64,000 nt of DNA from Terebella lapidaria (taxonomy: Eukaryota; Annelida; Polychaeta; Terebellida; Terebellidae). Under the pieces are notes generated by a model. The model ran no database searches, had not been told where the DNA came from, and worked only from the letters and a program-made list of their open reading frames with translations. The DNA is taken from the NCBI GenBank assembly GCA_949152475.1, contig OX424570.1, positions 20,828,694 to 20,892,693 of the forward strand. The letters are read 5' to 3'. How positions within the stretch are numbered: position 1 is the first letter of the stretch; every line of letters starts with the position of its first letter. Position numbers and translations under genes: made by a program. Below, piece after piece: positions 1 to 64,000 of the stretch.

Positions 1-2401
1 GAATCGTTCATATATTGGTTTATCATTAACATATCAAACATAAATATCGCATTTCAACACAAACCAGACTTATAGGACTGAATAATAAATGATGTTTTGG
101 TTCATTCAGAGCTATTAGGATTTATAGTCAATTGTTATTACATGTAGCTTATTGGTGTATAAGTAAGAATAGTTATACCGATGAACTGCTTGATTCGGAA
201 ACCATAGCATAGCAATGGTATTTAGTATATGTTATTAACACTTGGGGTACGACCATTCTTCAATAGGCCTACTGTTAAAGTTGCAGAAGATGTATATATT
301 TATTTTCTGTGTTGGACTGATTAACAGTGGCCTGCAAACACAAAGAAATTTTGAAAGCAATTTGTTCTCATTGTCTTCCGAAAGTTGAAACTTCAATACA
401 GGGTCGTCAAGGTGTCTTCTAGAGGACCTGGATTGCTATATCAAAGAAAAATATGCTGATCAATCGTTTTATCAAATTCCACGAACCGTCTATGTCACTG
501 ATACATGTAGTTTTGTGATAGTTTGATAGTAGTGTGATAGTTTCCACAACTTTATAACACGTTTTATACAACATATCGATGACATCCACTCGGCCATTAT
601 GGTTGATATGTGAAACTGAATCTGTGACGAGTACGCAGCAAAACTTGCTTTCATACTAATATTTTCGAATTCATAACGTGTGCCACATGTAGAGTAGGAA
701 ATGCATACATATTCTGAACACCCGATTCCACCTCCTTATGAAGGTCCAAGAAGATCCATAAAATATTCCTGACCCTAATATTGTTTGTATGAGTTTGACA
801 TTCACACCTAGCAGTCAATGAGGGAGCCATTAGCTCATCAACATTTGTATCTAATACGAATATGGTTTCATTTGGAACGTGAACCATCTGAGTGAGAGTC
901 ATGGTCATATGAAACGTGTATGATTAGTTTTATATCTTTGTACATGATATGAAAAATTTGGGAAAATGTAAATACAGCTGTACTATAGGGTATCAAATAT
1001 TGAGTATCACGAATTTACATTTGAGATTAATTACGTACATGATCTGAAACAAACTAACTAAATAACACGTCCTTCAGTTATGGATAGGTTGGTGTGAATT
1101 GAGCTTTGGTCTTATTCACCACGCTGTTCGATCCTGTCAAATTGGTGGTACCCTAAAAACTGATGAGGAACATAACAAATAAAGTACTGCATGGCAAAAG
1201 ATCGACCGCAGAATGTAAAAAGGGAAAATTCATTCAGCACAGATGTTATTTGTATTATACTGTGCTGTTTTTTTAGTGATGGGCGTATTTATCAGAACTC
1301 ACAAAAATTATTTTCATTCTTCCATCGACAACACTACACCTTCTTCTCATGCACTTCAATCTGTAACCCAAGCAAACCATTATTATGTATTTTTTATAAA
1401 TCATTTTCAGGCGGAATAGAAGGAAATGACTTCATTTGTTCTCTGATTGGTTCAATTACATGATGATTGATTCCTGAGTAACATTGTATAGCTTCCCCGC
1501 GATAACATTCAATGTATATAGATGTTTTTACAAGCTTCCCTGCAGTGAATTGTGATTGGTCATACATGGTAGACATTACATGTATATTTAATGAACAACA
1601 AGCAAATGTGAAAAGCACATTACCAAATTATACATTTCGTGATCTAAACTAGACTGTATATATACATTCTCGTACCTACTTAATACTGGGTATTGATTCT
1701 ACGTCTATTGATATGATATAGAGAGACTTTTCATTTTACTTGAAATCATCGAAAACATTTCAAATTCATCAATGTCCTTGCATTACAATACTTATAATTT
1801 TATCGTTTACATTTGATTCAAAGAATGTCTGAACTTAAGGGCTCACAAATAATTCCGACGTTTCAGATGTGAGTGTGTTGCTTGACAGCAAGGCCATAGA
1901 TGACCTCATTACCAGGCTGAAGTGTGCTAAAAAATATTGTGCTTCAATTTTGGTTGACTAAAGAAGTGAGATATGTGTTTCCAGTCTTGGTATATTTGTG
2001 ATATTTCAGCGCTAACTTTTGAATGAATAAAGACACCCCAATACAAACGCAAAAGGGTGATTCGTTTCCAATTTTTGGAAATAAAGTGTATGAGTTATGC
2101 GACAGAATAAAACATATGAAAGATACGATGAACACAGTGAGGCTTCCATTTTCACGACTTTTTGTGGTTGAAATACGCACAACTCATTTTGTTTTTTCCA
2201 TGGTGTTATAAACAACAACAAAACGCAACCACAATATACGATGGACTACCGCATGTATTCATGGAAATGGGATGAAAACTAAGATCCCATTTCCGAAGCT
2301 CATAACAGGCAACACATCATTTCATTCAGCTGTTGAGTTTCCACTGCAAATATTCAACTAGAAATAGCGTGTGAGTTGTTAACTTTTAAAAGATTCACGC
2401 C
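1..2401. other. Intergenic, no gene recognised
   Basis: AT-rich sequence with only short open frames that lack recognisable motifs or convincing splice contexts. A stretch near 1676-1715 (tacttaatactgggtattga...) matches part of the TTAA-flanked element at 20139-20823 and is probably a decayed fragment of that family. Nothing else stands out. Confidence 0.6.
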
Positions 2402-2628
2402 CTGAACGTTGCTAGTTGCACGTTTACCATTCATTAAATCATTGTAGAAACTGACCGTGGTTCTGGTGCGACTCTCTGAGCCAACACGGATGATCTATTC
2501 ACCGCTCTGACGTCATGGTGACAGCACCACACACGGCGATGGAAGGTAATCACTAAAGACGAGATTGATCCAAGGGTTGGTGCTGCTGTTGAGACTCGCT
2601 AGCAGCATCAGGATCACAAATGTGGTAC
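2402..2628 (-). pseudogene. Broken duplicate of the vasopressin/oxytocin-type receptor last exon (TM7 and C-tail)
   Basis: Read on the minus strand, this matches the terminal exon of the receptor at 7512-7744 over nearly its whole length. It retains an acceptor-like TAG followed by codons for a TM7 helix ([12 protein letters not shown]). Differences show it is dead. The TM7 motif reads NPWIN instead of NPWIY, and the cysteine after NS is a serine. One extra base just after the helix (GATtACC against GATACC) shifts the frame, and a short deletion follows in the tail. No counterpart of the large first exon is present between here and 4.4 kb. The flanking block (about 2.4-5.3 kb) pairs with 7.5-11.2 kb, so this is a relic of a segmental duplication of a receptor locus. 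It is not a processed copy, because the intron-side acceptor is kept. Use as an alternative 3' exon of another receptor is unlikely given the frameshift. Confidence 0.8.
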
Positions 2629-3544
2629 CTACACGTGGAAATGGAAATGATTCACTTCCTCAATAGATCGACAGTCAAATACACGTCCCACATTGATGAG
2701 TTTTGTATGTGGTAGACTCAAGTCAGTAAACTCATATTCCATACTAACTTTTGATGTCAACGACAACTGTCAAACACATCTCACACAATATATGCTCGAA
2801 TACAGCAAGTACACATACTTATTTAATATACATATACATTATTTAAAGTTTATATCCAAATACAGACTTAAGATTATAAAGGAGGACAACAACAAAATTT
2901 CTTTCCCACGACTGACCAATATATAAGTTTGTAGCATTTCAGAGAAAGATAAATAATGTAAAATTCGACTGAGCCAGGGACAGCAACAGCTTCTGATAAA
3001 AAAAAAAGTACATTTGAATATTATGGCTTGTTTTGCTTTTTTTCCTACTTCGTCAGTTCAAAGATATTACAGTTTTTTCTTTGGACAACATGATACCCAA
3101 TTAACTCCCCAAATCATTTGTTAATGGCGAAAATACCATTAGTTAGTATTGTATGACTTTTCTGTTCGTATTAGAAAGTTTAATTTTAATAACAACATTG
3201 AACATAAACTTTAGGTCGAAATCAACATAGAACATAAATTTTAGGTCGAAAACAAGGAAAAGCCATGAAACACACAATATTACTGTCCGACAACATAACA
3301 TTCGAATTTTGCTTAACACAGCTGCAACTCCAATTAAATATTAATCTATTTTCTTGATTTACCTGAACGAGAGATTTAATGACATGTATCTACTGCATGG
3401 GTCGATTTAGTTTGTTGTAAAAAATATACGTCAAGGCATTAAGATGTCTTAGAGGCATTCCGGTGCAAAGCATGATCGAAACTGAATATTAGGTACAAAT
3501 AATCCTCAACACCCCATTAGACATGATTGTTTTGCACAACAAGT
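2629..3544. other. Intergenic, decayed duplicate arm
   Basis: No gene seen. Scattered similarity to the receptor intron and the sequence 3' of the first exon (for example the 'gatacccaa' stretch near 3090, and 3465-3500 against 8325-8360) suggests the decayed counterpart of 7.75-8.6 kb. Two short adjacent repeats of 'aacatwgaacataaattttaggtcgaaa' type lie at about 3195-3255. Confidence 0.4.
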
Positions 3545-3930
3545 CAAAAATAACGCCCAATTCACTTTACGATGCATCATTTCCGAGATATCAACGAAAA
3601 TGAAACCTACTGGGTCAGCAAAAAATTCAGGTCAAGGTCATAGTGCATCCCCAATATCCATAATACATGTTTGTCCAGGACCACGAGTCCGAAAACGTTT
3701 GTTCTGTTCCATGCACACCATTTCCCAAACAATGAAGAAAATGCTGACTCAGCAAAATAATTTCATATTAGGGTCAAATTTCATCCCCAAGACCCGTAAG
3801 ACATGTTTGTCTAGGCGGACAAGACAGAAAATAACGCCCGTTTTGCTGTACGGTTTAACATTTCCGATAAATCAACGAGAATGAAAATTACTGACTCGGC
3901 AAGACATTTTCATTTCAAGGTCAAAGTTTA
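3545..3930. repeat. Imperfect tandem repeat, about 140-bp units
   Basis: About three degenerate units share the order 'ataacgccc...ttt.gctgt/ttctgtt...atttcc.a...caacgaaaatgaaa...actgactcagca...aggtcaa...cccca...acatgtttgtc'. A related unit continues at 4180-4240 after an interruption, and another lies at 16155-16240. The open frame running through it (3600-3884) only reflects the repeat; no coding evidence. Confidence 0.55.
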
Positions 3931-4172
3931 TACGGGGGGGGGGGAGTGGCGGAATCGATCCACATCACCAGGGAAGAGCCGACCCTCAACCGAGACCAGG
4001 GCCGCCACACCCTCCCGGCCATCTACCGGGAGATTGTCAGGTCACGTGATCAGAAACAACATCACGATCACGTGACCAATCGACACTAACAGCCTCACTT
4101 CGCTGACGAAGGTGTTTGGACAAGCACCGAAAGCTTCGTTTTTACACTTGTTGCTGTGAGTATAGTTAACTT
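3930..4172 (+). mobile_element. 3' fragment of a Penelope-like retroelement
   Basis: After a poly-G run, the plus strand encodes a stretch with IHI, REEPTLNRDQGRH and LPAIYREI. This resembles the conserved end of the GIY-YIG-bearing polyprotein of Penelope-like elements, where a motif of the type EAIxIR...PTLNRDxG...L..IY occurs. It is followed by short GC-rich sequence with several CACGTGA motifs. Only the last part is present; it is an old 5'-truncated copy lodged inside the 140-bp tandem repeat, which resumes afterwards at about 4180. The family call rests on motif memory and needs a library search. Confidence 0.45.
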
Positions 4173-5300
4173 CTACTCATTAAGGTCAAAGTTCATTGTC
4201 AGAACCCATAAGGCTTGTTTATCTAGGGCAATGAATCTGAGAAATGTTATTTCATCATATCTTCATACCACATCAGAGATTTCCTGAAGTACAGACGTTC
4301 TAACAAGGAGAGTATTTCCATTGAAATATTCCAGACCGCAATCCACAAAATATGTTTCCAATTCCCCCATCAACACGAAGTCAACCCTTGATTGACAAAT
4401 GGAAAAAAAATCCGGCTTCATTCAACTTCGACCGTGAAATGTCCCCAAGTGAAGGACGCAAGCAGACGTCTCACACGCATGCAGCGAATTGATATCGTGA
4501 TCTGCCCTGAGAGACCCGAGCTGGTGTAGCAGATATTCCCACGTGTGAATTCCACCATGGCCCAGCCGAGGCAGAGATTGCGCGCTGGTGCCAATACATG
4601 TAACACAATACACATGTAACACCTCTGCGGAGCTTCTGGGTGGAACCTGTAGCTGCCTCGCCGGCTATATATGTGCTTGTGGGTGTGCGTCATTCAGGCA
4701 GATGATAATACAGATGCTATACTAGACCTCTAATGCAGCGTATTTCATGGTGTATCCATTCTAACAATGAAAGATGTAATTACCATGTGATCATATTTCA
4801 GTGGACGGCGCTAATATTGTTGTACCATGATCATCATATTTCTGGACAAGCTGCATTGATGTTACTAAATGAAGTGTAGTGTACATGTATATATCACATG
4901 CTTTGATGATGTTCGCACATAATGGTCACTCCTGAAAGCGGTATATTATTCACACTACTTCCAAATTCCCATCACTATATTCATGTAAATGCTTAAGAAT
5001 ATCAAGCAATATCCAGATGTTCCGGGAGTTATCAACAACAGATAAATAGATCATGTGTGGTTCAGACTGAGGTCGACTGAGCTCAGATAGTATTAAAATA
5101 CAAGTCTTCATTCATACCTCCTATATATAGTATTTGACATAAACTCGATAGCCTGAAACATGTGTACGTATTGCAGTCTGCCTGGTCACAGGTGTGTATA
5201 GTCTATAATTGGTGTGAGACAAATGACTTAATGTACAGTCAATTGGATGAATATCAATAGAAAAGAACACATACAATGCCATCATGAAAATCTCTCTGTT
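4173..5300. repeat. Old segmental duplicate of 10.38-11.13 kb
   Basis: Collinear similarity is visible by eye: 4625-4710 against 10413-10500 (shared 'ctgtagctgcctcgc' and 'gtcattcaggc'), 4735-4800 against 10570-10650 (shared 'atggtgtatcc', 'tgtaatta', 'atcatatttca'), and 5150-5250 against 10975-11075 (shared 'gtctataattggt' and 'gacaaatga'). Together with the duplicated receptor exon, this defines a tandem duplication with an offset of 5-6 kb. No gene is recognised within. Confidence 0.65.
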
Positions 5301-7511
5301 TGGTATTATATTATGGTCACGTATCTTGCTCTGCGAATAAATGGCAGTAGTCTTTCATTTCAAATATATACGTGGGATTACCTGAAATACTAGAGTTATG
5401 CATCAAACTATTATCATTCTTGAGGACGGTTTTTTAATGCTTATAAAAAAGGAAATATTTAATATTTTACGAAGCTGAACCACAACTTTTTATTCAACTA
5501 GCGTAGATCTAGCCCCTTAATAAAAATCCACTCAGATTACTTTCAAAACAAATGTGATAAAGATACATATAAAAGAGTCCACTAGCTATTTTGAATGAGG
5601 ATATTTTTCTCACATACATGGTACAAAACACTTATTATCTTTGACGTTAATCTGGACGAAGCAGATATTCAACATGCGTGGCTTTAATATGCACTGACGT
5701 AATGCAGAAAGGATTGCAATTTAGTGTCCTTGAGATAGCCTCGTAAAACTAGGTTTGTTTCATCCGTCGCCACTGTTTTGTCGATAAGACGAATGATGCT
5801 ACATGCAATTCTGATAGTGTTTGTCATATTTCTGTTGGGTAAAGTGTAAGATAATATCGACTTCCAGAACACACTGGGCGGGACATGGTGACAGTGTGGA
5901 CACAGCACGTCAACCCAACAGCGTAAGGGGAATTTCATATACACAAGCATATCTTGATTTATGTAGTCTAGCCCGTTGGTTGTTCATATGGAAACAGCAC
6001 GTCAATTCAATGGCACATCCGTTGATTTACAAGAAGATACAGCTAATTTCCTCACAATACAATGGATCGTGTAAATCCCCTTTCCCTCGTTGTCTGCAAT
6101 CGCTTTATTACACGCTGTTGACCTCAGATAATCTCCTCTGTACATAGACTGGAAATTTCATATGATTTCTAAACAAATATATATATTTACAACTTGTCGA
6201 AATATAGATTTCAATCTATACGGAAAGTTTGTGTTTTAGGACGATTATTTATCGTCATATTAGATCATATTGGTGTATAATTATATAAAGTGTAACATTG
6301 AGAATACTGAAATATTATTCAATGTACAATGCAATATATTTACTCTTTATGGGATATGGTTTATATGACTGACCACAATTCGACGCATGGTAAATTCCAT
6401 GTTCCAATTATATTTGAATCCAAAAGCTAGACTATTGCATGGCTAAAACGTGAATTGTCGCATATTCTGTTTCAGAATCCCAGTTGGAGCTTGCATGTAT
6501 CATTTTATTCGTAGTGAGGCTGGAGTGTTTGGGACACGATGAAATAAAATCATGCCCACACACCTTTTTATGGTTATTGAAATTAAGTTGTTAGCGACAA
6601 TGCCCTAGGAGGATTCAGTTGAGCCATCTAGTACCAAATGATCGAAAGGTTTGAGGTTCTAAGGTCTTGGAAATAAAGCACAGAGCAAAAGATGTTTTGC
6701 TCATTACCTGGTTCGGAAAAGGATCCAAATAGTTTATCAGATTGATTCGTGTGTACTCCATCATAGTTGATGTTGTTCTGCAGTGCTCACCATTATATGT
6801 GATACTTCATGAAGCTGAAAGGAATACTATACAAAACGTGCATGAAATATGTGTTAAAACGCATGGAAAGACAACTCGGACGCATTGTGATCGCCAATAT
6901 CAATGTGCATATGCTTTATTTTCTAGTTTTGAAGAAAATATTGCATATATTCGAAGGCAGTTGATTCAAGTGCATTATGTACTGGAAAGAATTTATATGA
7001 GAGTTAATCTATGTTTTACGAATGTGAAATTCTTTTCATATTTTTTGTCGGCTTTCTTCCTATTCCAAAAGTGTTCAATTTTAGGTTTTGTTCTTGTTGC
7101 CAATAATAGATTGGTGAACATCAAATCATGTATGAGAACAGAATGGCAGCGGAAACCACTACTCAATCGAAGCTCACAAAATATTTATCTGCTTTATATA
7201 ATTTCATTATTCAATAGCGTGCCACAGTTATTATAAAACACTCAGACAGAACGATAAGGAATATATTTTCATCAGTCTGCCGATAATTCTAACAATAATA
7301 TATAGCTGAATATCCGAACAGTCTACAGAATCAACAATTTGTTTTTATCCCAAGTGAACGTTATGGCGTTTGTACTCATGCAGAAATCCTTGGGTTCTTA
7401 TTCCCGTCGTATTCGTGTCATGGTTGTTAATCCTATGTTTGGGAAATGCAGTTCCGTGTTGAGCCTGGTCGTAATTCTCATTGTACACAATAATCCGTTC
7501 CGATTCACTTC
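5301..7511. other. Intergenic, no gene recognised
   Basis: AT-rich. The longest open frame (6742-7236, plus) has no domain, and its 6860-6970 part matches the right end of the TTAA element at 20139-20823 ('gaaaatattgcatayattcgaaggcag'). It therefore looks like transposon remnant rather than a gene. Confidence 0.5.
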
Positions 7512-9555
7512 CTAAACGGTGCTTGTTGCACGTCTGTTTTCCCCGTTGGAAGAGTCAATGTAGCAGGTGACCGTGGTTCTAGGCCGGCTCTCGGAGTCAA
7601 ACACGGACGATCTGTGGACAGCTCTGACGTCATGGTGACAGCACCAAACACGGCGATGGAAGGTATCACTGAAGACGAGATAGATCCAGGGGTTGGTGCA
7701 GCTGTTGAGACTCGCTAGCAACATCAGAATCACGAAGGTTGACCCTGCAAATATGAGTATGGTTATTGACTCGTTTCATAAACTGTCCATCGAAATTAAT
7801 CAAAACATTTGATGGTCGTTTAAAAGAAGTCTGAGTGATGGTGCAATGATGTGTTTGAAAAGATTGCATGTATTTTTTTCTGAATATTTCACTCAGTTTA
7901 TCGCTTGCTGAGAACCAGACACCGAGATATCTTCTGTGAAGGGGGGGGGGGGGGGAGGTTTGTTAATCAGTCTTGTATCAGCTTTTGATTAATATCAGAT
8001 CGTATCATTCCTGCAGCTGAACTGGAAGATTAGAAATGTCTGAGTTGAAATGAATCGCCATAAAACACACAGTATCACTTTATATGAAATGTTATTGTTG
8101 GAATCCCATTTGAATGACAAAATACAGCCGCAAAGTACATTAAATGAGTGATTTATTTTCATTGAACCACTTTTAGAAAGTGGCATAATCCGTTATTTCT
8201 TAAAAGTGGCTGCTTCATATTTCAGAGCTATCAGATGCACAGTTAAAAATTCTAGAAAAACCACAAATTCACTGAAATTTGACACTGAAAGCCTGATATG
8301 TTGCATAGGTTCACCCAAAACAGTTCCCGTGCAAAAAGTAATACGAAACTAACAATTTAGATGAAATATGTTTGTATTTGAAATATAAAGTATTCAATTT
8401 AAGTCTTCCGAGTCACATATAATGACTTTTTTTTTGGTGTCTTGAACTATTAGAATGTGTAATATATGATCAAATTTATGATACCCAACTGACTGGTATC
8501 AGATTCCACCAACAAAGTTCACCACTTCACATTTTTATATTTTGACTGATGTAACGACATAATTCCAGTTACTCAAACATTTTACCTTCAAATGGAGCAT
8601 TGACATCCCAGGCCGCCCACATCTGTGAGATAAAGAATGGTCCCCAGCATATCAGATAACAAATGATGACTGCCATCGTCAACTTGACTGTCTTGAACTT
8701 TGCCTTGGACAGTCCACGGACGTGAGCGCGTGGTCTGCTCTCGTTTGTTTTCTCTGGTACTCCATTCAGGGAGCTGTTAGTCCTCGAATACGTGGAGCAA
8801 CGTCCATGGCGGGAAGTTGAAGATTCTCTGCCTTTCATGCTCCTCCACACTACGTAACAAATTCTCCCGTACGCCAGCATCAAGAGAATAAAGGGTACAA
8901 TGTAAATGGCCAGAGTGAACCAAGTGACGTACAGCTGAACAGTCCAGTCTGGGTAGAACACTCCACGGCAATCATATATTCCACTATCTGTGCCCATTTC
9001 TTGGTAGGAGAAAATCACCAGCTGAGGGATTGCAAATAGTAAGGAGAACAGCCAGGCTATTCCAACTAACCAATGCATTTTACGTGTAGTCCAACTGTGG
9101 GAATTCAGCGGGTGGCAAATAGCGAAGTATCGGTCAATCGCAGTGCTGATGAGAACGTATGATGATGCATACATCGCAACTACTTGTACATAAGTGATGA
9201 ACTTGCAGAGAAAAAATCCTCCCTGGAATCTATAAGTGACATCCCACATCAGTTGAGGGAGAACATTGAAAAACGCCACGAAAAGATCAGCGACACTCAG
9301 ATGGACTATCATAGTGTTCATTCGCGTAAGTTTCTTGCGACGTACAGCCAGTAGAATTGCCAGCACAAGGCCGTTACCGACCACAGCAAGCACGAAAATG
9401 ACAGCTTGAACAGCAATTTCCACTTGAGCCAATGCTTCATCTCGCTGGTGAACATAGCTGAGATTTTTGTTCGTATTATTTAATGGTGAACTTGTCACGT
9501 TATATTCCAAATTCGGTACATTCTTATCCATGTTGTTGCCATATGAATAATCCAT
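7512..9555 (-). CDS. Vasopressin/oxytocin (conopressin/cephalotocin)-type GPCR, 2 exons
   Basis: Class A G-protein-coupled receptor for an oxytocin/vasopressin-superfamily peptide, expected at the plasma membrane. Coding exons are 9555-8586 and 7744-7512; the intron 8585-7745 has GT and AG ends and joins in phase 1, giving 400 residues. The Asn-rich N-terminus has candidate glycosylation sites (NVT, NLS). TM1 carries GNGLVLA and TM2 LSVADL, followed by [14 protein letters not shown], a hallmark of this family. The TM3 cysteine is in FLCKF, then [12 protein letters not shown] at the TM3 end. The TM4-5 loop cysteine is in YDCRGVF, then [13 protein letters not shown] in TM5. TM6 has [12 protein letters not shown] and TM7 [13 protein letters not shown]. 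The short tail has a CC pair suited to palmitoylation and several Ser/Thr. An intron between TM6 and TM7 is also typical of vertebrate AVPR/OXTR genes. The start is the ATG of MDYSYGNN; a second ATG lies eight codons on. Untranslated exons were not resolved. A dead copy of exon 2 lies at 2402-2628. Confidence 0.95.
7745..8585 (-). other. Intron of the receptor gene
   Basis: It begins GTAAAA after codons for NAPFEG and ends TTTGCAG before the TM7 exon; phase 1 on both sides. It holds a poly-G run near 7938-7956 and no other recognisable feature. Confidence 0.9.
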
Positions 9556-11715
9556 TATCCCTTTCCTTCGAAATAGATTTCAATGTGATTTTGTAAGATA
9601 TATAGCCTACTCGCCGTTTTATCAGAAATATACCACAGGGAACACTGCGCCGTGTATGGTAAAATGTACAGTGCATCGGCTTCTGAAATTCCACCCAGTT
9701 GACTGACCGAACATATCTGTTGTGATCGAGAGAGAAAAAATAACTTATTAATATGTAAGTATTGAATTTGTAAAAAAGAGGATCACCCAGGACCCAGGTT
9801 ATAAATCGACCTATTACTATTAGTATCACTCGGACAATACTTGCTCGATTACTCATTATTGTCCATTGTTAAATCAAAATTACTGGAATAAAATGATTCC
9901 ACCTATACTTACACATTTACACCTGTCAGCATTGATGGGATGGTGTCCAGTCAAAGAAAGTGTCATCATTTTACAAGTGCATATTATTGGTGTGCATACA
10001 TTTGTGACTACCATATCCCGCACGGTTGACGTTATCATTCAAGTGCAACTATTGGTAGATACATCACATATTATTATTCACATCTGTTCCAGCGACAAGA
10101 TTCATTCCAATCCCTATTTCGAAATGCAAATCACAAATCCCACAACGATATCCAATGTTACCGTCATTCCCACAAAGTTACCGGACTGATCGACGAATTG
10201 CAAAAGACCGTTTCCATTAGGCTTCGTCTGTGAAATGTCATTCGGGTGGAGTCTTAATGTATTCACCGACGTGGTATCCTTGGTTGCCCTCTGAAGCTGA
10301 AGCCGGACTGGCAGTTTCTAGCCCTTCCCGCGTGAAAACTCCCGAAGTGACTGGCGCACATGCCACAGCCTGCTCGCTAGCTACTAGCAAACACGGCACG
10401 TGTAACGTCTCGGGGGAGCTGCTCGGCAGAAACTGTAGCTGCCTCGCTGGTTGATTTGCTCGTGGAGGTGTCATTCAGGCTAGGGAGGTGAATCTCGGGC
10501 TCTGCTGGCTGGATGCGCTGTGCCGATCGCAAAGCATGCGAGAACCAGACCCATGATTCAGGCGAGGATCCTACGTAATGCAGGATGTTTTATGGTGTAT
10601 CCGTTTTGTGTGAAATGTAATTAACAAGTAATCATATTTCATGCGGGGATGGCTATAGTACTATACTATGAAAATTATGACCTGTCATTGCAGAATAGAA
10701 CAGTTGAGTGATTACCAAACAATGAACCAGAAATTATGCACAACATAAGGCATTAGGTTATTGTATTGTTGTAATTGCTTATAATTTCGGTGTCTTGAAT
10801 AGTAATAATCAAGCACATCGCATAAATAACTCACAAAAAGTTAATGTAATGTGTGTACAGATACATCCATAAATATATCTAACTCCAGTTATCTTCTACC
10901 GCTAATGGTACACGATATTATTCTAATATAGGATCTATATTTGTTTTCAGTTCAGGTATTGGGGAGTATCAATTCTGAATGTCAGAAACATGTGTCGTAT
11001 TGTAATCTGCACGCTCACAGATGTATGATGTCTATAATTGGTCTTAGACAAATGATTGAATATAGTGTTCCCAACGAGGGTTTCAGATCAATCAAATGTC
11101 CAATTAACACAAAGGAACATTGAGACAGTATGCGTATTACCGCGTATATATTTAGCAGGAATAAATATGTCAGTGTACAAGTCTGACACAAAGAATTCGT
11201 TTATCAAAAACTAGCATTGAATGTAAGTATCAATCCACCACCACCAATAGTCAGATTTTGATGATACCAAAAACAAACGTAAAATAGAACATTTTAGAAA
11301 AAAAACAAAGCCCGACCAAATAGTTTATCCAAAGACACACTGGCATCACCAGGGGCAGACAGTGTGTCAAATGTATCAATATAATATCCGCCAATAGCAG
11401 CACATTGTATGACGATAGTTCATACAAGAGATTGTTCTTTTGTCCCCAATGTTACAGCATTACTAGTATTTTACATGTTTGAACCGGCTTAGTCCGTGTC
11501 CCAAGAAATATTCTTATATGAAGTCACGAATTTCGTTGCTTGAATATTTTAGTTTTTACGGGATTGCTCTCTGTTATCTAATACAGCAGGCTTAACACCT
11601 TAATCAGGTCCGTTGGCATTTTCGAGGGTGTAATTTCCGTGGTATTACCATATCTCTCGGCTCTATTTTTAGGCACCAAACCTGCAAAATTGTACACACA
11701 AGAATCGGTCACTAT
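9556..11715. other. 5' flank of the receptor gene and the second arm of the segmental duplication
   Basis: No further gene recognised. The 110-codon frame overlapping the receptor start (9524-9856, minus) has no motif. Region 10380-11130 is the better-kept partner of 4.6-5.3 kb. A single diverged monomer of the 363-bp satellite family lies at about 11222-11385 (shared 'acaaagcccgaccaaatag' and 'ccaaagacacactggc'). Confidence 0.5.
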
Positions 11716-12150
11716 CACTGTCCGGAATCCGTTTCGGCAGAGGATATTGGGAAACGATATTTTTCGGTTGGGAAACGATATGTTCGATTGGGAAACGCCA
11801 AGCTGCAAGGTGGTATGTGTTGTTTTCCTCAATAAAGTATGAAAAATAGGTGTAATCGTTAATCAGAAGAAAGACAAACATGCGCTAATGTTGTATAAAG
11901 TCTTCAGTGTCGACCAAACCTGCTATACTTGATGTAATATGGTTTTGTGACGTGAAATGCGATGAAAATCACCGTTTTGAACAAATGAACACATATGATT
12001 AAATATATGTCTGATGCACACAAAAAGTAACACGAGTCAAGAGAAAGGTGTATTACATGATCCCCACCGAAAAGAAACATTTTACATCGTCTCATTAATA
12101 AATGTTTGCTGATTTTCTGAACCATTGATGTTTCGGTGGGTAAACGATAC
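11716..12150 (+). repeat. Left TIR of the 2758-bp element
   Basis: Matches the reverse complement of 14037-14473. The outer 100 bp contains three tandem subterminal copies of a 'TTGGGAAACG' motif (near 11748, 11769 and 11790). Such spaced copies often serve as transposase-binding sites. Similarity fades after 'ggtgggtaaacgata'. Confidence 0.85.
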
Positions 12151-12382
12151 TGTTCCGATTGGACAACAGTTCTGATATGGGTGTCTCGATTAGTAAACGA
12201 TATTTTATCGGAAATTTATGGCCCGTTAAGGCTCGTTTTTGGCTATTATTCATTCATACTTATTCCAACAGATGGCGTCTCGCGGCTTCAATGCCAGACT
12301 CTAACCACATTGTGAAGCACTCATTTGACAATCACCAAGAAAAAACCTTTTCAATACTGAGACCGGCTGTGGATGAGGAAAC

Positions 12383-13110
12383 AGGGAAAAATTAGCCCAA
12401 AGGCTAACAAATGTTACCGGAGAAATGTACAGTGTTAAGGTCTCAAAGTCTACAATGGTAATTTTTCAACAATGTCTGCCCAAGGGGAAAATTGTTTTCT
12501 ATAGGCCTATGTTTACAATTGATTCCTGAGTTGGAAAGTCGATAATGAGCGAGATATTAGCCATTTCGTGCCCTGACCTTGAAAATAAGGTCAAAGGTGA
12601 ACTTCAAGCTTATGAGAATATTCGGCATATATCATTTCCTATATGTCCACAACTGATTCCTAAGCTATTAAGTTGAAAATAAGCGAGATATTAGACCCTT
12701 TGTTGTCTGACCTTGAAAATAAGATCAAAGGTCACGAAAACTTTCAGCATAAATCATTCCCTATATGTCCACAATTGATTCCTCAGCTGTAAAATCGATA
12801 ATAAGCGATATATTGGCCATTTGATGCTCTCACTTTGAAAATGAGATCAAGGCCAAATTCAAGGTCATCAGGAATGTCGACGTATATCATTTCCTATATG
12901 TCCACAATTGATTCCCAAGCCATAAAGTCGATAAGGAGCGAGATATTAGCCATTTTGTCCTGTGACCTTGAAAATTAGGTCGAATCAGGTTGAAATTCAA
13001 GGTTATGAGAATATTCAGCACATCTCATTTTCTTTATGTCCACAATCGATTCCTAATCTCTAATCTCAATATTAAGTGAGATATTAGCAATAATATGTCC
13101 CATTATAAAG
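12383..13110. repeat. Degenerate tandem repeat, about five units of 120-137 bp
   Basis: Units begin 'gattcct.agc...aagtcgataa.gagcgagatattagcc' at about 12520, 12655, 12776, 12910 and 13047. Each contains 'gaccttgaaaat(a)aggtcaaaggt' and 'catttcctatatgtccacaa'. The block opens with 'ttagcccaaaggctaa...ttaccgg' at 12390. This is the same start as the dispersed family near 38.25 kb, so that family inserted here or donated the transposon interior. Confidence 0.7.
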
Positions 13111-14036
13111 CATAAGAGAATTTGACATGGGAAAGTCCCTTTTGGGCCAAGTTTGGGCCAAAATGGCCCACTTTGAGCGATTCAAGGGCAAAGAAACTTA
13201 GACATGTCGCAAAGGTACATATGGGTGATCTTTCCAAACGATAATCTGAAAAGCGTCTGAACAGTTTTTCCAGAATTGACCGTTTTTCTGACAAAAAGGG
13301 GCGTCTCAAGGTCATTGAAGGTCAAAATCAAGATTACAACCGAAACCACAATATATGAATTCCTCTTTGAATGTGCCAATATTTAAGCTCTATCTTGAAG
13401 TGTTCTAGGAGTTTACTCCATACAGCTCCCATCATGAAGGAAAAATTGCGTGAAATCCAAAAAAGTTTTCAAAAGGGGAAATTTCGTTTGGTTGGATATC
13501 ACTCAAAACGAATAGTGACTTCATTTGGGACGAAAAAGTTTTTTCACCAACCTGTCGAAAATTCAAAATGGCCACCACATGCAGACCAGATTTTCAAGGG
13601 CAACGAAACTAATACACTTCAGAAAGGAAAATAAGAGGAATCTTTTTAAACGAAAATGTCAAAACTGATCAGACAGTTTTTGAGAAAACAGCTGAAAACT
13701 GAATTTTGGGCCTTTTGAGCCTAAATATTGGGCCTATCGATCATTGAGGCACTCCATCTTTATACACAATGTCAAGGACCCAAATCAGCATGTTTTGAAA
13801 CAAAACTCTCAAAACTTATTCTATTATGTCGGGCCCGGGCACATGATTCACCTTATTTCACACCCAAAATGTTGTGCATACAGTCATATAATTAATAAGT
13901 CACTCGAGGTAACCTTTCACTAAAGACCACACAGTATTGCTCGTGTATAACAGTTGATCTCGTATTTCATCTGTACAAAACTTTCCGTTTCCCAATCGAA
14001 ACAACATGGATTACCAACCGGCGCCTTCTCTATACG
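13111..14036. other. Interior of the 2758-bp element, no gene
   Basis: Contains phrases of the 'tttgagcctaaatattgggcc' and 'atggccacc' type, shared with the dispersed repeats at 57.7 and 60.2-60.6 kb. Open frames of up to 87 codons show no domain. Confidence 0.6.
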
Positions 14037-14473
14037 TATCGTTTACCCATCGAACCATCATTTGTTCAGAAAATCAGCGAATATTTATTAATGAGACGAT
14101 GTCAAATGTTTCTTTTTGGTGAGGATCATGTAATACACCTTTCTCATGACTCGTGCTACTTTTTGTGTGCATCAGACACATATTTTTTCATCAGTGTTCA
14201 TTTTTTCAAAACCGTGAGATTTTCATCGCATTTCACGTTCCAAGAACGATATTACGTCAAGTATAGCAGGTTTGGTCGACACTGAAGACTTCATAAAACA
14301 TTAGCGTATGTTTGTCTTTCTTTTAATTAACAATTACACCTATTCTTTCATACTTTATTGAGGAAAACAACACATACCCCTTGCAGCTTGGCGTTTCCCA
14401 ATCGAACATATCGTTTCCCAACCGAAAAATATCGTTTCCCAATATCCTCTGCCGAAACGGATTCCGGACAGTG
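14037..14473 (-). repeat. Right TIR of the 2758-bp element
   Basis: Reverse complement of the left TIR, ending CCGGACAGTG directly before the ACTAT target repeat. The three subterminal 'CGTTTCCCAA' copies are at about 14392, 14411 and 14432. Confidence 0.85.
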
Positions 14474-16320
14474 ACTATCTGTATGCCAGATGAAAGAAAA
14501 CGCACATATAGATACAGGCAAACATACCGAAATACTCAGACTTATACTATCAGTATATAGATATTAGATGGATATCAGATCTTAGTAGATATTATTGACA
14601 TATGAGTTCTATATTCAGTGTTAATGCACATACACATATCGTGAGGATAAATTTTGAATGTCAGAAACACAATGTTTGTATTGTAATCTGCATGCTCAAA
14701 TATGGATGCAGTCTATAATTGGTCTTAGACAAACGACTGAATTTGCAATGTTCCCTACAAGGCTTTCTATTTTAATATATATTCAGTTGACATATACAAA
14801 CACTAAGACTATATATATACGTAGGTGCAAGTCTGGGACACAGAACTGATATATACGAAACAACAAATATTGAATTCTCAATAATTCACAGGAATTCATA
14901 TGAATCGGCAAAAAGTAGCATATTGTATAACGATAATTTTTCACTATTGGTCAATTCAACGACATCCCTTATAGAATTCGAACATTCACACAGACCATTA
15001 TTTGTGGAATTTTTGTTCCGTTCAAGCAGTTTCATTCTAGTAACAGCTGAACTTTTATTCATTTTTGGAGGCTTTTTATTCTTATGGTAAAACTTGCCTC
15101 GCCTCTCTTGTCCGGCTTGGTTTGCACTTCAAATTGTACCCGTGCGAGGTAATGGATTTTGTTTTGTCAGACAAAAAATTTCTAGCTGGACAGATATACA
15201 TGTTGCAGTATAAGACCAAGATGCTCATTTCCGGGGGCATCAAAAGTGTGAACATTTGAACTTGCGGTTTCGGATATGCATAATCCGCGGACAAGCCAAG
15301 CGTTTTGAGCGAATTTGGGGAACCCAAGATGGCCGCCATCTATGTTACAAATTTTGACATAGGAACACGACCTTGGTGGCAAACTATCGGTTCCCTGTTC
15401 AAGGAATAAAATTGTGAAATAAATCCAAATTAGTATCTCATATGAATACCATCAATTTTACGAATTTTGATATTTGGTCATATAGTTAGTATTTCAATCT
15501 ATTTGGCATCGAAACATTTTCTGGGTGGCAAACATTGCTCTATGGCGAATGCTGATTTTCTGTTGCATGTCTTTTTCCTCGCGGCCTTGGTTTCTCTTCG
15601 GGTGCCGAAACACAGAACGTTTAGCACCTTCGGAGAGCTGCTGAACGAAAAGCCCTGATTTGCTCGAGGCAGTGTATTGGTTTGAGTGTTATTATTGGGG
15701 GCGTTATTTTCCGCATTATGTAGTCTCAACTTTAATGAGAGCTTTAATTCATTATCTGATATCGGTATTTGAATGTGCAATCGATGCAAAAAGTAGACAC
15801 ATTTTGTGTTTTTGATTTATTTATGGGTTTGATTTATTTATGTTGTCAGCATTTCAGACATTTCAGTTATATCTCAATAACCGTTACACTACCGGCCAAA
15901 GATGTAACCATACATTGATTACTGAATGTTTAGTTATCACTCACTTTTTGTCAGTAATGTTGATGGCAAAAGGTAGATGCCAATAAAACGCTCATGAAAA
16001 TAATATCAGATTGCTAAATCCCAAAATGGCTGTTTCTGTGCTTAGTCGTGACTGGAAAGAAGTAGTGCCAGTGGAGTTGAGTTATCAGATTAATTGATGA
16101 TTCAGCGCTAAATGGAAGGTCGAAGAAAAAAATACCCAACATACGTGGTTTGTCCAGGTTGAAAAATGAACCGTAATGCCCGTTTCGCTGTCCAACACAG
16201 TGTTTCCAAGATTTCAACGGAAATGGCAAATACAAACTCAGCGGAAAACAAAATCGGCCGAGCCAAACGTCGCCCAATGGATCCCTGATAAATTATAATG
16301 TGCCGGTGGTTGATTCTGCA
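14474..16320. other. Intergenic with a third copy of a duplicated segment
   Basis: 14650-14770 repeats the 'gaatgtcagaaaca...gtctataattggtcttagacaaa' segment seen at 10975 and 5150. 15540-15690 loosely resembles 10400-10480 ('gagctgctgaacgaaa', 'gatttgctcg'). 16155-16240 matches a unit of the 3.5-3.9 kb tandem repeat. No gene is recognised. Confidence 0.5.
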
Positions 16321-19182
16321 GATATCGGAATTTGCTTCGAAGTAACCCCGTGTAATTCAGTGGTTTATTATGTTTTTTACAGGCGAGCAATTAGCAAGGG
16401 ATCATATCATAATATTGAGGTACATTTGATGGAATAACTTGCATCTCTTGTTTTACGTGATATAGATTCAAGACATGTGAAATTTGATGACAGAAAATAA
16501 ACAATTCTTGATCTTGGAAGAATGTGTTCACACCACATTCTGAATGTATTAAACTGATAAATTGCGGTGGGCCTAGTAAATATTTCACCAGCGGGACGAT
16601 AATCATTGCCTACACATGTGTTTTACATGTATAAGGTCAATGATCATCGAACGAGGCGTAAAATACATGTTTATGTCTATTTTACAGCAGCTGCTGTTTG
16701 TATCGACCATTGATACCACATGATATTATTCTCATAGCATCGGCAGATGAACGCATTTGTATGATAAAACACACTTTCTCGAAAAGATTTGTTTGGCCAT
16801 TCCACGTATTTAGCCATATTTGCTGCTGATTATCACGCTATTATATTCTGATTGATATACCAGTAACACTCAGTCATGGTGTTGTTCACTTCTAATCACA
16901 CGACCGATATCACAGCCATTATCTGGAAAGTATTTGTGTGTCTAGGATGTCAGTAGGTCTGTTGGAAATTTTTAAAAATCTAAAATATCATACCATCTAC
17001 AATATTGCATTTTATATTTACTTACACTACAATTCCATACATTATTTGATTAGGTTCTACTTTTACTAGTTCTACAAACTTCCAAGTCCTCCGGGATAAA
17101 ACTGCAACAATCCTCAAGACGTGTAAACGACAGGGTGTGAGCTTTGTCTGGTGCAGCTGTCGCGAGATGATTGCTTTGACATTTCCGGTAATATTTTCGT
17201 GAAAGCATCATAGCAAAAGTGATCCATCTAAAAGAGTGAAGAGACCAATCTACAGATATCCACGAAGCAAATGGATCTAGTTGCGCTTGTTGCCTCCACA
17301 GCAGATGTAACGTATGTGTCTTCTAATGAATGCATGGAAGATGAGGTCTCAGCGGGCGGGCTTGTCACACTATGAATTCATGCTTCAGTCCTCAACAGAT
17401 TGAGGGAATTCACAACTGGGCGAATTAGTATCAGAGGATAGTGTTTACACATGTGTAGTATCAAACAAAACCATGGCTATTTGGATGACCAGTCCAGTTA
17501 GCAGTTTTATATAAATGGAACACGTGGGTTTTTTTTGCAAAGAGAGCGTTACTGGAAAGAATGACAGAACTGAGGCGTTCATGCATAACCTGGTATTCAT
17601 TAATGTATATATCAATCAAGCGTATTCCCATAAAATCCTTCCTCAAATAGTAATCAATTATTCAGTCAGGGAACAGCACTGTTCGAATGTTCTGATATTT
17701 TCTGATTGTCTCTTTATTAAACCCTCAGCACAGAATATATATATCTATTCTTGGTGTTCTGGTGAGTACGTGCATGTTTACGTCATACTTCAAATGCAAA
17801 TCTGGTAAACTGCAGTCGAAACGGATTTGTGAGTACACCACCCATATGACCATATTCATTGTCAAAACATGTGTTTTCTACCGTAAGTTCAATGTTCGTA
17901 CTACGGAAGACGTGTAAAATATGCCTAGTTGACAACAGCTGTTGTTTATATCGACCATTGATACATATTTTCATGGCATCTTCATGCTTACCTACATGTA
18001 GATGTAAACTGAAGCAAAATTTTCATGTGTTGTCTTGCCAATTCTAGAAAAAAATATTTACGAGTGACGTAACATCTTCCATTCATAACATCGCAATAGT
18101 ATTAAAATCTCCAATACATAATATTTGAACGTTCGCACCACTCTATTTAGAGGGTGTTGTCCGCTTTCAATAACGCAAACAACATCGCAACCATCATCGG
18201 GAAGGTATTTTATTGCCTATGGTCCATTCGAGGTCACAAAAAGTAACAAGTAGTTGTCAAGCCAATTCATTGCATGATATTTTATACTTATACACATAAT
18301 AAATTATTATAATCTTCTATGTTTGCAAAAAAAAAAACTCTAAAAGGGTCGTTGTGTCACTGTCGCGATTGCTGATATTCCCGAACACTGCGGCATTAAA
18401 ATCGCTGTGTTGCTTCATGCACAACATTACTAAATATGATTCATATTGTGACCGACACCTACTCACAATAAAATGATAACAACTTCTGTACATGCATGTA
18501 CATAACATATGTTCAGTACACATGGCATGTAAGCATGTCTCCCCAATCCAATTCGTTCCAGGATCAATTTCTTAAAGGGATACATGTCAACATATTATTA
18601 TATATGTCTAGTCTCATAAGCCATACAAGTACTAACGGCGGATTGCATTGAAGACTCACATCTCAACCGAATTTCCAAGTTCGCCCACACATTCACCTAT
18701 AAATTTACTGTAAGAGCCTTGTGACTTGGAATCCAATCATCTTGGCATATCCATTTCACCCCAACTGCCAGTGCTTATTTCACCTCTTCATTTCTTAACG
18801 AAGTTCAGACATATTCCTCGAGACTTGTGAACATATGGCAAGAACGTGCATTTCCATCAATGCTTTGTGTTTTAGGGTCCATGTTGAATAATTGATGGAC
18901 TGACCAAAGTCAATGTTCGGAACATATGCAGTACCTAATATATTTTGAAAGTAATTACTTGTGCCCTTTCCGCATATACTTGTAAAGAGACAAACTCGAT
19001 CAAGATAATCTTACTAAAACTTCACGAAATAAAAAATGATCATTAGTTATGTCATTATGTTTCAATTTAGCACATAACATTTACAATTTGATCCATCAGA
19101 ACAGAGGCGATATTTTCATCTCCTACACATTCTCGCGATGAACGTATTCGAAACATTTCTGTGCCATTATGTCAGACTCAAA

Positions 19183-19307
19183 GGCCCAAGTATCATACAC
19201 TGCGCCTTTCTCTATATTCAATAAGGATATAAAAGGTGTCAGACGGATTAAATGTCATTCATTCAGTGGGCGAGTAGTATTAGGGCGCAGTGTATGATAC
19301 TTGGGCC
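19183..19307. mobile_element. 125-bp MITE, hAT-like, present only in copy A
   Basis: TIRs GGCCCAAGTATCATACACTG / CAGTGTATGATACTTGGGCC lie at the ends, followed inward by CGCC/GGCG. The 8-bp flanks gactcaaa (19175) and ggctcaca (19308) agree at six positions. Copy B has a single ggctcaca at the same place (about 24389), which is the empty site. An 8-bp duplication points to hAT. A related but more decayed phrase, 'aaagcgcagggtatgatacttcggcc', occurs at 19810 and 27160 in both copies. Confidence 0.8.
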
Positions 19308-20138
19308 GGCTCACACAATAAAAATCTCATTACTGGCACACATGGGGTTATTCCACGTTACGTCATAACGTAGCTTTGTCTGAAAAAAAATGATTCAGGA
19401 CGGTAATATCTGCAGTGCAGGAACAATAAAAGAATCCATAAGCTGTTTTGTACAATTATAATCACAATATTATTTTACAGGAACCATTGCCACCAGAGCC
19501 ATTTATTAGAAAATTTGAATGGTAAGAATAAACAGTGTGGATTATATAGCTGTTTCTTCTGCATACCTGATGGGAGTAATCAGACAAGTGCAAATCTTCT
19601 ATGTGTGACGTGACCATTCTGGATATAATACTCCATCTCCATTATTCCATACATGGCATACTCATCAGGATATACATATTATCGAGTGATATAAGTAAAT
19701 ATTTTGCTGGCATAATTATCGAACACTGCTCCTCATTACTACCCGTCCACTGGAATCATACCATGTAATCCGTTTCACACCTTTTTAATCCTTGTCGAAA
19801 ATAGATTAAAGCGCAGGGTATGATACTTCGGCCAATTTGCTTTCCAATAAGCTTGCCTGTGTTTGCAACGTCCATTCAGTGATACTTACATTACACAGTA
19901 TATTTTATCGTACACTTTATCGTATATTTCATCGATCATTTATAATAGATTGATATAGATAAATAGAATGACTTTTAGATCCCTCCATCTTGATGAATCA
20001 CCAAGCCATACATCTGATAGATAACGCCATTAAATCACATTATTTTAAGAAATCAAGCGGGGTTCCTTAAGAAGGTCAAGGACAAGAAATATAGGAGCTG
20101 TTAATCACACTCCAAGAATATTTGCTTCATGCCTTTAA

Positions 20139-20823
20139 AGCAGCTGCCTTCGAAACCAGTCAAGATTTTTTTGAAAACTATATTTCATATTAAACATGGT
20201 GAACTAACTGGATGAAACATACTATCATGAAATGTAATGAAAATAACCAGTCCTCAAAGAAATTTTGCTCATTGAACAGGCGGTTCTCACGTAAATACAG
20301 GAACTGTATCCATCACACGCAGATGTAAACAAACCATACGACGTAGAAGAGCGAGATAGATTGACAATTTCACGCACATCATGGTATATCACTGATTATT
20401 TTCTCAGAACTACACTATATATGCACATACGAACTGGAAAATGTACTCGATGTGGACTTTTAAGCGCGAGTTGAGCATTTGTTTACATTCTTGGTTTATG
20501 GATACACTTCGTTTGTTCATTTACAAAACCGGTGAAAATTGCGCACTAAAACGGATGAAAAAAACAACTCGGGCGGACTGTAATCGTCAAAATAATTGAG
20601 CACACGTACGGGGGTTCATGAGTTTCCCTGTCATTTTTGTTTTCTCTCACTTTGTATGCCTGATATGACTTTCTGTCCCCGGACTATGAGATTGGATAAC
20701 GGACCATGTTTTGTTTGCTCGGAATACTTAATACTGGGTATTGATTCCACGTCTATTGCATCAGATGTGTTTAACAAAAAATGGTTTTGAAAAAAATATT
20801 GCATACATTCGAAGGCAGCAGCT
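20139..20823. mobile_element. 685-bp TTAA-flanked non-autonomous element, copy A only
   Basis: Flanked by TTAA at 20135-20138 and 20824-20827. Ends AGCAGCTGCCTTCGAA and TTCGAAGGCAGCAGCT are inverted with one mismatch. No transposase frame. Kolobok and piggyBac both duplicate TTAA; the AG-start favours Kolobok, but this is weak. Related fragments lie near 1676 and 6860-6970. Copy B carries a different element at the identical site. Confidence 0.75.
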
Positions 20824-23800
20824 TTAACGTGTCAAAACAAAGTAATCAACAGGATTCGTATGGTTCAGATAGCATTTTACAGTCAATTATCAATGGACTA
20901 CATTTCGTAATATGCTTACTATCGAGTACAGAGCCTGATCATATACATGTACATACGGATGTGACGACGTCCTTTTTAAAATTTACGAGATAAATATACT
21001 TGTCTCCACAAACCTTTTGAAATTTAGCAATAATAATTAAATATTATTAATTATATATGTCTGCACGAACCTATTATGGTCATAGTCCAATAACACTTTC
21101 ATTCCTTCCACTACTTTTACTACTTTATTTTGATTGACTTGAAAATCTTTTCAGGATTACCCCTTCCATAATCACCATTATGATAATTAGATTATCTAGC
21201 AGATATGGTTGACATTTGTCATAACTGGATGATCAATGAGATGATAATTAGGGCAGGGCATCAGCCAATTTGAAAACAATATGTATTAACGTCACCAACT
21301 TGACTAAATTTAACTAGATCTCGAACGTAAATTTATTGAAGTGTGAATATTACAATTTGAAGTTTCATATTGTTGTCTGGGAAGCGGGAAAATAGTCTGA
21401 AATGCAATACTAAATTGGAACACTGCAATCAGACATTCGCATGGCTCATAGCGATTTTTAAAATATAGTAATTCAACAGTAATACTCGCTGCTTTTTTTA
21501 AACACGTAAAGAGCATGGTGTTCTCAAAGATGTCTTGACTGAGAATCGTAAATTATATGCATCACTGACATGTACCAAGATCCACAGTTATGCAATCATG
21601 ATTTCAGAGATATCGGAATTCGCTTCGAAGTAAATCCGTGTAATTTAGTGGTTTATTATGTTTTTTTACAGGCGAGGAATTAACAAGGGATCATATCATA
21701 ATATTGAGGTACATGTGATGGAATGAATACTTACATTGCATCTCTTGTTTCACGTGATATAGATTCAAGACATGCGAAATTTGATGACAGAACATAAGCA
21801 ATTCTTGATCTTGGAAGAATGTGTTCACACCACATTCTGAATGTATTAAACTGATAAATCACGGTAGGAACTAGTAAATATTTCACCCGTGGGACGATAA
21901 TCGTTGTCTAAACATGTGTTTTATAAGGTCAATGATCATGGAACGAGGCGTAAAATACCTGTTTATGTCTATTTTACAGCAGCTGCTGTTTGTATCGACC
22001 ATTGATAACAAATGATATTATTCTCATAGCATCGGCAGATGAACGCATTTGTATGATAAAACACACTTTCTCAAAAAGATTTGTTTGGCCATTCCACGTA
22101 TTTAGCCATATTTGCTGCTGATTATCACGCTATTATATTCTGATTGACATACCAGTCAATTTAAAATTTTAGATTTTAAAAATCTAAAAGATCAAACCAT
22201 CTAAAATATTGCATTTTATATTTACTTACACTACAATTCCATACATTATTTGATTAGGTTCTACTTTTCCTAGTTGTATAAACTTCAAGTCCTCAGGGAT
22301 AAAACTGCAACGATCCTCAAGACAAGTGAACGACAGGGTGTGAGATTTGTCTGGTGCAGCTGTCGCGAGATGATTGCTTTGACATTTCCGGTAATATTTT
22401 CGTGAAAGCATCATAGCAAAAGTGATCCATCTAAAGAGAGTGACGAGACCAATCTACAGATATCCACGAAGCAAATGGATCCAGTTGCGCTTGTTCTTCA
22501 CAGCAGATGTAACGTATGTGTCTTCTAATTATTGCATGGAAGATGAGGTCTCAACGGGCGGGCTTGTGACACTATGAGTTCATGCGCAACATCATTCATG
22601 AATGAACTCATGCTTCAGTCCTCAACGGTTTGACGGAATTAACAACTGGGCGAATTAGTATCAGGAGACAGTGTTTACACATGTGTAGTATCAAACAAAA
22701 CCACTGATATTTGGATGACCAGTCCAGTTAGCAGTTTTATATAAATGGAACACGTGGTTTTTTTTGCAAAGAGAGCGTTACTGGAAAGAATGACAGAACT
22801 GAGGCGTTCTTGCATAATAACCTGATATTCATAATGTACTCAATTCAAGCGTATTCCCATGAAGTCCTTCCTGAAATAGTAATCAATTATTCCAGTCAGG
22901 GAACAGCACTGTTCGAATGTTCTGATATTGTCTCTTATTAACCCTTCAGCACAGAATATATCTATTCTTGGTGTTCTGGTGAGTACGTGTATGTTTACAT
23001 CATACTTGCAAAACTGATAAACTGCAGTCAATACGGACTTGTGAGTACACCACCCATATGACCATGTTCATTGTCAAAAAATGTGTTTTCTAAGTTCAAT
23101 GTCCCTACTGAATACGTGTAAAATATGCCTATTTGACAACAGCTGTTGTTCATATCGACCATTGATACATATTTTCATGGCATCTTCATGCATAACTTCA
23201 TGTAGATGTACACTGAAACATATTTTCTCAATAAGTTTTCATGTGTTGTCTTGCCAATTCTAGGAAAAATATTTATGAGTGACGTAACATCTTCCATACA
23301 TATCATCGCGATAATATTAACATATCCAATACAAAATATTTTAACGATTCGCACCACCCTGATTACAAGGTGATGTCCGCTTTTCATAATGCAAACAACA
23401 TCGCAACCGTCATCGGGAAGGTATTTTATCGCCTATGGTCCTTTCGAAGTGAAGAAAAAGTAACATAGTTGTCAAGCCAATTCATGGCATGATATTTGAT
23501 ACTTATACACATAATAAATTATTATAATTTTCTATGTTTGTAAATAAAAAGCTCTAAAAGGGTCGTTGTGTCACTGTCGCGATTGCTGATATTCCCGAGT
23601 ACCACGGCATTAAGATCGCTGTGTTGCTTCATGCACCGACACCTACTCACAATAAAAAAATAACAACTTCTGTACATGCTTGTACATAACATATGTTTAG
23701 TACACAAGGCATGTCATTATCAAAGTATGTCACCCCAATCCAATTCGTTTCAGGATCAATTTCTTATAGGGATACCTATTACCATAGTATTTATTATATA

Positions 23801-24714
23801 TGTCTAGTCTAATAAGCCATACAAGTACTAACGGCGGATTGCATTGAAGCCTCACATGTCACCGAATTTTTCCAAGTTCCAAGTCACCGAATTTCCGCCC
23901 ACACATTCACCTATAAATTTACTGTAAGAGCCTTGTGATTTGGAATCCAATTATCTTGGCAATTTCATTTCACCCAAACTGCCAGTGCTTATTTCACCAC
24001 TTCAATTCTTAACGAAGTTCAAACATATTCCTCGAGACTCGTGAATATATGGCAAGAACGTGCATATCCATGATGCTTTGTGTTTGAGGGTCCATGTTGA
24101 ATAATTGATGAACTGACAAAAGTCAATGTTCAAAACATATGCAGTACCTAATATATTTTTGAAAGTAATTACTTTCCCGCAGATACCTGTAAAGAGACAA
24201 AACTCGATCAAAATAATCTTACTAAAACTTCACGAAAGGATAAAAAAATGATCATTACTGATGCCAATATGTTTCAATTTAACCCATAACATTTACAAAT
24301 TTGATCCATCAGAACAGAGGCGATATTTTCATCTCCTACACATTCTCGCGATGAACGCATTCGAAACATTTCTGTGCCATTATGTCAGGCTCACACAATA
24401 AAAAAAACTCATTACTGGCACACATGGGGTTAATCCACGTTACGTCATAAAAATGAAAGGATCCATAAGCTGTTTTGTAACATTATCATCACATTATTAT
24501 TTTACAGGAATCATTGCGACCAAAGCCATTTATTAGAAAATTTGAATGGTAAGAGCAAATAGTGTGGATTATGTAGATGTTTCTTCTGTATACCTGATGG
24601 GAGTTATCAGACAATTGCATATCTTCCATGTGTGACGTGACCAATCGGATATCATACTCCATCTCCATAATTCCATACATGGCATACTCCTCAGGATATA
24701 CATATTGTCGAGTT

Positions 24715-24855
24715 ATGTTATATGATGGGGTATCGGATATCGGCACATGTATGGACAAGAGTTTGTGGATATCGGCACGAGGCTTTAGCCGAGTGCTGAT
24801 GTCCAACAAACGAGTGTCCATGTGCCGATATCTGATACCCCATCATGTAACCTAT
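24715..24855. repeat. Foldback (hairpin) element, copy 1
   Basis: Left arm 'gatggggtatcggatatcgg' pairs with right arm 'ccgatatctgataccccatc', and the pairing continues inward through 'cacatg.atggacaagagtttgt' and its complement. The loop is 'gaggctttagccgag'-like. Near-identical to 26588-26729. Confidence 0.85.
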
Positions 24856-24883
24856 TTATTACATGGCTTCAGACCGTCGTTAG

Positions 24884-26291
24884 GAATGTAGGTATCAATC
24901 TATTACCACAAATACAGTAGATTTTGATGATGCCAATAACAAACGTAAAATACAACATTTTGCAATAGAAACAAAGCCCGACCAAATAGTTTATCCAAAG
25001 ACACACTGGCGTCATCAGGGGCAGACAGTGTGTTAAATGTAGTTGTTTCTACTGTACACCTGATGGAATTAGTATACAACTGCCCAACAACCTATGAAAA
25101 TATTTGATAAATCCGAAACAAACCCCATGGAACAGATATATGACAAGTACATAAGTACCTAATCAATAGCCAGAAGGCTACTGAGTTGATGGTATCCTCG
25201 GGGACAGATTTAACGTCCACCAGCAGTGACACCGACTCAGTGGTATGAATGTAGGTATCAATCTATTACCACAAATACAGTAGATTTTGATGATGCCAAT
25301 AACAAACGTAAAATACAACATTTTGCAATAGAAACAAAGCCCGACCAAATAGTTTATCCAAAGACACACTGGCGTCATCAGGGGCAGACAGTGTGTTAAA
25401 TGTAGTTGTTTCTACTGTACACCTGATGGAATTAGTATACAACTGCCCAACAACCTATGAAAATATTTGATAAATCCGAAACAAACCCCATGGAACAGAT
25501 ATATGACAAGTACATAAGTACCTAATCAATAGCCAGAAGGCTACTGAGTTGATGGTATCCTCGGGGACAGATTTAACGTCCACCAGCAGTGACACCGACT
25601 CAGTGGTATGAATGTAGGTATCAATCTATTACCACAAATACAGTAGATTTTGATGATGCCAATAACAAACGTAAAATACAACATTTTGCAATAGAAACAA
25701 AGCCCGACCAAATAGTTTATCCAAAGACACACTGGCGTCATCAGGGGCAGACAGTGTGTTAAATGTAGTTGTTTCTACTGTACACCTGATGGAATTAGTA
25801 TACAACTGCCCAACAACCTATGAAAATATTTGATAAATCCGAAACAAACCCCATGGAACAGATATATGACAAGTACATAAGTACCTAATCAATAGCCAGA
25901 AGGCTACTGAGTTGATGATATCCTCGGGGACAGATTTAACGTCCACCAGCAGTGACACCGACTCAGTGGTATGAATGTAGGTATCAATCTATTACCACAA
26001 ATACAGTAGATTTTGATGATGCCAATAACAAACGTAAAATACAACATTTTGCAATAGAAACAAAGCCCGACCAAATAGTTTATCCAAAGACACACTGGCG
26101 TCATCAGGGGCAGACAGTGTGTTAAATGTAGTTGTTTCTACTGTACACCTGATGGAATTAGTATACAACTGCCCAACAACCTATGAAAATATTTGATAAA
26201 TCCGAAACAAACCCCATGGAACAGATATATGACAAGTACATAAGTACCTAATCAATAGCCAGAAGGCTACTGAGTTGATGGTATCCTCGGG
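24884..26291. repeat. 363-bp satellite, 3.9 nearly identical units
   Basis: Unit starts at 24884, 25247, 25610 and 25973; the last unit stops at 'gatggtatcctcggg'. By eye the units differ at a single base (gatggtatcc against gatgatatcc near 25919). This implies very recent expansion or strong homogenisation. The repeated 66-codon minus frame is a shadow of the unit. Single diverged relatives lie at 11222-11385, 51575-51695 and 58405-58540, so the monomer is part of a dispersed family. Confidence 0.95.
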
Positions 26292-26402
26292 ATACAGAAC
26301 GTCATGACGTTTTGATGCAACCTGTGCCAATATCCGGATACTAGTATCCTGCACTGCTCATCCTACACTTTGTAGTTTCTTACCCATGCAGATATCCGAT
26401 AC

Positions 26403-26430
26403 CTGTGCCGATATCCGGATATCGGCACAG
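26403..26430. repeat. 28-bp perfect palindrome
   Basis: The half-site CTGTGCCGATATCC is followed by its exact complement. The same palindrome recurs at 26874-26901. Its core GTGCCGATATC is also the repeated word of the foldback arms. Confidence 0.9.
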
Positions 26431-26587
26431 TCTCCACCTCCATGGCTAGTTCTTGCTGTTGTAGGCCCACATGTAGTGGATATTGGCATTGCGTGCTGTA
26501 TATTTGCTGATTCATATTATGAATATACAACGGCAAAATCACCTTCAACTGCATCAATACACTATATGTCCATGTAATAAATAGAGG

Positions 26588-26729
26588 TTATATGATGGGG
26601 TATCGGATATCGGCACATGTATGGACAAGAGTTTGTGGATATCGGCACGAGGCTTTAGCCGAGTGCTGATGTCCAACAAACGAGTGTCCATACATGTGCC
26701 GATATCCGATACCCCATCATGTAACCTAT
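26588..26729. repeat. Foldback (hairpin) element, copy 2
   Basis: Same sequence as copy 1 but with the stem longer by 'tacat' on the right side, so that 'cggcacatgtatggaca' pairs fully. It lies 1.87 kb downstream in direct orientation. Confidence 0.85.
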
Positions 26730-26873
26730 TTATTACATGGCATCAGACCGTCGTTAGGAAATCCATGGATTCAGAACGTCATGACGTTTTGATGCAACCT
26801 GTGGCAATATCCGGATATCCTGCATTGCTCATCCTACACTTTGTAGTTTCTTACCCATGCCGATATCCGATAC

Positions 26874-26901
26874 CTGTGCCGATATCCGGATATCGGCACA
26901 G
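26874..26901. repeat. 28-bp perfect palindrome, second copy
   Basis: Identical to 26403-26430, in the second 456-bp unit. Confidence 0.9.
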
Positions 26902-27453
26902 TCTCCACCTCCATGGCTAGTTGTTGTTGTAGGCCCACATGGATATCGGCATTGCGTGCTGTATATTTGATGATTCATATTATGAATATACAACGGCAAA
27001 ATCACCTTCAACTGCATCAATACACTATATGTCCATGTAATAAAAGTAAATACTTTGCTGGCATAATTAACGAACACTGCTCCTTAATACTGCCCGTCCA
27101 CTGAAATCATACCATGTAATCTGCTTCACACCTTTTTGAATCCTTATCGAAAATAGATTAAAGCGCAGGGTATGATACTTCGGCCAATTTGCTTTCCAAT
27201 GAACTTGCCTGTGTTTGCAACGACCATTCAGTGATACCTACATTACACAGTATATTTTATCGTGAACTTTATCGCACATTTTATCGTTCACTTATAATAG
27301 ATTGATATAGATAAATAAAATGACTTTTAGATCCCTCCATCTTGATGAATCAGCAAGCCATACCTTTGATAGATAACGTCATCAAGAAGGTCAAGGACAA
27401 GAAATCTAGGAGCTGTTAATCATATTCCAAGAATATTTTCTCCATGCCTTTAA

Positions 27454-28154
27454 CCTTTTCACTACTCATGGTTACGCTGCGTAACCATACCACACCCTTG
27501 CTGCTGTACTGATGGTTACGCTGCGTAACCATAACTTCGGTAACCAATAGATGTAGAGGTCACTATCTACTGATTGTATTTAATGTTATATATGCCCGAG
27601 AATGTACCTACACGCTAAACTAGCACATACAAATTGCCACCGATTGAAATTTAGAAGCTTAATTGACTGTTCAGTTAACTGAATAATCAACCTGCCATTA
27701 ATCTCGTGACGTCACACGTACCGATTACAATGGATTGGACTACAGACAATTTGCACTAAAACTTCAATATCTCCATAATTAATCAAGATATTGACATGCT
27801 GTGAACACCATCAAAACCCACGATATTCACTTCGTCACAAATATAAAAAAAAATACAAGCACTCAAGTGAAAGGGATTGGATTATTTTTCATTACAAATT
27901 CGAATATAGCTGTATGATAAAGAAAAAGGAAATAGCCATTTGATTGGTCCCTAGATTTTTGGGTCCCTAGACTGATTAAGCGAGGTTGAAAAGTATACTA
28001 TATAGAAATAACACGCTATAATATGACTTTATTTTCACACATAATTATTCTGAAACACTTTAAATAAAAGATAATCAAGCATATAGAAATCCTATCAATT
28101 CATACATGAATCGGCTCAGTATGGAGGCTGAGGGGTGGGTCAGTAGTGAAAAGG
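27454..28154. mobile_element. 701-bp TTAA-flanked element, piggyBac-like ends, copy B only
   Basis: TTAA at 27450-27453 and 28155-28158. TIR CCTTTTCACTACT / AGTAGTGAAAAGG. Near the left end 'tggttacgctgcgtaacca' occurs twice (27469 and 27513), each a palindrome. No transposase frame. CCT-starting ends plus TTAA are typical of piggyBac-derived MITEs. Confidence 0.8.
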
Positions 28155-28383
28155 TTAACATGTCACAACCAAGTAATCAACAGGATTCGTATGGTTCAGA
28201 TAACATTTTACAGGCAATTATCTATGGACCACATTACATAATATGCTCACTATCAAGTGACAGATTCTGATCATATACATGTACATGTGACGACGTCCTT
28301 TTGAAAATTAATAAGATTAATACACTTGTCTCCACAAACCTTTTGAAAATTAGCAATATTAATATGAATTAAATATTATTAAT

Positions 28384-31300
28384 AATAATATATGTCTGCA
28401 CGAACCCATTGTGGTCGTAGTTCAAAAACATTTTCATTCCCTCCACCAATTTAACTACTATATTTTGATTGACTTGAAAACTTTTTCACGATTGGCCCTT
28501 CGATAATCACCATTATGATAATTAGATTATCCAGCAGATTGGGTTGACATTTGTCAATGTTTGATGGTTGATGGTATGATAATAAAGACAGGACATTGTG
28601 CGCTAATTCGAAAAAAAATGTATTAATGTTACCTACTTGACTAAATTGAACTAGATCTCGAATGTAAATTGATTGAAGTGTGAATATTCCAGTTCCCAAT
28701 TTCCATACTGGTATGTCTGGGAAGCTGGAAAATATTCTAAAATGCACTACTTAATTTGAACACGACAACCAGACATTCACATGGCTCATAGCGATATTTT
28801 AAATATAAAATTTGATAGTAATATTCGCCTTTGTTCCATAAACACGTAGAGTGCTTAACAGTGATGGTGTTCTAAAAGGTGTCGTGACTGATAATCGTAA
28901 ATTATATGCATCACTGGCATGTACCAAGATCCACAGTTATGCAATCATGATTAGTAGATTACGTGCATAGTAGATTGTATCTGAATTAAAATGGCACTGA
29001 TTTTTATTTATTGGATTTGGAATTTGTCTGTTTGTCGGTATCTATCTGTGCTTTCAATCATCTCAAACATGTAATTGGGCTCGTCTGGCACAGTTTTTTT
29101 TATAGTATTATCCATAGACCATGCGCTGGGTAGTTGCATAGTGACTAAACAACTTTGTGTCAGGAATGTAGCCTATCGATATATGGCTATTACAAATTAC
29201 CAAATCACCTTTCGAATGGCCCATATGCACTGTTGTTGAACTGAAGTTGGCATGCCAGTGCTCCTGAGTGACCCCATGCCTGGTACGTTTTCACAGCTAT
29301 GGTGGCATGTTACATACGCAAGGGAGTGTGCGAATATCTGTCCGGGCTGATTCCACAAATCGTATCATCAATCAAAGATTCCTCAAGATTCTTTTGCGAC
29401 TTTCCATTCAGAGATGATGAATGAATGGACATAATTGGATCTCCTTCACCGGAGAGATCTGTTCGCTTACTTGTTATTTTTGTCCTTTTGGACACCATGC
29501 TGCCAGTTGCACCACCAATTTTCCGTGTAATGTTGGGGCGCAACACGTCTCACGATATATAACGCTATTTTCTTGGTGGCCATCAATATATATGTGTATT
29601 TTGGCTCTGATCAATCCAAGTTGTTTCCACTAAGTAAGGCTTTTCAAATAGCGAATTAAACAGCAACAACTCTTTTCCTATCCAGACGCGACTGCGAAAA
29701 TGGGACATAGAACAATGGAGGGCATTATCAACAGCGTGTATTATCGACACCCCCATGAATAAATTCAAGTTTGGCAGAAACAATAATGCAGAATTTAGAT
29801 GTATCCCTTTAAGAAATTGATCCTGAAACGAATTGGATTGGGAAGACATACTTTGATATCCATTCAGACATACTTTGATATCCATTCATTCAATAATATA
29901 TGTCTGCACGAATCCACTGTGGTCTTAGTTCAATGACACTTTCATCCCTTCCACCAATTTAACTACTATATTTTGATTGACTTGAAAACTTTTTCAGGAT
30001 TGGCCCTTCGATAATCACCATTATGATAATTAGATTATCAAGCAGATTGGGTTGACATTTGTCAATGCTTGATGGTTGATGGTATGATAATAAAGACAGG
30101 ACATTGTGCGCTAATTCGAAAAAAATGTATTAATGTTACCGACTTGACTAAATTGAACTAGATCTCGAATGTAAATTGATTGAAGTGTGAATATTCCAAA
30201 TCCAATTTCCATACTGGTATGTCTGGGAAGCTGGAAAATATTCTAAAATGCACTACTTAATTTCAACAAGACAACCAGACATTCACATGGCTCATAGCGA
30301 TATTTTAAATATAAAATTCGATAGTAATATTCGCCTCTGTTTTATGAACACATAAAGAGCTTAACAGTGATTGGTGTTCTCAAAGGTGTCGTGACTGATA
30401 ATCGTAAATTATATGCATCACTGACATGTACCAAGATCCACAGTTATGCAATCATGATTAGTAGATTACGTGCATAGTAGATTGTATCTGAATTAAAATG
30501 GCACTGATTTTTATTTATTGGATTTGGAATTGGAATTTGTCTGTTTGTCGGTATCTATTCGTGCTTTCAATCATCTCAAACATGTAATTGGGCTAGTCTG
30601 GCACAGTTTTTTTTATAGTATTATCCATAGACCATGCGCTGGGTAGTTGCGTAGTGACTAAACAACTTTGAGTCAGGAATGTAGCCTATCGATATATGGC
30701 TATTACAAATTACCAAATCACCTTTCGAATGGCCCATATGCACTGTTGTTGAACTGAAGTTGGCATGTCAGTGCTCCTGAGTGACACCATGCCTGGTACG
30801 TTTTCACAGCTATGGTGGCATGTTACATACGCAAGGGAGTGTGCGAATATCTGTCCGGGCTGATTCCACAAATCGTGTCATCAATCAAAGATTCCTCAAG
30901 ATTCTTTCGCGTCTTTCCATTCAGAGATGATGAATGAATGGATATAATTGGATCTCCTTCACCGGAGAGATCTGTTCGCTTACTTGTTGTTTTTGTCCTT
31001 TTGGAAACCATGCTGCCAGTTGCACCACCAATTTTCCGTGTAATGTTGGGGCGCAACACGTCTTACGATATATAACGCTATTTTCTTGGTGGCCATCAAT
31101 ATATATGTGTATTTTGGCTCTGATCAATCCAAGTTGTTTCCACTAAGTAAGGCTTTTCAAATAGCGAAATAAACAGCAACAACTCTTTTCCTATCCAGAC
31201 GCGACTGCGAAAATGGGACATAGAACAATGGAGGGCATTATCGACAGCGTGTATTATCGACACCCCCATGAATAAATTCAAGTTTGGCAGAAACAATAAT

Positions 31301-32830
31301 GCAGAATTTAGATGTATCCCTTTAAGAAATTGATCCTGAAACGAATTGGATTGGGAAGACATACTTTGATATCCATTCAGACATACTTTGATATCCATTC
31401 ATTCAATAATATATGTCTGCACGAATCCACTGTGGTCTTAGTTCAATGACACTTTCATCCCTTCCACCAATTTAACTACTATATTTTGATTGACTTGAAA
31501 ACTTTTTCACGATTGGCCCTTCGATAATCACCATTATGATAATTGGATTATCCAGCAGATTGGGTTGACATTTGTCAATGTTTGATGGTTGATGGTATGA
31601 TAATAAAGACAGGACATTGTGCGCTAATTCGAAAAAAAATGTATTAATGTTACCGACTTGACTAAATTGAACTATATCTTGAATGTAAATTGATTGAAGT
31701 GTGAATATTCCAAATCCAATTTCCATACTGGTATGTCTGGGAAGCTGGAAAATATTCTAAAATGCACTACTTAATTTGAACAAGACAACCAGACCTTCAC
31801 ATGGCTCATAGCGATATTTTAAATATAAAATTCGATAGTAATATTCGCCTTTGTTTTATAAACACGTAGAGTGCTTAACAGTGATTGATGTTCTCAAAGG
31901 TGTCGTGACTGATAATCGTAAATTATATGCATCACTGACATGTACCAAGATCCACAGTTATGCAATCATGATTAGTAGATTACGTGCATAGTAGATTGTA
32001 TCTGAATTAAAATGGCACTAATTTTTATTTTTTTTGGAATTGGAATTTGACTGTTTGTCGGTATCTATTCGTGCTTTTATTCATCTCAAACATGTAATTG
32101 GGCTCATCTGGCACAGTTTTGTTTTATAATATTATCCATAGACCATGCGCTGGGTAGTTGCATAGTGACTAAACATCTTTGAGTCAGGAATGTAGCCTAT
32201 CGATGTATGGCTATTACAAGTTACCAAATCAGCTTTCGAATGGCCCATATGCACCGTTGGTTAACTGAAGTTGGCATGCCAGTGCTCCTGAGTGACCCCA
32301 TGCCTGGTACGTTTTCACAGCTATGGTGGCATGTTACATACGAAAGGGAGTGTGTGAATATCTGTCCGAGCTGATTCCACAAATCGTATCATCAATCAAA
32401 GATTCCTCAAGATTCTTTTGCGTCTTTCCATTCAGAGATGATGAATGAATGGATATAATTGGATCTCCTTCACCGGAGAGATCTGTTCGCTTACTTGTTT
32501 TTATCCTTTTGGACACCATGCTGCCAGTTGCACCACGAATTTTCCGTGTAATTTTGGGGCGCAACACGTCTCACGATATATAACGCTATTTTCTTGGTGG
32601 CCATCAATATATATGTTTATTTTGGCTCTGATCAATCCAAGTTGTTTTCACTAAGTATGTCTTTTCAAATAGCGAATTAAACAGCAACAACTCTTTTCCT
32701 ATCCAGACGCGACTGCGAAAATGGGACATAGAACAATGGAGGGCATTATCGACAGCGTGTATTATCGACACCCCCATGAATAAATTCAAGTTTGGCAGAA
32801 ACAATAATACAAAATTTAGAAACTTATCAC
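28384..32830. repeat. Tandem array of three units of about 1.51 kb
   Basis: Units begin 'aataatatatgtctgcacgaa' at 28384, 29892 and 31405. The first 570 bp of the unit equals the last part of copies A and B (21045-21600). The distal part adds 'gtagattacgtgcatagtag...' and a stretch that is the reverse complement of 18541-18590. The third unit loses similarity at about 32815. A minus-strand frame of 77-78 codons (29310-29546, 30823-31059, 32334-32567) is kept open in all three units with several amino-acid changes and one in-frame codon loss. It has no known domain and no supporting context, so it is not called as a gene. Confidence 0.9.
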
Positions 32831-33850
32831 ACAGGAAGTTCATAGACATGCTTATTCAGATTATCTGTGCGGGCAGAAATGGATTGACGAAATTATTTAT
32901 GTGAAAAATTACGACCGATTTCTTTGTATTACACGTAAAATACATATGTACATGTATGGCTAAATTGCAACAACTGCAGTTCTGTCGACCATTGCCAGAT
33001 CAAATTTTCAATATATTCTCAGATGAATGCACGCATATGTACAGTAATGTGAATCAGTTCCTTTATGAAACAGCCTTGTTTAATTGTTCATTTCTTGCAC
33101 AAGATATATGACTGATTTTGGCATTATAAACAAATTCAGTAATATAACACCTGGTACCAGACTTATAACAGCGTGAAGCCATAGTTCTGTTCACTTCTCA
33201 TAACAAGACCAATATCGCAACCGTCACAATTCTTCGTATGTCTAGGATCCGTTGAACGTTGAGAAAACTCCCAAGTGTCAAGTCAATTATAATATGGCAT
33301 GATATTGCATACGTAAATAGTCAAGGATTGAACAGCGACTATCCTTGGTAGAAGAACATCAAATCCTCAGCGAGTCGCGTAACTGTAATCGTGCCTAGTG
33401 CATCTGTGCTGAAGTGCTAGCAACTTGACATTTCGAGTAATATTCATGTGAGAGCATGCAGTTCACACGAGTCAATCATGGCAAAAAAAAACCTCGGGAA
33501 CACTGTGACTCGACCAATCTATGGATAACCTCGAAGGAAACGATCCCAGTTGTGTTTGTTGTCCTTGCCGCGGATGTGTTTTTTGTGTCTTTCGAATCCC
33601 TGAAAAATTAGATATTAGGTATGCTTCTGTCAGAATGTGAATTCCTGCTTGTGAGTTCCTCATCGCATGATGGCGCTTGTACCAGAACATAGTATCAAAT
33701 CCTATTACAGGTTAATGTGGTTCTGTACTCGAATATATTAGGTAGTTGCTGACTAATTATAATCACTATGTTGCTTTATAAACACACTATGTGCAGCGTA
33801 TTGCTAAATATTATCTACACTTTGACTGTCACCTAAACGGCAACTGTTTG
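32831..33850 (+). repeat. Diverged copy C, first part
   Basis: Collinear with copy A from about 16640 to 17350 and again near 18400: 'tcgaccattg...cagatgaatgcacgcatatgta', 'acttctcataacaagaccaatatcgcaacc', 'gtctaggat', 'gacatttcgagtaatattcatgtgagagcat'. It is much more diverged than A against B. Homology is lost after about 33850 and resumes at about 50540. Confidence 0.65.
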
Positions 33851-34310
33851 TGCAAATGTATGCTAATGCAAATGTATATGATATTGTGGGGTCTGTGTGG
33901 TCTTCAAGATATATCTCTTCCTATAACATTCGTCTAGAAAGCGTAAAAGTTTGCACGGTAATGTATTATTTCCTTTCTCATTTGAATGCATAAACTAACA
34001 CCAGAGATGATGTATTTTCACTAACCCTGAACAAATATTACACACAATTTAGATGCGATGCTGCCAATAAATGAACTCGCGAGATAAAAAAGCACTTTTC
34101 ACAAGTGTTTTGTGCAAATGTTTCGTCAGAATCCGGAAATATCCTGTAGGAGTAATTGCCATCTAAATTATATATTTGTGACAGAACAGTGGCAAGGAGC
34201 AACATAATCTAGCTATATCCACGGATCAATTGTTGGAGAAAACGGGACAAATGCTCACTTGCGGGATAGGATATTCTCACCCTCTGTCAAAAAACGTCAT
34301 GCATATGCTG

Positions 34311-34423
34311 CATGATAAAACAGAACATCGTGAAAAACCCGACATGGTCGGCTTTATCATGTGATAAAAGGGACCATGTCGGGTTTTTCACGTGAAATAT
34401 CCGACCATGTCGCTTTTGTCATG
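34311..34423. repeat. Foldback element at the left edge of the gene block
   Basis: Stem GTGAAAAACCCGACATGGTC (34330-34349) pairs perfectly with 34372-34391, and the inner CTTTATCA/TGATAAAG also pairs. Bounded by CATG. Two more single 'gtgaaaaa.gcgacatg' words follow at 34440-34480. The overall order matches the reverse complement of 49907-50000. Confidence 0.85.
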
Positions 34424-34599
34424 GTTGGTAACTTCCGGTGTGAAAAAAGCGACATGCCCCGTGAAAAAACCGACATTAACTGCGTAGCTACTAAAATAAC
34501 ATTTGTTCGTGAATTTCACGACATGCATAACTGATTATCGCCCATGACATATCGGTTTAATAGCAAACGTGTGATAAACCCGACTATTGGGTTAGTCAT

Positions 34600-35260
34600 A
34601 TCTCTGAGATCCGAACAACAACAACAACAACAACGTCTACAAAAAAATGTATAGTCACCATGACACCCCCCCCCCCCCCCCAAGTGTTAGTATTCTAGTA
34701 GAGTCTACTTAAAACATCGGCGCCGCCTGCCAAAATTTTTAAATGAATGGTATTTGACCATTTGCTAAGCAATTGACACTTTTGATGCATAACAGGAAAA
34801 CAAAACCAAATTAGAAACCAGTGAATATCCTTCTCCATGTGTATTTTTTTTTTGGGGGGGGGGGGGGGAATTTTTTTTTGTTTTTTATCAAAATATTTGC
34901 TCTTTTCACCCTCAATGAAAAAACAAAACCTGTCCTTGACATTGTAAAGGGCCTACTGATGGATGTAGCAAAGAGAGAAAATGACAGATGAAATTCAAGA
35001 GACAATTTATTCACCACTCATATACATGATAAACATTTATTTATTCACCATTCATGGACAATTCAATGGACAATTTATTCACCAGTACCATTCAATGGAC
35101 AATTTATTCACCATTCATAACATGAAAAACATTTATTCACCATTTATAAACATGATAAACATAAACAATCATAATTTGCTACTTGATGTAGCAAAGAGAG
35201 GAAATGACAGATGAAATTCAAGAGACAATTTATTCACCATTCATAAACATGACAAACTCT
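34600..35260. repeat. Simple repeats and a short tandem repeat
   Basis: (AAC)n near 34616-34635, poly-C at about 34667-34681, poly-G and poly-T at about 34847-34880. From 34980 to 35260 the words 'acaatttattcaccattcat' and 'gatgtagcaaagagaggaaatgacag' recur several times. No gene. Confidence 0.75.
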
Positions 35261-35414
35261 CTAGTATTGTCCAGACTTGCAACATGAATACCAAAATTGA
35301 ACATCATGCACATCAATATCACACGACCAATAGCATGAAATCAATTGAGCAAATACAAAGTTCCCAATATCACTAACATGAAAAGAAACTTATATAAAAG
35401 ACATGTAAATTTAA

Positions 35415-36307
35415 AGTACTAGGAACATGAAAATATGATGTGAGCTCAGATTAAAGCACCATGCGAGCTGATCAGAACGGTTTTTACAGCATGTGAATAT
35501 CTCGATTCCTTCAAAAGTTACAATGCTTCAAAGTTCAAATTGCCCAGAGTACAATATGAAAAATTATATAGCTCATTAATATGCAAATTTGTATGCATGA
35601 CGTCACAGGGGGAACATTTTTTAATTAGATGGTTTTATTGGCTTATTGAAGTCTTAAGAAATTGTAGTTATTCAACAAAGCTTATTCCACACGCTCTACA
35701 TAATTGATAGTCAATGAATTTCACATCCGGATAGTTGCCAAGGTCACCAGTATTGATGTAAGGCCCCTAGCAACCAGGGTTGCTATGGCCCAAATCCACA
35801 GTCATATCGATAAGCAAACAAAACCAAAGGTGATATGAATGGACTCCACATGCATAATTAATATACAATAATCAAATTCTATCAAAACCCCTATTTCTGG
35901 CAGTTAGGACCCTTAGCAACCAATGGTTGCTAGGGACTCCAGCAGGTGAATAGTAACCATGGCAACAGTGACACTTTGAACAACACTGATTATTGACCAT
36001 GCCTATCAATGTTTGAAAATTAGGTTTGCAATAATTCTGACCAGATCAATTATATTAAGACTCAAACTTGCCTAATTAAAAATATTCCCCCTTCTACGTC
36101 ACGAATACCTCATTTGCATAATAATTAGCTTCTCATAAAATCCTGAAATGTTCAATCCAGCATACGTCATAACCTGCCAAAATGTGACATTCAACTGGCC
36201 ATAACTTTTTAACCAATAGAGATATTGGCATGCAGTAAATTGCATTTTACTTAGCAAAACCAGGTCTATCATTTAAGTTCACATCATATTTTCATGTTCC
36301 TAGTACT
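35415..36307. mobile_element. 893-bp TTAA-flanked non-autonomous element
   Basis: TTAA at 35411-35414 and 36308-36311. The 29-bp TIRs are identical, beginning AGTACTAGGAACATGAAAAT. The interior has two inverted 'tagcaacca.ggttgcta' palindromes (about 35767 and 35915) and no coding frame. Identical TIRs suggest a fairly recent insertion. Confidence 0.85.
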
Positions 36308-36311
36308 TTAA

Positions 36312-37254
36312 GACATATAAAAGACACAAGACTTGTGACCTGACAGGACCAGACTTGAGAGAGAAGACAATTTACCAGGGTGAATGGGATGTTAGTCTCT
36401 AGTTTTCAAATCTGTGTAAGGTATAGTCTTAGCTCTGTACCTACAAGTAAAATACAATGTATGAGCATTCTCTGGAAATTAGCACACACTTTTGTGTCTC
36501 AAACAAAGGGGCGCCAATTTCAGAATGATACAATTTCTCAAAATATTCTATTTCCACCGCCCACAAGCAGTTTCAAAGAGTAACACTCCAGCCATTCACA
36601 TAAAAACACCAAATTGTGGTAGTCAGTTGTCTAGTTATCAACTAATGTACACCATATCATACATACATCAACCATGCCACAAACTCAGACTTTTGTATTT
36701 TTCGGTCCTCACAGGTTGTTCAAGGACATAATCGGATATCACTCACAAGAAGGCTTGGTTCTCATCGCCTAAATACTGAAACTGGTCGCAGGGCAAGAGT
36801 ACTAGTGCACAACAGACTTTGTCGGTGTGCAGTCACTGTACAAACTCAGGAACATGTAATCGCACATTGTAGTTTATCCATGAAAATTAGAGCAGAAAGT
36901 TTCTTGAAAGGTGTTCTAGCCTACTCGATTTTTATCAACAGGATATTGTGATACACTATGTTTGTATATGGTGTACAAATGTACAGCGAAACAATGTTGT
37001 GAACCTCATCTCTATGTAATATCTTACATGTTCCTACCAAAACTGACAATGTTAATGACTACTCATTTACCATCAATTTAACTAGTAATGCTATTTATCC
37101 ATGTAGTATTATCCATGTAGTATACCAGAACTAGCGTTGGACAACCGTCAACATCTATGCATAATGCACACCTCAGTTTGAGTCATATCACAAACACGCA
37201 ATGAAGACTTCCAAAAGATAATCACGAAGACTATCACTATAGATATTATTACTT
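36312..37254. other. No gene recognised
   Basis: Open frames of 67-79 codons only; no motif or repeat identified. Confidence 0.5.
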
Positions 37255-37840
37255 ATACTCTGATTTTTCTAACTTGTTTACACCGGTTTTTGACGATATC
37301 TTTGCCGTGCTGAATCGTATCATTCTATAACTTAGCATACCTCACCTGGGAGTCAAACGGCAATTTTCTACCGAATTTCAGACTTCAGACTTCTATCGCA
37401 ATAATTGAAGAAGTTGGCAATCTACCCCAATGTTAAATTTCAGCCAAAAACGGGATCTCGAGAATCCGAGCATATTCGAGGATTTTATCCTGTTTACATG
37501 CATCAGGAATCGATATATTGTTGTAATTTTAAACCAGAACACACATTGGGGTGTATTCTACACAAACATCTTGATTTCAAAAGATTGTACCACTACAAAA
37601 TCGAGCAAATGCACAAAATTGTGTGCGGACCCAGAAATTAAATGACGGGGCTAAATTTAACATTGGTGTAGATTGTCAACTTTTTCAATTTAGGTGGTAG
37701 GAGTCTGAAATTCGGTAAATAATTGCCGTTTGACTCCCAGGTGAAGTATGCCAAGTTATAGAAGGATAGCATCCAGCATCGCAAAAATATCAGCGAAAAA
37801 CAGTGTAAACGATTTAGAAAAATCAGAGTATAGTGCAATT
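37255..37840. repeat. Long inverted repeat (foldback), arms about 190 bp
   Basis: Left arm about 37255-37450 ('tactctgatttttctaac', 'acctgggagtcaaacggcaa', 'accgaatttcagact') pairs with right arm about 37640-37840 ('ttgccgtttgactcccaggt', 'aaaaatcagagtata'). The spacer of about 190 bp has no gene. Ends are not sharp enough to name a target duplication. Confidence 0.8.
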
Positions 37841-38109
37841 GTTGAAAACACTGAGATTTTAGTTTTCATATCGTTCACATGTAAAACATAAACAATGCCA
37901 AGATCACAGAGTATGTTCATTCCTACTTGCAAAGTAAGTAATGATATTGCTACTAGTTGCAAGCATGCCAAAATATCTCCTATTTCAAATACCAGTCTTG
38001 ACACCAACCTGGCATGTCAATACATGTACTTGTAACAGCAAATGTGTTATTTCAAAGGCCAATTGTAGAATTACATGGACATTGTAAAACAATACCAGTA
38101 TGGTGAACT

Positions 38110-38205
38110 AAAAAAGTTGAATGATGACCATTTTCAAAAGACAAGGTTCACATACTGGCTCAAACGTGAAACACTACTGGTGCTTAAAAGTTTACAGGCT
38201 CATTG
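38110..38205 (+). pseudogene. Inverted fragment of the F-box gene
   Basis: The plus strand encodes DDHFQKTRFTYWLKRE, matching the end of exon 2 of the F-box gene (DDHFRKTRFTYWLKRE) on the other strand 1.2 kb away. The match runs on through the presumed donor 'actactggtgctt' into the intron start. It carries only about 90 bp and no start, so it is a copied fragment. Confidence 0.8.
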
Positions 38206-38250
38206 TTTCAACATTGAATGCATTGTATATTAAAAATCTTACACATGATA

Positions 38251-38805
38251 AAAATTAGCCCAAAGGCTAAAGTAGGTTACCGGACAAATTTAGTTTTAAC
38301 CATTGTAGGGCTGACCTTGAAATTCACCAGTCGAGGTCATCTTGGTCAAGTTCAGCCTCACCCAAAGTCAACATGAGCTCAACCATTTTGTCTGTAGTGG
38401 CTAATACACAGTGAATGCCAGGTGTACATTCCACATCAGACATTTAGCACTCAAGGTCATCTAAGTTCAAGGTCATTCAAGGTCAAGCTCAAGGTCATCA
38501 TTAGTTGTTCCACATATGACTTCCTATATGCTCATAATGCAAACAAAAGATCTATCTACTGTACAAGCATTTTGTCTGTAGAAGCAAACTGGGGCATTTT
38601 CTGTTTTGACCTTTCAAGGTAATCGAATGTCAAATTTAAGGTCCCCACACAAATCGCCATATATGACTTCCTATTTGAAAGTGCAAATTTTTAAGCTCTA
38701 TCTTCAGGCGTTCTATGGCATACTGTGCAAAATTTCAGGAAAATTCGCCTGTAAACTTGAAAAATAAAAATGTGAACAGATGACGGACGTTATGGTAACC
38801 TAATT
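38251..38805 (+). repeat. Dispersed 'ttagcccaaaggctaa' family, copy
   Basis: Starts 'attagcccaaaggctaaagtaggttaccgg', continues with many 'caaggtca' words and 'atgacttcctata...gctcataatgcaaa', and ends near 'gacggacgttatggtaacc'. The same layout is found in reverse at 54340-54900. Partial relatives lie at 12383, 42470, 45268, 57650 and 60150. Confidence 0.7.
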
Positions 38806-39015
38806 ATCATCATCAACTAGAAGTCAAGGCCCGAAGTTGCCTTAGGGCATTTCGACAGAATTCTGTTTCACTAAGGTTGGCGAAAATAGAATATGGAATG
38901 AAATATGGAATATGTAATACGCTGGGTGGACGGACAGATGCAACACCATGCCAACAGGTTATCGGACCTGCTGAAACCATAAGTGTATTTCTGCCGATCT
39001 GTCACCTGATTAAGC

Positions 39016-39777
39016 TTATGAGTCTTTCTGCTCACAAGAACGACTACAATACTTCTGTCCATCTGAATAGAAAATAACGTTCCCCAAAGACCCACGCTGG
39101 AAGCCGACATGACTTGTGAAGATGCGCTGACACACCAGACAGGTCCTTGAGGAATAACCCCGCTGATATTCAAGCTGGAAGTCTTTCGGAAACCTTGTCC
39201 AATCAATGGTTTCTGAAAGTAAGTAAATTAAAATTCATTATACGGCACAGGAACAACTCCATTGAAAGATGGACATGTCAAGAATTTTGAGCGGAGTTCC
39301 ACATCAGTGAAAATGAAGTTTACATCAGTGAAAATGAATTTTTACAGTGATAGAGCCTATAAACTTTGAAGCACCAGTAATATTCTCACGTTTGAGCCAG
39401 TATGTGAACCTTGTCTTTCGAAAGTGGTCATCATCCACGATGTCTCGCCAACGTTGGCACACAAGGCGACAAGCCTGACTCACGGAGTCATCATAGGCCG
39501 AGGCCACGACCAGTATCTTCTCCAGGATTTCATTTGGTAGATCATCAATCATCTGCAAGACATGCCTAATGTCATTATGTAGAACCAGTTCCATTACATT
39601 CTACATGCACAAAATACACACACGAATGCATCTCTGTTATGTAACTAGTTGGTTGCTCACTTTGTGTGTGGGCTGCTCATAAGGCAAAGTGTCGTCTTCT
39701 GACCCAGCGCGTTCCTCATCAGAAGACAATGTCAAATTCATCCGCTGTGATCGTGAAAGCAAATCGTATTCATACAT
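39016..39777 (-). CDS. F-box protein with C-terminal Cys motif, 3 exons
   Basis: Exons 39777-39661, 39600-39375 and 39212-39016 give 179 residues with matching phases (0, then 1). The acidic N-terminus (SSDEERAGSEDD) is followed by an F-box at about residues 57-95 (IDDLPNEILEKIL, then RLVCQRWRDIV). The F-box is the Skp1-binding module that lets a protein act as substrate adaptor of an SCF ubiquitin ligase. The tail has WTRFPKDF and then C139-x2-C142 and C170-x3-C174, a possible zinc knuckle. The second donor (ACTG|GTGCTT) is weak but is the join that keeps the Cys motif in frame. Exon 1 donor GTGAGC and acceptor TGTAG are ordinary. The start codon is about 200 bp past the stop of the integrase-USP gene on the same strand, so shared transcription or one mobile unit is possible. 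A 90-bp inverted copy lies at 38110-38205. Substrate unknown. Confidence 0.72.
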
Positions 39778-39979
39778 TGTATCACCTCGATATGTTTGCT
39801 GATTTGTTTTAAACTTTTATTTGCTGCATATGCTTGCTATTTATTGAATGTAATAATTGACATTACATAAAAAAAAATTATTGGTCTTCATAGATATCAT
39901 TTTTTGTTTGGTGGTTTGGCTACCTTCACACCCGTGCTATTTCGCTTTTTGGTACCAGGCAGGTTGAGGGTTGGAGTTT

Positions 39980-42900
39980 TTAGTTCACCTCTGACCCAGA
40001 ATAGTCCATCTTGTGAGCAGTTAAGTATTGTTCAATTGTGAGCAAGTATTTCTGAGGGGCAAGATTTTCTGAGGAACAATTTCTTTGAACAACAACAGTT
40101 TTGATGTAAAGGATACAAGCTGAGGAATTGATGAAGCCCATAGCTCTGCTGTGTGAGATGCCTGTTGTTATACGATCTCCATTGTGGCGAATCCTGCAAG
40201 ACAGAACTCATTGAACTGAGAATCATTTTAGGTCCCTGACAGTAAGGGAAAGAGTTTTTGAAATCAAGACAATGTGTTCATGAATATGTATAGGTTAAAG
40301 TAAATTATATTTTTTTAAAGATATCAAGGTAATTTCTTGCATGATACCATGATTGTCCATCCTGGTCTCTGACGAGAGAAACGTAATGGGCTGAACCATG
40401 CAAGATGGCAGCAAAGATCATGTACTGGCCCTGATCCACCACAGGGTTTCCATTGTCACCGGTCAACAGGTCAAAATTGATGGTATCTGGGACATCCACA
40501 GGTGTCTGGAAGGACAGCATTCACATTAAAGCAAAACAGATCACTAATGATCATTACCGGTATGAATGAATAACTTACATGATTGACATGAAACATTTAA
40601 CATGATTCATAAGGAAAAGATGAAATTGTCAGTAATTCACTTGCAATTTTTTAATTAAAACCTCGTGATACATTATGTTTTTAATATCCAGTGCTATATT
40701 TGCTTACTGTGAAGTGAACTCTGTTGCTGACTTCGATGACAAGTATGTCTGGAAAGCTTTCCACAACGTAGTGCCAGCCCTGAATGATAAGAAAAAAAAA
40801 AAATAGTTTAACTGGTACCGCTACAGTCTTTTCTTAAATATATTCACAGCAGAGCACCCACTCTTAGCATCACTCACTTGTCTTTCTTCACAATCCATCT
40901 TCAGAGCATCCCGGATCATTAGCTCCAGGCGACCGCCATCAGGGTGTTGCAGAACACGTAGTATGTTCTCATCTGCAATAGTGAATGTTATGTTTAATGG
41001 CAATGGAAAAATGGATATTATGATTCGATATAAATGGTAGGTATGTGCCGAAATAAAGTTAATAGTTGAAATTGTGTGCAACAAACATTTTAACTGGTAT
41101 CACATCTATCACATCACAGTCAAATATGTAATAATTAAGGATTTTGCTACACATCATTGATTAACATAATTGGAGACTAACTGTTATACAAATTCCAACA
41201 CATGTTGACACTAGTTCTACACCACAGATTAACTGTTGTACAGTGTGGAAAAGTAGAATGATCCCCTATTGTGTAATAAAACAGACAACAATACAAACTG
41301 CACAAACATGTATAGTGTTGTTCCTAGGTTGAAGCCTGGTGTCATTCACACAGCCGGTATTGTTCCCAAATGTACTCTCAAAAGTTATATGCATCATTTT
41401 AGACATGTCTACTTCAGACCAGATACATTAAAAACGCTTGTTTTTATTCCATACTGTACAGGATAATTTAACTATGTCCAGAATCAACACTATACACTTG
41501 CATGAAATGGGTTGTCAAACAGATAACGGATCTGAAATAAGCTTTGATGGTTTCCAACGTTGTAACTGAATATTCTGAAAGGTTGGTTACATGTTATGTG
41601 ATGTTGATTGCGGACATTCATTCCAGCATCATATGTTTTACTTCCAAAATAGAAAACATTCTGGAAAGCAGTTGCGAGTGTGTTGTCACATTTCTGAAAC
41701 GTTATGGCAATTACTGTGGCAGAGTTATATATGACAAAGACATGCAACATAATATTTTCTGTATTGTAATGTTAAAACTATCTGAGGTGATGATGTACAG
41801 GCAAATAATTTCCACTGTTACAAAACGAATGATAAGCTGTTAGGAAGGTGAAAGATAGATCAAACAGAAGTACTTCAACAGAATTTCAAACATACATGGT
41901 TTAAACTAATCAAGAGATTTCTCTATACCTGCAAGTCATCCTGGAGTGTGTCAAGCAATGTGGCGTAGAACTCCAGAGAGTCATTCGTGATACCGATTCC
42001 ACGCCCATCTTGTGCATCCCAGTGGACAGACTCATAAACTCTGTGTAGAGCAGCCATTCTGTCCCTATCTGCAGCGTCCTGCTAAAAGATATGAACATTT
42101 ATATTTACCATTAATATATTTATCCATTCACTGCTGTTGGTACATAAATATATTAAAAATATTTCCGCATGTTGGTATGTGTAATACCAATGAGCACATT
42201 TTTGTGACAAGCCCATTTGTCCTGTATTTCACCTGCACACTGTCTGTGGAGTTCTGGTAATCAGCTGATCTTTCCATTAGCAGCTGAAGGCTCTGCAGCA
42301 ATAGCCCAAAGTTGAACTCCTTGGCAGCCTCCACCAACAGCTGAAAATCACAAATTACAGAAAAAAGCTTTACTTAATGACTCTCTTGTTGATATTCAAG
42401 AAGTTGATATTTGGACACTTCAGAAAGTTGCAGGATGGAATTTGATACATATAAGAAATCCGAAGGCTGGACAAGTTTGGTTATAAACATTGCATGTATG
42501 ATATGCCCCTGTCAAGGTCATTTGAGGTCAAATACAAGGTGTGCCATGTATGCTCACTATATAAATATAAGCTGTATCTAAAAGCATCTTGTCTGAAATA
42601 CTTCTACGTATGCAATGCCACACTAACAAGTTATTGACCTATAGGTCTGGTAAGCTAAAAAACCTGAAGTGGCTTGACGTATTGCAGAATGCTGAACGTA
42701 GCTGCAGAGTAGCAGTTGAGGCCCTTGGATGGGAAGGTGGACAGTGGTACAATTGAAGCTTCGCCATCGGATGCACACGAGCGGGTCTTGGTTTGTGTAG
42801 TCGAGGCTGGGCCATGGGTCGCACTCGGGAGGGTCTTGGCTTGTGCAGTCGAGGCTGGGCCATGGGTCGCACTCGGGAGGGTCTTGGCTTGTGCAGTCGA

Positions 42901-45900
42901 GGCTGGGCCATGGGTCGCACTCGGGAGGGTCTTGGCTTGTGCAGTCAAGGCTGGGCCATGGGTCGCACTCGGGAGGGTCTTGGCTTGTGCAGTCGAGGCT
43001 GGGCCATGGGTCGCACTCGGGAGGGTCTTGGCTTGTGCAGTCGAGGCTGGGCCATGGGTCGCACTCGGACAGAGCTTGGTTTGAACCTATTACGCAGGTA
43101 AACACATGAGCATGTGTCTGATGCTTTCACAAAAAATGACATAAATTTCAAGCTGTCAATTTATCAATATGATAACACTTATAAAGCTTTTGTCTTATCT
43201 CACCGTATGACTCTTTCCTGCAGGATTTTTACATCCCAATGCATCTCTTTGACAGAGGCATCGAGGGGAGCATTTGACATTGTTGCGAAGGCAACCACAC
43301 CTCCCCTTGGAGCAAATTCCGTGCAGTCTGCTGCGACATGTGCAACGGTTATGCTTCTGCCAGGCCTTTTTCTCCGCAGTTTGGCAAAAGGTGCGACAGT
43401 ATGTTCTCAGTGTTACCTGCTCGCACAGGAAATATAACAAACCAAAATTTAATCTGTTGACCTGAAGAGAAGTCAGTGTGATGTCATGTACATGTATTGC
43501 AATATGATTGGAATGGGTATTGGAATAAAAACTGAAAAATTGTGAGCATACTGGCTTTTGGTGTGTTGCTTGCAAGTCTGCAACTGGAACCGTGACTTCA
43601 GCATTCTGTGGGCGAACCTGCAGAGGAGATTAGATAACTCAAACTAGAATTTATTTTACTGTATAGAGAAATGTGTTGCATATTTATGACTTGAACAACG
43701 TAAAGAATGTACATTGGTACATGCATAAACAAGATTAAAACACAGAAAAAAAACATACTGGCTTTTGGTGTGTTGCTTGCAAGTCTGCACCTGGAACCGT
43801 GACTTCAGCATTCTGTGGGGTTCTGTGTGGGGAAGTGGGCGGGGTGAAGTATTCTTCTCCAGAAGAAGAGACATTATAGTTCTCTTCAACACGTGGTCCA
43901 AGATTTCTCCAGAAGGAATCTCGAACTTCTGGAACTGCACAAATATAAAACTTCGATTCCGATGTAGCTTCAATGTATCAGCAATGACACTGATCAACAC
44001 CATGAATTGAAGTAGCATGCATGGATATCTATATGCTTACCTGATATGAACTTGGCTGCATTAACAGTCCTATTCAGTGGCAACCCAGTCTTTTCGAAGT
44101 TTGGGGTAAGCAGCTCCAATTTCAGTTTCCTTCCCTCTTGTTGTGTCACGAGACAAGGGGCATTCATGACCTGTCCTTTGCTCCGGTCCGGTTGTGGAAT
44201 CCTTACAGTCCCAACACCTCCAACTCTAACACTGGCAACCTAGGATTTCAGTATGAATATAAATTGTATCAATATTAATTATATTAAATATAGATACCTT
44301 CATTTTCAATTTATGACTTCATAAAAAAAAAATGTGTACTGTACGTATGGAATTCATCAGGACATTCATCATGAAGTATTCCAACAGATGTATGACGTAT
44401 ACTCCTGCATACTGGAAAAAATCATGAAATCAATAATACCTTCGATGGTTGTTGCTTCACAATTTTTTTCTCACTCTCTTTCACATTCCCAACAGCATCA
44501 GTGAGTGTTGCTTCGGATGCTTTCTGTATGTGTTCCCAGGCATGTCTGCAAAACATTTCAATAACTACACACTCTCAAGTCGCTGATGTCAAGTTGGTGT
44601 ACATGTACATGTATCCCCCAAATACATGTATTGCCAAAATTTGATGTGAAATGGGATGCGTAGAGCATCCACAAGTCTCTCAGTACACAGCAGGGTACTG
44701 TGCTCGGAGGATACAATGAAAACATGTGTACCGATAGTATGCTTTACTCGGTCTAGTGCTTATTATCCTGTCCATTGTTGCCATTCGCAAGTGTCAGATA
44801 CACAATTATCGGCATTTTTCCAACTTTTATACAGCAACTATGCTTACTCAGAAAACTGAGGTGGGTCATCACAAGCATCTTCAATGGCTACTTCCTTGAT
44901 GTGGCCTTCCTCATCGCACAGTATGGGATGCTGTTCTCGATTCAGTCTGCCTGCCACTCCAGGGTAAAACACATCCACGGGTTTGAGGACCTTCTGCCTG
45001 AAGGTTAGGGCCGAGTGTGGAGTGTTGCTGATTGAAGATGAAACAGGATGTTACGGTCTAGCAATGGTCAGTAGGAATTGTCATTCCGAGCAACAATTTC
45101 TAGCACATGATGGAAATTACAGAAGAATAAATTAACATTGAAATATCCCTTCTCAATGATACACCGATTGCTTCAGTTTGCTCCGTTGACACTGCACAGT
45201 TTATGAAAAAAAAACCCTCAAAACACATGTGGTCCAGGACACATTCCCAAAATTAATAAGATTTTCTTCTTTAGGTTACCGGACCTTTGGTCCGATAGCC
45301 TACTGCCAGACATTGTGTCCATCGTCCATCGTCATCCGTCAATTTTTATCTTCAAAGTTTATGATCTATTCTTTCTGAAATTTTGCACAAAAAAAGGCAC
45401 AAAAAAATTTCAAGAGGGAGGTATTTTCATTTTTGATGAAATATGGACAATTTTGAACTTTGACGGTTGTTTCCTCGAAATGTGTTCAGCAACTAAATTT
45501 TTCATATTACTTATATTTCTCTGGTCACAGATACGTCCCTCTAATCAGGTAGGGTAGCATGCAGTAAAAACATAAATGTTCAGTGAGTACTACATATTTA
45601 CTTGTATATCGACAAAACTTCCTCCAGGGCATGCTCCATGCTGAGCTCCATCCCCCTCTTCTCAGCCTCTCTGAGATGCGCTTGGAGTTTCATCTGGAGG
45701 GTCCCGTTCAATCGTTCAAAACGCCCTCCGGTCTGTGGCGACCTTGGGAGTGCCCGCTTGATCTTCACCCGCAGTGCTTTCATGAGTGACCTGGAATTTA
45801 CACACACACACACACTGTGAATCACTGGATGGTATACATTAGTATTTCTTCACTAACTCTAATATACTTGATTTTGCTTCACTTTACTTGTAACTTATCA

Positions 45901-47923
45901 GTTGTTATAAATTTTGATTATATATTTTATTAAAAAATTTCATACATTCTAGCTAGTAATAGTTATGATAAATGACACGATAAATACTTCAATAAATTTC
46001 CAGTGAACTGTGATCCGTTGTCGCATTGAATTGCCATTGGCACCATCCCCAGTCGCCTGAATAAACTCAGGAACACGCTTGTCACTTCTTCGATGTGGCC
46101 GTCCCCAGTTAGCCAGAAGGCCCAGGCAAATCTGCAAATTGATGTGTGCTACATATGGTAATCGTTCATGTTAACACCCTGGGCCGTTAAATTGAAGTTT
46201 GCACAAAGTGGAGGGGGGGGGGGGAGGTCCCTACAAAGACATTGGCAGTAGCCCCAGCAATTACGGTACATTTTCATCGGTAAACATGAAACTCACCCCT
46301 ACATTGATATTTTTGCCTTTCCAACTATACAACATCACTCAATTTTATTACATTTAAGAACATTAGTATTCAGTATCCTTGTTTATTGTTATCGTTGGCG
46401 ATTATTGGCGAAACAATAAAATGAATCCAAATCATTGGAAAAACCCTCTTTCAGTTGGCGTGCATTTTACTAAACCCACAGGAAGTTGCTTATTACAAAC
46501 TCACCGAGAAAAATAATCGATGATGGTCAGTAGACAATGCACTGTGCCATCCCGTGGGTCAACAACCTTGACTAGGTCCGTACCAAGGCGTTCAAAAACT
46601 GCATATACCTTGATCGGTGTAGTGTGGGCAATTTTCTTGTTGAGCGGCTAAAATGTACGAGGAGAACACATTTCAGGACTGAAACTACAGTTTTGTATAC
46701 ACATTTATAATTGATGATCATTCAAAAAGACAATCAATCCAATATTTTACAGATATACTCCATTGGCATTGTTAGATTCAACTCTAAACTAACATGCATC
46801 CAATGCTGTAAGTCAAGCTAAACACACTGTTGATCATTTGAACACTACTTCTTTGCCACTCACATGTATTTATCATTAGACTTTCCAGATTTATTTTGTG
46901 GATTGAAGAAAACAAAATTACAATCATAACCTAAAATATTGACCTTTCAAATTTGTAATTTTTGCAATGAAGATCACCGTTGAACAAATAATATATCGGT
47001 AACCTAAGTTTGACTTGCCTTAGTTGTTCGACATGTTGCACATGTGTTGACATAGTCACGCACAGTTTGATTGTCCACCCCCATGTACATGGTTTCCAGC
47101 TGGCAATTTGATATATAACACATACATGTATTCAGACGTGGAGTGAGAGCTGAGAGCAACCACTGGATATATTCGAAAATAGTTCTAATGGTGACTTATA
47201 CTATTTTTGTTGCTCATTAGCATCGCATGTGCAAGGTACCTTTGCTGAATGCATGAAAAAGACGGCATTTTAAGTATTCTTCACCTTGGCATACAGCGCA
47301 TTTATTCCAGGATGGCCTCCCAAATCGTGGAACTGCTGTAATACTTGTGGAAGTTTTGATGTGGGCAGGACCTCTTTCATCTTTACCTCCTGCAAAACAA
47401 ATATACACGAATAAACTGATCCTACCACTTCAGAATTTCAACAAATTGCAGTAAATCAGGCAATGTCAGTAAATCAAGATGCTTGTGACAATATTTAACC
47501 ATACTACATACATTTCCTTCTTCAACCATTTTCTGCAAAACTCCATTTCTGGTGCAGAGATTATTTGTTCGAATGAAGTTCTGCAACCTATGGCGTTTGC
47601 ATCTGACGGTGTTGCAGGATTCCTGAGAAGGATATAAAATGTGATTGTTATTAGTACGGTATATCAATTTTTGATGTATAATGTAGGCCTATAATTTCAT
47701 CATTCCTTATCTTCACGTAATTAAAATGTGATGCATTCTGTGGAGACATTATCTTACATTTACATATGATGCCATATATAAATATTCCCTTGTATACATG
47801 TACCAATGAGAGCTTCTCATCATATGCCATGATCGAGGCATGTCTTCAGTCCACCTGTCCCCTTGCCTCCATACACTGTGCGATGTACAGAAGAGCAGCA
47901 TAGTGTTTGTCGGAAATTTTCAT
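39980..47923 (-). CDS. Integrase-CXC-USP fusion protein, 21 exons, 1002 residues, apparently intact
   Basis: Exons: 47923-47855, 47622-47512, 47389-47285, 47099-47019, 46647-46505, 46131-45988, 45790-45602, 44997-44848, 44545-44440, 44239-44041, 43934-43759, 43617-43552, 43416-43204, 43086-42664, 42340-42233, 42081-41929, 41531-41498, 40972-40878, 40779-40708, 40505-40348, 40193-39980. They total 3009 nt with every phase agreeing. Visible domains: HHCC zinc finger (H81, H86, C115, C118); integrase core with D146, D207 (QCDNGSQF) and E243 (RFERLNGTL), a D,D35E spacing; Cys-rich CXC-like motif, C520-C575; 16-residue repeats, about 585-690; USP domain with C709 (GLNCYSAATFSILQ), H919 (HGSAHYVSLVRDQ) and D938 (RHNGDRITTG), ending SSACILYIK. 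The integrase would join DNA ends; the USP would remove ubiquitin. No reverse transcriptase or capsid frame is nearby, and many introns are present. This fits a Ginger-type DNA transposon or a domesticated one. Least certain: the exon 13 acceptor, the exon 14 donor (GTTTTT), and the start (ATG just after a CAG that could be an acceptor). Confidence 0.85.
42470..42610 (+). repeat. Intronic fragment of the dispersed 'caaggtca' family
   Basis: In the intron between the USP Cys-box exon and the next exon. 'gtcaaggtcatttgaggtcaaatacaaggt' and 'tgctcactatataaatataagctgtat' match the middle of the 38.25-kb and 54.4-kb copies. Confidence 0.55.
42790..43080 (-). repeat. 48-bp coding minisatellite (six units) in exon 14
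   Basis: Near-perfect 48-bp units, read in the gene's frame as AQAKTLPSATHGPAST. They form a Ser/Thr/Pro/Ala-rich linker between the CXC-like motif and the USP Cys box. Because 48 is divisible by 3 and the unit has no stop in several frames, long false open frames appear on both strands here. Confidence 0.95.
43552..43934 (-). repeat. Exon duplication inside the fusion gene
   Basis: The last about 60 nt of exon 11 (43759-43934) and nearly all of exon 12 (43552-43617) encode the same PQNAEVTVPxADLQATHQKP segment. They differ at one base (Gly or Val) and both end at a CCA|GTATG donor. Both are in phase, so the segment is present twice in the protein. Confidence 0.85.
45268..45550 (+). repeat. 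Intronic copy of the dispersed 'ggttaccgg' family
   Basis: 'ggttaccggacctttggtccgatagcc' (with a hairpin), 'catcgtccatcgtcatccgtc' and 'ctgaaattttgcacaaaa' match the terminal parts of the copies at 38.25 and 60.15 kb. It lies between exons 7 and 8 of the fusion gene. Confidence 0.6.
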
Positions 47924-49906
47924 CCCTGCAAAAATGAAAGCGTATACAGTATTTTGATTCATCAGTCTCTGGTCCCATGGGGAAGCGGTCTGTAAACATA
48001 AAACATAATTTCATAGCGTTCTTTCTTTTAAATGATGACAACTCTTTCCAGTTCTGACACGTCCTTTATTACTCGTAATTCGTCGTTATAAATTAACACA
48101 ATTCAAACATGATGGTACTTGGCCGATGGACGCCAACTCTCCTTTTTTGAGAAATACAAATTTTTGACCGCCAACGCGGGCTTACATGAATATTCATTAC
48201 CTTTAATTGTTCAGGATCCAATCCTGACTCAGGAAGACATATCCCCTTTCAGATTCATGAATAAAGTTTGAATACAACCAATGATCGTCATTGCTTTGTG
48301 GGCTGATACTACATGAATTACAAAGTTTGGCGCGTCGGTCGTTTTGACACTTGACATCTCTCAGTTACATTTACTTGCAAGAATTAATCCGATGTACATG
48401 AACAACTACACAAGTTATTAAATTGTTTTTAATCTTCAAATCACTTGTATACAATAATTATAATTTTGTTTTTTGATCTATGATAATATCGGAAACTGCG
48501 ATTATCCTTTTTTGCTGATACAAATAGGAGCCTACGCAAAAAACAGTTTTAGTCTAGATCTACCCATTTCATGTTCCGAATGTCCATATTTCGAACGTGG
48601 TGGGCACTATCCCAATTTCGGAACGTGAACTAGATCTACACACTGTCAGAGACCATATAACCCGTAACAATAAATAGATCTACTTGATTTTGATTTTTCA
48701 GTTCAGCTAACACATGGGACCGCTACACCATACTACACCATACTACTACCATCTACTACTAGTATCTGTCTGTTCGCATTCAAAATTGTCTTCGATCAAG
48801 TTCTGATTTTTTATTGTTATACCGTATGATAAGTAGTTTGCACAGACAGGTGGCACGTACAGTTCCAATATCTTTTAATGCTAGATCTATAATCTGATAA
48901 TGTCTTGTGTTTACTTTGCAATTTTGGAAGCGAGTCCCACCATTGGATTTAGGGTCCATTTCAATTTTAGCACTGACGCTTGGAGGGGGGGGGGGGGGGG
49001 GCAGAGTGCATGGGGGTGACGATTAGCCTCACATTGATTAGGGATAACCGAGAGGGTCAAATCGGTCATCGGTAGGTTGTATATTCCATTGCGTTGCTTT
49101 GACAGGTGGCAGGACTAGCCCTAAATTGACACTTGACTTTTTGACCCTAAATTAGTAAATATGACAATATCTATATCGTCAAAAAAAAAAAACAGTTAAC
49201 AAGAGGTCAAAGATCATAACTAGGGCTAGGCAGGACGGGTTATATCGTGACACTAATCAGCATAGCCATGGCTGATAATCATACATAGCCATAGGTAATG
49301 AGCAGGCCTAATGCCAGCAAAAGCGACGCGGACACACGTCACTTTGGCTGACCCTACACCACTGCAGCACTGGGATAGGCCTAATGCCTGCGCCAGATGC
49401 CAGCGGCCGATCTCGCGTCGCCTGGACTGCACTGGGGTCAGTAGGGAATACGGGATCCGATAATAATCTGCTGTACCATACGTAGCCTAGATGATCTAGA
49501 AATGATCTAGTCTAGACCTGGTAAATCCATGGGTAAATCTGTAGATCACTAGAGTCACTAGTAGCCTAGTGAGTGACGTAGATCTAGATTTACTCATATT
49601 CTGTAGTCAGGTAGTGGGCCTACCGGGAACAAATCTTTACTCATTTGCTGTCAACCAAGTGAGTTTCGTTACTTTTCGTACGTTCAACCAGCGTTCAACA
49701 CGCACATGGACGTGGTTGATCTTCACTGCGGACCAACTCACGCTCAGCTGAATGGACAATGCATATAAAAAATATAGGGCTACATCTAGATCTATATTTT
49801 CCGAAATTATAATTGCAGCTAATTTATTAATTATTTATCCTTTAAAATTATTTATTTGTACTTTTGATTTCACTAAATTTTATTATTATGAACCAATCAC
49901 ATCAGC
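47924..49906. other. 5' flank of the fusion gene; no other gene
   Basis: If the CAG just before the ATG at 47923 is an acceptor, one or more untranslated exons must lie here; none could be fixed. Poly-G at 48986-49001. 49080-49760 is richer in GC-containing words (about 49320-49420) and could include a promoter, but no element is diagnostic. Confidence 0.4.
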
Positions 49907-50000
49907 CATGAAAAACGCGACATGGGCGATTTGACTGTGAGAAAACCGACATGGACGATAATCGGGGCATTCGGTTTTCTCACGTGTTGCGTTTGTCATG
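49907..50000. repeat. Foldback element at the right edge of the gene block
   Basis: GTGAGAAAACCGA (49937-49949) pairs with TCGGTTTTCTCAC (49971-49983), and the outer 'catgaaaaacgcgacatg' pairs roughly with 'cacgtgttgcgtttgtcatg'. Its reverse complement aligns with 34311-34423 over its length. Confidence 0.8.
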
Positions 50001-50271
50001 CTACACATATGAGAAGTAGGGTAGTACACTACTATGAGATTGTGAAAATGTGTCTGGTGTTACCCGACCTGGGAAAACTCTATCCCAGGTATGTTGTGTC
50101 ACGTGGTATGACATAACAAATGACGAGCTCGGTTGGTTATAACAATGGATAATCATGGATGATCAAGCACCGATTTTAGTCCACAAAAAATGACAACAAC
50201 CTGGGGAAAATGAAATGATATGTAAAACTGTCAAAAAAGTCTGGACGGGCGAGAAAAAGAATCCCATGTCA

Positions 50272-50387
50272 TTTTTGTGTGGGATAGAGATTTCCCGACT
50301 CGTCCTCAGTGCATTCCAGGCTCGTCTAAATGCTCGCCTTGGATTCGCACTGACGATTCGTCGGGAAATCTCTATCCTACACAAAAA
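50272..50387. repeat. Hairpin MITE, about 116 bp
   Basis: 'gggatagagatttcccgac' pairs with 'gtcgggaaatctctatcc', and the stem continues inward through 'tcgtc.tcagtgc.attcc' to a short loop around 'ctaaatgctcg'. Arms of about 50 bp. No coding capacity. Confidence 0.85.
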
Positions 50388-50539
50388 CGAGACGACATTC
50401 TCTTAGTGCAGCATATTTTTTGTTCAATTGTACTACAAGTATTATATGAATTATGGTCAGTTGTTAAGGATGGAACATGTTGCATTGGAATTGCGGACTT
50501 GGTTAGTATATTGCATTCAACGTTTCTATATTGAAGACC

Positions 50540-52900
50540 TGAAGTTGGCTTTTTGTATTCGCAAATGATATATCTTTGTGGTGCTTAGTTCAATTTACCA
50601 TACAAGAGCCGACATTTGATTGTTTTGAAACCTCCACTCTCGAACCAATTTCCAGGTTCACATACACACCCACCATTCAATATACTGTGAGCTCCTTGTA
50701 TACTTTGATACCCAATTACCTTGGCAGATCCATTTCATCTAAACAGCAAGTATTTATTTCACCATCTTAAGTTGCAACCGAGGCCAGATATAGATACCCT
50801 CAGACTCATAGGGTAATACGTGCGCACCCATGATGCTTTGTGCTTGAGTTCATGCTGAATAGCTAATGGTTTGGCGTAAGTTGATTAAGGAATATCTTTT
50901 GTTGCACAAAACACATGCAGTAACTAATATATTATAAATATGACGATCATATAAATATGATTATCTGTGTGCAATTAGCCAAATACTAAAGGAAGAATGA
51001 TGTTCCAATTTCTTCTATCTTACCAATGTATCACTCCACCAAGGGATATGAAGGGTGTAACATTTGCGAACAATTCACAGAAAGTTGGACAACCCAAAGT
51101 CTTCAAATAACTATGGAGTGACGTTGTCTCAAAGATATTCCTCAGTGGTTCCCTTACAAACTTTAGACCATCGTGATACAATAGGACACAAAGAACCGGG
51201 ATTGAATAATACAAACTCGGTGAAGTCACATCAGACATTTGTTTGATCCATCGGAGAAGGAGCTGTATTTCTAGCTACATACATCTTGCTACGAACATAT
51301 TTAAAATGTATGCCAATCTAATTTGCTCCCTTTTAACGTAATAAAAGTGAAACTAAGGTCATAAAACTTCACTGAAAATGATTTCCTTGGGCCCTAATCT
51401 TGTGGATTTATATATAATTCACACGAAATAATATTTGTCATATATTGGCAAAACGGAAAAATACCAACCACGCAACCAAATACCTATATTACCAAATAGT
51501 ATGATGTCACATTTGAGTAGTAATCATTATATTCGTTATTCAGTCAATCATTCTGTGATTTCACAGAAAAAGTGAATATCAATCTATTACCACTAATACA
51601 TCCAGATTCTGATGATGTTAAAAACAAACGTATGAACGTATGATACATTTTTCAATAGAAACAAAGCCCGACCAAATAGTTTATCCAACACTGGAAACTA
51701 CATTCCTTTAATTGCAAGCAATTCCACAACTATTGCCAGATTGACTAAGTATCCTTCCAGCTTCTTCCAGTAGTACTCCAGATGACGCACGCGGTCAATC
51801 CAAGTAAGAATGAATGTAAAGAATTATTTCTAAAAACAGATATAGTTCAGGATTGTTATATCCTAAAGCACGAGAAGTAATTCGTATAATGAATTATTGT
51901 AGGATAAAAACAATATAATTTGTTTTTTCTGTGTACATGATGGAGTTACCAGAAAAGAAACCAGTCCAGTTTGGCATTTTAATGTGAAACATACTTTTTA
52001 GGATACACATGTAATCACATGAAATATCTGAATTCTTTGCTCTATACTACACTGATAATATTCTTTGGGTACAGTAGCAGTGCAAATTAAAACTCTCCTG
52101 CCGACACTGTCATTTATAAGAGGTGTGGGGACCCAGAGATTGATATATATTGATCAGCTAGATGTTCCAACCAAACATCGTGATGAATGACCCAGCCATA
52201 CGTGTCATGGATAACACCCATAAATCACATTATTTGGAAACATCAAGTGGTATTTCTTCCGAAGGTCGAGGTCAAGAGGTGTCAGAGCTGTTAATCACAC
52301 TTCAAACGCTTTTTGCATCATGCCTTCAACATGTCACAATGCCGCGTTTACTGGGATTTGTCTGTTTCAGATAACATTTCACGGTCAAGTGCATTTCATA
52401 AACCCATCACATACTCATTATAAAGTTACAGGATACATCCGGACCATATCAATATTTGTCGAAATCGTTTCGAAACTTTGCAAAATCAATATCCATGACT
52501 CCACGGACCCTTTTGGACCGTAATGTTCGCTATACTTCATTCCATCCTACACCTGGGATTACCACCCTGTCTTGAGTCATGATTATTTAGCAGTAAATAT
52601 TGCGCTAAACACAACCGTGGAGACAAAAAGCATTTCCTTAGTGTGGACACTGGGTACAATAGTTAGTTTATAAAATTGATTGGAAAGCCACAGTCAAACA
52701 ATTGCATGGTTCATTAATGCTTTTTGAAATCTAACAATTCAATAAAGGTGACTGCAGCGTTTCATATATATACAGCAATGATTTGTGTTCCCATGTGTCT
52801 AGACTCGGAATATACGACACCTTTTATTCACAAACATACATGTTTTTGATAGTGTGAGAGCAGTGCATCCTCTGTACATATTGTTCAATGATTTCCCTCC
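50540..52900 (+). repeat. Diverged copy C, second part
   Basis: Collinear with copy A 18640-21540: 'cattcaatatactgtgagctccttgta' against 18703, 'gatgctttgtg' against 18862, 'catcgtgatgaatgacccagccatacg' against 19988, 'cagagctgttaatcacacttcaa' against 20093, then 'ttgcatcatgccttcaacatgtcacaa' at the TTAA site used in A and B, here unoccupied. A 363-family monomer fragment lies at 51575-51695. No gene. Confidence 0.65.
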
Positions 52901-53019
52901 AAATGTGTTATGATTTTAGGAAAGTCGGACATATGAGGTACGTTGGGTTTTGATTTTTAGAGTCTCATCTCCGAAATAATGTTAGCCTCTTAAAGTAGAT
53001 ATATTGAAGCAAATCAAAA

Positions 53020-54300
53020 GGATTTTCATTGTCAAAACATGTGTTGTTGAGGGTCAATGATCGTACTGTACTACAAACGATACGTTAGATATATGTTCAT
53101 GTCTATTTTACAACAGCTGTTGTCTGTATGGACCACTGATACCACATAGTCTCATGACATTTGCAGCTATACGCTTATGTGCAGACTGTCCGGTTTAGCT
53201 TGGTCATTTCACACACAAGATTGCCTGATGATTATTACGTTTAAAGCTATAATCACTTTTAGAATTATCAAAATTTATTCATTGTGCGGTAGCTTCATTT
53301 TGTCTATAGACTTAGAAATCGTACAAATTTGTGCCTATTACGTGCCTAAATTGAGTTGCCACATCAAGATTCAAATTCGGGCCAGTCAATCTCGCATCAA
53401 TTTTTTCCTCAAAGCGGCCCGCCTTGCGGGCGAGTTCTACACACGGTCTCATAACGTCATAGGTATTTGTCTAGATACTGTGGCAACCGGCAATGTAGAC
53501 AGGCCGATCATTCTCTAGCCACTGTTTTCATGCACGATTAACGGCAATTTTCTAAGTATCTGTTGTCGAACTGTGCATATTTCTTACATATTCCTGACTA
53601 TTTCGAGATGTACTTTCAAGTTTGCGTGACAAACAAGAATGCTAAATTTAGCTGATTTTGAAATTGATTCCAACTTTAATGTAACATAACTACACGACCA
53701 ATATCACAACCATCATTCTCAAGGTCTGTGTATGTCTATCATCTATTGGACGTTGTAAAAGTTCAGAATGTCAAGCCAATTATGATATGTATAGTTACAT
53801 ATGATGTATACTTACACACCTTACAATTCTATAAATGGCTACTTCTACTAGTTTATTATGCAAACGTTAGATTATCAGGGATAAAACTAAGGGAACTCCA
53901 ACAGAATGTTACATTACATGTTATCATGGTGCTATGGTGATTGCATGTATGTTTACTGCACACTTCAAATATGAACCTAGAAATTGCAGTAAATATGAAT
54001 TTGTGAGTACATGTGTTTTTTAAGTTCAATGTTCGTACTACAAACGATGTGTGAAATATAAGTTTGTATGCCCTTTTCACAACAACTGTTATTCATATCG
54101 ACCATTGAAACAACATATGTTCATGGCATCATCATGCATACAGTACAGATGCCATTATTTATACATCTCTGTTTCACGTTGTCATTTCGTCGAGGCGATT
54201 CATGACATACATTTTGATTCAATTCAGAAATATTTATTCAACATTCAGATTCATGCTCGTGTACATGATATACACATTAACAATAGAAATAATGGTTGAA
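53020..54300 (+). repeat. Diverged copy D, first part
   Basis: 'gtcaaaacatgtgttgttgag', 'acaacagctgttgtctgtatggaccactgataccacat' and later 'acaactgttattcatatcgaccattga' repeat the 16.6-18.0 kb part of copy A. The 113-codon plus frame (53177-53518) has no domain. Confidence 0.55.
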
Positions 54301-54335
54301 GGGGAGATTACTAGAAGCTGTAGCTTATAGAACAA

Positions 54336-54900
54336 TGTCCCCAACAAAAAAAGAACTGTCCGTCCGTCAGAATAACCATTTTTGTGTCAAAAATGCCTAA
54401 ACTTACCTCTACAGATGAAATGCCTGTAGATAGAGCTTAAATTTGGCATTATGAGCATATAGGGATTCATACATGATACAACGAATGACCTTGAGCTTGA
54501 ACTCGGATAACTTGGAGTGCTAAATTAAATGTTTGACGTGGAATGTGTACTTTGGCCTCTGAGGTTTAAATACTTGCACATACAGGTTAGGGTTGTGTAT
54601 AAGCTAAAAAAAGTCATGTATATATGGCACATCTTTTGGTGAACTTGAATTTGGTCTCAAACGACCTTGAAGGCCAAATCTCAAAATCTTCCCTGAACTG
54701 ATATGTGTAAATTGGCCTCTACAGACAAAATGCTTGTTTATGGAGCTTATATGTTTGAATGATGAACATAATATTATACGAAATCATAAGCAGCATACCT
54801 AATGGTATGCTGAAGTTAACAAAGATGACACTGATATGTCACCTGCAATGCTTAAACCAAAATTGTCCGGTAACCTATCTTTAGCCCTTGGGCTAATCTT
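54336..54900 (-). repeat. Dispersed 'ttagcccaaaggctaa' family, reverse copy
   Basis: Ends 'aaaattgtccggtaacctatctttagcccttgggctaa', the reverse complement of the start at 38257. The interior has 'cctctacagatgaaatgcctgtagatagagcttaaa', matching the 38.5-kb interior in reverse. Confidence 0.75.
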
Positions 54901-55947
54901 TATAAATATACTCTACATGCAAATAAATTAAGATTTATCACAAATCACTTGTGTAGTAAAGACCTATTTCAAATTTTGTAACAATATCATTCCTATCAAT
55001 GTTATTGCATTGCCTATAAATAAACAACAAACTTGAAATGTCATATGCATTATTGCTGTCATACAGAACAACATCACATTATTACCGTTGCAATATTATT
55101 ATTGGTAAATGAACAGTATGAAATTGGTTAACATATTATATATTTGGTTGTAGTTTCATGACACACTTAGATACTTCTGTTTACGAATACAAATATAAAT
55201 CCTTTGGGGCAACAACAAGTTTATTATTGAAAATCACCATCATAATGATCGTGGTTCATTGCACATAACGATTGTCCTTAACATTCACTGATGTCTGTCA
55301 CAGCTGCTCACTATATAGCTTAGCAGTGTCGAGTATAAATATAACAATAATCGTGGGCTTTTCTACTCAATGAGGTTAAATCTATTTTACAATTTTGATC
55401 GTTATAGTGTGCTTAAGACTGAACAATATAACTGGAATCATCACAAAATAATAATACCGTATCATTATCGTTTCCCTTGAAACAATTTTTCATACAAAAA
55501 AAATTTTCATACAAAATTTTTCATTTTCATTGTCAGGAGAAATACTATGCATTGCACAAAATATGGGGGTAGGAGGACACACTGTGATTTAAAATACCAA
55601 GAAAATGATATGTCAACCGGAGACAACAATCACAAAGCAAATACATTGCTGTTGCTAAATCGCAGTATACATGTATGAATAAATGATTCAGTAAATAATT
55701 TATATATAAATTTTGTTTACATCAATATAAAAGTACACTAACATGTAAATAAAGGTATAATTTATTGTTCGCTTATATAAGTAAATACGATAAATAATAT
55801 ATATACATATTTGTACAGTTTAAGCAATTGCATAATATATTTCATTTTCTGTATAATGATATATATGTATATATAAATGTATTTCAGTATTGTCGCTAAA
55901 GTCCAATTATTTACATAATTTCAGCACCTATTGATTGATATTATTCT
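54901..55947. other. AT-rich, no gene
   Basis: Long low-GC stretch with no motif; probable 3' flank of the Harbinger remnant. Confidence 0.5.
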
Positions 55948-56587
55948 TCATAAGTTAATCATGATGTGATCCCTTTTCGTGTTCCCTTCCACAATTTCCT
56001 CAGACAATGTGAAGGGTGATGCAGGAGTGTCGTCACTGTCGTGAGAGATGGCCTTCTCTTTCATGATTAAGTTACGAAGAACCATACCTGAAATAATCAC
56101 GTTCAGAACATGTCTCATGTGTGACGAATCCATGGGGGTACTGAACCTACCTTTCAGGAACCCAAAAGCTGTTTCAATTACAATCCTTCCATAGGAACTG
56201 AAGTAACTGAAAGTGCTTTTTAGCAGACGAACTGTCCAATGCAGGCCCTTCTCCGTAAGGTGTGATGCATGTTGATGAGGAAGGGTAGGCTTCGTCACCA
56301 AGCAGGAATATGTGAAGAGGAAGCGTTTCGTCAGAGTTACTACCGTAAAGTGGTGAGTTCCTGAAAACGGTGGCATCGTGACAGGAATTAGGTCAGCCCC
56401 AGTAAGCATTTGTGAAGATCATTTGATCATCACACACTGCCTGAAACAACACAGAGGGGTATTCCTTGCGATTATAATACGCATCTGGATGGATTTTGGG
56501 CCTCTTGATTGCAATGTGAGACCCATCAATAGCCCCAATAACGCCAGGTATATTGCACATGGATTTGAATCCAGAGGTGACAGACTA
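55948..56587 (-). pseudogene. HARBI1/Harbinger-type transposase (DDE_Tnp_4), decayed
   Basis: Nuclease of the PIF/Harbinger DNA transposons. On the minus strand the three catalytic blocks occur in order: IPGVIGAIDGSHIAIKRP (first Asp), then YYNRKEYPSVLFQAVCDD, CHDATVFRNS (second Asp), LLGDEAYP (third), and GRIVIETAFGFLKGRF, the usual block after the active site. The reading frame is broken by an in-frame TGA before CHDATV and by at least one frameshift between LLGDEAYP and GRIVIE, so it is inactive. A plausible acceptor (cATAG|TCTGTC) precedes it at about 56588. No Myb/SANT partner gene was found. Confidence 0.85.
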
Positions 56588-56653
56588 TGACAGTATTAGT
56601 AGTCAGCGAAGGTGGAGGCAATATGTTTATGCAATATATTTATAAAAAAAAAT

Positions 56654-56689
<36 letters not shown>

Positions 56690-57600
56690 GTATATATATA
56701 GTTATGTTTCGTTTCAAGGTATATCTGAAATAACATTATTCATGATAAATACCGTAATGACGCGAATAGAGGCACATATTAACTACTAATATTTATAAAC
56801 AAATGAAAGACCAATAAGTGAAAATTGGAGAGCGCCTGTACCATTGAAAATGGCATGCGCATGTATGTAAATGCTGGGTGCACCCATACCCGGATATTGG
56901 CACATGCGCCTCTACGTGAAATAAAATGTTTTTGAGAACGTCAAAATTATTCAAAATGCTTTTTGAGAACGTATATCAAAATGCGAAAATCTGCTATAGA
57001 CGCATGCCCCTCTATGCGAGTCAATACGGTATCAACTACTTTCAAATTAAATCATATTGATATCACGTTAAATTACTATTCATTTCCATTATGAAATTTA
57101 TATATACCTGTATGTTTTGGCACCATTTGTCATAAACTCTAGGGAAATCAACACATTGGCACCATTGCTGATTCCTCTTTCTTTGGGTGTGATCTAAAAA
57201 TATTATATTACAATAGCGTTCTGTAATTCATTTGCATTACTGTATTCCACATGAAGCTTTCGATTATCTATATATAATACAATGTATTTTCGAGTATTTC
57301 ACTACCAGTATTGAAATGTAGACTTATGAATCATTATTAAACTCCTACAGTTAAATATAGCTAAATATATTCATTCAATATGCTAATTGAAATATAACTT
57401 CTATAACAATTTCTTAGTTTTGTAATTATACACAATTATGAACGAATATGTACAGAATTTTAAATTTTCAATCTGATTACTTAAGTGCAATGATATGTAT
57501 ATAGGACTATTTAATATAAAGAAATTCACTCACAGTGTGTTTGTCTAGGACGTCCACATGTTGCTGATAGATTGTGCTGGATACTCTGAAGAAAGATAAA
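56588..57600 (-). other. Possible upstream exons of the Harbinger remnant; microsatellite
   Basis: Two segments with splice-like edges: 57193-57122 (ISNGANVLISLEFMTNGAKTYR, like the HARBI1 N-terminal 'LLITLRFLATG' region) and 57586-57534. Their phases do not join cleanly, so they are not called as CDS. (AC)n(AT)n lies at 56653-56702. Confidence 0.4.
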
Positions 57601-57649
57601 TTATTCAAAATATATAGCTCAATAAAGTATCAACCTCATTTATAGTATA

Positions 57650-58135
57650 TAAAAAAAATTACCCAAGGGCTAAGGAGGTTATACATAGTATATACAATAT
57701 ACCACAGAATCAAAGGCAACGAAACTTATGCACATCACAGATTATAATGAGATTATTTTTCGTCGAAAATGGCCGCCAATTTGGAAAAAAATGCGAAAAT
57801 AAGAACTAGAATCTCGAAATGAACCACTTTTCATATTTTTTGAAAATATTTTTTGTCCAGAAAATCTAAAATGATATGCTGTGAACTGTTCAGATAAAAA
57901 AAAAGTTTGATGGACGAAAACCCTAACGACGCCGACGACGTGGGACTGACGCAACCCCATGCAAATATTTCATCGGCCCATGGCTCAGTTAACCTAAATA
58001 TATTCGGAGATGTATTATAAGTTACAACTTGTTTTTGTTTTGAGCATTGCATGTAACATAACACCTTGACATTTACGAAACACGAATATATTTATGAATT
58101 AGGTCATCGATTTGAAGGTCCGGTAAATTATAACT
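57650..58135. repeat. Partial copy of the dispersed 'ggttaccgg' family
   Basis: Begins 'attacccaagggctaaggaggttatac' and includes 'aatggccgcc' and 'gacgaaaaccctaacgacgccgacgacg'; ends near 'aggtccggtaaat'. Non-coding. Confidence 0.55.
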
Positions 58136-58404
58136 GCAAAAATTATATTTAATTTTTTAATTGAAATATTTAGAAAATTATCCTAATTGAAAATATACAA
58201 ATAAAGTTTCATTGCATTTAATACGCTTCACCTCAATGCTTTCAATCGTTGACTATCTCCTTAACTAACCGAAAATTTCTTTGAAAATTCTTCTCATCCA
58301 TCTGCATGACTTATTGATCATATCCGTTTACCCTCGGTATTTCACTTCTTGGAGCAAGTTAACTTGCATGCGTGGCATTAAAACAACTTATTAGAACAAG
58401 TCAG

Positions 58405-58540
58405 GAATCCGAAACAAACCCCGTGAAATAGGTGTATGACAAGTACATAAGTACCCAATCACGAGCCGAAAGGCTATTGAGTTGATGGTATCCTCGGGGA
58501 CAGATTTGAAGTCAACCAGCAGTGACACCAGCTAGTTTCA
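58405..58540. repeat. Diverged fragment of the 363-bp satellite monomer
   Basis: Matches the 'ccgaaacaaacccc...gacaagtacataagtac...gagttgatggtatcctcgggga...ccagcagtgacacc' part of the 24.9-26.3 kb unit, with about a tenth of bases changed. Confidence 0.8.
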
Positions 58541-58989
58541 ATGATATTTTTCAAACTATCCAAGTGTCGGATGATAAAGCCCACCGCCATGGCAACTACT
58601 GCATCATCTTATAAAATATCAATGTGTCATATTATCATTGATCCATTATTAATAAAGACTATGACGATAATAACTATTTCATTTTAATATTTCAAATCAT
58701 TTAACTGTCATTTACATAGCTCAACATGTTTAATAACATCCATATTTTCATTATTTTAATGTGACAGTATATTACTTACCTACGTCAAACATCCTGTAAG
58801 GTCTATCTGCCACATTGCTTCTCACACACGTATGTTCATTATCTCAAACTGCGCATGCGAATAAATAATAAATTTCAATATATTACAGTACATAATCAAT
58901 ACCTTTTGATCATAACGTTCATATATTAAAATTTCATCGCATGCGATGTACAATTTTTCGCGGTACGCATTTAACATTTACGAGCCGTC
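58541..58989. other. No gene recognised
   Basis: AT-rich; nothing identified. Confidence 0.5.
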
Positions 58990-59190
58990 CGTCTTAAATT
59001 CGCCGCATTCCCAAATTCGCCAACAGGGTTTTTTCAGACCTTGTACTGCAAATGAAACCAACCAGTCTTATCATCAATCGAGACTCTGATATTCAATCTT
59101 TGTACCAGCAGTTTGTTTTCCATAAACCGAGTTTCTGAGCTCTGATAATATTGAGTTGGTGAATTTTGGGATGCGGCGAATTTAGCACGG
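58990..59190. mobile_element. MITE of about 190 bp with 30-bp TIRs
   Basis: Left 'taaattcgccgcattccca' and right 'tgggatgcggcgaattta' are inverted, and pairing continues through 'aaattcgccaac/ttggtgaatttt'. No coding capacity; the target duplication is unclear. Confidence 0.7.
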
Positions 59191-60149
59191 ATGGCTCGAA
59201 TATGATATGGATCAAGTACATCCTGATTTATTTCCGTCACAGTGCATTCTTCAGATATAAATCAGACATCTATTTTTGAGGTATTTACCTTTCAATATAT
59301 ATGAAGGGATTACATCTTACCTGCTGGACCGCCAATTCGGATTTGATTGAATTGAAAATCGTTGCTACTGAGGTCATTAGGTATGAACTGACGTTATAAA
59401 TAAACAACGCTTATAACCACCAAACTCATGCGCATGCCTGGATACTTTTGTTTCTGGTCATATTTGTAAATCACTTTAACACATTTTCAGTGTTGTCTCA
59501 AATACCGTCCAATTTCTTTATTGTCATACAACTGGTTAATATCTCTCTGTCATATACAACTGGCATACAGTAAGTGCAAGTGAATATTTGTAGCCAATCA
59601 GCATTAGAGAACCTATTCCTACACTGAAGTTGAACTGGTTCATATGAACCTGCACGTTACTTAACGAAATGTTCGTATTCTTAACTAGTTTGTATGAGCC
59701 TGCGCGTTTCACGGAATAGGTTCATATGAACCAGTTTGTGTTTGTTGCAACTTTTCATGAACTGGTTCAACTTTCAAATTTCTGGCTCATCTTTTTAGCC
59801 CAAAACATGAACCAGTTCACATGAAACGCTCAATGTTTCCATGTTTGTTCAGCAAAACGAAATTAACTACTTAGTACGCATCCGAGGGACAAAACTGACA
59901 ATTTTCAATCGAACACCCGATGTCTTCCAATTTATCTGGATACACAGGCACAAGATCCGTTGGTCGTAAGCATTAAATATGAAGTGCATATAGTAGCTCA
60001 TAACGTCGACATGATATAACATGAAGTGATGAGACGCAGACCCGTGACTTCTACACGCTTGTATAACAACATTGGCAAGGTACTGCATATCACTCCATTT
60101 TGGGTTGCCGAAACTATGAGCCGATAACATATTGGCATGGCTCTGCCTC
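59191..60149. other. Intergenic with repeated GGTTCATATGAACC words
   Basis: Between 59620 and 59830 'gaactggttcatatgaacc' and its variants occur about six times in both orientations, forming small hairpins. No gene was recognised. Confidence 0.55.
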
Positions 60150-60760
60150 CGTAGTCGTCATCGTCTGTCATCCTACATACGTCGAATCTTCCTGAATTTT
60201 TGCACAAAATACCCCAGAATATTTCAAGAGTGGGTATTTTTTTAGTTTTTTCATTTCGCATGTTTCAAAATGGTGGCCATTTTTGGCAAAAAATGCTAAA
60301 TTTTGGACTTTTTGACCATTTTCGCAAAAATTGATCAGTTCGGAGTATTTTGTTTCAAAAGATTCCCATCATGTACCTCTGTGACGGGTATAATTTTCTT
60401 TGGCCTCGAATTGCCGGTCTGCGTGTGGCGGCCAAAATGTTTTCGGGCCAAATCAAGTCATAATTTGTTTTGAGCCATTTCCAGCAAAAAAATCCCATTG
60501 AAAAGTAATATTTGGAAAATTTCATACACCTTTTTCCTCAAAATGGCAGTGAAGCAAATTAAAGTTCTAGAAAACTTCAAGATCGAGCCTAAATATTAGC
60601 ACATTCACATGGGAAATCATAGGTTACGGTTTCAGTGGTGACCTTCAATTTGACGTTCCATGAACATGAAAGGTCAAATCGGCAACTATGGTGATAATAA
60701 AACAGTACTATAAATTTCTCCAGTAACCTTTCTTAGCCCTTGGGTTAATTTTCATGTTCA
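60150..60760 (-). repeat. Dispersed family, reverse copy
   Basis: 'cgtcatcgtctgtcatcctacatacg', 'gaatttttgcacaaaatacc', 'atggtggccattttt' and a terminal 'ccagtaacctttcttagcccttgggttaa' match the copies at 38.25, 45.3 and 57.7 kb. Confidence 0.65.
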
Positions 60761-61369
60761 TGAGATTGTTTCTGAGTCTACCCCACCAAGCATTGACATT
60801 CTGAATAAATGTGCTATGTAAGTTTTTATAACAAATATAACATCGAAAACATTTTCTTGAACGAAAGGGGCCTAGAGCTAGAGTCGGTCGTCATGGTATG
60901 TGACTCCATTTAGAAGGGACCTCAATTTTGGTCGGGACCTCAATTTCGTAGAGACCGTGTCCTGCCCAGAGTTTATTTCAAGCTTGATTTTTTTGTCAGT
61001 GACTCCATCTCTGTTTGAATCATCTTCAACTTTGGACTGGGTACTCTTCAGTAAAAGTGATTCTACGTCGTATATAATGCTTATAATTTCAATAAGTATG
61101 AGTATTACCGTGTGTCAATACAATATTATTGAATAAATAAACCACCACCAATATACATTCAGTATTCATAATACACTCATTATATACATATTTATCATCG
61201 GATTGCTGCAAATGCGCGATTTTGATTGGTCAATTCTCCGACAATACCACGCCGTATTTGGAGAGCTGTGACGCAACCCCACGATATTTTCTGTATCGTG
61301 GGCTTCAGGCGGGTAATACGGAATGACGTTTTGCAGAACTTCATATAATCCAATGATAAAATCGTTACC
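60761..61369. other. No gene recognised
   Basis: A short hairpin 'ccccacgatattttctgtatcgtggg' lies at 61278-61303, adjoining the foldback that follows. Nothing else. Confidence 0.5.
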
Positions 61370-61500
61370 ATGGACTTCAGACCCCAATACGGCAGGATAT
61401 CTGCCTTCAGTCAGCATATCCCACTCGGCCTGCGGCCTCGTGGTATATGGTGACTTCAGGCTGATATCACGCCGTATTGGGGTCTGAAGCCCATGATAAC
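61370..61500. repeat. Foldback element, about 125 bp
   Basis: 'catggacttcagaccccaat' pairs with 'attggggtctgaagcccatg', and the stem continues through 'ggatatctgccttcag.cagcatatcc' to a loop 'tcggcctgcggcctc'. Confidence 0.85.
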
Positions 61501-62340
61501 TTATAATATAGATTGTCTCACCGACACGTCCTATATCTGTATATTGGTCTATAAACAAGTTGTCACAAAATGTACGTGTATGCATAATTAGTTCGTTCAA
61601 CATATTAATATATGTGGTTAGTTATCCATTATATATGTATACCTCCTCGCATGTTTTCTTTTTTGTTCGGTTTGTCTTCCGTTCTTCCTTTTCCTCATTC
61701 CATCTATATTCGTGTTTTTTTTTTTCTTTGCAATTATTTTTTTTTCTCAATAAGTTTAAACAATTATCATCTACGAATATAAAGGTTGGCACCAGCTTGT
61801 CCCACAAGTTACAGGCTCATGTCTTTGGCGCCAACCTCAAATCGTACAATTGTCCAATAATATAATCGAATGTATAATAGTATATTTGTACTTTTCGAAA
61901 ATAAACTACCTACGTACCTATAAGTAATATGTTACACAGACAAGGTATCCCAGAATGCATTTCAAGAGGAGTCTGCAGGAAACTAAGGTATTATTTTACT
62001 GATAGCCTGCCTTTTGGAAGTTTTCAGTTTCTGTTATTGCATATTGTGGTACATTTCAAAATTATATATTTGGATATTACAAATTGAAAGACACCATTAG
62101 TTATAACACAAGATCTACGTACAACCCACGCTCGTGCTCACTCGGATTTTCTAGCGAAACCAAACGCTCGTGTCAACCCCGCAGGATTCTGGGATAACAT
62201 GGAAGAGTAATTCATGTGGCCTTGTCCAAGCTATATTCAAAACATATTGTAAACAAAATAAAATCGTGCATCTGCTACTTACACTTCGCAGATAAGCAGT
62301 GTACATTGGAAAAATAAACCAGGGGAAATACATAGAGGAT
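61501..62340. other. No gene recognised
   Basis: T-rich tract at about 61650-61760 gives a meaningless basic frame on the minus strand. No motif. Confidence 0.5.
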
Positions 62341-62477
62341 CTTAAATGAGTGCCCATTTGATATCAAATTTATTAAACGAGCCAAAGAACTTTTGCTTTT
62401 TTGCGAGCCTTGGCGAGCAAAAACAACAGTTCTTGGCGAGTTTAATAAATTTGATATCAAATGGGCACGAATTTAAG
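62341..62477. repeat. Foldback element, arms about 50 bp
   Basis: 'tgcccatttgatatcaaatt' and its complement 'aatttgatatcaaatgggca' bound a stem that continues through 'tattaaacgagccaagaact'. The symmetric open frames on both strands are products of the hairpin. Confidence 0.9.
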
Positions 62478-63290
62478 ATTTTATCACATGAAACACTATA
62501 CGGTCTTTTTACTGCATATTTACTGGTATTAGATCTATATGATTTTACAGTGCTTGCTGCAGTTTTTGTGCCTTGGTCCATGGATGTACGTTTTGCGTAA
62601 TGACGTAATGTCTCCATGGTTCCGTTCCGCTTTATAACACGTGTTAAATATGAAATATATGCAATGGCTTTATGCCACTGTTAAAGGGGAACTCCGGCGA
62701 AAATGGCTGTTTTCAACCGCTAATTAAAGTAGCATAGCATCGTCCTAAAAATATGGAAAAAATATCAGCGTGCGAAGCATACACTCATGTACAAGGTTAT
62801 CAATTAAAACGAGTACATACCTGTGTGTGAAACTTTTTTGAGGGACGAAGCGAAATGTGTTTTGGTATGAATGCCAGGTAATCGTGAAATACACGAAAAT
62901 GCAGAGTGTTTTGCATGGGTTAAACATGGCATAAAGACAATGCAAAAAGCATGTGTATGATTATTCAGGCCTTGTTAACAATCCTACCTTTTGTATGTTA
63001 AGTTCCGCAATTTACACAGTCGTGACTGTTGCATGAACATGATGTGTTTTACACTGTTTTCGAGACCAAAACAGGTGCTTTCCCCGCTGGGAATTTCCAG
63101 AAAATGACCTCATTGTTGATGACGTAAACAGACCTATGACGCGCACAGTTCACGTGTATGACGCACACATTTCATGCGGTCATTCACTGCCGTTGCCATG
63201 GAAAAATACGTACACGCGCAAAATCAGCTGACTTTGACAGCTCTTTGTTTACATTCATACGGCATTTGCAAGATACACATCGATGAAAGC
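62478..63290. other. 5' flank of the THAP gene
   Basis: Contains 'aaaggggaactccggcgaaaatgg' at about 62682. An in-frame upstream ATG at 63174 would add 39 residues without THAP similarity, so the start at 63291 is preferred. Confidence 0.5.
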
Positions 63291-63479
63291 ATGACGAGCA
63301 GAAAGAAACCAGGCTGCTCCATCCCTGGATGCAGGAGTACATTTGGTGATTCGGGCATAACTATTTTCTCGTGTCCATCGCCGTCGGAGGAGGTGGCGTG
63401 GCGACAGGCCATGGGCGTGCCAACCACTTCCGACTTCGACAGACAAGGCATTTCGAGTTTGCTCGAGGCACTTCCAGAG
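63291..63479 (+). CDS. THAP-domain protein, first coding exon (partial)
   Basis: THAP is a C2CH zinc-binding DNA-binding domain found in host transcription regulators and P-element-type transposases. The exon encodes 63 residues. After MTSRKKPG comes CSIPGCRSTF, the first two zinc ligands, then GITIFSCPS and EEVAWRQAMG, which carries the conserved Trp. The later C-x2-H ligands and AVPTxF tail are not in this exon. It ends in phase 0 at a good donor, GAG|GTATGT. No continuation was found in the remaining 520 bases, so the gene runs past the window. Host gene or transposase cannot be told apart from this exon. Confidence 0.7.
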
Positions 63480-64000
63480 GTATGTAGGCTCCTGTATAGA
63501 TCTATATGCCTATCGGATTTATAATATTTAATAACAATAAATAAATATATAATTTATAATAAAAATAGACCTGCCCTTACCAATGCAACGCTCTACAGTA
63601 GCGTATGTTGATTTCCTAAAACAAAAACAAAAAAAACCCAGCCAGCCCTATCTTGGGCCCGATCATATAAACTAGATCTAACGTTAGTGAATGACCGAAA
63701 CTATTATTATTTGAAGCATAATATTATGTAGGCCTACATGAATATGTAATATTTCGAGAAGAATCATTACTGTGTTTTTTTCCATCTTTCATGATATTTA
63801 TTTGTAAGACTAATATTCAAGTATTATAGTCAGCTTTACACTTCTATGTAACAGTTGTGACATCGAGATCCTTAGCCATAAAATACAGCCGCCTGAGAGC
63901 GGCTGTAAACCAACATGCGTTTTTATTAGAAACGACTTTTTGAAACATCAAAACAAGTATGAAAATCACCGGGGGACATCATCCCATATTGATATGATGA
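63480..64000. other. Probable intron of the THAP gene
   Basis: No convincing next exon before the window end. Short A-rich tract at 63619-63637 and a small hairpin 'acagccgcctgagagcggctgt' at 63885-63906. Confidence 0.4.

Follow-up and report, generated by a model that had tools for sequence, protein, structure and literature searches.

A predicted annelid gene joining a Ginger1-related integrase to a ubiquitin-specific protease domain

A predicted gene on the minus strand of the window (the whole 64,000-nucleotide stretch of Terebella lapidaria DNA that was analysed), from position 47923 to 39980, is spliced from 21 exons into a frame of 1066 amino acids that joins an integrase to a ubiquitin-specific protease (USP) domain. 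It is most likely an immobile, domesticated gene related to the Ginger1 DNA transposons. We consider it probable that this is a single host gene which descends from a Ginger1-related DNA transposase, has lost its mobility and makes a DNA-tethered deubiquitinase. The finger, core, SH3-like stretch and CXC-like motif would attach the protein to DNA or chromatin, and the USP domain would thereby reach local ubiquitinated proteins, which might be histones, proteins of repair or silencing, or the transposase itself. Since relatives carry a C-terminal OTU or Ulp1, the protease may first have been useful to the transposon and then been retained at domestication. The product would be a host DNA-binding deubiquitinase made from a transposase.

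Gene model and domain order

From the N- to the C-terminus, the protein comprises an H2C2 finger, a D,D35E integrase core, an SH3-like stretch, a CXC-like cysteine motif, a 48-bp coding repeat and the USP domain. The features are as follows.

39980..47923, minus strand: whole coding span, 21 exons, 1066 aa (spliced model, consistent phases, no internal stop)
47285..47923, minus strand: exons 1-3, N-terminus and HH half of the H2C2 finger (Pfam Integrase_H2C2, residues 69-123; alignment to amphioxus P0013)
47019..47099, minus strand: exon 4, CC half of the H2C2 finger, then the GC-AG intron (spliced model, Pfam)
45602..46647, minus strand: exons 5-7, rve integrase core with D146, D207 and E243 (Pfam rve, residues 142-236; PDB integrase matches)
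44041..45027, minus strand: exons 8-10, integrase tail and SH3-like stretch (whole-protein alignment with amphioxus P0013 and P0014)
43552..43934, minus strand: exons 11-12, linker; the two adjoining exons share a near-identical 20-aa repeat (read from sequence)
43204..43416, minus strand: exon 13, CXC-like cysteine motif (local alignment to the P0014 motif)
42783..43068, minus strand: 48-bp in-frame coding repeat, 6 copies, within exon 14 (Tandem Repeats Finder, 98% matches)
42664..42782, minus strand: end of exon 14, USP Cys box with Cys719 (UCH match from residue 716)
40708..42340, minus strand: exons 15-19, middle of the USP domain (UCH match; the C15 locus has counterparts of exons 15-17)
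39980..40505, minus strand: exons 20-21, USP His box (His983), Asn1000/Asp1002 and C-terminus (spliced model, Pfam UCH)
39815..39844, minus strand: two AATAAA hexamers, possible polyadenylation signals, 136 and 160 nt past the stop

An earlier note on this DNA had described an integrase-USP fusion, which is supported here by one open spliced frame and by Pfam matches. The profile search proposed there, with integrase_H2C2, rve and C19 (UCH) models, gave matches above the gathering cut-off for all three (Integrase_H2C2, 1.3e-10; rve, 1.3e-9; UCH, 2.4e-8). The UCH match covers residues 716 to 1006, so that exons 14 to 21, where lack of any C19 match had been named as an argument against the fusion, do contain one. 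The strand, the ATG at 47923, the stop at 39980, the 21 exons and their agreeing phases were all reproduced. The length of 1002 residues was not, the new model having 1066; the gap is probably due largely to exon 17 (41498-41693), for which a related locus, C15, has a match too (54% over 37 aa). Nineteen of the 20 introns are GT-AG and one, after exon 4, is GC-AG, with phases consistent throughout. The coding frame of the spliced model contains one stop codon, the terminal one, versus 38 and 43 in the other two frames, and the G+C content is 49% in exons versus 33.5% in introns.

The HHCC finger (H81, H86, C115, C118) and the D,D35E core (D146, D207, E243, with 35 residues separating D207 and E243) are both present as first noted, according to Pfam and the sequence, and the core matched the Ty3 and foamy virus integrases in a PDB search. 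The SH3-like stretch of exons 8 to 10 is named by our own reading of the sequence; alone against amphioxus it scored 42 (shuffle mean 22.6), and its support is weak because the best of 3000 shuffles likewise reached 42. The integrase also matched the NCBIfam model transpos_IS481 (6.8e-22, 78.3 bits). This match is unspecific, since all seven other integrase proteins tested match the model too, five of them with higher scores and Gypsy polyproteins among them, and an IS481 origin was dropped.

The cysteine-rich CXC-like motif and the repeats of the earlier description were recovered in exon 13, in the six-copy exon 14 array and in the 20-aa repeat of exons 11 and 12. The local alignment of the motif to that of P0014 scored 94, far above shuffled sequences (mean 36, best of 5000 shuffles 73), and the half-motif pattern hits once across the six frames of the window. 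The Pfam TCR model covers the motif from positions 2 to 36 of 38 but remains below cut-off (9.1 bits vs 23.5), and no PDB match was found for the CXC part. The motif is a probable zinc and DNA binder.

Relatives in amphioxus and in the same genome

The nearest relatives found are two Branchiostoma proteins, P0013 (671 aa) and P0014 (883 aa), both named 'uncharacterized', which form a clade with the gene (support 100/99 in a 20-row tree). P0013 aligns with the gene from the first Met through the finger, core and SH3-like stretch but stops short of the CXC motif. P0014, a predicted protein, carries an integrase and a CXC motif matching that of the gene ahead of its protease, but this protease is an OTU (Cys697, His820) where the gene has a USP, and P0014 as predicted contains no finger. 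The linker is longer in both than in the gene. A protein search for relatives of the USP part in other species returned none among 2321 candidates at E 0.001, no PDB chain matched this part, and viral contigs gave no relatives for it or for P0014.

In the 762-Mb assembly, the USP part was found only in this gene, on contig C17, and at one truncated locus, on C15 (all 11 candidates were scored; eight are exons of this gene and three belong to C15). Pieces related to the gene lie on C17, C15 and a third contig, C6. Five splice sites agree between C15 and the gene. The 5' part of C15 is 88-91% identical to C6 in DNA, whereas its USP part is only 49-62% identical to the window gene in protein, and the idea that C15 is an ancient copy of the entire fusion was thus dropped. 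The C6 integrase is 43-81% alike to the window gene and has all three catalytic residues. Two OTU exons lie 6.5 kb downstream of it, matching positions 1-39 and 56-86 of the OTU profile, each under the Pfam cut-off; a third open frame near them had no match, and 30 kb of the C6 locus yielded no exon for an SH3-like stretch, a CXC motif or a USP. By its nearness and strand, the C6 OTU possibly belongs to the integrase gene. At E 0.001 the amphioxus OTU part matched five loci in the whole genome, all 90 candidates having been scored, and OTU domains are therefore no rarity there; C6 was absent from these loci, and the best-scoring one, on C8, had no integrase match in the 30 kb examined.

Mobility, integrity and probable domestication

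The Ginger1 DNA transposons of Bao, Kapitonov and Jurka (2010) bear OTU or Ulp1 proteases (PMC2836005), as the earlier note had stated, and they resemble the gene in their H2C2 finger, D,D35E Gypsy-like integrase and C-terminal ubiquitin/SUMO-type cysteine protease, one family also having a GC-AG intron. The gene differs in its USP, in its lack of the GPY/F and YPYY motifs and of convincing terminal inverted repeats (TIRs), and in its 20 introns, compared with 0-4 in the 16 published families. No Pfam match to OTU or Ulp1 was found in the 1066-aa protein at E 5. GP[YF] and P[YF][YF] are absent from the whole protein, the latter representing the YPYY motif that precedes the finger in Ginger1, and GP[YF] is also absent from P0013 and P0014. 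The Ginger label proposed earlier is thus borne out by the finger and core but not by these motifs.

Further features taken as typical of Ginger1 are TIRs of 40-270 bp, a 4-bp CCGG/CCGT target site duplication and a C-terminal OTU or Ulp1. No convincing TIRs were found around the gene among the longest 25 of 66 inverted pairs at 36-52 kb or among all 21 pairs of at least 40 nt in the window. The gene is bracketed by two pairs of this second set, one of 118 nt (75%) and one of 46 nt (83%), and both were rejected as TIRs, lying within a repeat near 38.5 kb with copies also at C6 and C15. Within the limits of these searches, the few copies and missing transposon ends are those of a domesticated gene. 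Of the two possibilities raised earlier, a settled gene is therefore favoured over a mobile element, because there are no convincing TIRs, 20 introns rather than 0-4, and few related loci.

It is unlikely that the gene is instead a rare or recent autonomous Ginger1-related transposon with unrecognised ends, whose USP would prevent the ubiquitin-dependent loss of a repair factor or of the transposase. The intact DDE triad and H2C2 finger would suit such an element, as would the related pieces on three contigs and the single autonomous Ginger1 copy known in B. floridae (PMC2836005). However, besides the 20 introns and the lack of a convincing Ginger1-type inverted pair, the C6 pieces (43-81%, integrase, no USP found) and C15 pieces (49-62%, USP, truncated) are not copies of one element. 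The sole good inverted pair at C15 (126 bp, 94%) was rejected as element ends, its arm being a small dispersed repeat with further window copies at 19183-19308, 19717-19833 and 27068-27185.

A domesticated gene has parallels in Imagin and GIN1/GIN2, few-copy, intron-bearing integrase genes of Ginger1 descent, for which the available portions of the sources (PMC12863088, PMC3424704) do not mention a USP. Since the DDE triad is intact, unlike that of Imagin, which is described there as lost (PMC12863088), retained transposase activity is still conceivable.

The putative USP catalytic residues are Cys719, His983 and Asn1000 or Asp1002, in contexts that, as read from the sequence, resemble those of USPs. 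The Cys and His of the earlier note were found under new numbers (Cys709 is Cys719, His919 is His983). Its third residue, Asp938, probably corresponds to Asp1002, and Asn1000 is the more likely candidate, at Trp+4, presumably the site of the third catalytic residue in many USPs. The oxyanion Asn of USPs usually lies five residues before the catalytic Cys; in the gene this residue is Ser. Because of this Ser and the weak UCH match (34.3 bits vs a cut-off of 23.9), USP catalysis may be altered.

These features, with the Gly directly after Asn1000, would also fit a decaying gene whose exons are open through youth or chance and whose USP is by now inactive, as would C15, where little of the integrase core remains and about 30 kb of downstream sequence did not yield the USP His box. 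We give this reading little credence, as 1066 codons and 20 introns are without a break. Decay is also disfavoured by the pattern of differences across 214 codons aligned with C15, which fall 63, 38 and 107 times at the three codon positions (dN 0.24; dS 1.3-4.3, saturated, for stretches chosen by similarity and a truncated C15), and since the exon 14 unit is 48 bp, copy-number changes preserve the frame. A wrong merger of two adjoining genes, one integrase-derived and one USP, to which the immediate stop met by exon 8 when translated beyond its donor might point, is very improbable: introns 8 to 13, between the integrase and USP exons, are all GT-AG with matching phases, residues 401-757 contain no methionine, so that the USP part lacks its own start codon and would need one elsewhere, integrase and USP pieces adjoin again at C15, 300 bp apart, and in predicted P0014, too, a protease shares one protein with a related integrase and a CXC motif.

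Possible exchange of the protease module

The protease position in this integrase family seems to be exchangeable, because P0014 has the order integrase-CXC-OTU and C6 an intact-triad integrase with OTU exons downstream. We tentatively suggest, at somewhat less than even chances, that the C-terminal protease is a swappable module, with OTU, Ulp1 and USP, unrelated folds that remove ubiquitin or SUMO, placed on related integrase chassis at separate times, even in one genome (USP at C17, OTU exons downstream at C6, and a chimaera at C15 that combines a USP with a 5' part of the C6 type), the removal of ubiquitin-like tags at DNA being a transposase requirement. If so, such removal would be a need of the transposase and not an accident of capture, and USP would join OTU and Ulp1 as a third class of protease, unrelated to either, on integrase chassis whose kinship is still recognisable. 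Why ubiquitin/SUMO proteases are frequent on integrase-type DNA transposases has been asked since 2010, when action on repair factors was put forward (PMC2836005). With an OTU-bearing relative in amphioxus, and perhaps another in this genome, the question becomes testable by comparison, as a trait common to the swapped enzymes would be the needed function.

The earlier note knew of no USP fused in this way, and none fused to an integrase-type transposase was found among the literature matches listed (titles and abstract openings). A DNA transposase fused to a USP-type protease is, however, already on record: the Trichomonas vaginalis protein XP_001314237.1, compared here by its published mention, joins transposase_11 to Peptidase C19 (PMC2836005), although this is another transposase class and a protist. 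The Helitron VTD deubiquitinases and the genes domesticated from them also represent a transposon-borne deubiquitinase later retained by hosts, but, as far as the available text of PMC9741609 goes, on a Helitron instead of an integrase and with VTD and OTU domains rather than a USP.

A predicted gene joining an integrase to a ubiquitin-specific protease

The fusion gene comprises 21 exons whose predicted spliced product of 1066 residues has a single stop, at its end; the alternative frames of the spliced sequence contain 38 and 43 stops. Its 20 introns are GT-AG in 19 cases; the exception follows exon 4 and is GC-AG. G+C content is 49% in exons and 33.5% in introns. The earlier note had the same gene ends and exon number, with a shorter product of 1002 residues. 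The present model includes exon 17 (41498-41693), which has a protein match (54% over 37 residues) at C15, a related locus on the contig of that name.

Fusion gene and Pfam matches of the full protein, all above the curated cut-off
47923-39980, minus strand: fusion gene
Residues 69-123: Integrase_H2C2, E 1.3e-10
Residues 142-236: rve, E 1.3e-9
Residues 716-1006: UCH, E 2.4e-8

The finger, integrase and C19-type (UCH) assignments of the earlier note are thus borne out by profile. Among solved structures, the integrase half matches the Ty3 (E 4.8e-10) and foamy-virus (2.5e-9) integrases, and the USP half has no match. The finger residues read from the sequence are H81, H86, C115 and C118, and the triad is D146, D207 and E243, with 35 residues separating the last two. 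The USP Cys and His are likewise present as first proposed, renumbered from Cys709 and His919 to Cys719 and His983. Relative to the His-box Trp, Asn1000 lies at +4 and Asp1002 at +6; from the usual USP pattern, we take Asn1000 to be the likelier third catalytic residue. The usual USP residue five before the catalytic Cys is the oxyanion Asn; a Ser occupies this position before Cys719.

As a gene model, the integrase-USP fusion is judged real. Extending exon 8 beyond its donor leads to an immediate stop, which counts against one gene. Methionine is absent between residues 401 and 757 and the USP part begins near residue 716, so that this part has no nearby start codon of its own. At C15, integrase and USP stretches are separated by 300 bp, a spacing that, judged from sequence, speaks for a single unit.

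Exons 11 and 12 (43552-43934) have near-identical 20-residue ends, PQNAEVTVP.ADLQATHQKP, a small tandem exon duplication. A 48-bp coding repeat at 42783-43068 (six copies, 98% matches) has several frames open on both strands.

Relatives in amphioxus and in the Terebella genome

A whole-protein search gave 12 matches among 7996 scored candidates, all Gypsy-type polyproteins by their domains, and the USP part alone found relatives in none of 2321 candidates. Residues 1-594 matched seven of 6423 candidates, the top two being the Branchiostoma proteins P0013 (E 8.4e-49) and P0014 (3.0e-27). An integrase tree of 20 rows groups the window protein with these two in a clade supported at 100/99. An IS481 match of the integrase is not specific, since all seven other tested proteins have it, five with higher scores. 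In the whole-protein alignment, the fusion protein is collinear with P0013 from the first Met through the SH3-like stretch; that stretch alone is weak (score 42, equal to the best of 3000 shuffles).

P0014 carries rve and OTU (Pfam 3.3e-14). Its integrase shows D,D35E, and the OTU catalytic residues are Cys697 and His820; the finger is missing from its predicted sequence. A Cys motif between rve and OTU scores 94 in local alignment with exon 13 of the fusion gene; 5000 shuffles averaged 36 and reached at most 73. Shuffling loses the Cys spacing, so that the score is due in part to Cys content. Owing to unequal linker lengths, the two motifs are not matched to each other in the whole-protein alignment.

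We searched the Terebella genome (761.6 Mb, 438 contigs), where the window lies on contig C17 at 20828694-20892693, with residues 1-594 (74 of 5070 candidates scored). At least 76 matches were obtained, a lower bound as C15 is missing from them: eight in the fusion gene, one at a new locus on contig C6, and 67 at 27-29% identity, a level typical of Gypsy elements. Many of these 67 are near-uniform, with long open frames of 398-2180 residues, often 1454, and one of the 67 has a match-internal stop; this may reflect recent activity.

All three catalytic residues are kept at the C6 locus (27128338-27134245, plus strand), whose integrase shares 43-81% identity with that of the window. About 6.5 kb downstream and on the same strand lie two exons with matches to the amphioxus OTU, at E 1e-3 and 3e-5 for the 30 kb searched; separately, they match OTU profile positions 1-39 and 56-86, below the Pfam cut-off. 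A search of the 30 kb found no SH3-like, CXC or USP exon. A genome-wide amphioxus-OTU search listed five loci without C6, the best having no integrase match nearby, and the C6 OTU is therefore a candidate part of the integrase gene, by position only. We infer that chance is unlikely to have placed a same-strand OTU so close, even with some hundred OTU loci. More surprising than the fusion itself is the OTU borne by a related chassis in amphioxus, and possibly also in the Terebella genome.

All 11 candidates for the USP part in the genome matched, eight being fusion-gene exons and three lying at C15:12269604-12270452. The C15 locus has the N-terminus, finger and first integrase-core stretch, with Asn in place of D146, then, beyond the 300-bp gap, the USP Cys box and two further USP exons. 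The remaining core was not found there, nor was the USP His box, there or 20 kb further downstream; the CXC pattern has no match in the surrounding 20 kb. Five splice sites agree with the fusion gene, and the intron after exon 14 is absent from C15. Over 214 matched codons, differences at positions 1, 2 and 3 number 63, 38 and 107, with dN 0.24 and dS 1.3 to 4.3; purifying selection is only suggested, because the compared stretches were picked by similarity and dS is saturated. C6 and C15 DNA are 88-91% identical near the start codon and across exons 3-5, so the C15 5' part is a fairly recent C6-type copy and the locus a chimaera or converted copy. At C15:12271493-12271803 a piece of the N-terminal exon is doubled in tandem.

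Mobile element or settled gene

According to Bao et al. (PMC2836005), the TIRs of Ginger1 elements are 40-270 bp long, their target duplications are of CCGG type and their introns number 0-4, with more than 15 copies in 10 of 16 listed families and occasional single copies. The region 36-52 kb has 66 inverted pairs, of which we examined the longest 25, together with all 21 pairs of at least 40 nt in the window. Two of the 21 span the fusion gene, one of 118 nt at 75% and one of 46 nt at 83%; they were rejected as TIRs, since both lie within a repeat near 38.5 kb with further copies at C6 and C15. An inverted pair at C15 was rejected as element ends, being a dispersed small repeat. With these pairs being dispersed repeats, 20 introns as against 0-4, few related loci found, unlike one another, and GPY/F and YPYY motifs absent from the fusion protein and its amphioxus relatives, the gene is Ginger1-related, not a Ginger1 element; the Ginger label of the earlier note holds to that extent. 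The intact DDE triad makes transposase activity possible, unlike domesticated Imagin genes, which have lost it (PMC12863088).

The dispersed small repeat of the C15 pair, MITE-like and 126 bp long with GGCCC.AGTA-type inverted ends, occurs in the window (19183-19308, 19717-19833, 27068-27185) and in two further stretches (L021 5356-5481; L022 3101-3226).

Proposed action, parallels and neighbouring features

Keeping the protein on DNA would be the task of the finger, core, SH3-like stretch and CXC-like motif, and the USP would strip ubiquitin off proteins located there. Repair factors are proposed as targets of transposon OTU and Ulp1 by Bao et al. (PMC2836005), who also mention a Trichomonas protein likewise joining a transposase to a C19 domain, its transposase being transposase_11. 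Helitron-borne deubiquitinases that became host genes (PMC9741609) are another parallel. Among the literature matches listed, titles and abstract openings mentioned no fusion of a USP with an integrase-type transposase, in keeping with the earlier note, to which none was known.

Other features of the window
39325-39816, minus strand: F-box gene (PF12937 4.1e-8), seeming to begin about 200 nt past the fusion-gene stop on the same strand
38118-38201: partial inverted copy of the F-box gene
55948-56418, minus strand: open frame with no Pfam match, resembling a PIF/Harbinger transposase remnant
24884-26291: tandem array, 363-bp unit, 3.9 copies, 99%
28384-32794: unit of roughly 1.5 kb in about three copies, divergence uneven along the unit
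8569-9579, minus strand: rhodopsin-type GPCR exon (PF00001 3.2e-43)
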